This document shows positions 1-53,324 of a DNA stretch of 53,324 nt, piece by piece (position 1 is the stretch's first letter; each line of letters begins with the position of its first letter). The DNA is from Chitinispirillia bacterium. GTDB taxonomy: Bacteria; Fibrobacterota; Chitinivibrionia; Chitinivibrionales; Chitinispirillaceae. The stretch lies in NCBI GenBank assembly GCA_009784115.1, contig WRCH01000005.1:1-53324 (forward strand), given 5' to 3'. The position numbers were made by a program, and so were the translations under genes. Under the pieces are notes generated by a model, which was given only the letters and a program-made list of their open reading frames with translations, searched no databases and had not been told where the DNA came from.

Positions 1-27
1 ACCAGCGCCTCCTGCATCCTCCGCTCC

Positions 28-75
28 CCAGGGGCTAAAGCCCCTGGTTACATCCTTGCACCCCTAAAGGGGTGC
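28..75. repeat. Intergenic palindromes, GC-rich family A
   Basis: Two adjacent perfect palindromes: 28-47, with the core AGGGGCTAAAGCCCCT, and 58-75, GCACCCCTAAAGGGGTGC. The same pair type recurs near 15719, 24543, 24804, 42949 and 44597. No gene is seen in bases 1-214 apart from this and a repeat fragment at 164-183. Confidence 0.8.
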
Positions 76-163
76 GGATTTCCTTAAGTTGACTGCATTG
101 CACACATAGTCCCTTGCATCTCACCCCAATTAATGGTATATTAAAACATACCCTAAAATGGTA

Positions 164-183
164 TATGCCGTGAAGCGGTATAT
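164..183 (+). repeat. Right-end fragment of repeat family B
   Basis: The segment TATGCCGTGAAGCGGTATAT matches the right terminus of the MITE-like repeat seen in full at 12275-12380 and 52210-52317. It lies inside the longest possible reading frame of the next gene, which argues that the gene really starts downstream at 215. Confidence 0.6.
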
Positions 184-214
184 CATCCCGTCAAATTATA
201 CACAAGGTGCGGAT

Positions 215-952
215 ATGATACCTAAAATAGAGCTGCTTACAGCGTTATGCAAAAAATGGATGCGTCTTGGCGTAGGTTTTTCCGGTACGGAGCCTGCCCT
301 TGAAGAGCCTCATCTTGAAGAGCTGATTGCGGAGACTTCGCTTATCGGGCGTTATGATGTGCGTCTTATTGAGGGGATGGCCGGCTGGATTCAGGAGCAT
401 GGGGATTTAATCAATATGTCTCTCATGCACAAGAATATAAAACTTGCGGATAGCGCGGTTATTGGTCTTGTTAGTGATTTAATCAGCGGCGCCGCCGCGC
501 AGAAATTTAAAAAGATTGTAAAATACTGTACTCCAAAAACTCAGCCGGAGATGCTTATCTACGGGAGCGAAAAATCGGAAGAGACGCGAACCGCTGCGGT
601 TAAAAATGAGACGGAAGCAAACCGCAGGTGGAATTTGTATTTTGTAGATTTGAGGATAAAAAGCGACGCTGTATTTCAGAGAAATCTTATGCTCAAGCTA
701 AATCACAACCTCGCGCGCAGGGCGCTTTTTGGGGCGGAGATGCGCACTGAAATTTTAAATTATCTGTTAGAAAAAGAGAGAAGTTTTCCCGCGGAGATTG
801 CGCGTAATCTCGGTTACAGATATCACAGGGTAATGGAAGATGTTCACGGTCTTTTGAAAGATGGCGCGCTTGTGCGCTATGAGACAGGAAGAAAAAAAGA
901 GATTACGATAGCACAGCCTTTTGCCGATTATCTGCGGCAGATTCCGTTTTAG
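215..952 (+). CDS. Winged-helix domain protein of unknown function
   Basis: A 245-residue soluble protein. I do not recognise the N-terminal 160 residues. The C-terminal third (roughly residues 175-235) reads as a winged helix-turn-helix: a helix with RTEILNYLLEKE, then a PAEIARNLGYRYHRVMEDV segment typical of a recognition helix, then a KDGALVRYE beta wing as in ArsR-like regulators. The start at 215 is chosen because AAGGTG lies 5 nt upstream. An in-frame ATG at 158 sits in a copy of an intergenic repeat and is less likely. It stands alone, with no strand-mate within 150 nt except a small membrane protein. A DNA-binding regulator is an inference from the C-terminus only. Confidence 0.75.
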   Translation: MIPKIELLTALCKKWMRLGVGFSGTEPALEEPHLEELIAETSLIGRYDVRLIEGMAGWIQEHGDLINMSLMHKNIKLADSAVIGLVSDLISGAAAQKFKKIVKYCTPKTQPEMLIYGSEKSEETRTAAVKNETEANRRWNLYFVDLRIKSDAVFQRNLMLKLNHNLARRALFGAEMRTEILNYLLEKERSFPAEIARNLGYRYHRVMEDVHGLLKDGALVRYETGRKKEITIAQPFADYLRQIPF

Positions 953-1123
953 AAAACCGCGGATTAACACCCGGGGTTACAGATATTTGATCCCGAAGGG
1001 ACGTGAGGAAAACATCAGCAATAAAAAATCTTGGTCAGGTATGTTGTTTGTATTATCTCTATGTGACGCGCTAAAATTATTTTAACTGTTATTAATCATC
1101 ATTATAAAAAGGGGGGCCAACCG

Positions 1124-1342
1124 GTGAAACCCAAACACGTCTTGTCAGGGCTTACAGTTTTGTGGATTATTTTTGTTATTTTGGAGGGGATCGCGTCTCT
1201 GATATACGCCTGTTATTCAAGAAAGATGAACGCCGTTACTAAGGCGGTAAGCGGCATCGTGAATTACGGCAAAACGGTCTTTATGATTATTCTCGCAATA
1301 TCAAACGTAATACTCTTTATGCGTCATGTTGATGATAGATAA
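1124..1342 (+). CDS. Small two-helix membrane protein
   Basis: A 72-residue protein with a GTG start preceded by a strong purine run (AAAAAGGGGGG, 1106-1116) at 7 nt spacing. Two hydrophobic helices are visible, about residues 9-30 (VLWIIFVILEGIASLIYA) and 50-66 (VFMIILAISNVILFM), joined by a basic loop, so it is probably an inner-membrane hairpin. It ends 14 nt before the likely start of the cysteine desulfurase gene and may be co-transcribed with it. No family recognised and no function proposed. Confidence 0.6.
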   Translation: MKPKHVLSGLTVLWIIFVILEGIASLIYACYSRKMNAVTKAVSGIVNYGKTVFMIILAISNVILFMRHVDDR

Positions 1343-1356
1343 CCGAGGGGGCTTTT

Positions 1357-2538
1357 ACGCAATCCGCTAATTTACAAACCGTTTATCCTAAAACGGTTTA
1401 TTTTGATAATAACGCGACAACGCAGACCGCGCCGCAAGTATTGGAAGCGATGCTTCCTTTTTTTGGCGAAAGCTACGGCAACCCGTCAAGCATCTACCGC
1501 TTTGGCCGCCATACCATGCGTAATGTGGAGCGTGCGCGCGAGCAGATTGCCGCGCTTATAGGCGCGTATCCCGATGAGATATATTTTACCGCAAGCGGTT
1601 CTGAGAGCGATAATATGGCGCTCAAAGGTTTTTTTCAGATGAATAAAAACCGTACCCGCATAATAACCTCATCCGTAGAACACGCCGCCGTCAGAAATAC
1701 AGCGCGGTTTTTGAAGGATGAGGGGGCGCTCCTTGTTGAGCTTCCTGTCAATAACAACGGCAATCTGTCAATAGATTATTTTGACACCCAGTTCATTGAT
1801 GAAAACACGATCGTTTCGCTTATGTGGGCTAATAATGAGACCGGCGTACTGTTTCCGATTGAAGAGCTTGCGCAAAAAGTTAAGGAGCGCGGCGGCCTGT
1901 TTCACACAGACGCGGTACAGGCTTTAGGTAAAGTTAAAGTTGATGTCAGCAAAATACCGGTTGATATTCTTGCGTTAAGCGGCCATAAACTGCACGCTCC
2001 AAAGGGGATAGGCGCGATTTATATCCGCAGAGGGACAAGGCTTCCGCCCCTTATCCACGGCGGTCATCAAGAAAAAGGATTTCGCGCGGGAACAGAGAAT
2101 GTCCCTTATATTGTGGGACTCGGCGCCGCCTGTGAACTTGCCGCTGAAAATATTGAGATGGAAAACACGAAGGTACGCGCTCTTAGAGACCGTCTCGAAC
2201 GCGAACTCTTAGATCGCTGCAAGGGGGCAAAACTCAATGGTGATCCTGCGGCGCGTCTGCCCAATACCACAAACATAAGTTTTGAAAATATAGAGGGTGA
2301 GGCGATTTTACTGCATCTTGACGAAGATGGAATAGCGGCGTCATCAGGTTCCGCCTGCACGACAGGATCGCTTGAACCGTCGCACGTTATGATGGCTATG
2401 GGGGTGCCGTACACATTCGCGCACAGCTCCACCCGTTTTTCACTGAGCTGTTATAATACAGACGCCGATGTTGACAAGGTGATCTCAGTAATGCCGAAGA
2501 TTGTTGATAAATTAAGAAGGCTTTCGCCTTATGTTTAA
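1357..2538 (+). CDS. nifS: Cysteine desulfurase, NifS/IscS type, apparent ACG start
   Basis: A PLP-dependent enzyme that removes sulfur from cysteine for Fe-S cluster assembly. The PLP lysine is in SGHKLHAPKG and the catalytic cysteine in SSGSACTTGS (residues 211 and 334 counted from 1357), which is the class I loop. The N-terminal family signature VYFDNNATT is encoded at 1396-1422, upstream of the first conventional start codon (TTG at 1441), so a 1441 start would delete conserved sequence. The frame is open only back to a TAG at 1336 and holds no ATG, GTG or TTG before 1441. GAGGGGG at 1345-1351 lies 5 nt before an ACG at 1357, the best start I can see (393 residues). The alternative is a frameshift from the overlapping ATG at 1326 or 1332. 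The nadA gene downstream suggests it supplies that Fe-S enzyme. Confidence 0.85.
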   Translation, partial: TQSANLQTVYPKTVYFDNNATTQTAPQVLEAMLPFFGESYGNPSSIYRFGRHTMRNVERAREQIAALIGAYPDEIYFTASGSESDNMALKGFFQMNKNRTRIITSSVEHAAVRNTARFLKDEGALLVELPVNNNGNLSIDYFDTQFIDENTIVSLMWANNETGVLFPIEELAQKVKERGGLFHTDAVQALGKVKVDVSKIPVDILALSGHKLHAPKGIGAIYIRRGTRLPPLIHGGHQEKGFRAGTENVPYIVGLGAACELAAENIEMENTKVRALRDRLERELLDRCKGAKLNGDPAARLPNTTNISFENIEGEAILLHLDEDGIAASSGSACTTGSLEPSHVMMAMGVPYTFAHSSTRFSLSCYNTDADVDKVISVMPKIVDKLRRLSPYV

Positions 2539-2616
2539 CCCATTGTCTTAATCAAGATTTACGGGATTAACAGGATTAAAAGATTTAATTCTGTTAACAA
2601 AAGAAAAGGGCAGAAG

Positions 2617-3525
2617 ATGCAATTGAATGATCGTATCGCAGAATTAAAAAAAGAAAAAAACGCCGTTATCCTCGCTCACACCTATCAGCCCGGCGAGGTG
2701 CAGGAGCTGGCCGATTATGTTGGTGATTCTTATGGGTTAAGCGTTGAAGCGAGCCGGGTAGAGGCTGATATTCTCATATTTTGCGGCGTACGCTTTATGG
2801 GTGAAACCGCGCATATCCTCAATCCTGCCCGTAAAGTGATCCTGCCCGCTCCATCTGCCGGATGTCCGATGGCGGATATGATTGACGCAAAAGGACTCAG
2901 CGAGATGAAAGCGGCTAACCCCGATAAACTTGTAATGTGCTATGTCAACTCAACCGCCGAAATAAAAGCATTGAGCGACGTCTGCTGTACAAGCTCAAAC
3001 GCTCTTAAAATCGCCAAGTCTCTGCCGCAAGATAAAGGTATTATTTTTGTTCCCGACCGCCATCTCGGAACATTTATCCAAGAGCAGACCGGCAGGGATA
3101 TGATCTTCTGGGACGGCAGCTGCCCGATACACGCGCAGATTGAACCGTCCTGGATAAGTGAAGCGCGGAAAGCTCATCCCGGCGTTCAAATATTAGTTCA
3201 CCCTGAAACTCCCCGCGAAAGCAGAATCCTTTGTGATCACGCGCTCTCTACAGGCGGGATGTGCGATTTTGCCGCGGCGTCAAAGGATAATGAATTTATC
3301 ATCGCTACAGAACTGGGGCTCATCCACACGCTCCAAAAAGCAAATCCCGATAAAAAGTTTTATCCATTGTCAAATAAACTCGTCTGTCCTGATATGAAAA
3401 TGATCACTCCGCAGCTTCTGCTTGATGTTCTTGAAGGAAAAGCGGGGGAAGTGGTTGCGCTGTCTGAAGATGTACGTGTGAAAGCGCGTGTCTCGCTTGA
3501 CAGGATGATGGAACTCTCTTTGTGA
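2617..3525 (+). CDS. nadA: Quinolinate synthase A
   Basis: Condenses iminoaspartate with dihydroxyacetone phosphate to quinolinate in de novo NAD synthesis, using a [4Fe-4S] cluster. It is 302 residues, the usual length for the family. The three cluster cysteines expected from the family are at about C83 (GCPMADM), C169 (DGSCPIHAQ) and C257 (KLVCPDM). Other family blocks are AHTYQPGEVQELAD, CYVNSTAEIKA, CCTSSNA and STGGMCDF. The start has a purine-rich AAAAGGGCAGAAG upstream. It follows the cysteine desulfurase by 78 nt, a pairing also known from other bacteria where a NifS-type protein matures NadA. No nadB or nadC is seen in the window. Confidence 0.95.
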   Translation: MQLNDRIAELKKEKNAVILAHTYQPGEVQELADYVGDSYGLSVEASRVEADILIFCGVRFMGETAHILNPARKVILPAPSAGCPMADMIDAKGLSEMKAANPDKLVMCYVNSTAEIKALSDVCCTSSNALKIAKSLPQDKGIIFVPDRHLGTFIQEQTGRDMIFWDGSCPIHAQIEPSWISEARKAHPGVQILVHPETPRESRILCDHALSTGGMCDFAAASKDNEFIIATELGLIHTLQKANPDKKFYPLSNKLVCPDMKMITPQLLLDVLEGKAGEVVALSEDVRVKARVSLDRMMELSL

Positions 3526-3529
3526 CAAC

Positions 3530-3556
3530 TATACTGCATAACGGCACGCGTTTACG
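3530..3556. repeat. Left-end fragment of repeat family B
   Basis: TATACTGCATAACGGCACGCG begins exactly like the left end of the MITE-like repeat (TATACTG, then AACGGCA). It lies between the convergent nadA and Minf_1886 genes. Only the left terminus is present. Confidence 0.55.
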
Positions 3557-3557
3557 C

Positions 3558-3974
3558 TCAAGCCCCTTTTACTCTTTTAATAAAACTTTTATCCATTTCA
3601 AAGCAATCGATAGAGTCAAAAAAGGAGTAAACGTCGCAAACGTCCAAAAAATCATCAAGCGAATCGCCCGGCTGTTTGCTCATTAACCCTGCTCTTATCA
3701 TATTATAAACGATGCAGCCAAAATCATCCGTAGTTTCTACGCCCCAATTCTTGAGAACGCTTTTTGCCATCAGCCCAAACTGTTTATTCGCAAATGAGAG
3801 AAGCCCTATCGTCAGCTCCTGACCGGTTACATGGCGCTTTTCTCCGATTTTTGAGATGTAGAAATCAAGCCCGTTTAAAACGAACTCGTAAGCGCCGGTT
3901 TTATAGCGGTCATCAAGACCGTTTTCTATAATCTCGTCTCTTACTCTGTCTATGATTTGAGGAGAAACTGCCAT
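3558..3974 (-). CDS. Minf_1886 family protein (TIGR04138-like)
   Basis: A 138-residue soluble protein of unknown function. It matches the Minf_1886 family, known from Verrucomicrobia, Planctomycetes and Fibrobacter relatives. The visible signature is the run from YKTGAYEFVLNGLDFYISK through HVTGQELTIGLLSFANKQFG to LKNWGVETTDDFGCIVYNMI, then AGLMSKQPGDSLDDFLDVCD. Its length is normal and it appears complete. It is transcribed toward nadA (convergent, 32 nt between stops). The gap to the upstream STAS-PEGA gene carries palindromes, so co-transcription is uncertain. Family assignment is from memory of the motif pattern. Confidence 0.8.
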   Translation of the reverse strand: MAVSPQIIDRVRDEIIENGLDDRYKTGAYEFVLNGLDFYISKIGEKRHVTGQELTIGLLSFANKQFGLMAKSVLKNWGVETTDDFGCIVYNMIRAGLMSKQPGDSLDDFLDVCDVYSFFDSIDCFEMDKSFIKRVKGA

Positions 3975-4038
3975 CTTTGGTTAACTTTGCGTTTTTAATG
4001 GTTTATGTTTTTTTATAAATTAGGGGGTTGATTAAAAA

Positions 4039-4112
4039 ACGGGCGGGGGCGAGCCCCGTCCGTTCATTTCCATCACAATTTGTGTAGGGGCGGGGTTTAA
4101 TCCCGCCCGTTT
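4039..4112. repeat. Nested GC-rich inverted repeats (family A-like)
   Basis: AAACGGGCGGG at the left is complementary to CCCGCCCGTTT at the right. Inside are GGGGGCGAGCCCC and GGGGCGGGGTTTAATCCCGCCC. It lies 3' of the STAS-PEGA stop codon and may end that transcript, although there is no obvious U-tract. Confidence 0.6.
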
Positions 4113-4119
4113 TCACCCA

Positions 4120-5883
4120 TTAGTTCCTGAGATTAATAAACCGAGTTGGGTTATTACCCGGCTGGAACGTCAAAGTTTCGGTTTTTTCTACACCGTCTTT
4201 TACAAATCTGACCTGATGCGTACCTACAGGCACCTGTATATTTGCATTCGACTGTCCGATAAGTCTGCCGCCGATGAAAACATCCGCGTTAGCCGGCAGT
4301 GTAGCGATAAATATGCTTGCTCCCGCTGCGGCTGGCGGCGGTGCTGCTGCCGGCGGCGGAGGCGGAGGCGGTGCTGCCGCAGCCGGCGGCGGCGGAGGAG
4401 GAGCTGCCGGTGCGGGCGGCGGAGGCGGAGTTGCTGCCTGTGCCCGCAGTGTGAACGCGTGAGTTTGTGTTCCGCCGCTATAATCTATACTTTTTGACTC
4501 TTTAGCGAAACCGGCCCTGGAGACGGAGATAACCATGTCGCCAAAGAACGGCGTAGTCCATGTAAAAGGGGTTACACCTTTTCTGTCGCCGTCAATTTCA
4601 ACTGTCGCTCCGCTTGGGTTAGACGTTATAATGATCTGGTTTCTCTGAGCCGGTGCCGCAGGCGCAGGCGCCGGAGCGGGTGCAGGCGGCGGCGCTGCGA
4701 CTTTTGCCGCAGGAGTCGGCGCCGGTGCGGGAGTCGGAGCTGTTTTAGCCGCGGGCGCTGGAGCTGGAGCCGCTTTTGCGGCTGGAGCCGGCGCGGGCGC
4801 CGCTCTTGCCGGCGGCGGCGGCGGCGGTGTCGTTTTCGCCGGAGCTGGCGGCGGCGTCGGAGCTGTTTTCGCAACCGCGGCAACAGGCTGTGTTACAGGC
4901 GCTTCGGTTGTGGCTACCGGAATATCAGGAGCCGGTTCCGCCGGTTTCTCTTCCGCTGCCGGAGGCTTGGCAGGAGCGGCAGCCGCAACTGGAGCCGCTT
5001 CATCTCCCCCTTTATTTAAGACAAAAACGAATAAGCCGACTACACCGAGCACTACTACAACCAACGCAGCCACAAGCGCGGGTACAGGGAACCCTTTTTT
5101 GGGCTTTGTTGAAAATTCGTCGTCATCAAACCCTTTTTGCTTTTTGCTCTTTTTATCATCAAAATCATCAAAATCTTCAAAAGAACCAAAGTCTTTCTCT
5201 GCCGGTGCATCTGTCCTTGGCGGCGGCGGTCCAAATGCCGGGGCTTTTGGCGCAGCAGCTGCCGGTGCGGGCGCAAGGGCCGGTGCCGGAGTCGGCGGAG
5301 GCGGTGCGGCAGGTGCCGGGGCAGGTGCGGCTTTTGCCGCGGGAGCCGGCGGCGGAGCAATTGGCGCCGGAGCAGGCTCTATCTCAAACGCGTCAAATGA
5401 CTTCGGCGCTTGAGGAGCTGGAGGCGGCGCGGCAGGCGCCGGCGCTGGTGCAGCAGCTTGCAGAGGCGCGTCTCCAAACGCGTTGCCGATCTCTGAGCGC
5501 AAACTCTCAAATTCCGTCTGCGGCGACTGCTGTTTCTTTATCTCATCGGAGAGCGCCAAAATCTCATCTTCAGTTTTGAACACACCCATAATACTCGGGA
5601 TATCCATTCTTTGGAGAATCCCCACTACTTTGGGCTGAGGAGCAAACAGCGTAAATGTTCCGTTGAGTCCTAGAACTTTTTTGTTAAGATCCCGAAGCGC
5701 GTTGTTATCGCCCGATGAGAAATCATCAAGCGGCGACATGTCAATGGCGAAATTACGCTTTCCGGAAGAGATCATCTGTTCAACGAACTCTTTAAGCATG
5801 CTGGAGTTGAAGACGATATCATCTTCTTCAAAAACCGGCAGCACGACATCGAAAATCCCAAGGGTCTTGACCTGGAAGTTAAT
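4120..5883 (-). CDS. STAS-TM-PEGA protein with Pro/Ala linkers, apparent ATT start
   Basis: A 587-residue protein counted from an ATT codon at 5883. Layout: STAS domain at about 1-110 (LDDFSSGDNNALRDLNKKV, FTLFAPQPKVVGILQRMDI); a Pro/Ala-rich stretch; an acidic-then-basic patch; one transmembrane helix at about 263-288 (VPALVAALVVVVLGVVGLF); a second Pro/Ala linker; PEGA domain 1 at about 416-484 (ITSNPSGATVEIDG, GVTPFTW); another linker; and a PEGA-like domain at about 524-587. It probably places the STAS domain in the cytoplasm and PEGA domains in the periplasm near cell wall or carbohydrate. Start choice: AAGGAGG stands 5 nt before ATT, a stop lies just upstream, and there is no ATG. The alternative GTG at 5844 would cut the first STAS strand. 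A promoter lies at 5987-6014. The function is unknown. Confidence 0.85.
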   Translation of the reverse strand: MNFQVKTLGIFDVVLPVFEEDDIVFNSSMLKEFVEQMISSGKRNFAIDMSPLDDFSSGDNNALRDLNKKVLGLNGTFTLFAPQPKVVGILQRMDIPSIMGVFKTEDEILALSDEIKKQQSPQTEFESLRSEIGNAFGDAPLQAAAPAPAPAAPPPAPQAPKSFDAFEIEPAPAPIAPPPAPAAKAAPAPAPAAPPPPTPAPALAPAPAAAAPKAPAFGPPPPRTDAPAEKDFGSFEDFDDFDDKKSKKQKGFDDDEFSTKPKKGFPVPALVAALVVVVLGVVGLFVFVLNKGGDEAAPVAAAAPAKPPAAEEKPAEPAPDIPVATTEAPVTQPVAAVAKTAPTPPPAPAKTTPPPPPPARAAPAPAPAAKAAPAPAPAAKTAPTPAPAPTPAAKVAAPPPAPAPAPAPAAPAQRNQIIITSNPSGATVEIDGDRKGVTPFTWTTPFFGDMVISVSRAGFAKESKSIDYSGGTQTHAFTLRAQAATPPPPPAPAAPPPPPPAAAAPPPPPPPAAAPPPAAAGASIFIATLPANADVFIGGRLIGQSNANIQVPVGTHQVRFVKDGVEKTETLTFQPGNNPTRFINLRN

Positions 5884-5986
5884 AGTAACCTCCTTGAATA
5901 ATGCTTAAGTTATATGTTTTCATCAGAATAATTTGCTTCTTGTTGATACGGCCAAAATATGTATCTAACTCCGTACCATTTTTTAA

Positions 5987-6014
5987 TTATACCTTATTTT
6001 ACAACTTTTTACAA
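5987..6014 (-). promoter_or_regulatory. Sigma-70-type promoter for the STAS-PEGA gene
   Basis: Reading on the minus strand: TTGTAA (6014-6009), 16 nt, TATAAT (5992-5987). It lies about 100 nt upstream of the ATT start. Two other strong candidate promoters in the window also use TTGTAA as -35. Confidence 0.6.
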
Positions 6015-6116
6015 CTGTCATCATCAAGAACACGCTAAAAACTCGGCCCTTTACTATAAAAAACATCGGCTCGGACACAGTATCCATCTCGCGTCCCGCT
6101 GATCACAGTTAAAAAA

Positions 6117-6190
6117 TACGCCAGACAGGATTCGAACCTGTGGCCTTCGGCTCCGGAGGCCGACGCTCTATCCAGCTGAGCTACTGGCGC
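6117..6190 (-). tRNA. tRNA-Arg (anticodon CCG)
   Basis: A 74-nt cloverleaf on the minus strand. The acceptor arm is GCGCCAG/CTGGCGT, the D arm contains AGCTCAGCTGGATAGAGC, the anticodon stem is TCGGC/GCCGA with loop CTCCGGA (anticodon CCG), and the T arm contains GGTTCGAATCC. The discriminator base is A, CCA is not encoded, and a run of six T follows directly. It decodes CGG. Confidence 0.95.
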
Positions 6191-6373
6191 GAAATTTCCC
6201 GCATAGTATATAAATATAATAAGCGGAAAGCTGAATTGGAAATAAAGATATCAAATATTAGTGGATCGCGGAGGGGTGGTTGCTTTTATTTCGCTGATTC
6301 ACCGTTTTTGGTATATCAATTGCGTCTTTCAAAGTATTCAATCAAGACTTTATTTAAAACAGGGAGAATAAGC

Positions 6374-7348
6374 ATGAGTTTTCCAGTACACAGAATGAGA
6401 AGACTGCGTCAAAATGAACAGTTACGCGCTATGGTAAGAGAAAATAGCTTGAGTGTTGGGGATTTTATTTATCCGATGTTTGTTGTGCATGGAAACAGAG
6501 TCAAACAAGAGATCTGTTCGCTCAAAGGTAATTATCATCTCTCTATAGATATGCTTATAGAAGAAGCAAAGCAGGTGCGGGATTTGGGAATCCCCGGCGT
6601 GCTTCTTTTTGGCATACCGGACAAAAGAGATGTCGCGGCTTCAGAAGCCTATTCGCCGCAGGGAATCGTGCAGCGCGCTGTGCGTGCGTTAAAAGAGGAG
6701 GTACCGCAGCTTATTGTGATGACAGACGTGTGCCTGTGTGAATACACAGAGCATGGTCACTGCGGTATAGTAGAAAACGGCTATTTGCAAAATGACGCTT
6801 CCCTTGAACTGATTGCGAAAGTAGCATGTTCTCACGCCGAAGCCGGAGCCGACATAATGGCGCCTGCCGCAATGCTTGACGGTCAAATAAAAACCATGCG
6901 TGATGCTCTTGACAAAAAAGGTTTTATCAACAGCGCGCTTATGGCTTACTCTGTTAAGTATGCTTCAAGACTCTATGATCCGTTTTTTAAAGAGGGTACG
7001 AAGTCTAATGTAACTTCCGGCGATAAGCGTTCCCATCAAATGGACTACTCCAATTCATCAGAAGCGCTAAGAGAGATTGCGCTTGACATTGAAGAGGGGG
7101 CGGATATCGTGATGGTAAAGCCGGCAATGTTTTATCTTGACATTGTGTATAGAGCAAAAGAACAGTTTAAAATGCCGCTTGCGGTTTACAATGTAAGCGG
7201 AGAGTACGCTATGGTTAAAGCCGCCGCGGAGGTAGGAAAATTGGATGAAAACGCGTTGAAACTCGAGATATTAACAGGTTTTAAAAGAGCGGGGGCGGAT
7301 ATTATTATCTCTTATCACGCAAAAGAGGTTGCGCAGTTGCTGCGGTAG
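6374..7348 (+). CDS. hemB: Delta-aminolevulinic acid dehydratase (porphobilinogen synthase)
   Basis: Joins two aminolevulinate molecules to porphobilinogen in haem and corrin synthesis. It is 324 residues, the normal size. The active-site lysines are visible as K195 (SVKYAS) and K249 (MVKPAM), and the zinc-site cysteines as C120, C122 and C130 in DVCLCEYTEHGHCG, so it is the Zn-dependent type. The N-terminus MSFPVHRMRRLRQNEQLRAM is standard for the family, which fixes the start at 6374 with AGGGAG upstream. The longer open frame beginning at 6140 runs through the tRNA and is not real. It is divergent from the tRNA and monocistronic as far as can be seen. No other haem genes are in the window. 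Confidence 0.95.
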   Translation: MSFPVHRMRRLRQNEQLRAMVRENSLSVGDFIYPMFVVHGNRVKQEICSLKGNYHLSIDMLIEEAKQVRDLGIPGVLLFGIPDKRDVAASEAYSPQGIVQRAVRALKEEVPQLIVMTDVCLCEYTEHGHCGIVENGYLQNDASLELIAKVACSHAEAGADIMAPAAMLDGQIKTMRDALDKKGFINSALMAYSVKYASRLYDPFFKEGTKSNVTSGDKRSHQMDYSNSSEALREIALDIEEGADIVMVKPAMFYLDIVYRAKEQFKMPLAVYNVSGEYAMVKAAAEVGKLDENALKLEILTGFKRAGADIIISYHAKEVAQLLR

Positions 7349-7558
7349 CGGTCAATTGAATTTGAGATAGGGTTCTACATTTTCGCTCGTAACCGTATTA
7401 GTTATCATAATTACCTCAAATGCGTTTCAATAGAATTTGAATATTTGAATTAATCTAAGTATATACATACATAACCATACAGGCCGAAAAACAGACATCA
7501 GAGAGTAAATACCGAAAACTATGAGTTGAGATATTTCGGAGAAAATACTGAATTTTAT
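7349..7558. other. AT-rich gap, no gene seen
   Basis: About 210 nt of AT-rich sequence between hemB and the promoter of the giant GLUG protein. I see no open frame with coding character, no strong terminator hairpin and no repeat-family member. Confidence 0.5.
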
Positions 7559-7587
7559 TTGTAAAGACGCTCCCATTTTGATATAAT
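7559..7587 (+). promoter_or_regulatory. Sigma-70-type promoter for the GLUG/MBG protein
   Basis: TTGTAA (7559-7564), 17 nt, TATAAT (7582-7587). The predicted transcript start near 7594 would leave a leader of about 110 nt before the ATG at 7703. Confidence 0.6.
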
Positions 7588-7702
7588 TATATTGATAGAA
7601 TTAAGTTTTCATATATTACATAAGCAGCAGATGACAGATGAAGTGCTTTTTAAGAGCGCTTTATTGCTTAAAATCATTCACTCCAAAAAATGGGGCTTCA
7701 TC

Positions 7703-10700
7703 ATGGACAAACTTGTCAGGCTTATAACAGCAGCAGTATGCGGTGCAATATTAGCTGCGCCGGTTATGGCGCAAACGCCCAATACTAATTGGTTCAGGTA
7801 TACCGCAAGAGACACAAACTATACTATTTCTACCGCAGATCAATTGGCGGGGTTGGCGCGGATAGTTAATGGGACTTGGGGAGGGAGTCCGGCGAGTTGG
7901 AATTTTTCGGGTGATACTGTTACCCTTGCCGGTGAGATAAATTTATCCGGTTATGCGGCTGGCGGCGGTTGGACGCCGATAGGCCGAAACGGTGATTTTT
8001 CATTCGCCGGGACATTTAACGGCCGCGGGAATGTTATAAGAAATCTCACTATTAACCGTCCCGATTCAAATTATCAAGGATTATTCGGTTATATTGCCGG
8101 TTTTGGCAGTAATGTGAGAAACCTTGGACTTGTTGGGGTAAATATTGTCGGCGGCGGCGATTTGGGCGGTGATCTGCGTAATTATGGTAATGTGGGCGCT
8201 GTGGCAGGATATGTTGAACGCGGCAGTATGGTCAACTGCTATGTCACCGGCAGAGTTGAAGGTATTATTAATGTGGGCGGTTTAGCGGGATTTGTTGTTT
8301 TGGGCGGCAGTGTGGTTAACAGCTACTCCTTGGCTGACGTAAGCGGGAATGACCGCATCGGCGGTATTGCAGGATATCTTTCTAACAGCAGTGTAGCCAA
8401 TTGCTACGCCGCCGGTTTGATTGACGGTAATATGCACGTGGGCGGTATTGTTGGAGATTTTAATTCAGGCAGTGTGACTTTATGCGCCGCGCTAAATTCA
8501 GATGTAAGAGGAAACAGCCATACGGGGCGTATAGTTGGTGGAACCGGTGTCGGCACACTAACGGGCAATGCCGCTTTTACAGGAATGAAAAATAAAGCGG
8601 GCGATGTTTTTTGGAATAAAGAGGGTGCGTCAGATATTGACGGGGTAAGAATCACAGTTGCCGATATCAGGGCAGACAATACCGTCGGCAGCCGTTTTAC
8701 ATCCGCAAATGGATGGACTGTTGGAAACGGCAGGCTGCCCGGACTCTTTGGCGCGGCAGTAGATTTTCCTTCCCATTTGGAGACGGTGACAGATACGACA
8801 GTATACGGTGTAACTGTATCGCCTGCTTCCGAAAGTGTGATGGGGGGTGCGGTTAGAACCGTACAGTTTACCGCGGATGTCCGCACCGAGAGTACGACCA
8901 AAACTGTGACATGGAGCGTGTCAGGTAAAACATCGGCTTCAACAGAAATAAACACGTCTGCAGGGCTGCTCGCCATCGCGGCGGATGAACCGGCGGGAGT
9001 ACTTACCGTTACCGCGGCGTCGGTTGTAGATAGTATGGTATCCGCTTTTGCTTCGGTGACTGTCGTAGGCGTACATTACGGCTGGTATCTTAATAATTCC
9101 GGCGCGTCAAACTTTACTGTCAGTACCGCCGAAGAGCTTGCCGGTCTTGCGGATATCGTTAATGGAACTTGGGGAAGGAGTCCGGCGAGAGATGACTTCT
9201 CAGGCAAAACGATTACGCTTGCTAATGATCTTGATTTGAGTTTGTTTGATAACTGGGTGCCTATTGGGGATGACTTGGGCCGGGAATTCCGCGGCATATT
9301 TGACGGCGGCAATAAAGTTATAAGCAATCTTACGATTAATCGTCCCGATTCAAGGGATGCTCAAGGTTTGTTTGGTAATATCGGTCCAAATGGGGTTGTG
9401 AGAAATCTTGGACTTGTTGGGGTGAATATAGTTGGGGAAGAGTTTGTTGGCGGTGTGGTTGGTTATGTTTATAACGGCAGTGTGGTCAATTGCTATGTTA
9501 CCGGTACCGTTGCAGGTATTGGATCCGTAGGCGGTATTGTTGGGTTTCTTGCTGAGGGCAGTGTAACCAACTGTTATTCTGCCGGTACGGTTACAGGTTC
9601 TCATTCGCATATCGGCGGTATTGCCGGAATTATTGTTCGCAACAGCAGTGTTGCGAACTGCTATTCTATTAGTACAGTTAGCAGTACCGGAGCTTATCCG
9701 CTAATAGGCGGTATTGTGGGATGGGGCGGAGAGGAGCCCGTTTTTGGGGATGGAAGCAGTGTCAGCTACTGCGCCGCGCTTAATCCTGAGGTAAGAGGAG
9801 CCGGTATGCCCGGTGCGGCGGACGGACGCGTGGTCGGAGAAATTATCGGTCCCGGAGTTACACTTGCAAATAATACCGCTTTTATAGGGCTTAGAAATAG
9901 CCGCGGCACTATCACATGGAACAATACGGGCGCAGACAAAAAAGACGGCGAAGCTATTAGTGCCGCAGATCTCAAAGCAGATGGAACCATCGGCGGCCGC
10001 TTTACCGCCGGTAATGGCTGGACAGTTGAAGACGGCAAGCTGCCCGGCCTCTTCGGCAAGACTGTGGATATACCTGCGCATTTGGAGCTTATCACTACGG
10101 TTATTGATCACCTTAATTATAACATTGCGCTTGTGGATTACACCGGCAGTGCGCAGCCCGTTACTGTCACGGCGAAAGATGGCATTGGATTAGGCGCGAT
10201 TACGGTTAGTTATAATGGCAGTACCGCAGTTCCCGTAAACGCCGGAACATACGCCGTTACAGTAAGCATCGCCCAAAGCGCCGCCTACAGCGCGGCGGAG
10301 TTTTCTTTGGGTGTTTATTTTATCAGAAGGGCTAATCCTGATGTTCCGCCTGTTCCCGAAGGTCTCACAGCGGTTTTTGGTCAAACATTGACAAGCGCAG
10401 CGCTTCCCGACGGCTGGTCGTGGATGAGTGAAACCGCATCTGTCGGCAATGCGGGCGAGCAGACTCATAAGGCGGAGTTTACGCCGCTGGATACCGCTAA
10501 TTTTAATACGATGCCGAATAGAGATGTAAAAGTGACAGTAGCGAAAGCTAATCCAACCATCCCCGAAGCTCCCGCCGGCTTAACAGCGGCTTTCGGTCAG
10601 ACATTAGCCGGCGTAACATTGACAAACGGCTTTACGTGGATGGATGCAACTGTATCGGTCGGCGGCATAGGCGAGCAGACGCATAAGGCGAAATTTACGC

Positions 10701-12274
10701 CCTCAGATATCGCTAATTTTAACATAATGGAGAATATTGACGTAACGGTGACAGTTGGCAAAGCGAGTTATAATATGGCCGGGATAACTTTTGCAGACAG
10801 ATCTGTTGCATACAACGCCGCTGAGCACAATATTTTAATAGGCGGAAATTTACCGTCAGGCGTATCGGTATCATACACCGGTAACGGTCAGGCTAATGCC
10901 GGAGAGTATCAGATAACAGCGGTATTTACGGTTGCCGACTCTGCTACACATAATATCCCTGCGTCAATGACGGCAACGCTTACCATAACAAAAATTAATC
11001 CGGCAGTTCCGTCAGCTCCCGCAGGTCTCGCAGCGGTTTTTGGTCAGACACTGGCAAGTATCGCGTTGACAGACGGCTTTGCTTGGATGGATGAAAGCGC
11101 ATCTGTCGGCAATGCCGGAACGCAGACGCATCAGGTGAAATTTACACCGCCCAATATCATTAATTACAACGTGATTACAAACATTAACGTAACGGTGGAA
11201 GTAGCCAGGGCAGACCCGATCTTCACAGCTCCTGCAGGTCTCGCAGCGGTTTATGGTCAGACGCTGTTTCATGTAACATTGACCGGCGGCTGGTCGTGGA
11301 TGGGAGGAACAGCAGCATTATTAACGCCTGTCGGCAGCGCCGGTCCTCAAACGCACAAGGCTATGTTCACGCCGTCAAATACTGCTAATTACAATGTGAT
11401 GACAGATATTGACGTGACGATTACCGTAGCCAAAGCTAACCCGGCTGTTTCGGCAGTTCCAACAGGTCTTACAGCGGTTTTTGGTCAAACATTAGCGGAT
11501 GTAGTATTAACAGGCGCTTGGTCTTGGATGGATGAAACCGAAGAGGTCGGCAGTGCGGGTCCGCAGACGCATCAGGCGAAATTTACGCCGTCTGATATTG
11601 CTAATTTTAACGTGATGACAAATATCGATGTAACGGTGACGGTAGGCAAAGCAAGCTACGACATGAGCGCCATAACTTTTGCGGACAAGTCTGTTGAGTA
11701 TGACAGCGCGGCGCACAGTATTTACATCAGCGGAGAATTGCCGGCGGGCGTATCTGTATCATACACGGGTAACGGACAGAGCGATATTGGAGAGTATCAG
11801 ATAACAGCGGCATTTACGGTTGCCGACGCTGTCAACTATAACATTCCATCACCAATGACAGCAAAGCTGACAATAGCTAAAACGCAATCGGTTCTGTCAC
11901 ACAACCGTATTGTCCCAAATACACAACCGCAAACGGATACGAAGGACGTCTCTCAAGATGACGCGTTGTCAAGCCAATTCACAGCAGGCCCGAATCCTGC
12001 CGCAAGATCATCCGGCAAGGTTGATTTCTTCCGTCAAGGCAAGCGGATTGACAACGCGGTGTTTACGATTTTCGATGCTTCTGGTAATGCGGTAAACAAG
12101 GTAACTGTGAAAGATAATGCGATTGGTGATCAGTCAAGACGTTTGGTCGGTTCGTGGAATCTGAAAGACACAAAGGGCCGTGCTGTAGCAGAGGGGACGT
12201 ATCTTGTCAGAGGTGTTATCACCGCGTCTGACGGAAAAAGAGAGCGGGTATCTTTGATTCTTGGCGTGAGATAA
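7703..12274 (+). CDS. Giant secreted GLUG/MBG repeat protein with C-terminal sorting-like domain
   Basis: A 1523-residue exported protein, probably a surface adhesin. The start at 7703 gives a clean signal peptide (MDKLVRLITAAVCGAILAAP, cleavage near AQ). Two long modules follow, at about residues 25-365 and 465-800, each beginning with a W-rich strand and TADQLAGLA-like motif and continuing into GLUG repeats (VGGLAGF, GGIAGYL, SVANCYAAG). A bacterial Ig-like domain lies between them. Residues of about 810-1405 hold MBG-like Ig repeats: five copies built on AVFGQTL, GWSWM, QTHKA and FTPSDIANFN, and two copies starting near ITFADRSV. The last 95 residues (AGPNPAARS, FDASGNAVNK, GRAVAEGTYLVRG) form a FlgD-Ig-like domain as used for outer-membrane export in Fibrobacteres. 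A start at 7631 is also open but masks the signal peptide. The substrate is unknown. Confidence 0.85.
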   Translation: MDKLVRLITAAVCGAILAAPVMAQTPNTNWFRYTARDTNYTISTADQLAGLARIVNGTWGGSPASWNFSGDTVTLAGEINLSGYAAGGGWTPIGRNGDFSFAGTFNGRGNVIRNLTINRPDSNYQGLFGYIAGFGSNVRNLGLVGVNIVGGGDLGGDLRNYGNVGAVAGYVERGSMVNCYVTGRVEGIINVGGLAGFVVLGGSVVNSYSLADVSGNDRIGGIAGYLSNSSVANCYAAGLIDGNMHVGGIVGDFNSGSVTLCAALNSDVRGNSHTGRIVGGTGVGTLTGNAAFTGMKNKAGDVFWNKEGASDIDGVRITVADIRADNTVGSRFTSANGWTVGNGRLPGLFGAAVDFPSHLETVTDTTVYGVTVSPASESVMGGAVRTVQFTADVRTESTTKTVTWSVSGKTSASTEINTSAGLLAIAADEPAGVLTVTAASVVDSMVSAFASVTVVGVHYGWYLNNSGASNFTVSTAEELAGLADIVNGTWGRSPARDDFSGKTITLANDLDLSLFDNWVPIGDDLGREFRGIFDGGNKVISNLTINRPDSRDAQGLFGNIGPNGVVRNLGLVGVNIVGEEFVGGVVGYVYNGSVVNCYVTGTVAGIGSVGGIVGFLAEGSVTNCYSAGTVTGSHSHIGGIAGIIVRNSSVANCYSISTVSSTGAYPLIGGIVGWGGEEPVFGDGSSVSYCAALNPEVRGAGMPGAADGRVVGEIIGPGVTLANNTAFIGLRNSRGTITWNNTGADKKDGEAISAADLKADGTIGGRFTAGNGWTVEDGKLPGLFGKTVDIPAHLELITTVIDHLNYNIALVDYTGSAQPVTVTAKDGIGLGAITVSYNGSTAVPVNAGTYAVTVSIAQSAAYSAAEFSLGVYFIRRANPDVPPVPEGLTAVFGQTLTSAALPDGWSWMSETASVGNAGEQTHKAEFTPLDTANFNTMPNRDVKVTVAKANPTIPEAPAGLTAAFGQTLAGVTLTNGFTWMDATVSVGGIGEQTHKAKFTPSDIANFNIMENIDVTVTVGKASYNMAGITFADRSVAYNAAEHNILIGGNLPSGVSVSYTGNGQANAGEYQITAVFTVADSATHNIPASMTATLTITKINPAVPSAPAGLAAVFGQTLASIALTDGFAWMDESASVGNAGTQTHQVKFTPPNIINYNVITNINVTVEVARADPIFTAPAGLAAVYGQTLFHVTLTGGWSWMGGTAALLTPVGSAGPQTHKAMFTPSNTANYNVMTDIDVTITVAKANPAVSAVPTGLTAVFGQTLADVVLTGAWSWMDETEEVGSAGPQTHQAKFTPSDIANFNVMTNIDVTVTVGKASYDMSAITFADKSVEYDSAAHSIYISGELPAGVSVSYTGNGQSDIGEYQITAAFTVADAVNYNIPSPMTAKLTIAKTQSVLSHNRIVPNTQPQTDTKDVSQDDALSSQFTAGPNPAARSSGKVDFFRQGKRIDNAVFTIFDASGNAVNKVTVKDNAIGDQSRRLVGSWNLKDTKGRAVAEGTYLVRGVITASDGKRERVSLILGVR

Positions 12275-12380
12275 TATACTGAATAACGGCATAAATCTGC
12301 ACTGCACCGCACGCAGCTGCACGCAGGGCCGTGAGGTTGCTTAGCGGCACAGTGTCAATTTATGCCGTGAAGCGTTATAA
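12275..12380 (+). repeat. MITE-like repeat family B, copy 1
   Basis: Starts with TATACTG directly after the stop codon of the giant protein gene. The arms AACGGCATAAATCTGCACTG and CAGTGTCAATTTATGCCGT are inverted, and the middle contains CCGCACGCAGCTGCACGCAG and TTGCTTAGCGGCA. No coding potential. Confidence 0.8.
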
Positions 12381-12434
12381 AACCCCGGGGCATGGTTTGC
12401 AAAGGACTCGCTTCAGGATGTATCTTTATTAATT

Positions 12435-13409
12435 ATGAGATTCCTCCCGTCATTGACAGCATTTTTTATTTTTACAGGCGCGCTTAACGTTTTTGCCGTT
12501 GATTCGGTCAGCGCCGCCGACCGCCTTGAGCTTCGTCAGCGTCTTGACTCTCTTGAGGTTGAGAAGCAGACCCTTAAGCGTATGGGCAAGCCGCTCTCGG
12601 AACTTGAGAGCGCCGCTTCGCAGCTTCGCGATACGCTTAAGGCTCTGCGCGGACACACCGCCCCCTCATCAGCGGCCTCCTCCGATAAAAGTTTTTCGCT
12701 TCCATTTGCGCTTCCGTTCTCTCTCCCGTCATGGGTTTCGCAGATCTCATCATTTACGCCGCGCAACGCCTTTGACTGGTTCATTGTGGCGGTCGGCGTT
12801 GTTGCGCTGCTATCAGGTTTTCTGCTTGTAATAGGTATTATTTATACCGCGAGAGCGAAAAAACGCCGCGCCCGCGCCGCCGCGCCAAAGGCCAAGTCAA
12901 AGGATAAACCAAAAGAAAAACCTGTAAGCAAGCGGATAAATTTAGCGCCTCAGGAGAACTATCCCGCCGCCCTTGCGCCTGAGATCCCAAAAATTACGCC
13001 GATGCCCGCGCCGGCCCCAACATCTGCCGCCGCGCCTCAAACCCCGCCTCCCGCTTTCGGCGGATATGATTTTTCAGGGCGGCTGAACGGGCAGCTTAAA
13101 ACCGAAGCGCGGGATAAAAAAGAGATCTCAAACGACGATAAAGTTTTAGCTCTTCTGCGCGACCGCATACTCGCAGCTCCCGACCCGCAGAAAGAGACCG
13201 CGGCCACACCGCTGTTTGTCACCGCCGATCAGCCTCCTCCGCCTCCGCCGAAAATGGCTCCCGCATCTATAGCGCCCCCCGCCGGCGCAAGTGCGCAGGA
13301 ACTTATCATGGCCGCGTCACAGGAGGGGCTAAACGCGCAGGAGATCTCCAAACGCCATCAAATAAGTATCGATCAGGTTAATCTGATTTTGCGAATGGCG
13401 AAAAAATGA
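12435..13409 (+). CDS. Signal/membrane protein with coiled coil and C-terminal HTH-like segment
   Basis: A 324-residue protein. An N-terminal signal (MRFLPSLTAFFIFTGALNVF) is followed by a probable short coiled coil at about 25-70 rich in LE/LD heptads, a Ser/Pro spacer, then a transmembrane helix at about 115-137 (WFIVAVGVVALLSGFLLVIG). Past the membrane come a very basic stretch and Pro/Ala-rich linkers. The last 40 residues (ELIMAASQEGLNAQEISKRH, then QISIDQVNLILRM) resemble the small HTH that ends DUF6115/DUF2802-type proteins. It is first in a three-gene operon, since the next gene starts 1 nt after its stop. The Shine-Dalgarno sequence is weak. The role is unknown, and the HTH suggests protein or DNA binding on the cytoplasmic side. 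Confidence 0.75.
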   Translation: MRFLPSLTAFFIFTGALNVFAVDSVSAADRLELRQRLDSLEVEKQTLKRMGKPLSELESAASQLRDTLKALRGHTAPSSAASSDKSFSLPFALPFSLPSWVSQISSFTPRNAFDWFIVAVGVVALLSGFLLVIGIIYTARAKKRRARAAAPKAKSKDKPKEKPVSKRINLAPQENYPAALAPEIPKITPMPAPAPTSAAAPQTPPPAFGGYDFSGRLNGQLKTEARDKKEISNDDKVLALLRDRILAAPDPQKETAATPLFVTADQPPPPPPKMAPASIAPPAGASAQELIMAASQEGLNAQEISKRHQISIDQVNLILRMAKK

Positions 13410-13410
13410 T

Positions 13411-14229
13411 ATGTCCGCCCCCCACCTAACCATAACCGACAAAACCATCCTGAAAAAATTTCTCAATAAATTTGGTATCGATCCGCAAAAATCAGGTGTT
13501 GATCTGCTGATTAACTCTGTAGGTGACGCGTTTTCCCATGTCCCATATGAAAATCTCACAAAAATTATAAAGGCCGACGCGCTTCTCCATCCCAAATCTG
13601 CCATGCGTTATCCTGATGAGGTGATTGGGGATTATCTGCGTTTTGGAAGCGGGGGGACTTGCTTTTCGCTCACCGCCGCCATAACCGCGGTTTACTGCGC
13701 TTTGGGGGTAGACGCGTATCCGATTCTTGCAGACCGCCACTACGGGGCCGATACTCACAGCGCGGTTATTATTTTCAGGGACGGGCGCGTCTCTCTTATT
13801 GATCCGGGGTATCTGCTTTTTATACCGGTTCTTCTATATAATAATGAGTCTTCGATTGTCGATACCGGTACCAACAGTATAGAGCTGAAACCGATAAAAA
13901 ACGGTGAAGCCGTTGAGCTTTACACAACTTATAGGAATAATAGAAAAATGCGGCTTACCTATAAGATCGCGCCCGCGGATCCGGGGCACTTCGCCCGTGT
14001 GTGGGAGAGCTCTTTTGCATGGGAGATGATGAGTTATCCGGTGCTTACAAGGCGCACGGCAGGCGCTCAGCACTATTTGCAGGGAAAAAAGTTGGCGGTT
14101 TATACCGGCGAAAACAGCAGTCGAACTGTTTTTGATGATGACAATGTTAGAGGCGAAGCTATCGCGGCAACATTTGGGATTGATCCGCAAATCATAAAAA
14201 AAGCGTTGGAGATAACCAAAAATGGCTGA
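13411..14229 (+). CDS. Arylamine N-acetyltransferase-like cysteine enzyme
   Basis: A 272-residue soluble protein with the Cys-His-Asp triad layout of the NAT/transglutaminase-like fold: C84 in GGTCFSLTAA, H116 in DTHSAVI and D131 in LIDPGY. NAT enzymes carry the same order (R-G-G-x-C, H, D) and transfer acyl groups from CoA. Here the loop reads GSGGTCF and the C-terminal domain is divergent, so the substrate cannot be named. It may instead be an uncharacterised transglutaminase-like family. It starts 1 nt after the preceding stop and overlaps the DUF4416 gene by 8 nt, so translation is probably coupled. Confidence 0.65.
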   Translation: MSAPHLTITDKTILKKFLNKFGIDPQKSGVDLLINSVGDAFSHVPYENLTKIIKADALLHPKSAMRYPDEVIGDYLRFGSGGTCFSLTAAITAVYCALGVDAYPILADRHYGADTHSAVIIFRDGRVSLIDPGYLLFIPVLLYNNESSIVDTGTNSIELKPIKNGEAVELYTTYRNNRKMRLTYKIAPADPGHFARVWESSFAWEMMSYPVLTRRTAGAQHYLQGKKLAVYTGENSSRTVFDDDNVRGEAIAATFGIDPQIIKKALEITKNG

Positions 14230-14749
14230 AATAAAAGAGGTATCGCCGGTAAAATATTTCGCCGCGATTCTCTATAGGGATAAAACTGCTTTCGAACAAG
14301 CAGTTCACGCTATTGAGGAGAGGTGGGGGAGTATCGATATCACCGGCAAAGACCGCCTCTTTGATGTAACCGCCTACTACGAACCGGAGATGGGTTCGCC
14401 GCTCTTTCGCCGTCTTGTGTCTTTTCATAGTCTTTTTTGTCCTTCTCTTTTGGCTGATATAAAAATCGCCTGCAATGAGATAGAGCAAAAATTATCTGTC
14501 AACAGCAAAAGAACCGTAAACATAGACGCCGGATACCTTGACCATAACAAAGTTTTATTGGCCTCCGCAAAGGAAGCGGGCCAAAAAATATATATGGGAA
14601 AAGGGATCTACGCCGACCTCGCCGGCCGCTACAAAGCGGGCCGCTATCAGCCTTTCGAATGGTCTTTTCCCGATTTTAGAGACGGCCGGTACGATAGTGA
14701 ACTTTTGAAAATGCGTACAGAATATCTTAAGCAAATTAAAATTCATTAA
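14222..14749 (+). CDS. DUF4416 family protein
   Basis: A 175-residue soluble protein with the DUF4416 pattern over its whole length: PVKYFAAILYRD near the start, FDVTAYYEPEMGSPLFRRLVSF, LADIKIACNEIE, VNIDAGYLDHNKVLLASAK and IYMGKGIYADLAGRYKAGRY, then FPDFR near the end. The molecular function of this family is not established as far as I know. It is the last gene of the operon, overlapping the NAT-like gene by 8 nt, and is followed within 10 nt by a promoter for the next secreted protein. Confidence 0.85.
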   Translation: MAEIKEVSPVKYFAAILYRDKTAFEQAVHAIEERWGSIDITGKDRLFDVTAYYEPEMGSPLFRRLVSFHSLFCPSLLADIKIACNEIEQKLSVNSKRTVNIDAGYLDHNKVLLASAKEAGQKIYMGKGIYADLAGRYKAGRYQPFEWSFPDFRDGRYDSELLKMRTEYLKQIKIH

Positions 14750-14757
14750 AAAAATAT

Positions 14758-14785
14758 TTGACTTTTTTGCGCCGTAGGATATAAT
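14758..14785 (+). promoter_or_regulatory. Sigma-70-type promoter for the Cys-rich secreted protein
   Basis: TTGACT (14758-14763), 16 nt, TATAAT (14780-14785). The predicted start of transcription near 14792 leaves a leader of about 50 nt before ATG 14845. Confidence 0.65.
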
Positions 14786-14844
14786 ATAAAATGACATATT
14801 ATTGTTTTAACTATCTTTTGATTTTTAGATTAAAGGAGTTTTGT

Positions 14845-15711
14845 ATGATTAAAAGGTTCTCTTTGAAGCAGTTGGCGTTAGGGTTTGCCATGATTTTGAC
14901 GGTTGCGTCGCCGATTTTAAGCGCTCCGTGTTTGGAGAGCGGCGTACCCGTGTTCTGCCAATGGAGCAGCGGCTGTTTCGACTTAGACAATGAGAAAGAG
15001 AATCCGAATCATTTGGGTTGTGATCAGCTTATCGACCGTTGCCGTTATCAGGGCGGAATTTTATACAGAGGCGTTACGCTTAGTGCGGCAAACGATTGGG
15101 GTGCAGGCCGTCAGTGCCGCGATCTTGGCGGCCAAAGGGTTGACGGCGCGAGATTCTGCCTCAAAATTTATGAACCTGCCGGTTCTTCCAGCAGGTGCAG
15201 GCCGATCGGTCCCGATAGTCCTGTTGCCACCGACTTTATATGTACTAACCATGAGGGTGGTATAGTGGTTGACGATTGCAACGCTCTCACTTTTGTATGC
15301 AATTTCGGCGACGGCTACTGTGATCCTATTCCGGGGCCTTGGGCTGCCACCCCGCTTCAATGTGCTGATGCCGGCGGTTCAGTTCTGCAAACCTGTCCCA
15401 CGAGCGTTTGTCCCTTTGGCCGCTCTATGCAGGCGGCTTCCGCTCCTCTTCGCGCTTCTTACGTTAGAGGCGGTGTTGTCTCGGTAAGCTGGAAATCCGC
15501 TTCAAATATTTCAAACGGTACGATTTCTCTTATAAATATTAAGGGTACAGCAGTCGCTTCAACGCCTATAAGCGCTGGCAGCGCAAGCATCAGCGCAAAG
15601 CTTGGTATTAAACAGACGCTGCCTGCCGGTATGTACTTTGTACGCGTAAACGCGAACGATGTAAACGGCAGACGGATTGTTCAGCAAATCCCTGTAACCA
15701 TAGTAAGATAA
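14845..15711 (+). CDS. Cys-rich secreted protein with C-terminal sorting-like domain
   Basis: A 288-residue exported protein. The start at 14845 has AAAGGAG 6 nt upstream and gives a signal peptide (KQLALGFAMILTVASPILSA). An upstream in-frame start at 14791 has no Shine-Dalgarno sequence. The mature N-terminal part (about 25-195) is rich in Cys and Gly with many spaced cysteines (CLESGVPVFC, SSGCFDLDN, CDQLIDRC, DGYCDPIPG), suggesting disulfides after export. The last 90 residues are Ser/Val-rich beta strands ending LPAGMYFVRVNAND then a VTIVR tail, which resembles type IX secretion C-terminal domains. I do not recognise the Cys-rich part. It lies upstream of the fibro-slime gene, separated by palindromes. 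Confidence 0.8.
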   Translation: MIKRFSLKQLALGFAMILTVASPILSAPCLESGVPVFCQWSSGCFDLDNEKENPNHLGCDQLIDRCRYQGGILYRGVTLSAANDWGAGRQCRDLGGQRVDGARFCLKIYEPAGSSSRCRPIGPDSPVATDFICTNHEGGIVVDDCNALTFVCNFGDGYCDPIPGPWAATPLQCADAGGSVLQTCPTSVCPFGRSMQAASAPLRASYVRGGVVSVSWKSASNISNGTISLINIKGTAVASTPISAGSASISAKLGIKQTLPAGMYFVRVNANDVNGRRIVQQIPVTIVR

Positions 15712-15718
15712 ATATTCC

Positions 15719-15761
15719 GCACCCCATCAGGGGTGCAAAATTGCGGCCCCGGCCCGGGGCC
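15719..15761. repeat. Intergenic palindromes, family A
   Basis: GCACCCCATCAGGGGTGC at 15719-15736 and GGCCCCGGCCCGGGGCC at 15745-15761. They sit between two secreted-protein genes and could form stable hairpins in the transcript, but lack a U-tract. Confidence 0.75.
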
Positions 15762-15779
15762 TATCATAGAGGGGGAGCC

Positions 15780-17852
15780 GTGAGAAAGTTAAACGCTTCA
15801 GCGTACGGTTTGATGATGATCATGATGATCTCTTTGTGCGTATCGGCGCAGAGGCATGATACTATTTGGGTGCCGGTCACCTATTATGATTATTGGTCAG
15901 ACAGAACTAACCCCGAATTTGAACAGCCGCATCAGGGCGGAGTGAGAACGGGTGCGGTTTTGAACCGGCTTGACAGTGATTTTAAGCCTGTTGCCGGGCC
16001 GAATGCCGGTTCTAACAGAAGTATGGGAATCGCTCACTGGTTTAGAGACTGGCAAACTTACTCGGGCGGAGCTTACGGAAGAAACCATACTTCACGCGCG
16101 TCTAACCCGGGGTTGTCAGCCCATCCGGGCGTTGCGCCGGGTTATAATCCGCCCACACAGCCGTTTCAGACGACTTTTAGCCGTGAGTGGGACAGTCCTG
16201 TAAGTTTTACGGGAAATATCAATTTAAGTCACGATACCTCATTTAAAAATATTGTAATCAGAGATTCTCTGCCGTTTAGGCTGATGGCCGACGGCAGCGG
16301 AAGATACGAGTATGTAAACGACCACTTTTTCCCGCTGAGAAACCGCGGTTTTGCTGAAAACGGAGGCGATAACTGGGTCACTGTTGAAGGGGCGCGCAAC
16401 CGCGGCAGAAACTACGCTTTCACAATGGAGTTAGTGTACCCTTTTATTGCGCGCGACGTCAACAACATGGTTTTTAATTTTGAGGGCGACGATGATGTAT
16501 GGGTATTTGTTGACGATTTTCTCGTTTTGGATCTTGGCGGTATAAAGAGCCGCGCAAGGGGATCATTTCGATTAAGAGACCACGGAATAAGCGAGGGGGG
16601 CAGGCATACCCTGCGCGTATTTTACGCGGAGCGCCACTCTGAGGGGTCTGTAATACAGATCCAAACAAATATTGTGTCGCCTCCCGCCGATATCAAACTT
16701 AGTACAAGCAATGTTCCGGGGAACACCGGCGCCTATATCGACGGCACTATTCCTCCCCCGCCCGGTCAAACGGCGTGGACTGTAGAGGATACGGTGAGAA
16801 TATGGTCTCACATTTTCAGTGAAAGCGGCGATCTCTTAAATGTTAACTGCGACAGCGTCACTTGGAAAGTTACCTACGCAAACGGCAGAGACACAACTTT
16901 TAAAGGGTGTAATGTTATGTTTGTGCCAACCGTTGCCGGCAATATGACCGTCAATGTAACATACGTAGACCCCGAGAACCCTAACGAACCGGTGACCGGC
17001 CAGGCCGGAGCGAGTTTCAGGGCGCTCCCGGCAGACTCTCTGTGGGTAATGAGAGAGGGTTATCTCAAAGACGGTATTTTTAATAATAATAATGAGTACA
17101 GGGTTACGGTACAAAACGGGGCATACTTTGCGGCCGGTGAGTCGGAGATTATGCTTTGGATTGTTGAGGTAGACAGGCACGGTAACTTTGTTCAGCTTTA
17201 CGCCGCAGACGGCAGGCCCAAGAGAAACATTATTCCTGAGATCGCCGATAAGCGTGTGGTTAGCGTCTCTTTTGTTACCTCGAACGGTTCGCAGCTTAGA
17301 TTGGTCAGAGAGTTTGCGGGCGAGGGTCTTGAAACGATAGTTACATTCAGCGGACAGGTATACGTTTGTGAGGCGGCGAGCTGTCTGCAAGACAGAACCG
17401 CGGCAATAGAGACGGGAACAGTCGGGTTTCCCGCTACGGCTATCGGCCCCAACCCTTTTATTCCGGGGCGCAGCGATTTAAGAGATCTTGGCGCGGCTTA
17501 CGATTTTTATAAGGCCGCTATTGACCGTTCAAACACAGGCGGAAAAGGTGTTCTCATAACGGCGGACGCTCCCGCGAAACTCAAGGCCGCGCCCGGAGTT
17601 AGAGGCAGAGCGCCCGGTTTCGGCAAAGTTACGATTTATGACGCGGTAGGCAACGTGGTGCACGTAGGCACGCTCTTTGAGTCGGGCAGCAGCGCCCGCT
17701 CCTACGCTTACGCGTGGGACGGCAAAAACACAAGAGGCCGCACCGTTGGTCCGGGAACCTATTTAGTGGTAATAACCGGCGTAGAAGAAAAAACCGGAAC
17801 CGCCTTTAACCCGCCAAGGCGCAAAATAGGCGTCAAAGGAACAGGAAAATAA
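15780..17852 (+). CDS. Fibro-slime domain secreted protein
   Basis: A 690-residue exported protein. The GTG start at 15780 is preceded by GAGGGGGA and gives a signal peptide (MRKLNASAYGLMMIMMISLC, then VSA/Q). A longer frame from TTG 15741 begins inside a palindrome and is unlikely. Residues of about 25-310 carry the fibro-slime domain: DTIWVPVTYYDYW near the start, then MVFNFEGDDDVWVFVDDFLV, LDLGGI, HTLRVFYAERHSEGS. Such proteins are known from Fibrobacter and are linked to adhesion to plant fibre. A middle beta-rich region (about 330-560) is unassigned. The C-terminus (IGPNPFIPG, TIYDAVGNVVH, WDGKNTRGRTVGPGTYLVV) is the same FlgD-Ig-like domain as in its neighbours. Confidence 0.9.
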   Translation: MRKLNASAYGLMMIMMISLCVSAQRHDTIWVPVTYYDYWSDRTNPEFEQPHQGGVRTGAVLNRLDSDFKPVAGPNAGSNRSMGIAHWFRDWQTYSGGAYGRNHTSRASNPGLSAHPGVAPGYNPPTQPFQTTFSREWDSPVSFTGNINLSHDTSFKNIVIRDSLPFRLMADGSGRYEYVNDHFFPLRNRGFAENGGDNWVTVEGARNRGRNYAFTMELVYPFIARDVNNMVFNFEGDDDVWVFVDDFLVLDLGGIKSRARGSFRLRDHGISEGGRHTLRVFYAERHSEGSVIQIQTNIVSPPADIKLSTSNVPGNTGAYIDGTIPPPPGQTAWTVEDTVRIWSHIFSESGDLLNVNCDSVTWKVTYANGRDTTFKGCNVMFVPTVAGNMTVNVTYVDPENPNEPVTGQAGASFRALPADSLWVMREGYLKDGIFNNNNEYRVTVQNGAYFAAGESEIMLWIVEVDRHGNFVQLYAADGRPKRNIIPEIADKRVVSVSFVTSNGSQLRLVREFAGEGLETIVTFSGQVYVCEAASCLQDRTAAIETGTVGFPATAIGPNPFIPGRSDLRDLGAAYDFYKAAIDRSNTGGKGVLITADAPAKLKAAPGVRGRAPGFGKVTIYDAVGNVVHVGTLFESGSSARSYAYAWDGKNTRGRTVGPGTYLVVITGVEEKTGTAFNPPRRKIGVKGTGK

Positions 17853-18098
17853 AAAAAAGATGCGGGAAACAGAAAACAAAACATATTAATCAAAACAAAC
17901 GTCTGTCCTGATTTTGTGTACAGTTTTTTAATGTTTAGGCGCATCCATTAAATAAGATAGTTGCGCAGGCCCGTGAATAATATATATTATATGATATATG
18001 GGATATTGCATTTGTGTCCATAATCTCATTTTTGTCCTTTGAAAGAGCGAAAATAATAGTTATTTTGTTATAGAAATATTATGAAAGGAGCTGCGATT
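17853..18098. other. AT-rich gap upstream of the beta-helix gene
   Basis: About 245 nt without a coding frame. An AT block at 17980-18000 (AATATATATTATATGATATA) could hold a promoter, with TTGCGC about 16 nt upstream of TATATT, but this is weak. No repeat-family member. Confidence 0.4.
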
Positions 18099-21000
18099 AT
18101 GTCAGCAAAGCGGTTAAGTGCCTTGGTACTGATTTTGGCGGGTTTGTTTGTTCAAACCGCGTTTTCACAGAGTATTCTTACTGTGGGGCAGACAGATCCC
18201 GACGCTATGTACAGATCTGTTCAGGCAGCGGTAAACGCAGCGAGGCCGAATGACATAATAGAAATTTTGGACGTAGGCGTCTATCATGAGCAGGTGACTA
18301 TCGACAGTACTAAGGGCGGTCTTACCATACGCTCAAGGAGCCCTTTGAGCCGTCAAAAGCCTACCATCAGATGGCAGGATACGGAGAACAACAGGCCGAG
18401 AAACTCCACCGAAGCGCGTGATCCGCAGCACAGCGGCAACTTTGAAACTTGCGGCGCCTTGCGTATCTTGCGCGCGCCCAACGTAACTATTGACGGTATT
18501 GTGGTTGACGGCGGCGGCTCGGCCCCGTTTGCCTGGCCCTCAGTTTGGGACGGACGCTGGCCTCTTTTTCACGGCAACGCGGCAATTGCGGTTGTTGTGG
18601 CTCAAAACGCTGTAATAAGAAACTGCGACCTTCGCAACGCTTGGTTTGGTATTGCGGTAAAAGACAGAAACACCGGCGGCGTCTTTGCGAACAGAAACCC
18701 CGGCGACCAGGACAATACAGTTCCTCTTTCCCGTTTCGCCCAAAGCGGAAACCATCTGTTTGAATACAACCGTATTCATAATAACTCGGTGGGTATTTAT
18801 TTTGAAAGCTCATGGGACTTGGGATCTACAATCAGATACAACCTTATTTTCAATAACCATCACGGATCGCAGACCCCGACTCCGCCCGGAACCAACCGGC
18901 CCATGCCTAACGTAGAAGGCACGACGGATGACGCCGCAGCCGGAGCGATTTCGTTTAAGGATAATTATCTTTCACCCGTTGCCATTTACAACAATACCCT
19001 GTTTAACAACACGACAAATATTATCGGCGGTTGGCAGATCGGTTTTCAGCATCTTCTTTTTAATAATATTTTCAGCAGTTCGAATCGTGCGATCGGCCAG
19101 CAGAGTGTTTCCGGTTATATCGGTTACAGAGACGTTATTCCCGGTTTTCCAAACCGTATTCATAACAGCGTAATGTCCGCTTATAATGATGTTCAAACGC
19201 AGCCGCAGCAGTTTCAGCCGATATCGTGGTCCCCCCTTACCCCGCCGGAAGGATGTATTCCCACACACCAAACTTTTATTCAGGGATTGCAGATATTGAA
19301 TCAGGTTGGTAATCCTGCGGCCACACCCACACAATTCTCAAGCACAAACGGCTGCACCGCTACTTGGAACGCCGTTGCTCCCGGTGCGTTTATTCCCAAT
19401 ATGGGCGGGGTGACTATTCCGTCGGACAGGAATTTCAGATGGCTCCAAATGGAGGGGGTAACAAGGCCGGGCGTCAGTCTGCCTTCTCTGTTTATGTCGA
19501 CAGATCCCGCCCACGACGATTTTCTGCGTCCTAACTGGAGTCTGCCGGAAGTTCAAAATTTTATAAGAAACAGAGGCTGGGCGGCTGTCGGTATGTATAA
19601 CGCCGATGGGCAGGTAGCCGATCTCGGCGCTATAACTTCTATAGGCACCCGTCAGAACACGGTCGTAAGAGTTGTGCCTACCGATGTGGTTATGGTTAAT
19701 TCGACCACTGCCGAAGCGAGATTCGCTATAAATGTAGAGAGCGGTACTTTTAATAACCCGACGGTAAAATTTATCCGCTGGGTCTCACCGATTGACTCTA
19801 GGCCGGACGTAACCGGATTTAACGGCGATAAGATCGTTCCGGCGACCGCCATCAGCGGAACCGGTACTGCCCGTCCAATCACCGTTCCGCCGGGTACAGC
19901 TTTAAATACAAGAGGCGGTACTAACACTATCACTTTCACCCTTCCGACCGCCGTACCTGCTACCGGTACAAACTACGGTTTCTTTGAGATAGTTATAGAG
20001 GGCAGGGACGCTGCCAATAATCCTGTTACATCAGATATCGGATTTCTGCCGTTCCGCACACTTACGCACCGTCTTAGAATTGAGGTGTTTCCTCCTGCCG
20101 GTCCTATGATCTCTCGCACCGATGTCAACCCCGGCACCGCGCTTGATTCCGTAACTGCCGGCGAGCCGGTAAGGCTTCGCATTACTCCTTTAGAGGTTCG
20201 TGCGGGAGTTCCTATCCCGATTGAGTGGAGCGGAACACTCAATCGGCTCACGCTTTCGCTTCTTTCCGATGTTGTGGAGGCGAAAATGTTTACCGTGGGC
20301 AGTACTCCCCCTGCCGGAGAGCTTACGACTGTCACTAATTTGACGCCGCCTAACTCTCCTCACGTATTTCATGTTTATTTTGTAAGAAAAGCGGAAGAGA
20401 CAATCAGCGGAGCCGCTACCGCCGGAGCCGGTGCGAGTGAGATTGTATTCCGCGGATCCCAAAGCATAAGAGTTAAAGCGGGCCCGCCTGCCCGGGTCTC
20501 TTTTGTTGACCCGAGGTCAAGAGATCTCGGTATATCAATTATTGACGGCCGTCCGGATACTGTAGCCGCGCCTATAACCCCGGGAAGCATGCATCTTGTT
20601 ACAGCAAAGGTGCAGGACTTGTACGGCAACACAATTGACGACAATCCAAATATCGCATTGAGCTTGGTAATTGAAGATGCGATTCAAAGTGCGAAAAACC
20701 GCAACGGATGTATGGTTGCCGATGTTATAACTCCGTTAAGGAACGTAACTCCGCCGGACAGCTTGGTTAGATTTAATGTACAGGTGAGCTGCGGAATACA
20801 GAATGAATGGTTTGACATGAAAGCGACTATTACCTCTTCACCCAATAACGCCGGAGTAGGAGCTTTTGATATCGGCAGATTGAGGGTCGGACGTTCTCAG
20901 GAGAGGCTGTACATATTCTTTAGTGATGACGACCCGGCTAACGATGCTGATGTTACCGTTTACCACGACCCCGGTGTAGGGATAGAGGCGATAGTAAGGG

Positions 21001-23297
21001 ATAGAGAGCGTGTGGCCATTAAGGCTGTAGACGGGGGCGGAGCGGTAATGACCGGCTTTACCGGCCCGGTCTGTGTTGGCACTTCACGTCCTGAAGCTAT
21101 TGAGTTCTATGCAAGCGCAACCTCAGCGGAACGTCTTGGCACCAACCAGGCTGTTGTAAATCTTGTAGGCGGTAAGGGCGAAGTTTGGATCACATCCGCT
21201 GTAGGTGTAATTGATATGTGTATTACGGCGTCCAATGGAACCTGTGAGTCTCCAAACGCTGCCATTAACCCCGCTCAGCGCAGATGCGACGTCAATTTCG
21301 AGGAGCGCAGCAACGATATTGAAAGCGCTATTGTGCTTGCGGAAGATAACGGTAACGGTATACCAACAAGAATGTTAATAAATTTTGTCCCCGACGGCAG
21401 CTTTGAACCGGGCGGCGGTTGGAACTTGCCGCCGTCGGTCACTCTTATGTGGCCCGAGATTGTAGACCCTGCCGGTAATAATGTAACATTAACCGCCGCG
21501 GTAACGGTAGAAAATACTGCTGCAAACCCGACAGCTATCACAGCGACCGGCCCGCATCAGTTACAGGTTGTATTCCCGGGTACTCATGCTCCCGGTTATA
21601 CCACGGTAGAGGGAAGAAATACACTCGGCAGTCTTGTATGGGACGGAGAAGTGGTGGCGTTTTCGGTTGTTGACAGTATCGGCCCTATTATCTCCGCGGA
21701 AGGCGAAAAGTTTGGCACCGATCCCGATGGAAGAACAGGCCCGATGCTTATGGAGAATCCGGGAAGAACTCGTTCAGACACTATTATGATTCAGATTTCT
21801 GAACCTCTCCTTGTGCCTCATGCGCTGATGGGCGCTTCGATTCTGCATAGAAAACCGAGAGCGGGAGAGACCGCTCCGAGGTCGGATGTTAATGACGCCG
21901 CAGATGGGACGCCGAATATTTTAACCGTTACATCTTTATCACAAGCCGTAGGTGAATGGTTCTATCTTGGTTTGAGTAATTTTGGCGGAATTGAAATAGA
22001 CACCGGTGACTATATAAGATTTAACCCGGTCTCGGAGCATGATATCAGAGACGTACGCAGTAATGCAGTTAACCCTCTTAACCGCTGGGTGCGTTTAATA
22101 GACAAGCCTGTACCGCCGGTAATCACGGACGAAAGTTTTTACACAAACGATCCGGCTCCTGTGGTTGACTTAATTAACAATATTGCGGTTAGGTTCAATA
22201 AACCGGTAAATCTCGCATGGTTTGATGATATTTCCGTTACAATTTCCGGTACTACCGCAACCGGCAAGGCGGCGGCTATGGTGCATAGCGGCGCAATAAT
22301 AGACACCGGCGCTGCTAACGGAATTATCCATATCGACCCTACCAAAGCGTTTCCTGAGTTCGCTCCCGATTCGGATAACATACGTAACATAACAAGCGGC
22401 GCAATAGGTATTACTTTCAGTTTCCATAACAGCGGCGTAAGCCAGGGTTGGGCCAGCATAACCAGCTCAATTAGAGATCAGGCAAAACCGGTACTCGTTT
22501 CTGCCAGATTTCAAACTGTTGAAGGTAGAGAGGTACCCGCGGCAAACTATGTGGGCGCGGTGCTTAAACCCGGCGCTCCGAATGATGACGGAACTTTTGC
22601 GCGGGACACCCTCATAGTTACTTACACAGAGATGTTGGATGACGCTCACAGACATATCACTCAGCCGCTCAAGTTTTGGCGCACTGAGGGTGGTGTTACC
22701 TCTGTAGGTACTCCGGTGCTGGAGGTTATCGGTCAGAATCCGCAAATATCAGGTACCCGCAATAACCTGTGGCACCAAGTGACCTACATCGTTCACGGCA
22801 CCAACGACCGCGGAGCGTTTTTCGATGATGACACATTTCTCAAATTTTCAGACTCGGTTTCCATTAACACAACAGCCGGTACATATATTAAAGACGTGCC
22901 GGGTAACGAGCAGACGGTTCTTGAGAACAAAAAAATCGCTATAAGGATCGAGAACAAAGTGTCGTGGGGTTTGAGGATCTCAAACAATCCTTTTACCGCA
23001 AAAGACGCCAGAAGAGACCAAATGACTGTCCGCTTTACGCCTAACGTCAGAGGGGCAACAGATCTCGTAGCGAACGTTACGGTTCTGCTCTATGACCACA
23101 TGGGTAACCTTGTCAGAAAAGATGAAGCGCAAAGAGTGGGTGATGAACTGGAATGGACATGGAGAGGCCATAACAGAAGAGGCCGTTTAGTTGGAAGCGG
23201 TACCTATCACCTTAAAGCGGTTATGGAGATGCACTCTCGGAATTTAGGAATGTCTGATCGGACTACTGAGGTTCGGGCGGTTGGGTTTGTTCGGTAA
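18099..23297 (+). CDS. Giant secreted parallel beta-helix protein with sorting-like C-terminus
   Basis: A 1732-residue exported protein. AAGGAG lies 8 nt before ATG 18099, which gives the signal peptide SALVLILAGLFVQTAFS. The ATG at 18081 is upstream of that Shine-Dalgarno sequence. Residues of about 25-330 look like a right-handed parallel beta-helix of the pectin-lyase type (SVQAAVNAARPNDIIEI, APNVTIDGIVVDGGG, NAVIRNCDLRNAWFGIAVKD, YNRIHNNSVGIYFESS). Long beta-sandwich regions follow, including Ig-like stretches. The C-terminal 100 residues (ISNNPFTAKD, LLYDHMGNLVRKD, RRGRLVGSGTYHLKAV) are the shared FlgD-Ig-like domain. No catalytic residues could be assigned, so it may bind or cleave polysaccharide. 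A hairpin at 23317-23335 follows the stop codon. Confidence 0.85.
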   Translation: MSAKRLSALVLILAGLFVQTAFSQSILTVGQTDPDAMYRSVQAAVNAARPNDIIEILDVGVYHEQVTIDSTKGGLTIRSRSPLSRQKPTIRWQDTENNRPRNSTEARDPQHSGNFETCGALRILRAPNVTIDGIVVDGGGSAPFAWPSVWDGRWPLFHGNAAIAVVVAQNAVIRNCDLRNAWFGIAVKDRNTGGVFANRNPGDQDNTVPLSRFAQSGNHLFEYNRIHNNSVGIYFESSWDLGSTIRYNLIFNNHHGSQTPTPPGTNRPMPNVEGTTDDAAAGAISFKDNYLSPVAIYNNTLFNNTTNIIGGWQIGFQHLLFNNIFSSSNRAIGQQSVSGYIGYRDVIPGFPNRIHNSVMSAYNDVQTQPQQFQPISWSPLTPPEGCIPTHQTFIQGLQILNQVGNPAATPTQFSSTNGCTATWNAVAPGAFIPNMGGVTIPSDRNFRWLQMEGVTRPGVSLPSLFMSTDPAHDDFLRPNWSLPEVQNFIRNRGWAAVGMYNADGQVADLGAITSIGTRQNTVVRVVPTDVVMVNSTTAEARFAINVESGTFNNPTVKFIRWVSPIDSRPDVTGFNGDKIVPATAISGTGTARPITVPPGTALNTRGGTNTITFTLPTAVPATGTNYGFFEIVIEGRDAANNPVTSDIGFLPFRTLTHRLRIEVFPPAGPMISRTDVNPGTALDSVTAGEPVRLRITPLEVRAGVPIPIEWSGTLNRLTLSLLSDVVEAKMFTVGSTPPAGELTTVTNLTPPNSPHVFHVYFVRKAEETISGAATAGAGASEIVFRGSQSIRVKAGPPARVSFVDPRSRDLGISIIDGRPDTVAAPITPGSMHLVTAKVQDLYGNTIDDNPNIALSLVIEDAIQSAKNRNGCMVADVITPLRNVTPPDSLVRFNVQVSCGIQNEWFDMKATITSSPNNAGVGAFDIGRLRVGRSQERLYIFFSDDDPANDADVTVYHDPGVGIEAIVRDRERVAIKAVDGGGAVMTGFTGPVCVGTSRPEAIEFYASATSAERLGTNQAVVNLVGGKGEVWITSAVGVIDMCITASNGTCESPNAAINPAQRRCDVNFEERSNDIESAIVLAEDNGNGIPTRMLINFVPDGSFEPGGGWNLPPSVTLMWPEIVDPAGNNVTLTAAVTVENTAANPTAITATGPHQLQVVFPGTHAPGYTTVEGRNTLGSLVWDGEVVAFSVVDSIGPIISAEGEKFGTDPDGRTGPMLMENPGRTRSDTIMIQISEPLLVPHALMGASILHRKPRAGETAPRSDVNDAADGTPNILTVTSLSQAVGEWFYLGLSNFGGIEIDTGDYIRFNPVSEHDIRDVRSNAVNPLNRWVRLIDKPVPPVITDESFYTNDPAPVVDLINNIAVRFNKPVNLAWFDDISVTISGTTATGKAAAMVHSGAIIDTGAANGIIHIDPTKAFPEFAPDSDNIRNITSGAIGITFSFHNSGVSQGWASITSSIRDQAKPVLVSARFQTVEGREVPAANYVGAVLKPGAPNDDGTFARDTLIVTYTEMLDDAHRHITQPLKFWRTEGGVTSVGTPVLEVIGQNPQISGTRNNLWHQVTYIVHGTNDRGAFFDDDTFLKFSDSVSINTTAGTYIKDVPGNEQTVLENKKIAIRIENKVSWGLRISNNPFTAKDARRDQMTVRFTPNVRGATDLVANVTVLLYDHMGNLVRKDEAQRVGDELEWTWRGHNRRGRLVGSGTYHLKAVMEMHSRNLGMSDRTTEVRAVGFVR

Positions 23298-23316
23298 TAG
23301 GACAAAGAGTATTTAA

Positions 23317-23335
23317 GAGGGGGGCTGCCCCCCTC
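23317..23335 (+). terminator. Hairpin after the beta-helix gene
   Basis: GAGGGGGG, loop CTG, CCCCCCTC: a perfect 8-bp GC stem 20 nt after the stop. There is no T-run, so the terminator role is tentative. Confidence 0.5.
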
Positions 23336-23343
23336 GCTCCAGC

Positions 23344-23385
23344 CAAATGTCAATAATGACAAAAAGACGTCATTATTGACATTTG
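23344..23385. repeat. Perfect 17-bp inverted repeat
   Basis: CAAATGTCAATAATGAC (23344-23360) and its exact complement GTCATTATTGACATTTG (23369-23385) flank an 8-nt loop AAAAAGAC. It lies between the beta-helix and ROK genes and could be a transcript hairpin or a protein-binding palindrome. Confidence 0.8.
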
Positions 23386-23564
23386 TCTTCCGCTACCCCC
23401 CAGTGCGGGGAGGCCATGCTCCGGTGGAGCATTTGTCGGCCCCCGCAACGCCCCGCCACATTATCACCCCCAACCCCCTCAAGGGGGCTAAACATAGGAA
23501 AAGTCAAAAACAGAAAAAATCAACAACAGGAAAAGTCAACAATAAGAAGAGAAGGAAAATTTTA

Positions 23565-24527
23565 ATGAAACGGGCTATTGGGATTGATCTTGGCGGTACT
23601 GCTATAAAGGGTACTATTATGAGTGAGGATGGGGTTTGTTCGCATACTACCCGTGTTCCTACTGAGGCAACGCAAGGCGGGCAGCGGGTTTTGGAAAATA
23701 TATTATCACTTATTGATCAGTTGATTAAAAAAAGCGGACTGGCGCCTTCTGATTTTGTTGGTATCGGTTTTGGCACACCCGGTTTTGTTGATGAAGACGG
23801 GACAATTCTTGGCGGAGCGGAGAACTTGCCCGGCTGGAAAGGGACTCAAGTTTACGCGCCTATAAAGGAACGCTTCGGTTTTAAAGCACTCGGAGCCAAC
23901 GACGTAACCGCAGTAGCGCTTGCGGAGCTTAAGTACGGGGCTGGCCGCGGGGTAAATAATATTGTTTGCATGGCTCTTGGCACGGGGCTTGGCGGCGGGA
24001 TAGTTACATCCGGCAAACTTTACAAAGGCACACACGGCATGGCGGGAGAGGTAGGGCATATCATGGTGGAGCCGGATGGGTATCCCTGTACCTGCGGACG
24101 CAAGGGTTGTGTAGAGCGCTACGCCTCCGCAACGGGAATCGTACACATGGCCATAGAATTTTCCAAAGCGGCCGCCGGCAGCGAGATCACGCCGTTTGCT
24201 GAGATCGCCTGTAAAAATCCTGACGAAATAACAAGTAAAATGGTTTACGAATACGTTGCCAAATCTGATGCCATAGCTTTAAAAGTGCATAACAAAATGT
24301 GCAATATGTTAGGCCGCGCGGCAGGCACGCTAATAGACATCCTCTCCCCGGACCGTATAATTCTCGGCGGCGGAGTGATGATGGCCGGCGGCATAATAAT
24401 TGACACCGTAAAACAGTACACAAAACAATACTGCTGGCCGGCAATATTCGAACGCTGCGAAATAGTCCCCGCAAAGCTAAGCGAAGACGCAGGCGTAATA
24501 GGCGCAGCCTCATTAGCGCTGGAATAA
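23565..24527 (+). CDS. ROK family glucokinase
   Basis: A sugar kinase that probably phosphorylates glucose with ATP. It is 320 residues, normal for ROK proteins. The N-terminal phosphate loop is IGIDLGGTAIKG, the sugar-binding block is LGTGLGGGIV then HGMAGEVGHIMV, and the zinc motif CTCGRKGCVERYAS matches the CxCGxxGCxE ROK consensus. The C-terminal adenosine region is DRIILGGGVMMAGG. The start at 23565 has AGAAGGA upstream. The longer frame from 23376 reads through palindromes and is rejected. Glucose versus another hexose or N-acetyl sugar cannot be settled by motifs alone. No neighbouring carbohydrate genes on this strand. Confidence 0.9.
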   Translation: MKRAIGIDLGGTAIKGTIMSEDGVCSHTTRVPTEATQGGQRVLENILSLIDQLIKKSGLAPSDFVGIGFGTPGFVDEDGTILGGAENLPGWKGTQVYAPIKERFGFKALGANDVTAVALAELKYGAGRGVNNIVCMALGTGLGGGIVTSGKLYKGTHGMAGEVGHIMVEPDGYPCTCGRKGCVERYASATGIVHMAIEFSKAAAGSEITPFAEIACKNPDEITSKMVYEYVAKSDAIALKVHNKMCNMLGRAAGTLIDILSPDRIILGGGVMMAGGIIIDTVKQYTKQYCWPAIFERCEIVPAKLSEDAGVIGAASLALE

Positions 24528-24542
24528 CCCGCACACTTTTCC

Positions 24543-24590
24543 GCACCCCTTTAGGGGTGCAAGATTGTAGCCCCGGGTTTCAACCCGGGG
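24543..24590. repeat. Intergenic palindromes, family A
   Basis: GCACCCCTTTAGGGGTGC at 24543-24560 and CCCCGGGTTTCAACCCGGGG at 24571-24590, 10 nt apart. The same pair with the same spacing type occurs at 42949-42992. Confidence 0.85.
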
Positions 24591-24692
24591 ACGGATGGAT
24601 GGATGGATGGACGGACGGACGGGACGGATGGACGGATGGATGGATGGACGGACGGACGGATGGACGGATGGACGGATGGACGGGACGGACGG
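24591..24692. repeat. Imperfect GGAT/GGAC tetranucleotide tandem array
   Basis: About 100 nt built almost only of GGAT and GGAC units, phased mostly at 4 nt with three GGGAC slips near 24620, 24622 and 24683. It abuts the palindrome pair on its left. Such an array is prone to length change by slipped pairing. It is 230 nt upstream of ligA and is not in a coding frame I trust. Confidence 0.9.
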
Positions 24693-24803
24693 AAAACATA
24701 TTGATATCACGAAATTAAATTAATTGCCGGATATTATACGTGGTGTTATGGTATTAATCGTAAATTTGCAAATTATTTATAATAAATTGTGCATATTTCC
24801 CCA

Positions 24804-24886
24804 CCCGGGGTTGAAACCCCGGGCTGCATTGTATCGTCACCCGGGGTTGAAACCCCGGGCTACATTGTATCGTCCCTAAAGGGACG
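24804..24886. repeat. Tandem family A palindromes upstream of ligA
   Basis: Two identical palindromes CCCGGGGTTGAAACCCCGGG (24804-24823 and 24840-24859), each followed by a nearly identical tail GCTRCATTGTATCGTC, then a third palindrome CGTCCCTAAAGGGACG (24871-24886). The direct repeat unit is about 36 nt. They would lie in the ligA leader if its promoter is upstream, for instance in the AT-rich 24710-24790 segment. Confidence 0.85.
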
Positions 24887-24899
24887 CGGAAAAATATAA

Positions 24900-26906
<2,007 letters not shown>

Positions 26907-26913
26907 CACAGAA

Positions 26914-26952
26914 CATTTGTAAACAGGGCTTTTTTTACCCTGTTTACAAATG
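26914..26952. terminator. Terminator hairpin after ligA
   Basis: A perfect 15-bp inverted repeat, CATTTGTAAACAGGG and CCCTGTTTACAAATG, with a T-rich loop, 8 nt after the ligA stop. It lies between convergent genes and could serve both. Confidence 0.65.
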
Positions 26953-26980
26953 GTCGGAGCGCATTCCTCTTACCTTATTA

Positions 26981-27166
26981 TTATGCATCACGATCTGTAT
27001 TATTAAAATACTTATCATAGAACTCCTTTATTGACATTGTTTCAGTGTCAATTATCAGGCTTATCACCTCATCTTTTTCTATGATAGTTTCCCGTTCTGG
27101 CCTATCGTCAAGCGTTACATACGGCTCGACTCGCTGGTGGTGCATCATAATGAACCTCCCATCCAT
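26981..27166 (-). CDS. Small acidic protein of unknown function
   Basis: A 61-residue protein with the start at 27166 chosen because GGAG lies 8 nt upstream. The sequence is strongly acidic with a protein-like pattern (VTLDDRPERETIIEKDEV, MSIKEFYDKYF). No family recognised. A longer frame to 27217 would run through the inverted repeat at 27179-27264, which looks like leader RNA. It converges on ligA. It could be a chance frame, but the Shine-Dalgarno sequence and composition favour a real gene. Confidence 0.5.
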   Translation of the reverse strand: MDGRFIMMHHQRVEPYVTLDDRPERETIIEKDEVISLIIDTETMSIKEFYDKYFNNTDRDA

Positions 27167-27178
27167 ATATATTACTCC

Positions 27179-27264
27179 GGCAGTTAAATGCCGCAGCCTC
27201 CGGTACAGCGGCCTCACGATGGTTCGTGCAGTCGATGTGCCGGGGATTGCGACATTTAACTGCC
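27179..27264 (-). promoter_or_regulatory. Possible structured leader of the 61-residue protein
   Basis: On the minus strand an 86-nt segment is closed by a perfect 12-bp stem, GGCAGTTAAATG with CATTTAACTGCC. Inside are a further GCCGC/GCGGC hairpin and a weaker one near CACATCG/CATCGTG. The closing stem ends right beside the GGAG Shine-Dalgarno sequence of the small gene. It fits a cis-acting RNA or an inserted palindromic element. I could not match it to a known riboswitch class. Confidence 0.4.
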
Positions 27265-27402
27265 ATATTAATAATAACTATCCGTATATAGATAACTTGT
27301 CTCACTCCTTTCCGCTTCCCATTAATAATTCGTCGAATGGTCTGTCATTATTTATTTTTAGTTGTTGGATAATCATCAAACATTATAAAAAGGATCAAAT
27401 AA

Positions 27403-28602
27403 ATGTATACGCCATCTGCACAAATTCTCAAAAAATACGCTGATGTTATGATAAAGTTTGCGCTTAACAGCGGTAAGGGCATTAAGAAAAAAGAGGTTGT
27501 GTATATTGTTACTTCGCTTCCCGGACTGCCGCTTGCAAAAGAGGTTTATAAGTGCGTGCTTAGCGAGGGCGGTTATCCGATGATTAATGTTGTTGATGAT
27601 GAGTTTAAACTGATTCAAGTAAAGAACGCAACTGAGGAGCAGCTTACCTTTTTCCCGCAAAAGTTCTACAGAGGGCTTGCTGATACGATTGATCACTGGG
27701 TAAGAATTATTGCTGATGAAGATCCGATGTATCTCAAAAACGCGGATCCGAAAAAAGTGCTCCTCTCTAACCGCGCGACCCGCAAATTCCGGGAGTGGCT
27801 TGACCAAAAGGAAGACAAGGGTAAATTTACATGGACGCTCTGTTTGTACGGTACCGAAAAAATGGCGAAAGAGGCGGGGCTCTCTATTGAGGAGTATTGG
27901 AAGCAGATCACAAAGGCTTGTTTTCTTGATGACAGCAATCCTGTCAAAAAGTGGAAAAGCGTATTTACGGAGATGCAGCGTCTTATTGACAAATTAAATT
28001 CGCTTCCCATAAATAAACTCCATGTTAAAGCGCAGGGGACTGACTTATGGATAACGATGGGCGAAAAACGCAAGTGGCTTGGCGGAAGCGGGCGCAATAT
28101 TCCATCTTTTGAAATATTCACTTCGCCCGACTGGCGCGGAACTAACGGTACCGTGTATTTTGATCTGCCGCTTTACAGATACGGCAATGTTATAAAAGAT
28201 ATTAAACTTGAGTTTAAAGCCGGGCGCATAGTGAATCACAGCGCTTCTAAAAACGGAAAGTTTTTGACAGAGCTGATTAACCAAAAAAATGCAGATAAAA
28301 TAGGGGAGTTCTCTCTTACAGATAACCGTTTCTCGCATATCTCTAAATTTATGGCAGATTCTCTTTATGATGAAAATTTTGGAGGCGAATACGGCAACAC
28401 CCATCTCGCGGTAGGCAACAGCTATCACGACACCTATAACGGCGACGCCTCAAAAATGACAAAAGCGCAATTTACAAAACTCGGCTTCAACCATTCTATG
28501 GAACACACCGACATAATAGCAACATCCGACAGAACGGTTACGGCCGTTTTACATGATGGAACAGAGATGGTAATCTACCGCAAGGGAAGATTCGTGATTT
28601 AA
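27403..28602 (+). CDS. M29 family aminopeptidase
   Basis: A metal-dependent aminopeptidase of the AmpS/PepS type, cytosolic, releasing N-terminal residues from peptides. It is 399 residues, the usual size. Family blocks: SGRNIPSFEIFTSPDW, with the first metal glutamate; GEFSLTD; and ENFGGEYGNTHLAVGNSYHD followed by NHSMEHTDI near the C-terminus, which supply further metal ligands. The typical family text at the third block is ENIGGTxGNTH, so GGEYGNTH is a mild variant. The start has AAAAGGATC upstream. The stop overlaps the start of the next gene in TAATG, so the two are coupled. Confidence 0.9.
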   Translation: MYTPSAQILKKYADVMIKFALNSGKGIKKKEVVYIVTSLPGLPLAKEVYKCVLSEGGYPMINVVDDEFKLIQVKNATEEQLTFFPQKFYRGLADTIDHWVRIIADEDPMYLKNADPKKVLLSNRATRKFREWLDQKEDKGKFTWTLCLYGTEKMAKEAGLSIEEYWKQITKACFLDDSNPVKKWKSVFTEMQRLIDKLNSLPINKLHVKAQGTDLWITMGEKRKWLGGSGRNIPSFEIFTSPDWRGTNGTVYFDLPLYRYGNVIKDIKLEFKAGRIVNHSASKNGKFLTELINQKNADKIGEFSLTDNRFSHISKFMADSLYDENFGGEYGNTHLAVGNSYHDTYNGDASKMTKAQFTKLGFNHSMEHTDIIATSDRTVTAVLHDGTEMVIYRKGRFVI

Positions 28603-29471
28603 TGAAAAAACAGTTAAAACAAACTCTCGAAAAAATTTACAAAAAATATCATCACCCGAAATTTTTAGGTCTTGACCCTCTTATTTGCGTACGCCGGTTT
28701 GAGGATAATGAGAATCGTGAGGTTGCAGGGCTTTTATCCGCGGGTTTGGCTTATGGACGCGTTGAGATCATCGTGCGTAATATAGAGACTCTGCTTTCTC
28801 TTATGCAAAGATCACCGGTTGATTTTATTATGGATACAGATTATCAGGAAAAGCGCAAACTCTTTGCTGATTTTAAACACCGGTTTAATGACGGGCAGGA
28901 TATTGCGGCATTGCTTGAATCAATCAAGAATATTATCAGCGAGTACGGCTCGCTTGAAAAATGCTTTTGTCAATGTATGGACAAAAATGAAAATCAATTC
29001 AAAGACGCTTTGACCTCATTCACAAATATCATAAAAGACAAGGGCCGTGCCTTCTGCGGCGATCGTCAATCATTCGAATATCTTATACCGTCTCCCGATA
29101 GAGGCAGCGCCTGTAAAAGAGTGGTTATGTATATGCGCTGGATGATCCGCGAAGATGACGGTATAGATCTTGGGGTGTGGAAAGATATCTCAGCCGCAAA
29201 TTTAATTATGCCCGTTGATACTCATGTCGCGAAAATAGCACAGACTCTCAGATTTACAGAGAGAAAAACTGCCGATTGGAGAATGGCGGCTGAGATTACA
29301 GACGCGCTCAAAGAGTTTGATCCGTGTGATCCTGTGAGGTATGATTTTTCATTGTGCAGGGCGGGGATGGTTGATTTTAGGGGCAAACACGGTCAGACAT
29401 TTTCCGATTATCCATACAAACCGCCTGTATCCTGCGATACATCTCATAAGCTGAGACGTAGTGAAGTATAA
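28602..29471 (+). CDS. TIGR02757 (DUF2400) family protein
   Basis: A 289-residue protein of a family with a helix-hairpin-helix glycosylase-like fold. Recognisable parts: FLGLDPLICVRRFEDNENRE, LLSAGLAYGRVEIIVRNIE, GSACKRVVMYMRWMIREDDG, then GVWKDISAANLIMPVDTHVA and FDPCDPVRYDFSLCRAG near the end. The activity is not established for the family. Translation is coupled to the M29 aminopeptidase gene (1-nt overlap). Its last about 30 codons are antisense to the 3' end of the next gene on the minus strand. The conserved part ends near 29385, so the tail may be a recent extension. Confidence 0.85.
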   Translation: MKKQLKQTLEKIYKKYHHPKFLGLDPLICVRRFEDNENREVAGLLSAGLAYGRVEIIVRNIETLLSLMQRSPVDFIMDTDYQEKRKLFADFKHRFNDGQDIAALLESIKNIISEYGSLEKCFCQCMDKNENQFKDALTSFTNIIKDKGRAFCGDRQSFEYLIPSPDRGSACKRVVMYMRWMIREDDGIDLGVWKDISAANLIMPVDTHVAKIAQTLRFTERKTADWRMAAEITDALKEFDPCDPVRYDFSLCRAGMVDFRGKHGQTFSDYPYKPPVSCDTSHKLRRSEV

Positions 29472-30426
29472 AATCACTATTGTAAACAGACGCTTTTTCC
29501 AGATACCCGTAAAGCTCATATATACCGGATTCCCCAAACAGATAGCGTACGGTTGAATCTACAGCTCCGTAAGTGTGAAGTTTCAAAAAGATGTTTTTCG
29601 CGCCGCCGTTTATTTGCGGCGCGGCGTCAAGCCACATTCGCGCTCTGCGGGGTGTAAAGCGGCTGCGGGCGCTTATTTCGCCGAACTCTTTGCGCGGCAG
29701 CAGAGTTCTCCAACTTGTCCCCAAAGGCTCCGCAATAAGCAAAAGATCATCGTCCCTGTTTTTCATAGCGGCGCGTTTTTTACGATTAGTTAAGGTGAAA
29801 TCCGCATAGCACCCGCACTCTTTCAGCATAAGACGTTTCTGATTTGTGTCATCAAATAATTTTTGAGGACGAGTATCGCCGGGCGCTGTATAATCGTGGA
29901 CAAATGCGAAAGAGATCGCTTCGCTGTTTCTTCGCAGGAGTCCGTGATGGTGAAACAGCACATCTCTGAATCCTTCTACTTTATGCTTGAAATTAAGCGG
30001 AGTATTTTGGCCATGACGCAAAAGAATCTCTACATCGGCAATGCCGCTTTTACACATTTTGTAAAGGACGTCTATAAAGCGCGGATTATAGTCCGCTTCA
30101 TCATAAAAAAACGTATGCACCGGCTGATTTCCCAGGGAGTCTCTGTGTTCAGACGCAAAGCGTGTGTACTCCCGCTGCCATGTAACAACGCGGTGCTCAG
30201 CGATCTCCTGACTTACATTGCCCCTAAACGGCGATAGGTGGTTGCAGAATGCTACGTATAAATGAAGCGGCTCCTGATTATGTTGTCCGCGAGTTTTTTT
30301 ATGCGCCCTGCCATTTACATAAGGTACAAATCTCTGTTTAACAGTTTTATCTCTCTTTATGCGTGCAGAGAGATAAATTATTATAGTCATACAGAACAGA
30401 GTGCAGATAAACAGCACTGAGGTCAT
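29377..30426 (-). CDS. Polysaccharide-deacetylase-like protein of EPS locus
   Basis: A 349-residue protein with an N-terminal membrane anchor (VLFICTLFCMTIIIYL). The core follows a family I know from exopolysaccharide clusters: HTFFYDEADYNPRFIDVLYK, ADVEILLRHGQNTPLNFKHK, HHHGLLRRN, AFVHDYTAPGDTRPQKLFDD, ECGCYADFTL and, near the end, LHYVSAYEMYRRIQ. The His/Asp pattern suggests a deacetylase-like barrel, but catalysis is unproven. It begins in TAATG overlap with the asparagine-synthase-like gene and is the last gene of the locus. Its 3' 95 nt overlap the convergent TIGR02757 gene. Confidence 0.7.
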   Translation of the reverse strand: MTSVLFICTLFCMTIIIYLSARIKRDKTVKQRFVPYVNGRAHKKTRGQHNQEPLHLYVAFCNHLSPFRGNVSQEIAEHRVVTWQREYTRFASEHRDSLGNQPVHTFFYDEADYNPRFIDVLYKMCKSGIADVEILLRHGQNTPLNFKHKVEGFRDVLFHHHGLLRRNSEAISFAFVHDYTAPGDTRPQKLFDDTNQKRLMLKECGCYADFTLTNRKKRAAMKNRDDDLLLIAEPLGTSWRTLLPRKEFGEISARSRFTPRRARMWLDAAPQINGGAKNIFLKLHTYGAVDSTVRYLFGESGIYELYGYLEKASVYNSDFILHYVSAYEMYRRIQAVCMDNRKMSDRVCP

Positions 30427-32309
30427 TATATTCCCCCCTTAATAAAAATATGCTCTATGAGTTCTGTTGACGCCGCCGCGGATAAAGCCATCTGCTCTAT
30501 TTCTGTGATATGAGCGCCGCTTTCAACTTTCTTTACTAGATTGCCTATTCCCGCGGCATTAAAAAAGCGTGAGTTTTTCAGGTTTTCGTTTGAGAGCATA
30601 AATGAAGAGAGGGTGTTTTCATCAGATTTGAAACAATCGGATATGGGAGCGCGGTAAGGCTGTTTTACCCGTTGAAAAATACTTTGCGGGATTATATCCT
30701 TAAACGCGGCTTTAAGAATGTATTTCTCATTCAGCAAGTTAAGTTTAAAGCGGGGAGGTATGGTGTGGGCGAATTCAATTACCCGGTGATCAAGAAACGG
30801 AAAGCGTCCGCTTATTGAATTCGCCGCAAGCATACGGTCTCCCTGAGTGGTGAGAAGACAGCCCGATGTAAAGAGCGCCATTTCGAGGTACTGAGCTTGA
30901 CAGAGCGGTTCCCATCGTTTCATATCGGGATTAAGATACTCTTCGAGTTCGCCGTAGACGTGTTTCTCTTCATCGAAGTTTTCAAGAAACTCCGCGGAGC
31001 AAAACTTTTTAAGCCGCGAAGTATTATTCCAGCGCAAACGGTGAGAGTAAAAAATATCATTAGTATTTGTGAGTCCCTGTTTAAAAAATGCCTGCCAGAG
31101 AGCGCCCGCCTTTTCACTTCCCGCAATAAATGGATACGTGCGCCGCAGAAGCGAGGGTCTGATTTTTGAATTTGGAAAGCGCGCCCAAAACCGTCTCACC
31201 GCACTCTCTTTGAAAATATCATATCCCCCAAAAAGCTCGTCTGCTCCTTCGCCGCTAAGAACGGTTTTTGTTCCGCTGCTCCTTACAAGTTTGCTTAGCG
31301 CAAAAAGCGGAGCAAGCGCGGTGCGTACAACGGGACTCTCCGCGTGCCAAAGCGTTTGCGCTAACATTGCGCTAATGTCGCTGGAGTGTACATTGATACT
31401 GCGATGATCACTCTTAAGAGCTTGCGACACGGTTCTTTGAAAATCCCGCTCGTCAAATAGAGTATCGCTGAATGTTACAGAAAATGTTTTAAGCGGCGAA
31501 GAGGAGAAGCCCGACGCAAGAGCGCTTATAATGGTTGAATCAAGTCCGCCGCTAAGATATGAGCCGCCGTTAGTTTGTGTATCGATTCTTAAACTGACGG
31601 CGTCAAAGAGCAGTTCTCTTAGACGCTTTGTATAGTATGACAGCGGTTTTTCTTCATAATCACCTTTATTTGGGAATGTATGATTCCAGTATCTTTTTAT
31701 TTTTATGCCATTGTGATCAACAATAGCCATACATCCCGGCGGAAGTTCCATTATTTTACTAAAGGCAGTACGCGGGGGAACCGTTACCCAAAGGGTAAAT
31801 ATCTGTTCAAGACCGATTATGTCGAACTCCCTTTTTACCGCGGGGGAGCAAAGAAGCGATTTTATCTCAGAGCCGAAAAGAACAGTGCCGTCGCTTAATA
31901 TTGTATAGTAAAGAGGCGCTGTTCCGATTCTGTCTCTGACAAGTATTAACTTCTGCTCATTTTTGTCAAAAACAGCGAATGCAAACCGGCCGTTGCATCT
32001 GTTGACAAAATCAATACCCTGTTTTTTATAAAGAGAGATTATAAGAGCCGTGTCGCTTTTGGATTCATTAGAGATTTCGCGGCGATTGAAAATCTCTCCG
32101 TCAAGCACTGCCTTAATATCGCCGGAAGTATCAGCAAAACTATTATCGTCAGAGGATGATGAGAGTTGACAAAGTGCGGCATTGTCTTTACAGTATGAAT
32201 AAGTTTTATATTCTCCGCGATGTTTAAGCGCGGCGCTCATCGCTGATAAAAGCGTGTTATCTGCCTTAAAAGACGCATCATTGTTAAATATTCCCGCAAT
32301 CGCACCCAT
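30426..32309 (-). CDS. Asparagine synthase-like protein lacking the glutaminase cysteine
   Basis: A 627-residue AsnB-family protein. The C-terminal synthetase half has an intact ATP pyrophosphatase loop (SYLSGGLDSTIISAL) and GEGADELFGGYD. The N-terminal half aligns with class II glutaminases (HRGEYKTY, LDGEIFN, LVRDRIGTAPLYY), but the protein begins MGAIAGIF where active enzymes begin MCGIAGI. The catalytic N-terminal Cys is therefore absent, and the glutamine-binding Asn of NGEIYN is Asp. Likely consequence: no glutamine hydrolysis, so it would use free ammonia or another nucleophile. Such homologues in EPS loci are thought to amidate sugars. It lies between the Wzc-like kinase gene and the deacetylase-like gene. 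Confidence 0.85.
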   Translation of the reverse strand: MGAIAGIFNNDASFKADNTLLSAMSAALKHRGEYKTYSYCKDNAALCQLSSSSDDNSFADTSGDIKAVLDGEIFNRREISNESKSDTALIISLYKKQGIDFVNRCNGRFAFAVFDKNEQKLILVRDRIGTAPLYYTILSDGTVLFGSEIKSLLCSPAVKREFDIIGLEQIFTLWVTVPPRTAFSKIMELPPGCMAIVDHNGIKIKRYWNHTFPNKGDYEEKPLSYYTKRLRELLFDAVSLRIDTQTNGGSYLSGGLDSTIISALASGFSSSPLKTFSVTFSDTLFDERDFQRTVSQALKSDHRSINVHSSDISAMLAQTLWHAESPVVRTALAPLFALSKLVRSSGTKTVLSGEGADELFGGYDIFKESAVRRFWARFPNSKIRPSLLRRTYPFIAGSEKAGALWQAFFKQGLTNTNDIFYSHRLRWNNTSRLKKFCSAEFLENFDEEKHVYGELEEYLNPDMKRWEPLCQAQYLEMALFTSGCLLTTQGDRMLAANSISGRFPFLDHRVIEFAHTIPPRFKLNLLNEKYILKAAFKDIIPQSIFQRVKQPYRAPISDCFKSDENTLSSFMLSNENLKNSRFFNAAGIGNLVKKVESGAHITEIEQMALSAAASTELIEHIFIKGGI

Positions 32310-32346
32310 ATCTACAGTTCCAGTTTTATTTTTTTTTGCACATCCG

Positions 32347-34680
32347 CTAATACTTGTACGAGTTATACTGATAATATTCAGACCGCTGATAAGGCGCTCC
32401 GTTAAATACTAACCCTAAAACTTTTTTCTTTAACCCGGGAAACTCAGCTATTTTTTTATTTAGATGAGTTATATTTGTAAAGTTCGCTCTTACGACTGCG
32501 ATATATCGGTGAAAACAGTCCATAACGACTGCCGCGTCTGTTGTAACGGCAAGCGGAGGCGTGTCCATGATTATCATCTCAAAGCGGTCTGAAAGTATCT
32601 CCAAAAGTTCCCGAAAGCGGCTTGAATTTATGAGCTCCGCGGAATTCAGCGCGGCGGTGCCGCTTGGCAAAACAGAGAGATTGTTTATGTGAGTCGCGTA
32701 TAGAGCTTTCTCAACGATCTGCGGCGGAAAATTCGGTGATCGCTCAGAGAGCAGATTTGAAAGCCCCGGTCTTCTTGGAGTTCCAAAAGTAGCATGCTGA
32801 ACCCCGCGCCTCATATCCGCGTCTATGAGTACCGTGCGCAGATTCTGCTGAGCCATAGTTATAGCGAGGTTAGAGGCTGTAAACGATTTCCCCTCTCCCA
32901 TATTTAAACTCGTTACGATAATGCGCTTTTTTTTCTCCTCAAAAAGACTCAAGAGTATTTTAGCGCGCAGTGATCTATAAGTCTCATCAACGAAATTATG
33001 CGAATAGTCCGCGGAAACAAGTTTTGTGTCGGTTCCCTCTTTTGAACCGCTGCTCTCTGTGCGGTCTTTCCATTTTCCTTTTATCGGTATCGATTCAAGG
33101 AGAAGAAAATTCGTTAATGCTGAGAGCTCTTTTACATTGCGCGCTCTGCGGTCAAAACTGTCAATCAATACAACAGGCCCAAACCCCGCGCAAAGACTAA
33201 ATAAAAATCCGGCTCCAAAAACCAAAATGAGATTTCTGAAATCTTTGCCGCTCTCAGGCTCTATCGCTCTGTCAACAAGATATACATCGCCGGCAGATAC
33301 GGAGTTTGCAACAAGCGCCTCATTGTAACGGCTCAGTACGGAGGCGTATACCTCGGAGTTTACCTCATAGTCTCTTTTTAGCTTTGCGTAGCGGATCTCT
33401 TTTTGCGGCAGATTCGCAAGATCGCGGTGCAGACTGTTTATCCTGCCCTCATTTTCCCGTATGCGCCTGTTAATGTTATCGCTCTGTGTGGAGAGCGCTC
33501 CATAAACTTTTACCCCAAGCTCCTTAATTTTTTTCCTGTTCTCCGCAACTAAAGGATGAGCTTGGGAGTAGGCGCTGTCGTACATACGTTGCTCTGATGA
33601 GAGACGGTTAAACTCAGCGTGCAGAGCAGAGGCAGTGGCGGTGTTATGGCGCATTAAGAACGCTACCATTTCGTTAATGATAGGAAGTAAAGAGGCGCCA
33701 GCGTTGTCGGAGGTGCTTTTGTAACGCTCCATAAGCGCGCGCGCCTGCAAAAGATGAGATCTTAGATCCGCTTCGCTCTCCCGAAGATCATTTAACATAT
33801 TTGGCGGCAAGATCGCGTCGGGCAGTCCTATGGTGGGATTCTCATCCCTAAAATTTTTGAGCGCGGCTTCCGATTCCCTAAGTGATTTTTCCGCCGTTTT
33901 TAACTGCTTCTCCAAGATGGCAAGAATCTCTTTTTTGCGGTTGCCCTTTGTACTTGAGGAGGATTCCACAAAGTCATCCGCGATTGTGTTAACGGTCTCT
34001 GTTATAAGCGCGTAGTCTTTACCTGAGAGCGTGATAGTCATTATGGTTCCGCCGGGTTCGCTTAGTCTTATAGAAAGCGCGCTTAAAATATTATCTATCG
34101 CATCGCGTTTGCGGCAAACTGAGAATTTAAACGCAAAGGGGGATTTGCGGTACTCGCCGCTCATGGTGACGTTTACACCCGGCAGTTCTAATCTGTGAAA
34201 CTCGCTGATGTTGCCGCGCAGTATCTCTCTATTTTTAACCCCTGCGCTCTTACTTGTAAAGAGAATTAAATACTCTTCCTTAACAAATTTTACCTCATAA
34301 TTTCCGAACAGCGCTTCACTTTGCACGGTGATAGAATCAAAAACAGCCGCGCGTGTAACTTTTTTAGTTTGCAATTGCAGCGATAGCTTTGCAACCACAT
34401 CCTCAAGAAGCGAGCGGCTTTTAACCATCACAAGCCTGCTCTCAGGATCATCTCCCACCCGTTCGTCAACAGCGCTCAAATTTGCCGGGTCGTCAAAACG
34501 TAAAAGCACAGTCGCCTCAAGATGCGGCTTTAAAAGCCCCGCGCGCGAAAGCGTAAAAATCCACCCGGCCATGCAAAGTATACAGATCGGAAAGATAAAC
34601 CATGCCCGTCTCAAAACAAGCCTTATATAATGCTCAAAGCGCGCCATGCCGCTATTATTCTCTTTTGTCGTATTACTCAT
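32347..34680 (-). CDS. Wzc-like polysaccharide co-polymerase / BY-kinase
   Basis: A 777-residue inner-membrane protein controlling exopolysaccharide chain length and export. The N-terminal Wzz part has a first helix (AWFIFPICILCMAGWIFTL), long periplasmic coiled coils (KKEILAILEKQLKTAEKSLR) and a second helix (LILVFGAGFLFSLCAG). The cytoplasmic tyrosine-kinase half has Walker A (LNMGEGKSFTASNLA), Walker A' (VLIDADMRRG), Walker B (MIIMDTPPLAV) and a C-terminal tyrosine cluster (YQRSEYYQYNSYKY), the autophosphorylation tail. ATG 34680 with GAGG 6 nt upstream is preferred over ATG 34695, which abuts its Shine-Dalgarno sequence. It is downstream of the Wza-like lipoprotein gene, in the same direction. 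Confidence 0.9.
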   Translation of the reverse strand: MSNTTKENNSGMARFEHYIRLVLRRAWFIFPICILCMAGWIFTLSRAGLLKPHLEATVLLRFDDPANLSAVDERVGDDPESRLVMVKSRSLLEDVVAKLSLQLQTKKVTRAAVFDSITVQSEALFGNYEVKFVKEEYLILFTSKSAGVKNREILRGNISEFHRLELPGVNVTMSGEYRKSPFAFKFSVCRKRDAIDNILSALSIRLSEPGGTIMTITLSGKDYALITETVNTIADDFVESSSSTKGNRKKEILAILEKQLKTAEKSLRESEAALKNFRDENPTIGLPDAILPPNMLNDLRESEADLRSHLLQARALMERYKSTSDNAGASLLPIINEMVAFLMRHNTATASALHAEFNRLSSEQRMYDSAYSQAHPLVAENRKKIKELGVKVYGALSTQSDNINRRIRENEGRINSLHRDLANLPQKEIRYAKLKRDYEVNSEVYASVLSRYNEALVANSVSAGDVYLVDRAIEPESGKDFRNLILVFGAGFLFSLCAGFGPVVLIDSFDRRARNVKELSALTNFLLLESIPIKGKWKDRTESSGSKEGTDTKLVSADYSHNFVDETYRSLRAKILLSLFEEKKKRIIVTSLNMGEGKSFTASNLAITMAQQNLRTVLIDADMRRGVQHATFGTPRRPGLSNLLSERSPNFPPQIVEKALYATHINNLSVLPSGTAALNSAELINSSRFRELLEILSDRFEMIIMDTPPLAVTTDAAVVMDCFHRYIAVVRANFTNITHLNKKIAEFPGLKKKVLGLVFNGAPYQRSEYYQYNSYKY

Positions 34681-34760
34681 ATTCTCCCTCAACATCTCCT
34701 ATCGCAATATCATCCTAAAAAACTCCGCTCTCAACACCCCGCACACCGCACTTAAAAAAG

Positions 34761-35477
34761 CTATCGCATTATCACAAAAACCGAAAGTAAAAATGTCGCT
34801 ACCGGAAGTACATCCCGTATCAGCGTGTCGCGCATAAACCCCGACCAGAAATTGCGAGTAGGGTCTTGGGGGGTAGAGATGCGGTCGCCTGATTTTATCC
34901 CAAGAGCCGCAAGAGAGTGGCCTGATTGATAATGAGGAATAAGGTTTGACGCGATAACCGTTTTATCCCGCTCCCATTTCATCTTGCGCAGTCCCTCCTC
35001 ATGAGAGGGGCCGCCTGCCATGTACACAAGCTCCCAAAATGAGCGGTCGGGCTCAATGTAGTAGAGACCCGCTTCCTTAAATCCGCCAAGCATGCTCACT
35101 CTTATAAGGGGTGTGACCTGCACCTCAGGAAAGCGGAGATACTGCGCAAAAGTGCTTTGCAGAAACTCACTGAACTGCGCCGTTGTCATGGCGGTCACTA
35201 AAAACCTCCCAACTAATGGCAGATACACATATCCGCCAAGATCTATGGGATATATGCCGTTTAGAAAGTGGGCGCTGTCCGGGTAAATTGTTATCCGTAA
35301 ACCATCACCGGGTACAAAGTTATTTACCGCCTCATTATAATCGTAAGCGCTCTCCAAAATCAACGCACTGCCGTCAGCTTTTCCTGTACCCAAAAATGCC
35401 GCCGAGCAGCTGTGAAAAATCATAGCTGTACATAGCAGTATCACTTTATATAAACACCCTCTTATACGCCGGTTCAT
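34761..35477 (-). CDS. Wza-like polysaccharide export lipoprotein
   Basis: A 238-residue outer-membrane export protein. The start at 35477 has GGAG 7 nt upstream and gives a lipoprotein signal with lipobox near IFHSC (KVILLCTAMIFHSC). The Poly_export domain is DGLRITIYPDSAHFLNGIYP to RFLVTAMTTAQFSEFLQ, followed by a SLBB-like segment (VSMLGGFKEAGLYYIEPDRS). The C-terminal hydrophobic helix (VLPVATFLLSVFVIM) is the expected outer-membrane helix. It is shorter than E. coli Wza (one SLBB-like unit). It probably forms the exit pore for the chain handled by the Wzc-like neighbour. It is the first gene of the minus-strand locus. Confidence 0.85.
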   Translation of the reverse strand: MNRRIRGCLYKVILLCTAMIFHSCSAAFLGTGKADGSALILESAYDYNEAVNNFVPGDGLRITIYPDSAHFLNGIYPIDLGGYVYLPLVGRFLVTAMTTAQFSEFLQSTFAQYLRFPEVQVTPLIRVSMLGGFKEAGLYYIEPDRSFWELVYMAGGPSHEEGLRKMKWERDKTVIASNLIPHYQSGHSLAALGIKSGDRISTPQDPTRNFWSGFMRDTLIRDVLPVATFLLSVFVIMR

Positions 35478-35519
35478 CTTTAAGCTCCGCTTGATTATAA
35501 AAATCCAACCCTGCTCCAT

Positions 35520-35790
35520 ATCTTATTGATTAGTGCAACGATTATGCCGTGAGGATTAGTGTTGAGTGTTAAAGTGAGAATATAGTTGCGAAAATGAAAA
35601 ATTTAGTAATTGTTGATTACAAATGAGAGAAGCTTTTACATGATGTAGAATATGATTATAATAATCAGTCGCGCAAGTCACTTTGCCTAAGTCGTAACGT
35701 CATAAAAATCAATACATTATAGCCTGATCTCTTTAATGTAAAAAATACTGTTTGACAATTTGACACAGCATAGAATAAATAATTTAAAGT
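35520..35790. other. Divergent gap between EPS locus and receiver gene
   Basis: About 270 nt of AT-rich sequence without a coding frame. It should hold the EPS promoter on the minus strand, but I see no confident -10/-35 pair. The sigma-54 promoter of the receiver gene follows at 35794. Confidence 0.4.
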
Positions 35791-35793
35791 GCT

Positions 35794-35807
35794 GGCACAA
35801 AGATTGC
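35794..35807 (+). promoter_or_regulatory. Sigma-54 promoter of the receiver-domain gene
   Basis: TGGCACAAAGATTGCT spans 35793-35808. It has GG (35794-35795) and GC (35806-35807) with exactly 10 nt between them, matching the -24/-12 consensus TGGCAC-N5-TTGCW. The predicted transcript starts near 35819, about 75 nt before the GTG. Confidence 0.75.
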
Positions 35808-35895
35808 TGTTTTATTATTTTGCAATTTAAGCGTTCAAAAAAGGCACTTTTCACTCCGGTACTGCTTCCCGTACCTTAAAAAAAGGAGGTTTGCT

Positions 35896-36396
35896 GTGGT
35901 TGCTTCTGTAGAAAAACAATTATCATTGCCTGTGAGCAAGCGGGCCGCGCGTTCAGGCGGCCGCATACTTGTTATCGATGATGACCACTCTGTGCTCTTT
36001 GCGCTTAAGCGCATTTTCAAGTCTCCAAACATCGTCGCCGACACATGCGACTCCCTGGAGAGCGCAAAATACTGTTTAGATCATAACCGCTATCAATTAG
36101 TACTAACAGATCTCGATTTCTGCAAAAACGTACATGACGCGGGAATTGAAATATGCGCCTACGTCAAATCAACCCAGCCTAACGTAAAAGTAATACTGTG
36201 GACAGGTTCCACCCGGTGCGAAGAGCTTGACCGGAAAGCGGAAGCGGTAAAGGTAGATTTTTTATTCCAAAAACCGCTTTCGCCGCAGATTATAAAGAAT
36301 ATTATTGATGAGTTATTGAAGTACCCATTAAATATTGGCTTGCGCCTCGATAAACACGGTGCGCCGTACCACTCCGCGGCTGCACTGCGGCAGTGA
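35896..36396 (+). CDS. Stand-alone response-regulator receiver protein
   Basis: A 166-residue protein with a GTG start, AAAGGAGG 6 nt upstream. One receiver domain (about residues 22-140) with the acidic pair D28/D29 (VIDDDHSV), phospho-acceptor D72 (LVLTDLDF), T103 (LWTGS) and K126 (LFQKPLS). There is no output domain. A 20-residue basic lead precedes the domain and a short tail follows. No histidine kinase is in the window, so the partner is unknown. It is driven by the sigma-54 promoter at 35794, implying control by an enhancer-binding activator. It is divergent from the EPS genes and could regulate export or motility. Confidence 0.85.
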   Translation: MVASVEKQLSLPVSKRAARSGGRILVIDDDHSVLFALKRIFKSPNIVADTCDSLESAKYCLDHNRYQLVLTDLDFCKNVHDAGIEICAYVKSTQPNVKVILWTGSTRCEELDRKAEAVKVDFLFQKPLSPQIIKNIIDELLKYPLNIGLRLDKHGAPYHSAAALRQ

Positions 36397-36430
36397 GGCG
36401 CTTAGCGGTACGGTGTTAAGAAAATTGCGC

Positions 36431-36536
36431 TATATCACTTCACGGCATAAATCTACACTGTGCCGCTAAGCAGCAGAGCCGGCCCTGCGTGCAGTTGCGT
36501 GCGGTGCAGTGTAGACTCGTACCGTTAGTCAGTATA
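36431..36536 (-). repeat. MITE-like repeat family B, copy 2 (inverted)
   Basis: Reads on the minus strand from TATACTG (36536) through GTCTACACTGCACCGCACGC and TTAGCGGCACAGTGTAGATT to the TATA-rich end. It fills most of the 145-nt gap between the receiver gene and the convergent EEP-family gene. Confidence 0.8.
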
Positions 36537-36541
36537 ACTCT

Positions 36542-38146
36542 CTATCTCAACCGTACCTGATCAATCCACATGGAGACCGCCTCGCCTTTGCCTGATCTAA
36601 TTTCAATTTCTATATCCTGTGCATCCGGCGCTCCTTTAGGCAGAGGCATTTTTATCTCAGTCCAGCGATTTGCGGACGACCATTTTTTATAACGGGCGCT
36701 TTTTGACAACGTGAAATCAGGCGCGTTAAAATAAATCCATCTGTCATTAGGTCTGCGCATGCGCAGTGAGATATTTCCTGATCCGCGCATGCTCATTGTT
36801 AAATATTTATCGGCTGTCTCCGTTTCAAGTCTCGCTCTTGCCGCCGTACGGTTTTGGCTTTCGTGCATACCTCTTATATGAAGACTGTAGTTTCCGCTCT
36901 TTGCGAAACGCCTATCCCTTGAAACAGAAAAACGGCTGTCTCCGCGTATCCATCCGTCAACCGTAATCTCGAAGTCACCTTTTATTGTAAGGTCAGGATC
37001 AACACTTATACAATAATGCTGATGAGATGAAGATGTGTCTGAGGCCAAAACAGAAGCTCTGACAAAACGCGCGCGTATGGGTAAGTGATCAGAAAAACCG
37101 TGCCCCGCGTGATATTTTACTTTACCTTTAAAAATCATCTGCCAGCGGTAAGGGACTCCATCCCGCAAAAGCGCGTCATCCCATGTAAAAACTTCAAACG
37201 AACCGTTCAGGTAAGAATAGCCGTAGTTGTCAATCAGCGCAGGCGGTATAATGATATGGTCAATAGTCTGCGGAGCGCCTCTGAAGACATAACTTTTTCG
37301 CTTATCGTGAGGCAGATCAAGCCAAAGATTATAGTGGCAGTCACCGCACGACGCAAGTTCTTCTTTGCAAACAAATCTTTTGGATGAACGGGGGGCGGTT
37401 CCTGCGATAGTCGTTTTAAATATGTGATTTACTCCCGTTTGTCCTTTAGTGTCGTTGAACCCTTCGGTATGAAATGTCGCGAATTCGTTGTAGTTAGAGT
37501 TGAGGTCGCCGATTATGAGATAATCATCGGTTGGCGAAAGCGCGTCAATTCGTTTTTTGAGTATCATTGCCGCTTCAAGACGCTTTGATTCGGGATGCCG
37601 TTTTGACGGCCAGTGGTTGATAAACAGCCTTAAACTGTCGTCCCCTCTGCCGACAAGCACTTCAAGAATTGAGCGGGATCTTTCGACCGGATATTCAAAT
37701 TTCTCTCTGATTGGAAACTTTGAAAGCAGAGCGGTGAGAGTGGCAGAACCCGGCATCTCTCCTACCGCCGCGTAAGGAAAAACTACATCCCGTTTGTCAA
37801 GCTCCAGCTGCAGCTCCCTGAGGACGTTCATGTTCTCTATTTCGCAGAGTCCTACAATATCACTCTCAAGAGCGGCAATAACAGACGCTGCATTTTTCAA
37901 CTTTATTTTCTGAACCTCCTCTGTCCACCCAAACGCTCCGGGCTTATACTCGGCATACTCGGTTCCATCCAAATTAAAATCAAACAGATTTTCAACATTG
38001 TAAAACGCTACGGTTATAGTATCAGGTAACGGGAGTTCCTTTGAGATCTGTACGGATTTATCAGTTTGCGTATTACCGGCGTCACGGCTGCAGAAAAAGA
38101 GCGGGAGCGTTATCGTAACGAAAATTGTGAAAAGGAACTTTTTCAT
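36542..38146 (-). CDS. Secreted endonuclease/exonuclease/phosphatase family protein
   Basis: A 534-residue exported protein, probably a lipoprotein (signal MKKFLFTIFVTITLPLFFCS with Cys at the junction). Residues of about 40-360 carry the EEP fold: TVAFYNVENLFD with the metal-site Asn, IVGLCEIENMNV with the Glu, INHWPSK, LIIGDLNSNYNE and FSDHLPIRAR, which match the catalytic blocks of DNase I-like enzymes. The C-terminal 150 residues (DFEITVDGWIRGD to SMWIDQVRLR) look like a galactose-binding-type beta sandwich. Extracellular nuclease or phosphodiesterase activity is likely, with the substrate undecided. It is convergent with the receiver gene. Confidence 0.85.
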   Translation of the reverse strand: MKKFLFTIFVTITLPLFFCSRDAGNTQTDKSVQISKELPLPDTITVAFYNVENLFDFNLDGTEYAEYKPGAFGWTEEVQKIKLKNAASVIAALESDIVGLCEIENMNVLRELQLELDKRDVVFPYAAVGEMPGSATLTALLSKFPIREKFEYPVERSRSILEVLVGRGDDSLRLFINHWPSKRHPESKRLEAAMILKKRIDALSPTDDYLIIGDLNSNYNEFATFHTEGFNDTKGQTGVNHIFKTTIAGTAPRSSKRFVCKEELASCGDCHYNLWLDLPHDKRKSYVFRGAPQTIDHIIIPPALIDNYGYSYLNGSFEVFTWDDALLRDGVPYRWQMIFKGKVKYHAGHGFSDHLPIRARFVRASVLASDTSSSHQHYCISVDPDLTIKGDFEITVDGWIRGDSRFSVSRDRRFAKSGNYSLHIRGMHESQNRTAARARLETETADKYLTMSMRGSGNISLRMRRPNDRWIYFNAPDFTLSKSARYKKWSSANRWTEIKMPLPKGAPDAQDIEIEIRSGKGEAVSMWIDQVRLR

Positions 38147-38335
38147 TTTAACAGTTGCCTTTCAATTTTAATATGTAGTAGATAAAATGGTCTTGCCGGG
38201 ATCAATTCAGTGAGAAACTTTTTTTAGCAGAGAGAAGATTATCATAATAAAATATAGATTATCCCTCTACCGAATATGTTATATTTATTTGTATTGAAAG
38301 GTTTAAAGCTTGCTGTTTAAGGGTTTAAGGTTATT

Positions 38336-40597
38336 ATGGGTATGAAATTTTTTACGCGGATTATAAAATTTGCGGCGCCGACGTGTTTCATCGGCCTGTT
38401 TTTTACAGCGGCGGCGTCTCCGCGCCTGCCGGAACCTGTGAGCTGGGCTGGCTTCAGCGAATTGCAGGCCGGCTCGTTTGACGCCGCGTTTACGGCAGTT
38501 AAAAGGGATACGCTTAACCGCGACTCATCCCATCAGCTTTTTAAACTTGGAACAATCGCCCGGCAGTTAAACAGAACTGAGGAGGCGCATCTCTCTTTTG
38601 ACAGACTCAGTAAAACTAATTCGGCGCTTGCGCCGCTTGCGTTTGAGCAGATCGGAGATCTGCACTCCGCTTCAGGGGAGAATGTTCTCGCGATAGCCGC
38701 CTACGCCTCGGCGCTGAGAATTTCCGGACTGCCTGCGAAGTACCGCCGCTCATTGTTTGCGAAAATAAAAACAGTTGAGGATAGAGGCGGGGCTGTGCCC
38801 ACCGGTCAATCATGGTCTAATGAGTACAGGAAGTGGATTTCTAACCAAAGCACATTTGACGCCGCCGAGTTTGGAGCGCAGTATGACTCTCTTTTCAGCG
38901 CGGGTCAGGTTGCTGAGGCGGATTCACTTTTGGAACAAAATTTTTCACAGCTTGACAGCCGTGAGGCGTGCAAGTTTATAGGCCGCTTTTTTCAGGGCCG
39001 CAGCGACGATTCCACATTGTCTACACAGTTTCTCTTCGCGCTCGCGCAGCAGGCAAGCAAGTGCCGCGATTTTGAAACTGCGCAAAAACTTCTGTCATCA
39101 GCTCAAAAACGCAAAGATTTCTCACGCGCCGTTACCGCAAGACGCGCTTCGCTTCTTAGCGGACAGATCGCTTTTGGCCGGGGTCAATGGCAGCAAGCTA
39201 TCAATATTTATAGAAAGCTCCATACCGACCACGGCCCGGAATCCGAAGTCATAATGCAGATCGCCCGCGCTTACCGCAACCTTAATAATTTTGAAGAGTC
39301 CGACAAATGGTACAACACTCATATACGCCATTTCCCCTCTAACTCAAGAACGCAGGAGATCCTGTGGCTTCGCGCGTGGCGCCATGAGGAGAGAAAACAG
39401 TATACGGCCGCGGCCGCAATCTACCGCCGTGTGTTAAATACAAAGGGAAGAAGAACAGACGAGGCGCATCTGCGCTACGCGCTCTGTTTTTACAGACAGG
39501 AAAAATATGACAGCGCTCTCGTAGTACTCAGAAACTTCCATAAGAAATCTCCGCAGTCAAGTTTTATGTGGGCCGGACAGTTTTGGCAGGGCAAATCTCT
39601 TTTGGCAATGGGAAGAAAAGATGAAGCGCACAAGGTTTGGAACAATATCTCGCGGCTTGACCCGACAGACTACCACGCTCACCGCGCCCGTCAGCTCATG
39701 GGGGATACTATAAGCGGTCTTGTAATCACCAACGCGCTTTTAAGCACGGGGGTTATGCCCGAGGAAAATGTGCGCGCGTGGCTTGACTCTATCTCTCCGT
39801 CGGCAAGGAGAAGTCTTACGGCCAAAGACAGTATAGATTTACGCAGAGGAGCGGCGCTTCTCACCGTGGGCCGCCCTCGGCAGGCGAGTTTTTTCTTGGA
39901 GAATCTTGAGATTAATTATCACGGCAATCTCTCTTTGCAGTATGATCTTGCGACAGCGTACACGATGGCGGGAAATGAGGCGCTTGCGTTTCGGGTCGCG
40001 CGGCGTTTGGCGTGGCGTATTCCCGTAGAGCACAGGGCGTCTGCCCCTGTTCAGGTGAAAAAGCTGCTCTTCCCGCCGTTTTTCTCCCCTGTCATAAGCG
40101 AAAACGCGAAGCGCTTTGGCGTTGATCCTCTTTTTGTAAGCGCGGTGATGCGTCAGGAGAGTATGTTTGACATGAACATTGTTTCACCGGCGGGCGCTAT
40201 TGGGCTCATGCAGATCATGCCCGCTACGGGCCGTCAGATCGCCGGGAATTTGAAAGAAAGATTTACGGTAGACTCTCTTTACAGCCACACTTTAAACATT
40301 CGTTTCGGAACATTTTATCTGCGCGGATTATTAGATCACTATAAAGGCAATCCTGAGTTGACTCATGTTTTGGCGCTTTGCGGCTACAACGCCGGACGTC
40401 ATAATGCTAACAGGTGGTTAGAGCGCAATAAAAATTTGGAGTACGATCTTTTTGTGGAGGATGTAGGTTTCCTTGAAACCCGCGGATACGTAAAAAAGGT
40501 GATGGCAAACTACTGGACCTATAAGGCGCTCGTCCACGTTCCCGGCTACGCTTATGAAATGCCCAAGGAGGAGTTCCCTTGGGTTAATGAGTGGTGA
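38336..40597 (+). CDS. Soluble lytic murein transglycosylase, Slt type
   Basis: A 753-residue periplasmic enzyme that cleaves the MurNAc-GlcNAc bond to anhydro products. An N-terminal export signal (AAPTCFIGLFFTAAASPR) is followed by a long alpha-solenoid of TPR-like repeats (about 60-560; LRYALCFYRQEKYDSALVV is one). The C-terminal SLT domain has the catalytic glutamate E608 in SAVMRQESMFD, then SPAGAIGLMQIMPATGRQI and a GYNAGRHNANRW block. It is somewhat longer than E. coli Slt70 (about 645). AAGG lies 5 nt before the ATG, and an alternative ATG lies two codons on. A family B repeat follows the stop immediately. Confidence 0.93.
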   Translation: MGMKFFTRIIKFAAPTCFIGLFFTAAASPRLPEPVSWAGFSELQAGSFDAAFTAVKRDTLNRDSSHQLFKLGTIARQLNRTEEAHLSFDRLSKTNSALAPLAFEQIGDLHSASGENVLAIAAYASALRISGLPAKYRRSLFAKIKTVEDRGGAVPTGQSWSNEYRKWISNQSTFDAAEFGAQYDSLFSAGQVAEADSLLEQNFSQLDSREACKFIGRFFQGRSDDSTLSTQFLFALAQQASKCRDFETAQKLLSSAQKRKDFSRAVTARRASLLSGQIAFGRGQWQQAINIYRKLHTDHGPESEVIMQIARAYRNLNNFEESDKWYNTHIRHFPSNSRTQEILWLRAWRHEERKQYTAAAAIYRRVLNTKGRRTDEAHLRYALCFYRQEKYDSALVVLRNFHKKSPQSSFMWAGQFWQGKSLLAMGRKDEAHKVWNNISRLDPTDYHAHRARQLMGDTISGLVITNALLSTGVMPEENVRAWLDSISPSARRSLTAKDSIDLRRGAALLTVGRPRQASFFLENLEINYHGNLSLQYDLATAYTMAGNEALAFRVARRLAWRIPVEHRASAPVQVKKLLFPPFFSPVISENAKRFGVDPLFVSAVMRQESMFDMNIVSPAGAIGLMQIMPATGRQIAGNLKERFTVDSLYSHTLNIRFGTFYLRGLLDHYKGNPELTHVLALCGYNAGRHNANRWLERNKNLEYDLFVEDVGFLETRGYVKKVMANYWTYKALVHVPGYAYEMPKEEFPWVNEW

Positions 40598-40702
40598 TAT
40601 ACTGGTACAAGGCATAAATCTACACTGCACCGCACGCAACTGCACGTAGTGCCGTGAGGTTGCTTAGCGGCACAGTGTAGATTTACGCCGTTATGCAGTA
40701 TA
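40598..40702 (+). repeat. MITE-like repeat family B, copy 3
   Basis: The best-preserved copy. Terminal inverted repeats are TATACTG (40598-40604) and CAGTATA (40696-40702). The inner arms GGCATAAATCTACACTG and CAGTGTAGATTTACGCC differ at one base. It begins at the base after the transglycosylase stop codon. The remaining gap to 40836 holds no gene. Confidence 0.85.
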
Positions 40703-40836
40703 GAATAGTTTTCAATACGATTGCCGCGCAGAGGACGGAAAACAGTTCGCTTGCGGCAACTCAGAGCGTATCAAAATATCTCCTTTTTGCAAATTATACA
40801 GCAAACCGCCTAACTTCGCCCCAAAATTCAAGAAGC

Positions 40837-41154
40837 CTATACGTGAATTTCAAGCCGCGCTCCTTTGGGAACTACGACAAGCTGCATATCCATTGCGTCC
40901 ACAATCTTTTGGATTGTCTCGTATTCGGGATTCCCGTTTTCAGATAACGCTCTATAAATGCTGGCGCGCGGTATTTTCGCTTTCTTGGCAAGTTCGGTCA
41001 TATTACGCGCCCGCGCGATATGACTGAGCGCGATTTTAATGTAGTGCGGATCGCCCTCCGCAAACTCCGCGCTCAAATAGGCGGCCTGTTTTTCTTCGGT
41101 ATCAAGAAGCTCGGCAACATCCAACTCTAAAAGCTCCTGTTTTTTTTTCCTCAT
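40837..41154 (-). CDS. Antitoxin, addiction-module antidote family (XRE-like HTH)
   Basis: A 105-residue protein of the COG3636/TIGR02684 antidote family. The HTH is visible at about 53-75 (MTELAKKAKIPRASIYRALS), followed by the family block ENGNPEYETIQKIVDAMDMQ. The N-terminal part (ELLDTEEKQAAYLSAEFAEG) is the usual DNA- and toxin-contact segment. The gene lies 2 nt after the toxin gene and should neutralise the toxin and, with it, repress the shared promoter. Toxin-first order is normal for this pair type. Confidence 0.85.
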   Translation of the reverse strand: MRKKKQELLELDVAELLDTEEKQAAYLSAEFAEGDPHYIKIALSHIARARNMTELAKKAKIPRASIYRALSENGNPEYETIQKIVDAMDMQLVVVPKGARLEIHV

Positions 41155-41156
41155 TT

Positions 41157-41444
41157 TTAGACCTCTTTTGCTAATTCCTGTGCTTTATTTATATCTCTTT
41201 TTTGATCCGATTTATTCCCCGCGCAAAGCAAAATCACAATATCACGGCCGCGCATTGTATAATAAATTCGCCAGCCCGCGCCGTAGTGTATCCTTATTTC
41301 CGATATACCCCCGCAAACGGATTTCGAATCCCCAAAATTGCCATTAGCAACCCGAATCAAACGTTTAATTATTATGGTTACAAGATTAAGGTCTTTTATT
41401 GCCTCTATATTATCAATAAACTCCTGCGTGCGCAGTATTCTCAT
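41157..41444 (-). CDS. RelE/ParE-superfamily toxin
   Basis: A 95-residue toxin of the COG3657/TIGR02683 type that partners the antidote gene directly downstream. Typical features: a helical N-terminus with FIDNIEAIKDLN, then IIIKRLIRVANGNFGDSKSV, the core strands ISEIRIHYGAGWRIYYTM and the C-terminal block IVILLCAGNKSDQKRDINKA. Members are thought to cut mRNA at the ribosome, which I infer and have not shown here. A palindrome over the -10 region upstream (41470-41487) suggests autoregulation. Confidence 0.88.
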   Translation of the reverse strand: MRILRTQEFIDNIEAIKDLNLVTIIIKRLIRVANGNFGDSKSVCGGISEIRIHYGAGWRIYYTMRGRDIVILLCAGNKSDQKRDINKAQELAKEV

Positions 41445-41469
41445 ACGATTTTCCTTGATTTTATTAAAT

Positions 41470-41487
41470 TGTATTATATACGATACA
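41470..41487 (-). promoter_or_regulatory. Toxin-antitoxin promoter and operator
   Basis: TGTATTATATACGATACA matches its own reverse complement at 14 of 18 positions, with arms TGTAT/ATACA. It covers the -10 TATAAT read on the minus strand, with TTAACT 17 nt upstream as -35. This is the expected place for antitoxin binding, about 25 nt before the toxin ATG. Confidence 0.5.
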
Positions 41488-41935
41488 TCAAATCAAGTTA
41501 ATAATACTAATAATTGCGAATAACGGAAATAAATTATTTATTTTATAATATTATCAACGCAATAACGATTCCTAAAGTCAAAGCAGATAATTCGGGATTA
41601 TTGCACTTTGTGATGTTGATAACTTATTTTTATGAGATGAAATTAACTGATCTCCGTCCCCTCAAAGAACTATCAAGGATTCCTTGACAGTTGAATTTCT
41701 ATCGAGTTCATTTTCCCGAAAACAATTATTGATGTGTAAACTGACATTCTGCTTAGATTGATTAAAAATAAAGATATTACTTTAAAGCTGCTGTAGAAAA
41801 TATAGATTTGATTGAGGCGGTAAGCCAATTTTAAAATAAAAGGGTTGCGCAAAGAGCCGTTTCCCATGTATTTTATTTAATTGGTTTTTGAAAACTCTCA
41901 CTAAATAAAAGTTTATCTGTTTTTTTAAGCTGGAG
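41488..41935. other. AT-rich gap with one near-palindrome
   Basis: About 450 nt without a convincing gene. The only structure I see is a near-perfect 12-bp inverted repeat at 41668-41692 (AACTATCAAGGA and TCCTTGACAGTT, one mismatch, 1-nt centre), which could be a regulator site. No clear promoter for the propeller gene was found. Confidence 0.4.
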
Positions 41936-41941
41936 GTGTGT

Positions 41942-42919
41942 ATGCTGAAACGTTTGGGTTTGATCTCTGCAGTTACGGTTTTGGTTCTTGGCGCGAATTT
42001 TGCGGCGTTTTCTAATCCTAGAAATGAGGGGAGAGCGGACTCCGTCAGCTTTGAGAGGCCCAATGAGTTTAGAATTTACAGGGCCACCTCACCTGTTAAG
42101 GCATTTGTTGTGGTCAGAAATATTATTTGGTACGCAACGGATGAGAGTGTAACTTCTCTTAATATCAGCAATAACTCTCATCAGCAGTTCCCAAGACTTG
42201 GAACGATCGGTTCCGATGGGGTTAAAGCGATGGTGCTTGACGCGGGCGGTCAGGTTTGGTTTGCGACTAAAGCCGGTGTAGCGGTGCGCAGCGGTAATAA
42301 TTTCACCGTGTATACTACAGAAAACGGTCTTCCCGATAATAATGCGCTTAGCCTTGCTGTTTCAAAAGGCGACGTATGGGTTGGCACCGCGGGCGGCGCA
42401 GCGCGCTTTCGCAATGGTTCATGGACAAAGTTCACTACAGCCGAGGGCCTTGTGTCAAACAAAGTTCAGGCGATTGCGGTTGATTCAAAAGGAACGGTAT
42501 GGTTCGGTACAGACAGGGGCATAAACTCTTTTGACGGTTCCAAGTGGCAGCTCTATGACGCGCGCCAAAAGCATTTAGAGTGGAATGACACGAAAGTGCT
42601 CTCTGTAGAGCCGGGTACCGACGCGATATGGGCCGCGACAGGGCCGAGAGATTTGGCTCGTTTTGACGGCAAAGAGTGGAGAAAATACATGGAGCTTCAT
42701 CCGGGCGTCACAGCTATTATGAACGACACCCGCCGGACATGGTTTGGCTCACCTACCGGACTTTTCAGATTAAACGTTGACGGGGAGTGGGTTTTTGACC
42801 CGAACAGGCTCGGCATCCCCGCCTCTCAGGTGTATCAGATGCACCGTGATGACAAAGGTGATTTGTGGTTTGGGATGGAGCAAGGGGTATTGTGGTTAAA
42901 TAACCCATACCGCCGCTAA
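41942..42919 (+). CDS. Secreted beta-propeller protein with two-component-regulator-type repeats
   Basis: A 325-residue exported protein. GGAGG lies 5 nt before ATG 41942, which begins the signal peptide MLKRLGLISAVTVLVLGANF. A GTG at 41936 is less well placed. The body consists of Reg_prop-like repeats of about 40-45 residues, with cores WYATDESV, VWFATKAGVAV, VWVGTAGGAARF, VWFGTDRGINSF, IWAATGPRDLARF, TWFGSPTGLFRL and LWFGMEQGVLWL. These make about seven blades, enough for one propeller. No kinase, membrane helix or sorting domain follows, unlike hybrid sensors. It is probably a periplasmic binding or scaffold protein. Confidence 0.8.
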   Translation: MLKRLGLISAVTVLVLGANFAAFSNPRNEGRADSVSFERPNEFRIYRATSPVKAFVVVRNIIWYATDESVTSLNISNNSHQQFPRLGTIGSDGVKAMVLDAGGQVWFATKAGVAVRSGNNFTVYTTENGLPDNNALSLAVSKGDVWVGTAGGAARFRNGSWTKFTTAEGLVSNKVQAIAVDSKGTVWFGTDRGINSFDGSKWQLYDARQKHLEWNDTKVLSVEPGTDAIWAATGPRDLARFDGKEWRKYMELHPGVTAIMNDTRRTWFGSPTGLFRLNVDGEWVFDPNRLGIPASQVYQMHRDDKGDLWFGMEQGVLWLNNPYRR

Positions 42920-42948
42920 GCAAACAGCGTCTCTTTCCTGTTTTTTCC

Positions 42949-42992
42949 GCACCCTTTCAGGGGTGCAAGTAGCCCCGGGTTTTAACCCGGGG
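42949..42992. repeat. Intergenic palindromes, family A
   Basis: GCACCCTTTCAGGGGTGC (42949-42966) and CCCCGGGTTTTAACCCGGGG (42973-42992), 6 nt apart, between the propeller gene and the inositol-phosphate synthase gene. Confidence 0.85.
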
Positions 42993-43066
42993 TTGATGTA
43001 CGGTAAATATTTTATTAACATATAATATAGTTTAACAAGAAAGATATTAGAAGGAGTTGCAGTTTT

Positions 43067-44185
43067 ATGGGAAAGATTAAGATTGCGGTAGTGGGCGTTG
43101 GAAATTGCGCCAGCTCTCTTCTGCAGGGTATTGAGTATTACCGTAATAGAGAGCCGCAAGACGCTATCGGCTTAATGCACTGGAATATCGGCGGATACGC
43201 TCCCGGCGACATAGAGGTCGTTGCCGCGTTTGACATAGACCGCCGCAAAATAGGAACGGACGTCAGCGAGGCGATTTTTTCAAAGCCTAACTGTACAACT
43301 GTTTTCTGCCCGGATATGCCCAAATCAGGAGTTATCGTAGAGATGGGCTGTGTACTTGACGGTTACTCCGAGCATATGAAAGATTACGAAGATGAGGTTA
43401 CTTTTTTAAAGAGCGATAAAAAAAGCGCTACAGCGGAAGAGATCGTAAGCTCACTGAAAAAATCAGGCGCTGAGATATTGATGAGCTATCTGCCTGTTGG
43501 TTCCGAAGAAGCGACAAAATTTTATGCTCAATGCGCGATTGACGCGGGGATGGGATTTATCAACAATATCCCGGTCTTTATCGCGTCAAATCCTGAGTGG
43601 GCCGCTAAATTTGAGGGAGCCGGTCTGCCGATAATCGGTGATGACATTAAAGCGCAGCTTGGCGCGACAATTACTCACCGTACGCTTACCGATCTTTTCA
43701 AAAAACGCGGCGTTAAACTTGAGCGTACATATCAGCTGAATACAGGCGGCAACACCGATTTTCTCAACATGCTGAATAAGAGCCGCCTCAAGTCTAAAAA
43801 AGAGTCTAAAACGGAAGCTGTACAGTCGGTTGCCGCACAGAGGCTTTCCGATAGAAATATCCACGTAGGGCCGTCTGATTACGTGCCTTGGCAAAATGAC
43901 CAAAAGCTCTGTTTTCTGCGTATGGAGGGCAAACTGTTCGGCGATGTGCCTATGAACATAGAGCTGCGCCTGTCGGTGGAAGACTCTCCGAACAGCGCTG
44001 GTGTTTCCATAGACGCTATCCGCTGCTGTAAGTTAGCGCTCAACGCGGGTCTTGGCGGCGTTCTTTTCGCGCCGTCATCATATTTTTGCAAACACCCCCC
44101 GCGTCAATGTCCTGACGATGAAGCGCATCGGCAGGTGGAGGATTTTATCAAGCAGTATGGGGTTAAGGTCGCGGTTAACAGTTAA
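43067..44185 (+). CDS. ino1: Inositol-3-phosphate synthase
   Basis: Converts glucose 6-phosphate to myo-inositol 3-phosphate with NAD. It is 372 residues, the short actinobacterial/archaeal form. The N-terminal Rossmann loop is VVGVGNCASSLLQG. Other family blocks are GDIEVVAAFDIDRRKIG, NNIPVFIASNP, GDDIKAQLGATITHRTLTDL, YQLNTGGNTDFLNM and PMNIELRLSVEDSPNSAGV, with the catalytic lysine region VPWQNDQKLCF. AGAAGGAG lies upstream. It probably feeds inositol lipids or an inositol-derived solute, but no phosphatidylinositol genes are in the window. A terminator-like double hairpin follows at 44190-44234. Confidence 0.93.
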   Translation: MGKIKIAVVGVGNCASSLLQGIEYYRNREPQDAIGLMHWNIGGYAPGDIEVVAAFDIDRRKIGTDVSEAIFSKPNCTTVFCPDMPKSGVIVEMGCVLDGYSEHMKDYEDEVTFLKSDKKSATAEEIVSSLKKSGAEILMSYLPVGSEEATKFYAQCAIDAGMGFINNIPVFIASNPEWAAKFEGAGLPIIGDDIKAQLGATITHRTLTDLFKKRGVKLERTYQLNTGGNTDFLNMLNKSRLKSKKESKTEAVQSVAAQRLSDRNIHVGPSDYVPWQNDQKLCFLRMEGKLFGDVPMNIELRLSVEDSPNSAGVSIDAIRCCKLALNAGLGGVLFAPSSYFCKHPPRQCPDDEAHRQVEDFIKQYGVKVAVNS

Positions 44186-44189
44186 GGAA

Positions 44190-44234
44190 AAAAACGCAAA
44201 ATCCAAAATAAAGATTTGGAGAAATTGCGTTTTT
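44190..44234 (+). terminator. Terminator after ino1
   Basis: AAAAACGCAA pairs with TTGCGTTTTT, enclosing an inner TCCAAA/TTTGGA hairpin. The T-run ends the stem. A possible promoter for the next small gene (TTGGAG, 17 nt, TATATT at 44239-44244) overlaps it. Confidence 0.65.
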
Positions 44235-44279
44235 GTGTTATATTATAGTTGTAGATACACTTAGAAAGGAGTGAGTATT

Positions 44280-44576
44280 ATGGATATCTCTTTCAATCCA
44301 TCGGTAAGCGCGGTTAGGGCGGCTGTAACACGGGTTGATAATACTGCTCATAGCGTAGCGAATGCCAATACGGAGGGCTTTCAGTCTCAGCGCTTGGTAC
44401 AAACCGAAGGCGCTGCGCGGGATACCGTCTCAATTTCTGCTGTCGGCTATAATGCGCAGGATATAACTGCTGATATGACAAGCCTGATGTCAGACAAAAA
44501 CACCTACGATGCAAATCTTAGGGTGATCTCCATGAAAAACAACATGGTGGGTGAACTGATTGATATCGTGAGATAG
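44280..44576 (+). CDS. Small flagellar basal-body rod-like protein
   Basis: A 98-residue protein. It combines in miniature the two end motifs of flagellar rod/hook proteins: the N-terminal ANANTEGF motif within VDNTAHSVANANTEGFQSQR (family ANxxTxGF), and a C-terminal helix TSLMSDKNTYDANLRVISMK then MVGELIDIV, like the Y-x-A-N-x-x-V-I region that ends FlgB, FlgC and FlgG. The middle domain is missing, so it could form only the helical bundle part. ATG 44280 has AAAGGAG 8 nt upstream; a GTG at 44271 overlaps that Shine-Dalgarno sequence. No other flagellar gene is present. Its role is unknown. Confidence 0.75.
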   Translation: MDISFNPSVSAVRAAVTRVDNTAHSVANANTEGFQSQRLVQTEGAARDTVSISAVGYNAQDITADMTSLMSDKNTYDANLRVISMKNNMVGELIDIVR

Positions 44577-44596
44577 CAGCATCACAACAATCGCGA

Positions 44597-44643
44597 TGGG
44601 TTAAAACCCACCGCTATAGTCTTCGCTCCTCTAAAGGGGCGCG
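44597..44643. repeat. Intergenic palindromes, family A (degenerate)
   Basis: TGGGTTAAAACCCA at 44597-44610 and GCTCCTCTAAAGGGGCGC at 44625-44642, between the convergent rod-like gene and murG. Confidence 0.65.
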
Positions 44644-44653
44644 GGACAGGTGT

Positions 44654-45712
44654 TTATTTCATTATCTGATTTATAACCTCAAGAACTTTATCTGTTGCTT
44701 TACCTGATTGCGCGCTGATCATTGCGCTATAGTATCTCTCTTTTTCATCATATAAAAGTTTTATATTCTCAACCAAACTTGCGTTTGTAACATCATCCTG
44801 CAAAAGAACCCGGCTGTATCCGAGCTTTTGGAAAGATTGCGCGTTAAGAATTTGATCACCACGGCTTGCCGCTGACCCTAAAGGAATAAGAAGATTCGGC
44901 TTTTTAAGCGCGAGAAATTCAAATAGCGCGGTTGCTCCCGATCTTGATACGATAATATCCGCCATTGCGATAATATCGGGAAGCTCTTCGTTTATATATT
45001 CAAACTGACAATACCCCTTTTTACCTCCCGGCGCTTTGCCCCCTTTGCCGCAGAGATGGCATACATTGAAATCTTTAAGAAGAGTATCAAGCGAACCGCG
45101 CACGGCAGCGTTTACCGCCTGTGAACCAAGACTTCCGCCCATCACTAAAATTACGGGTTTATCATCCTCAAACCCGCAAAACTCTCTTCCGTACTGAGCG
45201 TTGCCGTCAAACAGCTCCTCTCTTACTGGAAGACCGGTCAGCTCCCGTTTTGCGGATGGCAGATAATTTGCCGTTTCGGGGAAGCTGAAACAGATCCTCT
45301 TTGCAAATGGCATAGACAATTTATTTGCAAGCCCCGGCGTCATATCCGATTCGTGGATTATGACAGGTATTCTGAAAAGCCATGCCGCCCATACTACAGG
45401 GCAGGAGACAAATCCGCCTTTGCTAAAGACAACTGACGGTCTTATCTTCAACATTAAAATGAGCGCCTGTAAAAAACCTGCCCCTATTTTAAACAGATCT
45501 GTAAAATTTTTAAGATCAAAATAACGCCTTAATTTCCCGGCGCTTACGCAGTGATAGGGGATAGCTGTTTTCTTAATCAGCTCCCGCTCCATCCCTTTAC
45601 CGGTACCGATATAGTGAATTTCGAGACCCATATTTTTGAGTTTGGGGAGAAGGGCGATATTTGGCGTTACGTGTCCCGCGGTACCGCCGCCTGTCAACAC
45701 AATTTTTTTCAT
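44654..45712 (-). CDS. murG: UDP-GlcNAc:lipid I N-acetylglucosaminyltransferase
   Basis: Adds GlcNAc to lipid I to make lipid II at the inner face of the membrane. It is 352 residues from ATG 45712, normal length. Blocks: KIVLTGGGTAGHVTPNIALL (the GGTxGH donor/acceptor loop), SVVFSKGGFVSCPVVWAAW, IPVIIHESDMTPGLANKL, VILVMGGSLGSQAVN, IIVSRSGATALFEFLAL and GDQILNAQSF. It is placed away from the usual division/cell-wall cluster and is the last gene of a four-gene operon. Its ATG overlaps the stop of the LipM-like gene (ATGA), so translation is coupled. Confidence 0.95.
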   Translation of the reverse strand: MKKIVLTGGGTAGHVTPNIALLPKLKNMGLEIHYIGTGKGMERELIKKTAIPYHCVSAGKLRRYFDLKNFTDLFKIGAGFLQALILMLKIRPSVVFSKGGFVSCPVVWAAWLFRIPVIIHESDMTPGLANKLSMPFAKRICFSFPETANYLPSAKRELTGLPVREELFDGNAQYGREFCGFEDDKPVILVMGGSLGSQAVNAAVRGSLDTLLKDFNVCHLCGKGGKAPGGKKGYCQFEYINEELPDIIAMADIIVSRSGATALFEFLALKKPNLLIPLGSAASRGDQILNAQSFQKLGYSRVLLQDDVTNASLVENIKLLYDEKERYYSAMISAQSGKATDKVLEVINQIMK

Positions 45713-46515
45713 GACTTCCACCGTTTTGTAAAATCTTCTTCAAGAGTCATTTTGCTGATAGCTGTTTTTTCCTGATCATCCCAGCCGCGCATTTCATAGT
45801 TGAACGGCAGTACGGATGAGAATCCGTTCAATAAACAGTGTGCAATTACGGCAAAAGTCGCGCCGGGATTCCATTCATGTATATAGCTGCTTTTATCACA
45901 CAGCAGCTTTGTCTGTTTCTCTTTTTCTTCTCCGCTGATCTTTAGATACAGAGGTAATTTAAAACAGTCGCAGGTAATTGGGATTGAACCGTGCTGAAGC
46001 ACCGCGTTCGCGTTTCTCTTTTGAGCGGAGCCCACAAGTTTTTTCCCGCTTACCATTATCTCGTCTCTGTTCGGAGCGAGAAAGCAGGGCAATTTAACCT
46101 CACGCTTCAGCCCCTTGAGTTCTGCTGATGAATTATGAGCGTCACATTTTATTGATGCTCTCCCAAGTCCGTTTAAAAGACACTCTGTAATCAACCGATA
46201 TGTTTGGGTGATACCGCTTCCCATCTCCGATATACTTTTAGGAAAAATACAGCTGTAGGTGAGATCTCTTTCATGAAGAACAGCCCGCCCGCCCGTAGGC
46301 CGTCTGATCCAGTCAACACCCGCCTGTCTCACCGCCTCAAGATCCAGCTCTTCAGCCGCGTTCTGCATATATCCCAAAGTAATGCTTGGGCGCGTCCACG
46401 AATAAAAACGAACGGTAACGATATTGTCTTTTTCGCATTGGTCAAGCAGATATAAGTCGGCTGCCATGTTGAAATCGGCGGGTTTTAATTCATCAATTAT
46501 AAAGCGCAGCTTCAA
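45709..46515 (-). CDS. Lipoate/octanoyl transferase, LipM-like
   Basis: A 268-residue member of the BPL/LplA/LipB fold. Blocks: NMAADLYLLDQ, RFYSWTRPSITLGYMQ, RRPTGGRAVLHERDLTYSC, VSGKKLVGSAQKRNANAVLQHGSIP. A cysteine at residue 144 (LPCFLAPNRDEIM) sits where Bacillus LipM has its acyl-thioester Cys150, with K159 in the ligand pocket, so octanoyl transfer from ACP is more likely than ATP-dependent lipoate ligation. Start and stop overlap both neighbours in ATGA. No lipoyl synthase or lipoylated subunit gene is in the window, and its pairing with murG is unusual. Confidence 0.8.
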   Translation of the reverse strand: MKLRFIIDELKPADFNMAADLYLLDQCEKDNIVTVRFYSWTRPSITLGYMQNAAEELDLEAVRQAGVDWIRRPTGGRAVLHERDLTYSCIFPKSISEMGSGITQTYRLITECLLNGLGRASIKCDAHNSSAELKGLKREVKLPCFLAPNRDEIMVSGKKLVGSAQKRNANAVLQHGSIPITCDCFKLPLYLKISGEEKEKQTKLLCDKSSYIHEWNPGATFAVIAHCLLNGFSSVLPFNYEMRGWDDQEKTAISKMTLEEDFTKRWKS

Positions 46516-47387
46516 GCTCTAAGTTCCCGTTTTTGAAAAAATTTAACAAGCGGTTTCACATACCCGGTTTTGGTTGATATCCTGATATCATCCACCGCGG
46601 CGCTGTGTAAGAGCTCTTCAAACTGCGACCGCTGTTTCATCCGCTCTTTTCTGTAAATGTCAACGGCTCTTCTATTGCGCGTGTCAAAAAGAATCGTCTC
46701 ACCGGTTTCAGCGTCTTCAAGCTCAATCAACCCTACCCGCGGAAGTACATCTTCACGCGGATCGGTTATTGAAACGGTTATAAGATCATGCCGCTTTGAC
46801 GCGACGCGCAGTGGTTTTTCAAAATTTTTCGACATAAAATCAGAGACTAAAAACACCACGCTTTTTTTAGTCAGAACACGGTTCAAAAATTTAAGAGCGC
46901 AGCCGATATCCGTCCCCTTGTGTTTAGGCTGAAAAAAGAGAAGCTCCCGTATAACGCGCAAAACGTGATTTTTTCCCTTACGCGGCGGGATGTAAACTTC
47001 TATGTCTGAGGTAAAGATAATAAGGCCGACGCGGTCGTTGTTGCGGATCGCCGAAAAAGCGAGCAGCGAGCAAAGCTCCACCGCCATCTCTCCCTTGAAT
47101 TTGTCAATCGAACCGAAATCGCCTGATGACGATGCGTCAACCACAAGCATCACCGTGAGTTCGCGCTCTTCCACATATTTTTTTATATACGGCGATCCCA
47201 TACGCGCCGTCACGTTCCAGTCGATTGAGCGTATGTCATCGCCGTCGGTGTAAGCGCGCACTTCGTCAAACTCCATGCCGCGGCCCTTAAAGGCGCTCTC
47301 GTATCCCCCCGATATTACGGAGTCAACAATGCGCCTTGTACGGATTTCGATTTGACGGACTTTTTGCAATACCTCTTTTGGTATCAT
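46512..47387 (-). CDS. DUF58 protein with von Willebrand A-like domain
   Basis: A 291-residue cytosolic protein of the family encoded next to MoxR ATPases. The DUF58 core GMEFDEVRAYTDGDDIRSID, WNVTARMGSPYIKKYVEER is followed by a VWA-like domain with a metal-site DxSxS motif (VVDASSSGDFG) and later AFSAIRNNDRVGLIIF and FLVSDFMS. It lacks the N-terminal membrane helices of longer relatives. It overlaps moxR and the LipM-like gene by 4 nt each. MoxR/DUF58 pairs are thought to act in metal insertion, protein maturation or envelope stress. The client here is unknown. Confidence 0.9.
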   Translation of the reverse strand: MIPKEVLQKVRQIEIRTRRIVDSVISGGYESAFKGRGMEFDEVRAYTDGDDIRSIDWNVTARMGSPYIKKYVEERELTVMLVVDASSSGDFGSIDKFKGEMAVELCSLLAFSAIRNNDRVGLIIFTSDIEVYIPPRKGKNHVLRVIRELLFFQPKHKGTDIGCALKFLNRVLTKKSVVFLVSDFMSKNFEKPLRVASKRHDLITVSITDPREDVLPRVGLIELEDAETGETILFDTRNRRAVDIYRKERMKQRSQFEELLHSAAVDDIRISTKTGYVKPLVKFFQKRELRA

Positions 47388-48370
47388 GGCACCTCAACAC
47401 TATCAAATATTTTCTGAACAATTTGTTCGGGAGTGATATTTTCTGCCTCCGCTTCGTATGTTACAATTACCCTGTGGCGTAAGATATCCATCCCTACCGA
47501 TTTGATATCTTCGGGCGTAACGTAACCCCTGCCCCGCAGGAACGCGTGGGCGCGGCCTGCGCGTGTCAAAAATAGTGTCGCGCGGGGAGATGCTCCAAAA
47601 GAGATCAAATCTTTTATGTCGGATAAACCGGCGTTCTCAGGCTCTCTTGTCGCAAATACCAAGTTGACAATGTAATCCTCTACCCTTGAGTCCATGTATA
47701 TCTCGTTTACAAGATTGCGGGCTTTGAGCAGCTTGTCTACAGTGATGACTTTGCTGACTTCCGGCACTGTGCCTGCCGACATCCTCGATAGAATCGCCTT
47801 CTCCTCTTCCCGCGATGGATAAACGATTTTTAGTTTCAGCATAAAGCGGTCTACCTGCGCTTCGGGCAGCGGGTATGTTCCCTCCTGCTCTATGGGGTTT
47901 TGAGTGGCTAACACTAAAAACGGTTCGTCAAGAGAGTAGGTCTCATCACCAATTGTAACCGTACGCTCCTGCATCGCTTCCAAGAGGGCGCTTTGCACCT
48001 TGGCCGGAGCGCGGTTAATTTCATCCGCAAGAATAATGTTCGAAAAGAGAGGCCCTTTTTTAGCGACGAACTCACCGCTCTTCTGGTTATAGATCATCGT
48101 ACCGATAATATCGGCGGGAAGCAGGTCGGGGGTGAATTGAATCCGCTTATACTGCGTATCAATCGTTTTGGCGAGCGTAGATATCGCAAGTGTTTTGGCT
48201 AAACCTGGCACTCCCTCTAAAAGAATATGCCCGCGGCATAAAAGACCGATTAAAAGTCTATCGACCATTTTTGACTGGCCTACTATAACTTTACCCATCT
48301 CCGCTTTTAAAAGCGAAACAAAACTGCTCTCCTCTTTTACTCTTTCATTAAGTTCCGAAATATCTGCGCT
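47384..48370 (-). CDS. MoxR-family AAA+ ATPase
   Basis: A 328-residue ATPase with start 48370 chosen because AAAGGAG lies 6 nt upstream. The longer frame to 48403 has no Shine-Dalgarno sequence. Walker A is LLEGVPGLAKTLAIS, Walker B ILADEINRAPAKVQSALLEA with sensor 1 LVLATQNPIEQEGTYPLPEA and an arginine-containing EAQVDRFMLKL. The C-terminal lid domain is SPRATLFLTRAGRAHAFLRG. It acts as a chaperone with the adjacent DUF58 protein. It is first in the operon moxR-DUF58-lipM-like-murG, which uses ATGA overlaps throughout. No BatA/BatB-type VWA genes follow. Confidence 0.93.
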   Translation of the reverse strand, partial: SADISELNERVKEESSFVSLLKAEMGKVIVGQSKMVDRLLIGLLCRGHILLEGVPGLAKTLAISTLAKTIDTQYKRIQFTPDLLPADIIGTMIYNQKSGEFVAKKGPLFSNIILADEINRAPAKVQSALLEAMQERTVTIGDETYSLDEPFLVLATQNPIEQEGTYPLPEAQVDRFMLKLKIVYPSREEEKAILSRMSAGTVPEVSKVITVDKLLKARNLVNEIYMDSRVEDYIVNLVFATREPENAGLSDIKDLISFGASPRATLFLTRAGRAHAFLRGRGYVTPEDIKSVGMDILRHRVIVTYEAEAENITPEQIVQKIFDSVEVP

Positions 48371-48459
48371 CATCAGGCTCTCCTTTGCGCGGGAAAGTTC
48401 CAAATAGATACAAAACCGTTTTACTGTTGCTTATTGTCCGGTATGTAGTTTATATTCAT

Positions 48460-48560
48460 TATACACTGGCGCACGGCACGTGTCTGCACTGTACCGCACG
48501 CAGGGCCGTTTCTGTTGCTTGGCGGCACAGTGTAAACGCGTGCCGTTATTAAATATATTA
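48460..48560 (+). repeat. MITE-like repeat family B, copy 4 (diverged)
   Basis: TATACACTG at the left, then CACTGTACCGCACGCAGGGCC, TTGCTTGGCGGCACAGTGTA and CGTGCCGTTAT. It lies between the divergent moxR operon and STAS genes and is more changed than the other copies. Confidence 0.65.
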
Positions 48561-48576
48561 TAAAATAATTTTTTTT

Positions 48577-48605
48577 TTGTAATTTTCAAAATTTGATTGT
48601 ATAAT
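48577..48605 (+). promoter_or_regulatory. Sigma-70-type promoter of the STAS gene
   Basis: TTGTAA (48577-48582), 17 nt, TATAAT (48600-48605), about 75 nt before ATG 48679. It has the same -35 as the promoters at 5987 and 7559. Confidence 0.65.
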
Positions 48606-48678
48606 CATTAAAAAGGTACACATATATTTTACAGAGCGGTTATACGGAATATATGGCAGTAATTAACAGGAGGAAGTA

Positions 48679-49029
48679 ATGGAATTCACAGTTACAACAA
48701 TCGAAAAATTCAAAGTGATTAAGCCCTCAGGCCGTATTGACTGGGAGAGCGCAAGGCTTCTTGACAAAGAGGTTCAAAAGCTGATTGATGAAGATTTTTG
48801 TCATATCGTGTTTAACTTGGATGAGATAACTTTTATCTGTTCAGGCGGTATTGGAGCGCTTGTCTATAATCTCAATAAAGTTAAAAAGATGGGCGGGGCG
48901 ATTTATATTATCGCAGATAATGAATACATAAACTACATATTTGAAACATTGAAGTTCGATGTGATTTTTGACGGATTTATGTATCGCAAGTTTGAAGAGT
49001 TTTCCGCGTCGGTTCTTGATAAAAATTAG
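48679..49029 (+). CDS. STAS-domain anti-sigma-factor antagonist-like protein
   Basis: A 116-residue single STAS domain with the SpoIIAA-type phosphorylation loop: TFICSGGIGALVYNL, in which S55 aligns with the regulated serine. AGGAGG lies 5 nt upstream of the ATG. Such proteins bind an anti-sigma kinase unless phosphorylated. No kinase or phosphatase gene is next to it, so the partner is elsewhere. The C-terminus (YIFETLKFDVIFDGF) is usual for the fold. A hairpin follows at 49052-49067. A second STAS domain in this window belongs to the STAS-PEGA protein. Confidence 0.88.
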   Translation: MEFTVTTIEKFKVIKPSGRIDWESARLLDKEVQKLIDEDFCHIVFNLDEITFICSGGIGALVYNLNKVKKMGGAIYIIADNEYINYIFETLKFDVIFDGFMYRKFEEFSASVLDKN

Positions 49030-49051
49030 AAATAAAGTCAAAGATTAAAAA

Positions 49052-49067
49052 GGGCCTCTAAAGGCCC
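49052..49067. terminator. Hairpin between convergent STAS and membrane-fusion genes
   Basis: GGGCCT, loop CTAA, AGGCCC. Preceded by AAAA and followed by GTTCTC. It could stop transcripts from both sides, but the T-run is poor. Confidence 0.45.
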
Positions 49068-49096
49068 GTTCTCAAAATAAGTGTTACCGGGTTAAC

Positions 49097-52000
49097 TCAA
49101 AACTTATGAAGAGGATCCTGTATTATTGATTTGACCGCGCGTAATGGAGTAGACGGCCGCCCTTTTTCGGTGTACCTGTCCCACACTTGGCCGATACCGG
49201 TAGTGTCTCTCATTGCAACCGATGAGGCGAGCATTGAGGCGAGGAGCATTTGGTTGCCATAGCTGTGCCGAATAGCGGTCGTGTCCTTTGGCAGAAGATC
49301 GAATGATAAACGCCGCATTTCAGGAATGTCATAATAGCAGAGCGATTTGTAATATGCCATCCATTTTGCCTGCTCTTCTGTGAATTGCCTGTTCGATACC
49401 TTTTTCTCAATGATATCCCAAATCTCTCTCATCTCCTTAGCGGATAAGTACGGAAGCGTACTCTGCAATATTTGCAGGATGGAGTTTTCTATTTGTGAGA
49501 ATGTCACTTCCCCGGGGCGTGCCGAGGCGTATCTGATGGTAAGCAGTGACGCGAGATCGACCGTATCGGTATCGGCGCTTTGCGAAAGCTCGTGCGCAGT
49601 GATCTTGGCCCGCAGAATCGGCGCCAAATTTAGTATGTTAGGCAGTCTCTTGCCGAACGCGAGGCTTTGGCTGCCGGTGTCGGCCGAATTGGCCGGTCTC
49701 CTCTCGTGAACGAGATTTATGTAAACGGTGTCGGCGGATATTATTCTCTGCACGGGGATGACAAAACTTTTCAGCTGGTCAAGCTCACCAATCCGGCTGC
49801 CCTTAAAACGGTACTTGGCCGCGTGGTGATCGACATAAGAGTGAAAATCGCTGTTTGGCCGTACCTTGTAAGAATTTATGAACGAGTCAAAAAATTTCTT
49901 GTCTGTAACACGCAAATGCTTTAAATCTTTGAGTCCGGCAAACCCCTTAGCTCCAAGACTTTTCGCCATAGGCTCAATTTGGAAGATGTCGCGCTTTATG
50001 CTTATATCGGTACCGGGGTCTTTTGCCGCGATAATCAGCAGATCGCTGCTTTGCATGTATATATCGTAAATGGGAAAATACTCTCCCAGCGCCTTGAGTA
50101 TAGACGCGAAAACGGTAATATCTGTTTCATACGCCTGTATCCACTGGACAAGCACTCCGCCATCGTTAATGTGTCTGCGGATATGGCTGAAAAACTCCCT
50201 TGAAAAGAGGTTCGCTACGCCGCTGACCCACGGATTCGACGGTTCTGAGATTATAACGTCATAAGTACGGTTCTGCGCGGCGAAGAATGTCTTGGCGTCT
50301 TCTATGTATATGTTGCAGCGCGGATCGGTAAAATTATTCGCTACCTTAGGGCCGATCTTTTCAGCGAGTGTAACCATAGCCCGCTCAATCTCAATAACGT
50401 CAAGCAGTTCTATTTGCGGATCATAAAGCATATAATGCGACGTCATACCCGAACCCATGCCGATAACGGCGGCAGTTCGTATGTTCTCCCGCACGGCAAG
50501 GGGCAGTATACCGGTCAGCGCCATTGTATACTCATCGGAAGTGAACAGCTCGCCTATTCCTACAGAGGCATCGGGTTTGCCGTTTGTTGTTATGGTGATG
50601 CTTTTCCCGCTCTCAAAGAGTGTGATCGACGCAGTTTTGCCATCAATGTGGTCAATAATTCGTTTCCTCTCCGTTGAGATTCCGCCGTGACGAAATACGC
50701 CGCTGGAGATGAGCGCCGGATCAATATTGGCAAACATAACCGCAGCAACCAAAACAACCAAACAAACAGGCACCGCAACAACCCGCGACAGCACCTTGCG
50801 CGTCTCTCTAAAATGATAAAAAGCGTAAACCCCAACAGCCATATCGAGTGCGGCGCCTATGATGATCAAATACTTTAGTCCTACAGTCTCCATTAACACC
50901 CAAACCGAAAGAACAACGCCGATTATACCGCCGGCGGTGTTGACCGCATAAACCTTACCGATAGTCTGCTCGCCGTATCCGCGCTTGTAAAGCATATGGA
51001 TGACAAGCGGAATAACCATTCCCGCGCAGATTGTTGTAGGCAGCATGATTATCATACAGATAACGTGGCTTACGATATTGAATAATATGTAACCGCCCTC
51101 AGACCGGCCAAGCGAGTTCATAGTAAAAGACATTAGCTTAAACATATTGCCGTAAGTAAATATTGTAGATATGGCGGTTATACCCATTATTAATTGAATA
51201 ATTCCCAAAAACCGCGGCGTGTTTTTAATATCATCAAGTTTATTGCGGATGAAAAAAGCCCCAAGCGCAAGCCCAAGGATAAACGCGCTGAGCATCAGCT
51301 CAAAAGAGTGAGTGGAGCTGCCAAGCACAAGGCTTAACATTCGAATCCACGCTATCTCATAAATAAAATGCGCGGCGGCAGTAAGACCGGCTATAGCGAG
51401 CAGAGGATAGTAGTACTCGCGCCGATCGGCAAGATCGGGCACTGGTATTGGATTCTCAATATTGGCTTCTTGGGCCTCTGTACGGGCAATCGCCCCCGAT
51501 TGTCCGCTTCTAAGAGAGCGCTTATCATACATCCACAAGCACAATATCGCAATCCCCACAAACAGATCAATCATCCCGGCAGCGATGATAGCGCCCTCTA
51601 ATCCCCACTTAACAGCAAGATAAAATCCGCTGACAAGCACCCCTATAGCCGCACCGAATGTATTGACGAAATAGATAAAAGAGGTCTTGTATCCGCTCAG
51701 TCCCGGAAACCGCCGTAAAATTCCGCCGGCCATAAGCGGGAATGTCGCGCCAAGCAGCATAGACTGCGGGAGTATGATAAACGAGGCTGTCGCCCATTTA
51801 TAGATATTTATAAGCGATGAGTTGCCAAGGGACGGAATCACCGTACCAAACGAAACGTCAAGATAGGCGACAAACGCGTCATGGAAATAAAGCGCGAAAA
51901 GTCCAAGCGCAATCTCAACAACCGCGTATCCTAAAAGTAAATTGCGGATCTTCACCGCAAACAGCGAAGTTATCCAGGCGCCAAGCGCCATACCGCCCAT

Positions 52001-52180
52001 GTAGATAACGAGAACAAGAGTCTGCGCGTAAGCCGCATGCCCTAAAAACTGCTTAAGATACTGCGACCAGATAGATTCATAGATTAAACCCGACACGCCG
52101 GAAATAAAGAATAACGCGAAGTACAGGTATGAGATCGGTGATACCGCCGGCTTTTTTGATATTTGGATGTTTTGATTCAT
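49097..52180 (-). CDS. Membrane protein fused to a spermidine-synthase-like domain
   Basis: A 1027-residue protein. The first about 490 residues hold two sets of transmembrane helices, as in MFS-like fused spermidine synthases (YLYFALFFISGVSGLIYESI, GATFPLMAGGILRR; second set LAIAGLTAAAHFIYEIAW, GKVYAVNTAGGIIGVVLSV). Residues of about 515-750 carry the synthase domain with the SAM-fold loop AAVIGMGSGMTSHYML, the acidic IEIERAMV, IYIEDAKTFF and IISEPSNPWVSG. The last 275 residues are not recognised. Whether it makes polyamines is uncertain, since members of this fused type often lack a known substrate. The Shine-Dalgarno sequence at 52180 is weak. Confidence 0.85.
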   Translation of the reverse strand: MNQNIQISKKPAVSPISYLYFALFFISGVSGLIYESIWSQYLKQFLGHAAYAQTLVLVIYMGGMALGAWITSLFAVKIRNLLLGYAVVEIALGLFALYFHDAFVAYLDVSFGTVIPSLGNSSLINIYKWATASFIILPQSMLLGATFPLMAGGILRRFPGLSGYKTSFIYFVNTFGAAIGVLVSGFYLAVKWGLEGAIIAAGMIDLFVGIAILCLWMYDKRSLRSGQSGAIARTEAQEANIENPIPVPDLADRREYYYPLLAIAGLTAAAHFIYEIAWIRMLSLVLGSSTHSFELMLSAFILGLALGAFFIRNKLDDIKNTPRFLGIIQLIMGITAISTIFTYGNMFKLMSFTMNSLGRSEGGYILFNIVSHVICMIIMLPTTICAGMVIPLVIHMLYKRGYGEQTIGKVYAVNTAGGIIGVVLSVWVLMETVGLKYLIIIGAALDMAVGVYAFYHFRETRKVLSRVVAVPVCLVVLVAAVMFANIDPALISSGVFRHGGISTERKRIIDHIDGKTASITLFESGKSITITTNGKPDASVGIGELFTSDEYTMALTGILPLAVRENIRTAAVIGMGSGMTSHYMLYDPQIELLDVIEIERAMVTLAEKIGPKVANNFTDPRCNIYIEDAKTFFAAQNRTYDVIISEPSNPWVSGVANLFSREFFSHIRRHINDGGVLVQWIQAYETDITVFASILKALGEYFPIYDIYMQSSDLLIIAAKDPGTDISIKRDIFQIEPMAKSLGAKGFAGLKDLKHLRVTDKKFFDSFINSYKVRPNSDFHSYVDHHAAKYRFKGSRIGELDQLKSFVIPVQRIISADTVYINLVHERRPANSADTGSQSLAFGKRLPNILNLAPILRAKITAHELSQSADTDTVDLASLLTIRYASARPGEVTFSQIENSILQILQSTLPYLSAKEMREIWDIIEKKVSNRQFTEEQAKWMAYYKSLCYYDIPEMRRLSFDLLPKDTTAIRHSYGNQMLLASMLASSVAMRDTTGIGQVWDRYTEKGRPSTPLRAVKSIIQDPLHKF

Positions 52181-52209
52181 GGGATGAAATATACATCATG
52201 GGGGTATTG

Positions 52210-52317
52210 TATACTGAATAACGGCATAAATCTGCACTGCACCGCACGCAACTGCACGCAGGGCCGGCTCTGTTGCTTAGCAGCACAGTGTAGATTTATA
52301 CCGTGTATCGGTATATA
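52210..52317 (+). repeat. MITE-like repeat family B, copy 5
   Basis: TATACTGAATAACGGCATAA at the left; the middle CACCGCACGCAACTGCACGC; and CACAGTGTAGATTTATACCG then GGTATATA at the right. It is nearly identical to copy 1 in its left half. It sits between two divergent genes, about 30 nt upstream of the fusion gene start and 100 nt before the XRE gene. Confidence 0.85.
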
Positions 52318-52417
52318 ACGAAGCGAAAGCCCTAAGTATGATTCTCTTTATATTCATGCGTTAAGCATATTATATTTAAAAGTAGATTTTAAAAACACAA
52401 AAAAGGAGGAGAGTTAT

Positions 52418-52762
52418 ATGTCTCAAAGTGAACGTATCAAAAAAGTCAGAAAACATTTTGAGATGACGCAAGCTGATTTTGGCCGCAAAATCGGGATAGT
52501 ACAGGGGCATCTTACAGGGATTGAACGCGGCAGGAAATGCGTAACTCAAAAGACGATTAAGGTAATCTGCGCAACTTACGGCGTATCCGAGGAGTGGTTA
52601 GAAACCGGCAAGGGCGAAATGCTTGACAAAAATCCTGAAAAAAAAGCCAACGGCGTGCTCAATGTTTTTAACGCGCTGAGTTCTGAATTTCAAGATTATA
52701 TGCTCATGCAGCTTAAAAGTCTTTTAACTCTGCAAAAAGGAGCAGGCAAACGTCCAAAGTAA
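52418..52762 (+). CDS. XRE-family helix-turn-helix regulator
   Basis: A 114-residue DNA-binding protein. The HTH is at about residues 17-45 (MTQADFGRKIGIVQGHLTGI), followed by ERGRKCVTQKTIKVICATYG and VSEEWLETGKGEML, the pattern seen in many phage and accessory-region regulators. The C-terminal 40 residues are a helical tail that may dimerise. AAAGGAGG lies upstream at about 9 nt. The partial nuclease gene starts 8 nt after its stop. It could control that gene or a nearby mobile element. Confidence 0.88.
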   Translation: MSQSERIKKVRKHFEMTQADFGRKIGIVQGHLTGIERGRKCVTQKTIKVICATYGVSEEWLETGKGEMLDKNPEKKANGVLNVFNALSSEFQDYMLMQLKSLLTLQKGAGKRPK

Positions 52763-52769
52763 ATTAAAA

Positions 52770-53324
52770 ATGGGGACGGGGGCCATAAGTAATGCTGTTG
52801 GCAAATATGTGTCAGATAATTCACGCAACAGCGCTTGGGGACAGGGCGCAATCAGGCAAATTTCCGAAAATCTTCAACGCGAATTGCCGGGACTTCGTGG
52901 TTTTTCCGAGGCGGCAATTAAAAAAATGCGGTTGTTTTACGAAAGCTGGCAGCCGATTTTTATAAATCGTTCATTATCAATGAACGATTTGACACTGACC
53001 CAAAATCAAATCTCAAATCAAGCCGAAAATGGCAAAATTTTAGTGGCTTTGCCGCATAGCGATGAAATTACTCTTGATTTAAACCTGCTATTAAGGCATT
53101 TAAGCGGCTTTACGATATCCGACTTCCCAATAAACGAGTTTTTGCGCGTAGGCTTTACACATCATTCCGAAATACTGGCAAAAGAAAAATCTCTGAATGG
53201 GAGATTGTTCTATATCTCACGATGTGCCGTTGAATTTTTGAGCGTGGAAGCACTTAAATCCAACTTGCGCGGCAATCTTTACGCAAAGTTAGGCACTCTG
53301 CCAAATAACTTTTTGCAAACATTG
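52770..53324 (+). pseudogene. DUF1016 (YhcG-like) PD-(D/E)XK nuclease, N-terminally truncated, runs off window
   Basis: An open frame of 185 codons continuing beyond the window end. The sequence from residue 10 (VGKYVSDNSRNSAWGQGAIR, ISENLQRELPGLRGFSEAAI, KKMRLFYESWQPIF) matches the DUF1016 N-terminal domain. Active members begin about 40 residues earlier, with a helix such as AMLLLYWDIGK. Here only MGTGAISNA precedes the match, there is no Shine-Dalgarno sequence, and the upstream DNA belongs to the XRE gene in another frame. The 5' end is therefore probably lost, and only the C-terminal nuclease part, off the window, would decide whether it still works. A short functional variant is possible. 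Confidence 0.7.

Follow-up and report, generated by a model that had tools for sequence, protein, structure and literature searches.

Evidence for a conserved AUU/AUC start codon in a STAS-PEGA membrane protein gene of Chitinispirillia-type Fibrobacterota, probably tied to IF3

IF3 destabilises initiation complexes at weak start codons such as AUU and AUC, and infC, the gene encoding IF3, is autoregulated in this way. To our knowledge, very few bacterial genes other than infC start with AUU, AUC or AUA. The streptomycete gene sigR has a GTC start that is repressed by IF3, and its product is overproduced when the codon is changed to ATG, GTG or TTG (PMC5472188). In Borrelia burgdorferi, annotation missed the AUU start of pncA, and the fold of the protein needs the N-terminus encoded there (PMC13398362). 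According to excerpts of two articles that cite the work, the E. coli gene pcnB is a chromosomal gene other than infC whose AUU start limits expression (PMC9410913, PMC13009471). Excerpts of the latter article further describe two Staphylococcus aureus genes, ccpN (AUA) and cvfC1 (AUU), which carry an extended Shine-Dalgarno (SD) sequence and reach about 10% of the output of AUG versions in poor medium, the output of ccpN being relatively higher in rich medium and its noncanonical start being conserved from S. aureus to B. subtilis (PMC13009471).

Here we analysed a stretch of 53,324 nucleotides (the window, contig C5 of the 2.87-Mb, 205-contig draft genome G000) with regard to a gene coding for a membrane protein with STAS and PEGA domains, hereafter STAS-PEGA. 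The gene shares with infC an AUU/AUC start behind a long SD in the same context in the same genomes, but its product is a membrane protein rather than IF3, and feedback on the own product is not implied. Like pcnB, it is a gene other than infC with an AUU start, although gene and phylum differ. A conserved noncanonical start combined with an extended SD is also found in ccpN and cvfC1; STAS-PEGA differs from these in the identity of the gene and in the interchange of AUU and AUC, and its hairpin and tandem arrangement with a tRNA are not described for ccpN and cvfC1 in the excerpts of PMC13009471. With sigR (GTC/GTT), it has in common a rare start with a pyrimidine as third base and a regulator-type gene, and the ribosome binding site of sigR is likewise extended (AGGAGGTG; PMC5472188). 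However, the sigR start is GTC instead of AUY and conserved within Streptomyces only, and repression by IF3 is experimental for sigR whereas we infer it for STAS-PEGA. As in pncA, an AUU start provides an N-terminus required for the fold, but pncA represents one gene in one species where regulation is not at issue. In every sequence-level feature tested, STAS-PEGA thus appears to resemble infC, pcnB, ccpN, cvfC1, sigR and Borrelia pncA. This kind of noncanonical start is known as such; for the gene, the phylum, the interchange of AUU and AUC in nine or more families and the features next to the gene, the literature searched gave no precedent. Since STAS-PEGA has a function unrelated to infC and retains its weak start over at least nine families, it bears on the question of a wider IF3 regulon.

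Start codon and encoded protein

The features of the gene and its start region, all on the minus strand, are as follows.

5905..5907, minus strand: TAA, which closes the frame eight codons before ATT
5889..5895, minus strand: extended SD AAGGAGG, followed by the 5-nt spacer TTACT and then ATT
5881..5883, minus strand: ATT, the start codon of STAS-PEGA, from the sequence; the orthologous column is ATT/ATC in 39/39 core-clade loci
5842..5844, minus strand: internal GTG, codon 14, first canonical in-frame start codon, rejected as start
4120..5883, minus strand: gene for the STAS-PEGA membrane protein, open frame of 587 codons counted from ATT, complete
5530..5883, minus strand: N-terminal STAS domain, residues 1-118 (AlphaFold2 pLDDT 91; PDB STAS matches with E 3.7e-6 to 1e-3)
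5017..5073, minus strand: predicted transmembrane segment, residues 271-289 (hydropathy maximum 3.23)
4126..4317, minus strand: C-terminal PEGA domain (PF08308), the best of two PEGA stretches

The minus strand from 5907 down to 5872 reads TAA GCA TTA TTC AAG GAG GTT ACT ATT AAC TTC CAG. No ATG, GTG, TTG or CTG is present between the TAA and the ATT, and the only usable in-frame start is a codon other than AUG, GUG or UUG. A reading made from the sequence alone had already placed AAGGAGG 5 nt before the ATT at 5883, a stop codon a few codons upstream and no ATG, GTG or TTG in between; all of this was found to be correct, and CTG turned out to be absent, too. Among all ATT, ATC and ATA codons of the window, this is the sole one that is preceded by GGAGG at a distance of 4-8 nt, opens a frame of 100 or more codons and has a stop no further than 40 codons upstream, while the same criteria returned three cases for ATG and one for GTG/TTG.

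The encoded protein has a cytoplasmic-type STAS domain and, at the C-terminus, PEGA domains, along with a long Pro/Ala-rich linker and a single predicted membrane segment. In the AlphaFold2 model of residues 1-118 (pLDDT 91), the first strands are located at residues 2-8 and 11-17, and a Foldseek search of this model against the PDB matched the STAS proteins TM1081, RsbS and SpoIIAA, with TM-scores up to 0.79 to TM1081 (E 3.7e-6). The STAS profile PF01740 scored 22.4 bits (E 1.1e-4) against a curated cut-off of 22.6 for the window protein, and 25.0-43.1 bits, above this cut-off, for seven homologues; the PEGA profile PF08308 matched the window protein with 66.9 bits (E 1.5e-18, cut-off 20.8). 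Initiation at the GTG at 5844-5842 would delete STAS strand 1 and about half of strand 2 of the model and was rejected on this ground, in agreement with the earlier proposal that the first 13 residues match a STAS first strand which a GTG start would remove. For the same gene, gene finders limited to ATG, GTG and TTG will produce a protein truncated within the STAS domain. The literature searched contained no papers on STAS together with PEGA or on Chitinispirillia together with STAS. The STAS motif at residues 52-61 of the window protein is LDDFSSGDNN in the genus of the window and LDYIYSDxIN in most relatives; by comparison with SpoIIAA, we presume that the usual STAS phospho-acceptor position may be altered in this genus. 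Downstream of STAS-PEGA, a protein of 137-138 amino acids without Pfam match is conserved in two loci (window 3558-3974 and L068:8329-8742), separated from STAS-PEGA in the L068 locus by a gene for an M23/LysM-like peptidase; a gene for a RecD2-like helicase is located upstream of the tRNA-Arg gene described below.

Conservation of the start column and initiation context

Homologues were searched in 60 relatives and then in 168 genomes of the phylum. The core set comprises 39 loci in 37 genomes of Chitinispirillia-type Fibrobacterota, which belong to families f1-f7, f11 and f13. All genomes compared are drafts, most of them metagenome-assembled, and tips of the tree cannot count as independent. 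Of the 39 loci, 19 have ATT and 20 ATC in the start column, none has ATG, and the SD is of the GGAGG or GGGG type; this count includes five mutually identical STAS sequences from f11 and, as the second locus of genome G024, a STAS-KAP NTPase fusion, which is therefore a paralogue. The relatives sharing ATT or ATC come from independent metagenome projects and habitats, and a sequencing error as source of the ATT was rejected because the same codon class recurs in these independently assembled genomes. The sequence-only reading had named an alignment of orthologues as the check and ATG at this position as the sign of such an error: no canonical codon replaces the start within the clade across its species, and ATG occupies the column only in four orthologues of distant families (f9, f10 and f14). 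The weak start is thus not universal. The STAS part of the fusion (L090:2138-4501, G024:C2) groups with the STAS-PEGA clade, and its ATC start lies behind CGGAGG. Homologues in Fibrobacteraceae (L186-L192) consist of STAS plus a C-terminal membrane segment, with no PEGA domain seen, and mostly look leaderless, with TATATT 6-8 nt before ATG. We rejected the idea that this arrangement represents another IF3-sensitive mode, since the pattern is common and hence unspecific (169 and 232 sites in two Fibrobacteraceae genomes compared to 17 and 43 in controls with the reversed pattern).

Two loci are particularly informative with regard to the position of the start. G035 reads AGGAGG TAG CGT ATC and G029 reads TAA GGA GGG GTT ATC, and these in-frame stops beside the SD leave ATC as the only plausible start. 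In addition, the single-STAS paralogues of the same families, which form a separate group in the tree (support 100/100) and in some cases come from genomes that also carry STAS-PEGA, have ATG at the aligned column in 7/7 cases. On the STAS tree, at least five exchanges of T and C are seen at the third base of the start codon, but a purine never occurs there in the 39 loci, compared to 49% purines (549/1130) at fourfold-degenerate third positions and 62 ATA among 451 internal Ile codons of the same genes. By itself, a third base restricted to T and C is also compatible with an internal Ile codon, and the case for a start rests on the stops, the SD and the paralogues. This matters for the view that translation begins elsewhere, at an upstream noncanonical codon, by frameshifting or at an internal GTG or ATG, with Ile as an internal residue. 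Such a residue would be conserved just as Ile is at position 1 in 39 loci, and in three loci (G009, G028 and G034) there is an in-frame canonical codon upstream. Yet the stops in G035 and G029 directly adjoin the SD, the spacing between SD and ATT/ATC is optimal, the paralogues have ATG at exactly this column, and the downstream canonical codons are inconsistent among loci and would cost strand 1. We thus consider this view extremely improbable and it to be practically certain, as judged from these comparisons, that translation of the STAS-PEGA gene starts at the ATT; the earlier assignment of ATT as the true start is borne out by the conserved column, the ATG of the paralogues, the stops beside the SD and the dependence of the fold on the N-terminus. 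An overlapping mini-ORF that ends at ATTAA in the window was dismissed as a coupling device, because its TAA is lost in relatives with ATC.

Since ATG is only one substitution away, selection appears to maintain a weak start, and the retention of ATY by at least nine families despite repeated T/C changes argues for this as well. The deep branches of the STAS tree are weak and the branch order among f8-f14 is poorly supported, so that either ATY was ancestral with two returns to ATG or it arose more than once.

The extended SD is of the kind that compensates for a weak start. Its predicted pairing with the 3' end of 16S rRNA amounts to -12.4 kcal/mol for the window gene, the 16S tail GGATCACCTCCTTT that matches it occurring once in the same genome, and to -12.0 kcal/mol on average for the ATT/ATC loci (range -7.5 to -13.6), whereas the four ATG orthologues have far weaker values of -5.9 to -6.6 kcal/mol. 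This contrast is the pattern expected where a strong SD would support a weak codon. Position -1 is U in 36/39 ATT/ATC loci compared to 10/24 strong-SD ATG sites, a control that is small and noisy, and this enrichment is suggestive. In nearly all relatives examined, infC has an ATT or ATC start behind GGAGG as well (ATA in one), and the contexts can be almost identical, as in G011 with AAG GAG GTT TTT ATT AAC for infC and AAG GAG GTT ATT ATT AAC for STAS-PEGA. In the genome of the window, infC is a separate gene (G000:C20), and STAS-PEGA does not encode IF3.

Proposed discrimination by IF3 and alternative explanations

Taken together, these observations suggest the following mechanism. The long SD would bring the 30S subunit to the AUU/AUC start of the STAS-PEGA mRNA, where the mismatch with the initiator tRNA would expose the complex to proofreading by IF3. 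Initiation would thus be inefficient and track free IF3, as is the case for infC, and in family f1, that of the window, a hairpin burying the SD may act as a second brake. The likely purpose would be to keep the membrane-anchored protein scarce and its level coupled to the state of the translation machinery. We consider this reading as a whole, i.e. inefficient, IF3-discriminated AUU/AUC initiation that keeps STAS-PEGA scarce, to be reasonably likely. Regarding its parts, the start very likely functions as a low-output start, while the chances for a physiologically meaningful response to IF3, which is argued by analogy, are somewhat better than even. Control through initiation fidelity had been raised from the sequence alone; the same start type and context in infC and the restriction of strong SDs to the weak starts speak for it indirectly, and the output of STAS-PEGA is probably low and tied to IF3, both of which we infer.

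The following features upstream of and around the start are relevant for the alternatives.

6117..6190, minus strand: tRNA-Arg(CCG), on the same strand as and upstream of STAS-PEGA (ARAGORN; Rfam E 2.4e-15)
5986..6014, minus strand: promoter-like TTGTAA-17-TATAAT in the long leader, a weak consensus match only (2 promoter-like matches compared to 1.4 expected)
5874..5893, minus strand: predicted 8-bp hairpin GGAGGTTA-CTAT-TAACTTCC with the SD in the 5' arm (RNA folding)

The same sequence pattern can be explained without any sensing of IF3, if the weak start is a static brake as in pcnB that caps the output of a protein harmful in excess and IF3 has no physiological effect. A membrane protein with long Pro/Ala-rich linkers would suit this explanation, and an excerpt of PMC13009471 that cites the finding presents the translation of pcnB as limited by the AUU start. 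On the other hand, infC has the same type of start in the same genomes, so that fluctuations of IF3 should reach STAS-PEGA, too, and we regard a purely static brake as rather unlikely. Another explanation starts from the tRNA-Arg(CCG), which is found just upstream on the same strand in 26/27 loci of f1-f6, the exception being the STAS-KAP fusion, and also in f14; the assembly of the window contains no second near-identical copy of it. The distance between tRNA and start is mostly 33-81 nt, 12-15 nt in f14 and 172-233 nt in the genus of the window. Given the short gap of 33-81 nt, tRNA and gene are probably transcribed together, yielding a putative tRNA-mRNA co-transcript. The mRNA could then be a by-product of the tRNA transcript that needs poor translation, and the weak start would offset a strong tRNA promoter, in line with a gap that mostly leaves no room for a separate promoter. 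However, f7, f11 and f13 keep ATC or ATT without the tRNA, f14 has ATG in spite of the adjacent tRNA, and the genus of the window still has ATT with its long leader and promoter-like site. The tRNA therefore does not explain the start codon, and we hold this explanation to be improbable.

The hairpin, finally, could be the true regulator, as a thermometer or as target of a protein or a small RNA, with AUU being retained for the pairing of its third base in the stem. In the RNA of the window (GGAGGUUA-CUAU-UAACUUCC), the SD is predicted to pair with codons 2-4; of the AUU, bases 1 and 2 would lie in the loop and base 3 would pair with position -3. The stem is kept in 17/17 genomes of f1, the family of the window, with at most one pair lost, and the -3/+3 pair is A-U or G-U in 16 of these 17 genomes. 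Synonymous recoding usually resulted in a weaker stem, and the codon for Phe3 is TTC in 26/31 cases compared to 80/164 elsewhere. But no covariation or compensatory changes were found within the f1 stem, whose arms are also constrained as SD and codons, and beyond f1 the stem mostly fades: it is absent or weak in f2, f5, f6, f7, f11 and f13, all of which keep ATC or ATT. We therefore consider a role of the hairpin as the actual regulator to be quite improbable, and the hairpin itself is a family-level prediction from RNA folding, not proof. A search of Rfam near the start returned the tRNA only. In G026 (f4), a stem of similar strength but different sequence is present.

Other genes with weak starts

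Through one match of a signature search we came upon a pyruvate-dehydrogenase-like E1 alpha-beta fusion (E1_dh 5e-53, Transket_pyr 2e-26), hereafter E1. In about 20-21 of 28 genomes (L243-L270), its start is ATT or ATC preceded by GGAGG or GGGGG; genus g2 has an apparent TTG, and f3 and G033 have ATG. In the genome of the window, it reads ACACTGGAGGATAT ATC (L205:7822-9855, G000:C2). A signature search of this genome that required AAY as second codon gave convincing starts for infC and STAS-PEGA only and missed E1 with its second codon AGC. We scanned about 450 kb of the genome, about 360 kb of it chosen blind to such genes, with a total of 277 ORFs of 150 or more codons, for ATT/ATC starts that combine a strong SD with a stop close by upstream and lack a canonical alternative. 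The scan returned STAS-PEGA, infC and E1 only, all three in stretches picked because they were known. Loose start use throughout the lineage was therefore rejected, and ATY starts appear to be rare and gene-specific.

It is possible, albeit tentative, that infC, STAS-PEGA and E1 form a small IF3 regulon in Chitinispirillia-type Fibrobacterota whose members are set apart by their start codons, to which the f1 hairpin and co-transcription with tRNA-Arg would add translation-linked inputs. If this were true, IF3 availability would jointly set translation capacity, an envelope/regulatory protein and the entry of carbon into central metabolism. STAS-PEGA is a ready test gene for such control, with ATG orthologues and paralogues as natural controls and E1 as second candidate. 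A further gene of the same genome, coding for a lipid A acyltransferase-like protein (L210:12879-13811, G000:C8; Lip_A_acyltrans E 3e-38), has no canonical start before codon 33 and possibly uses a CTG start, which lies behind ACGGAGG.
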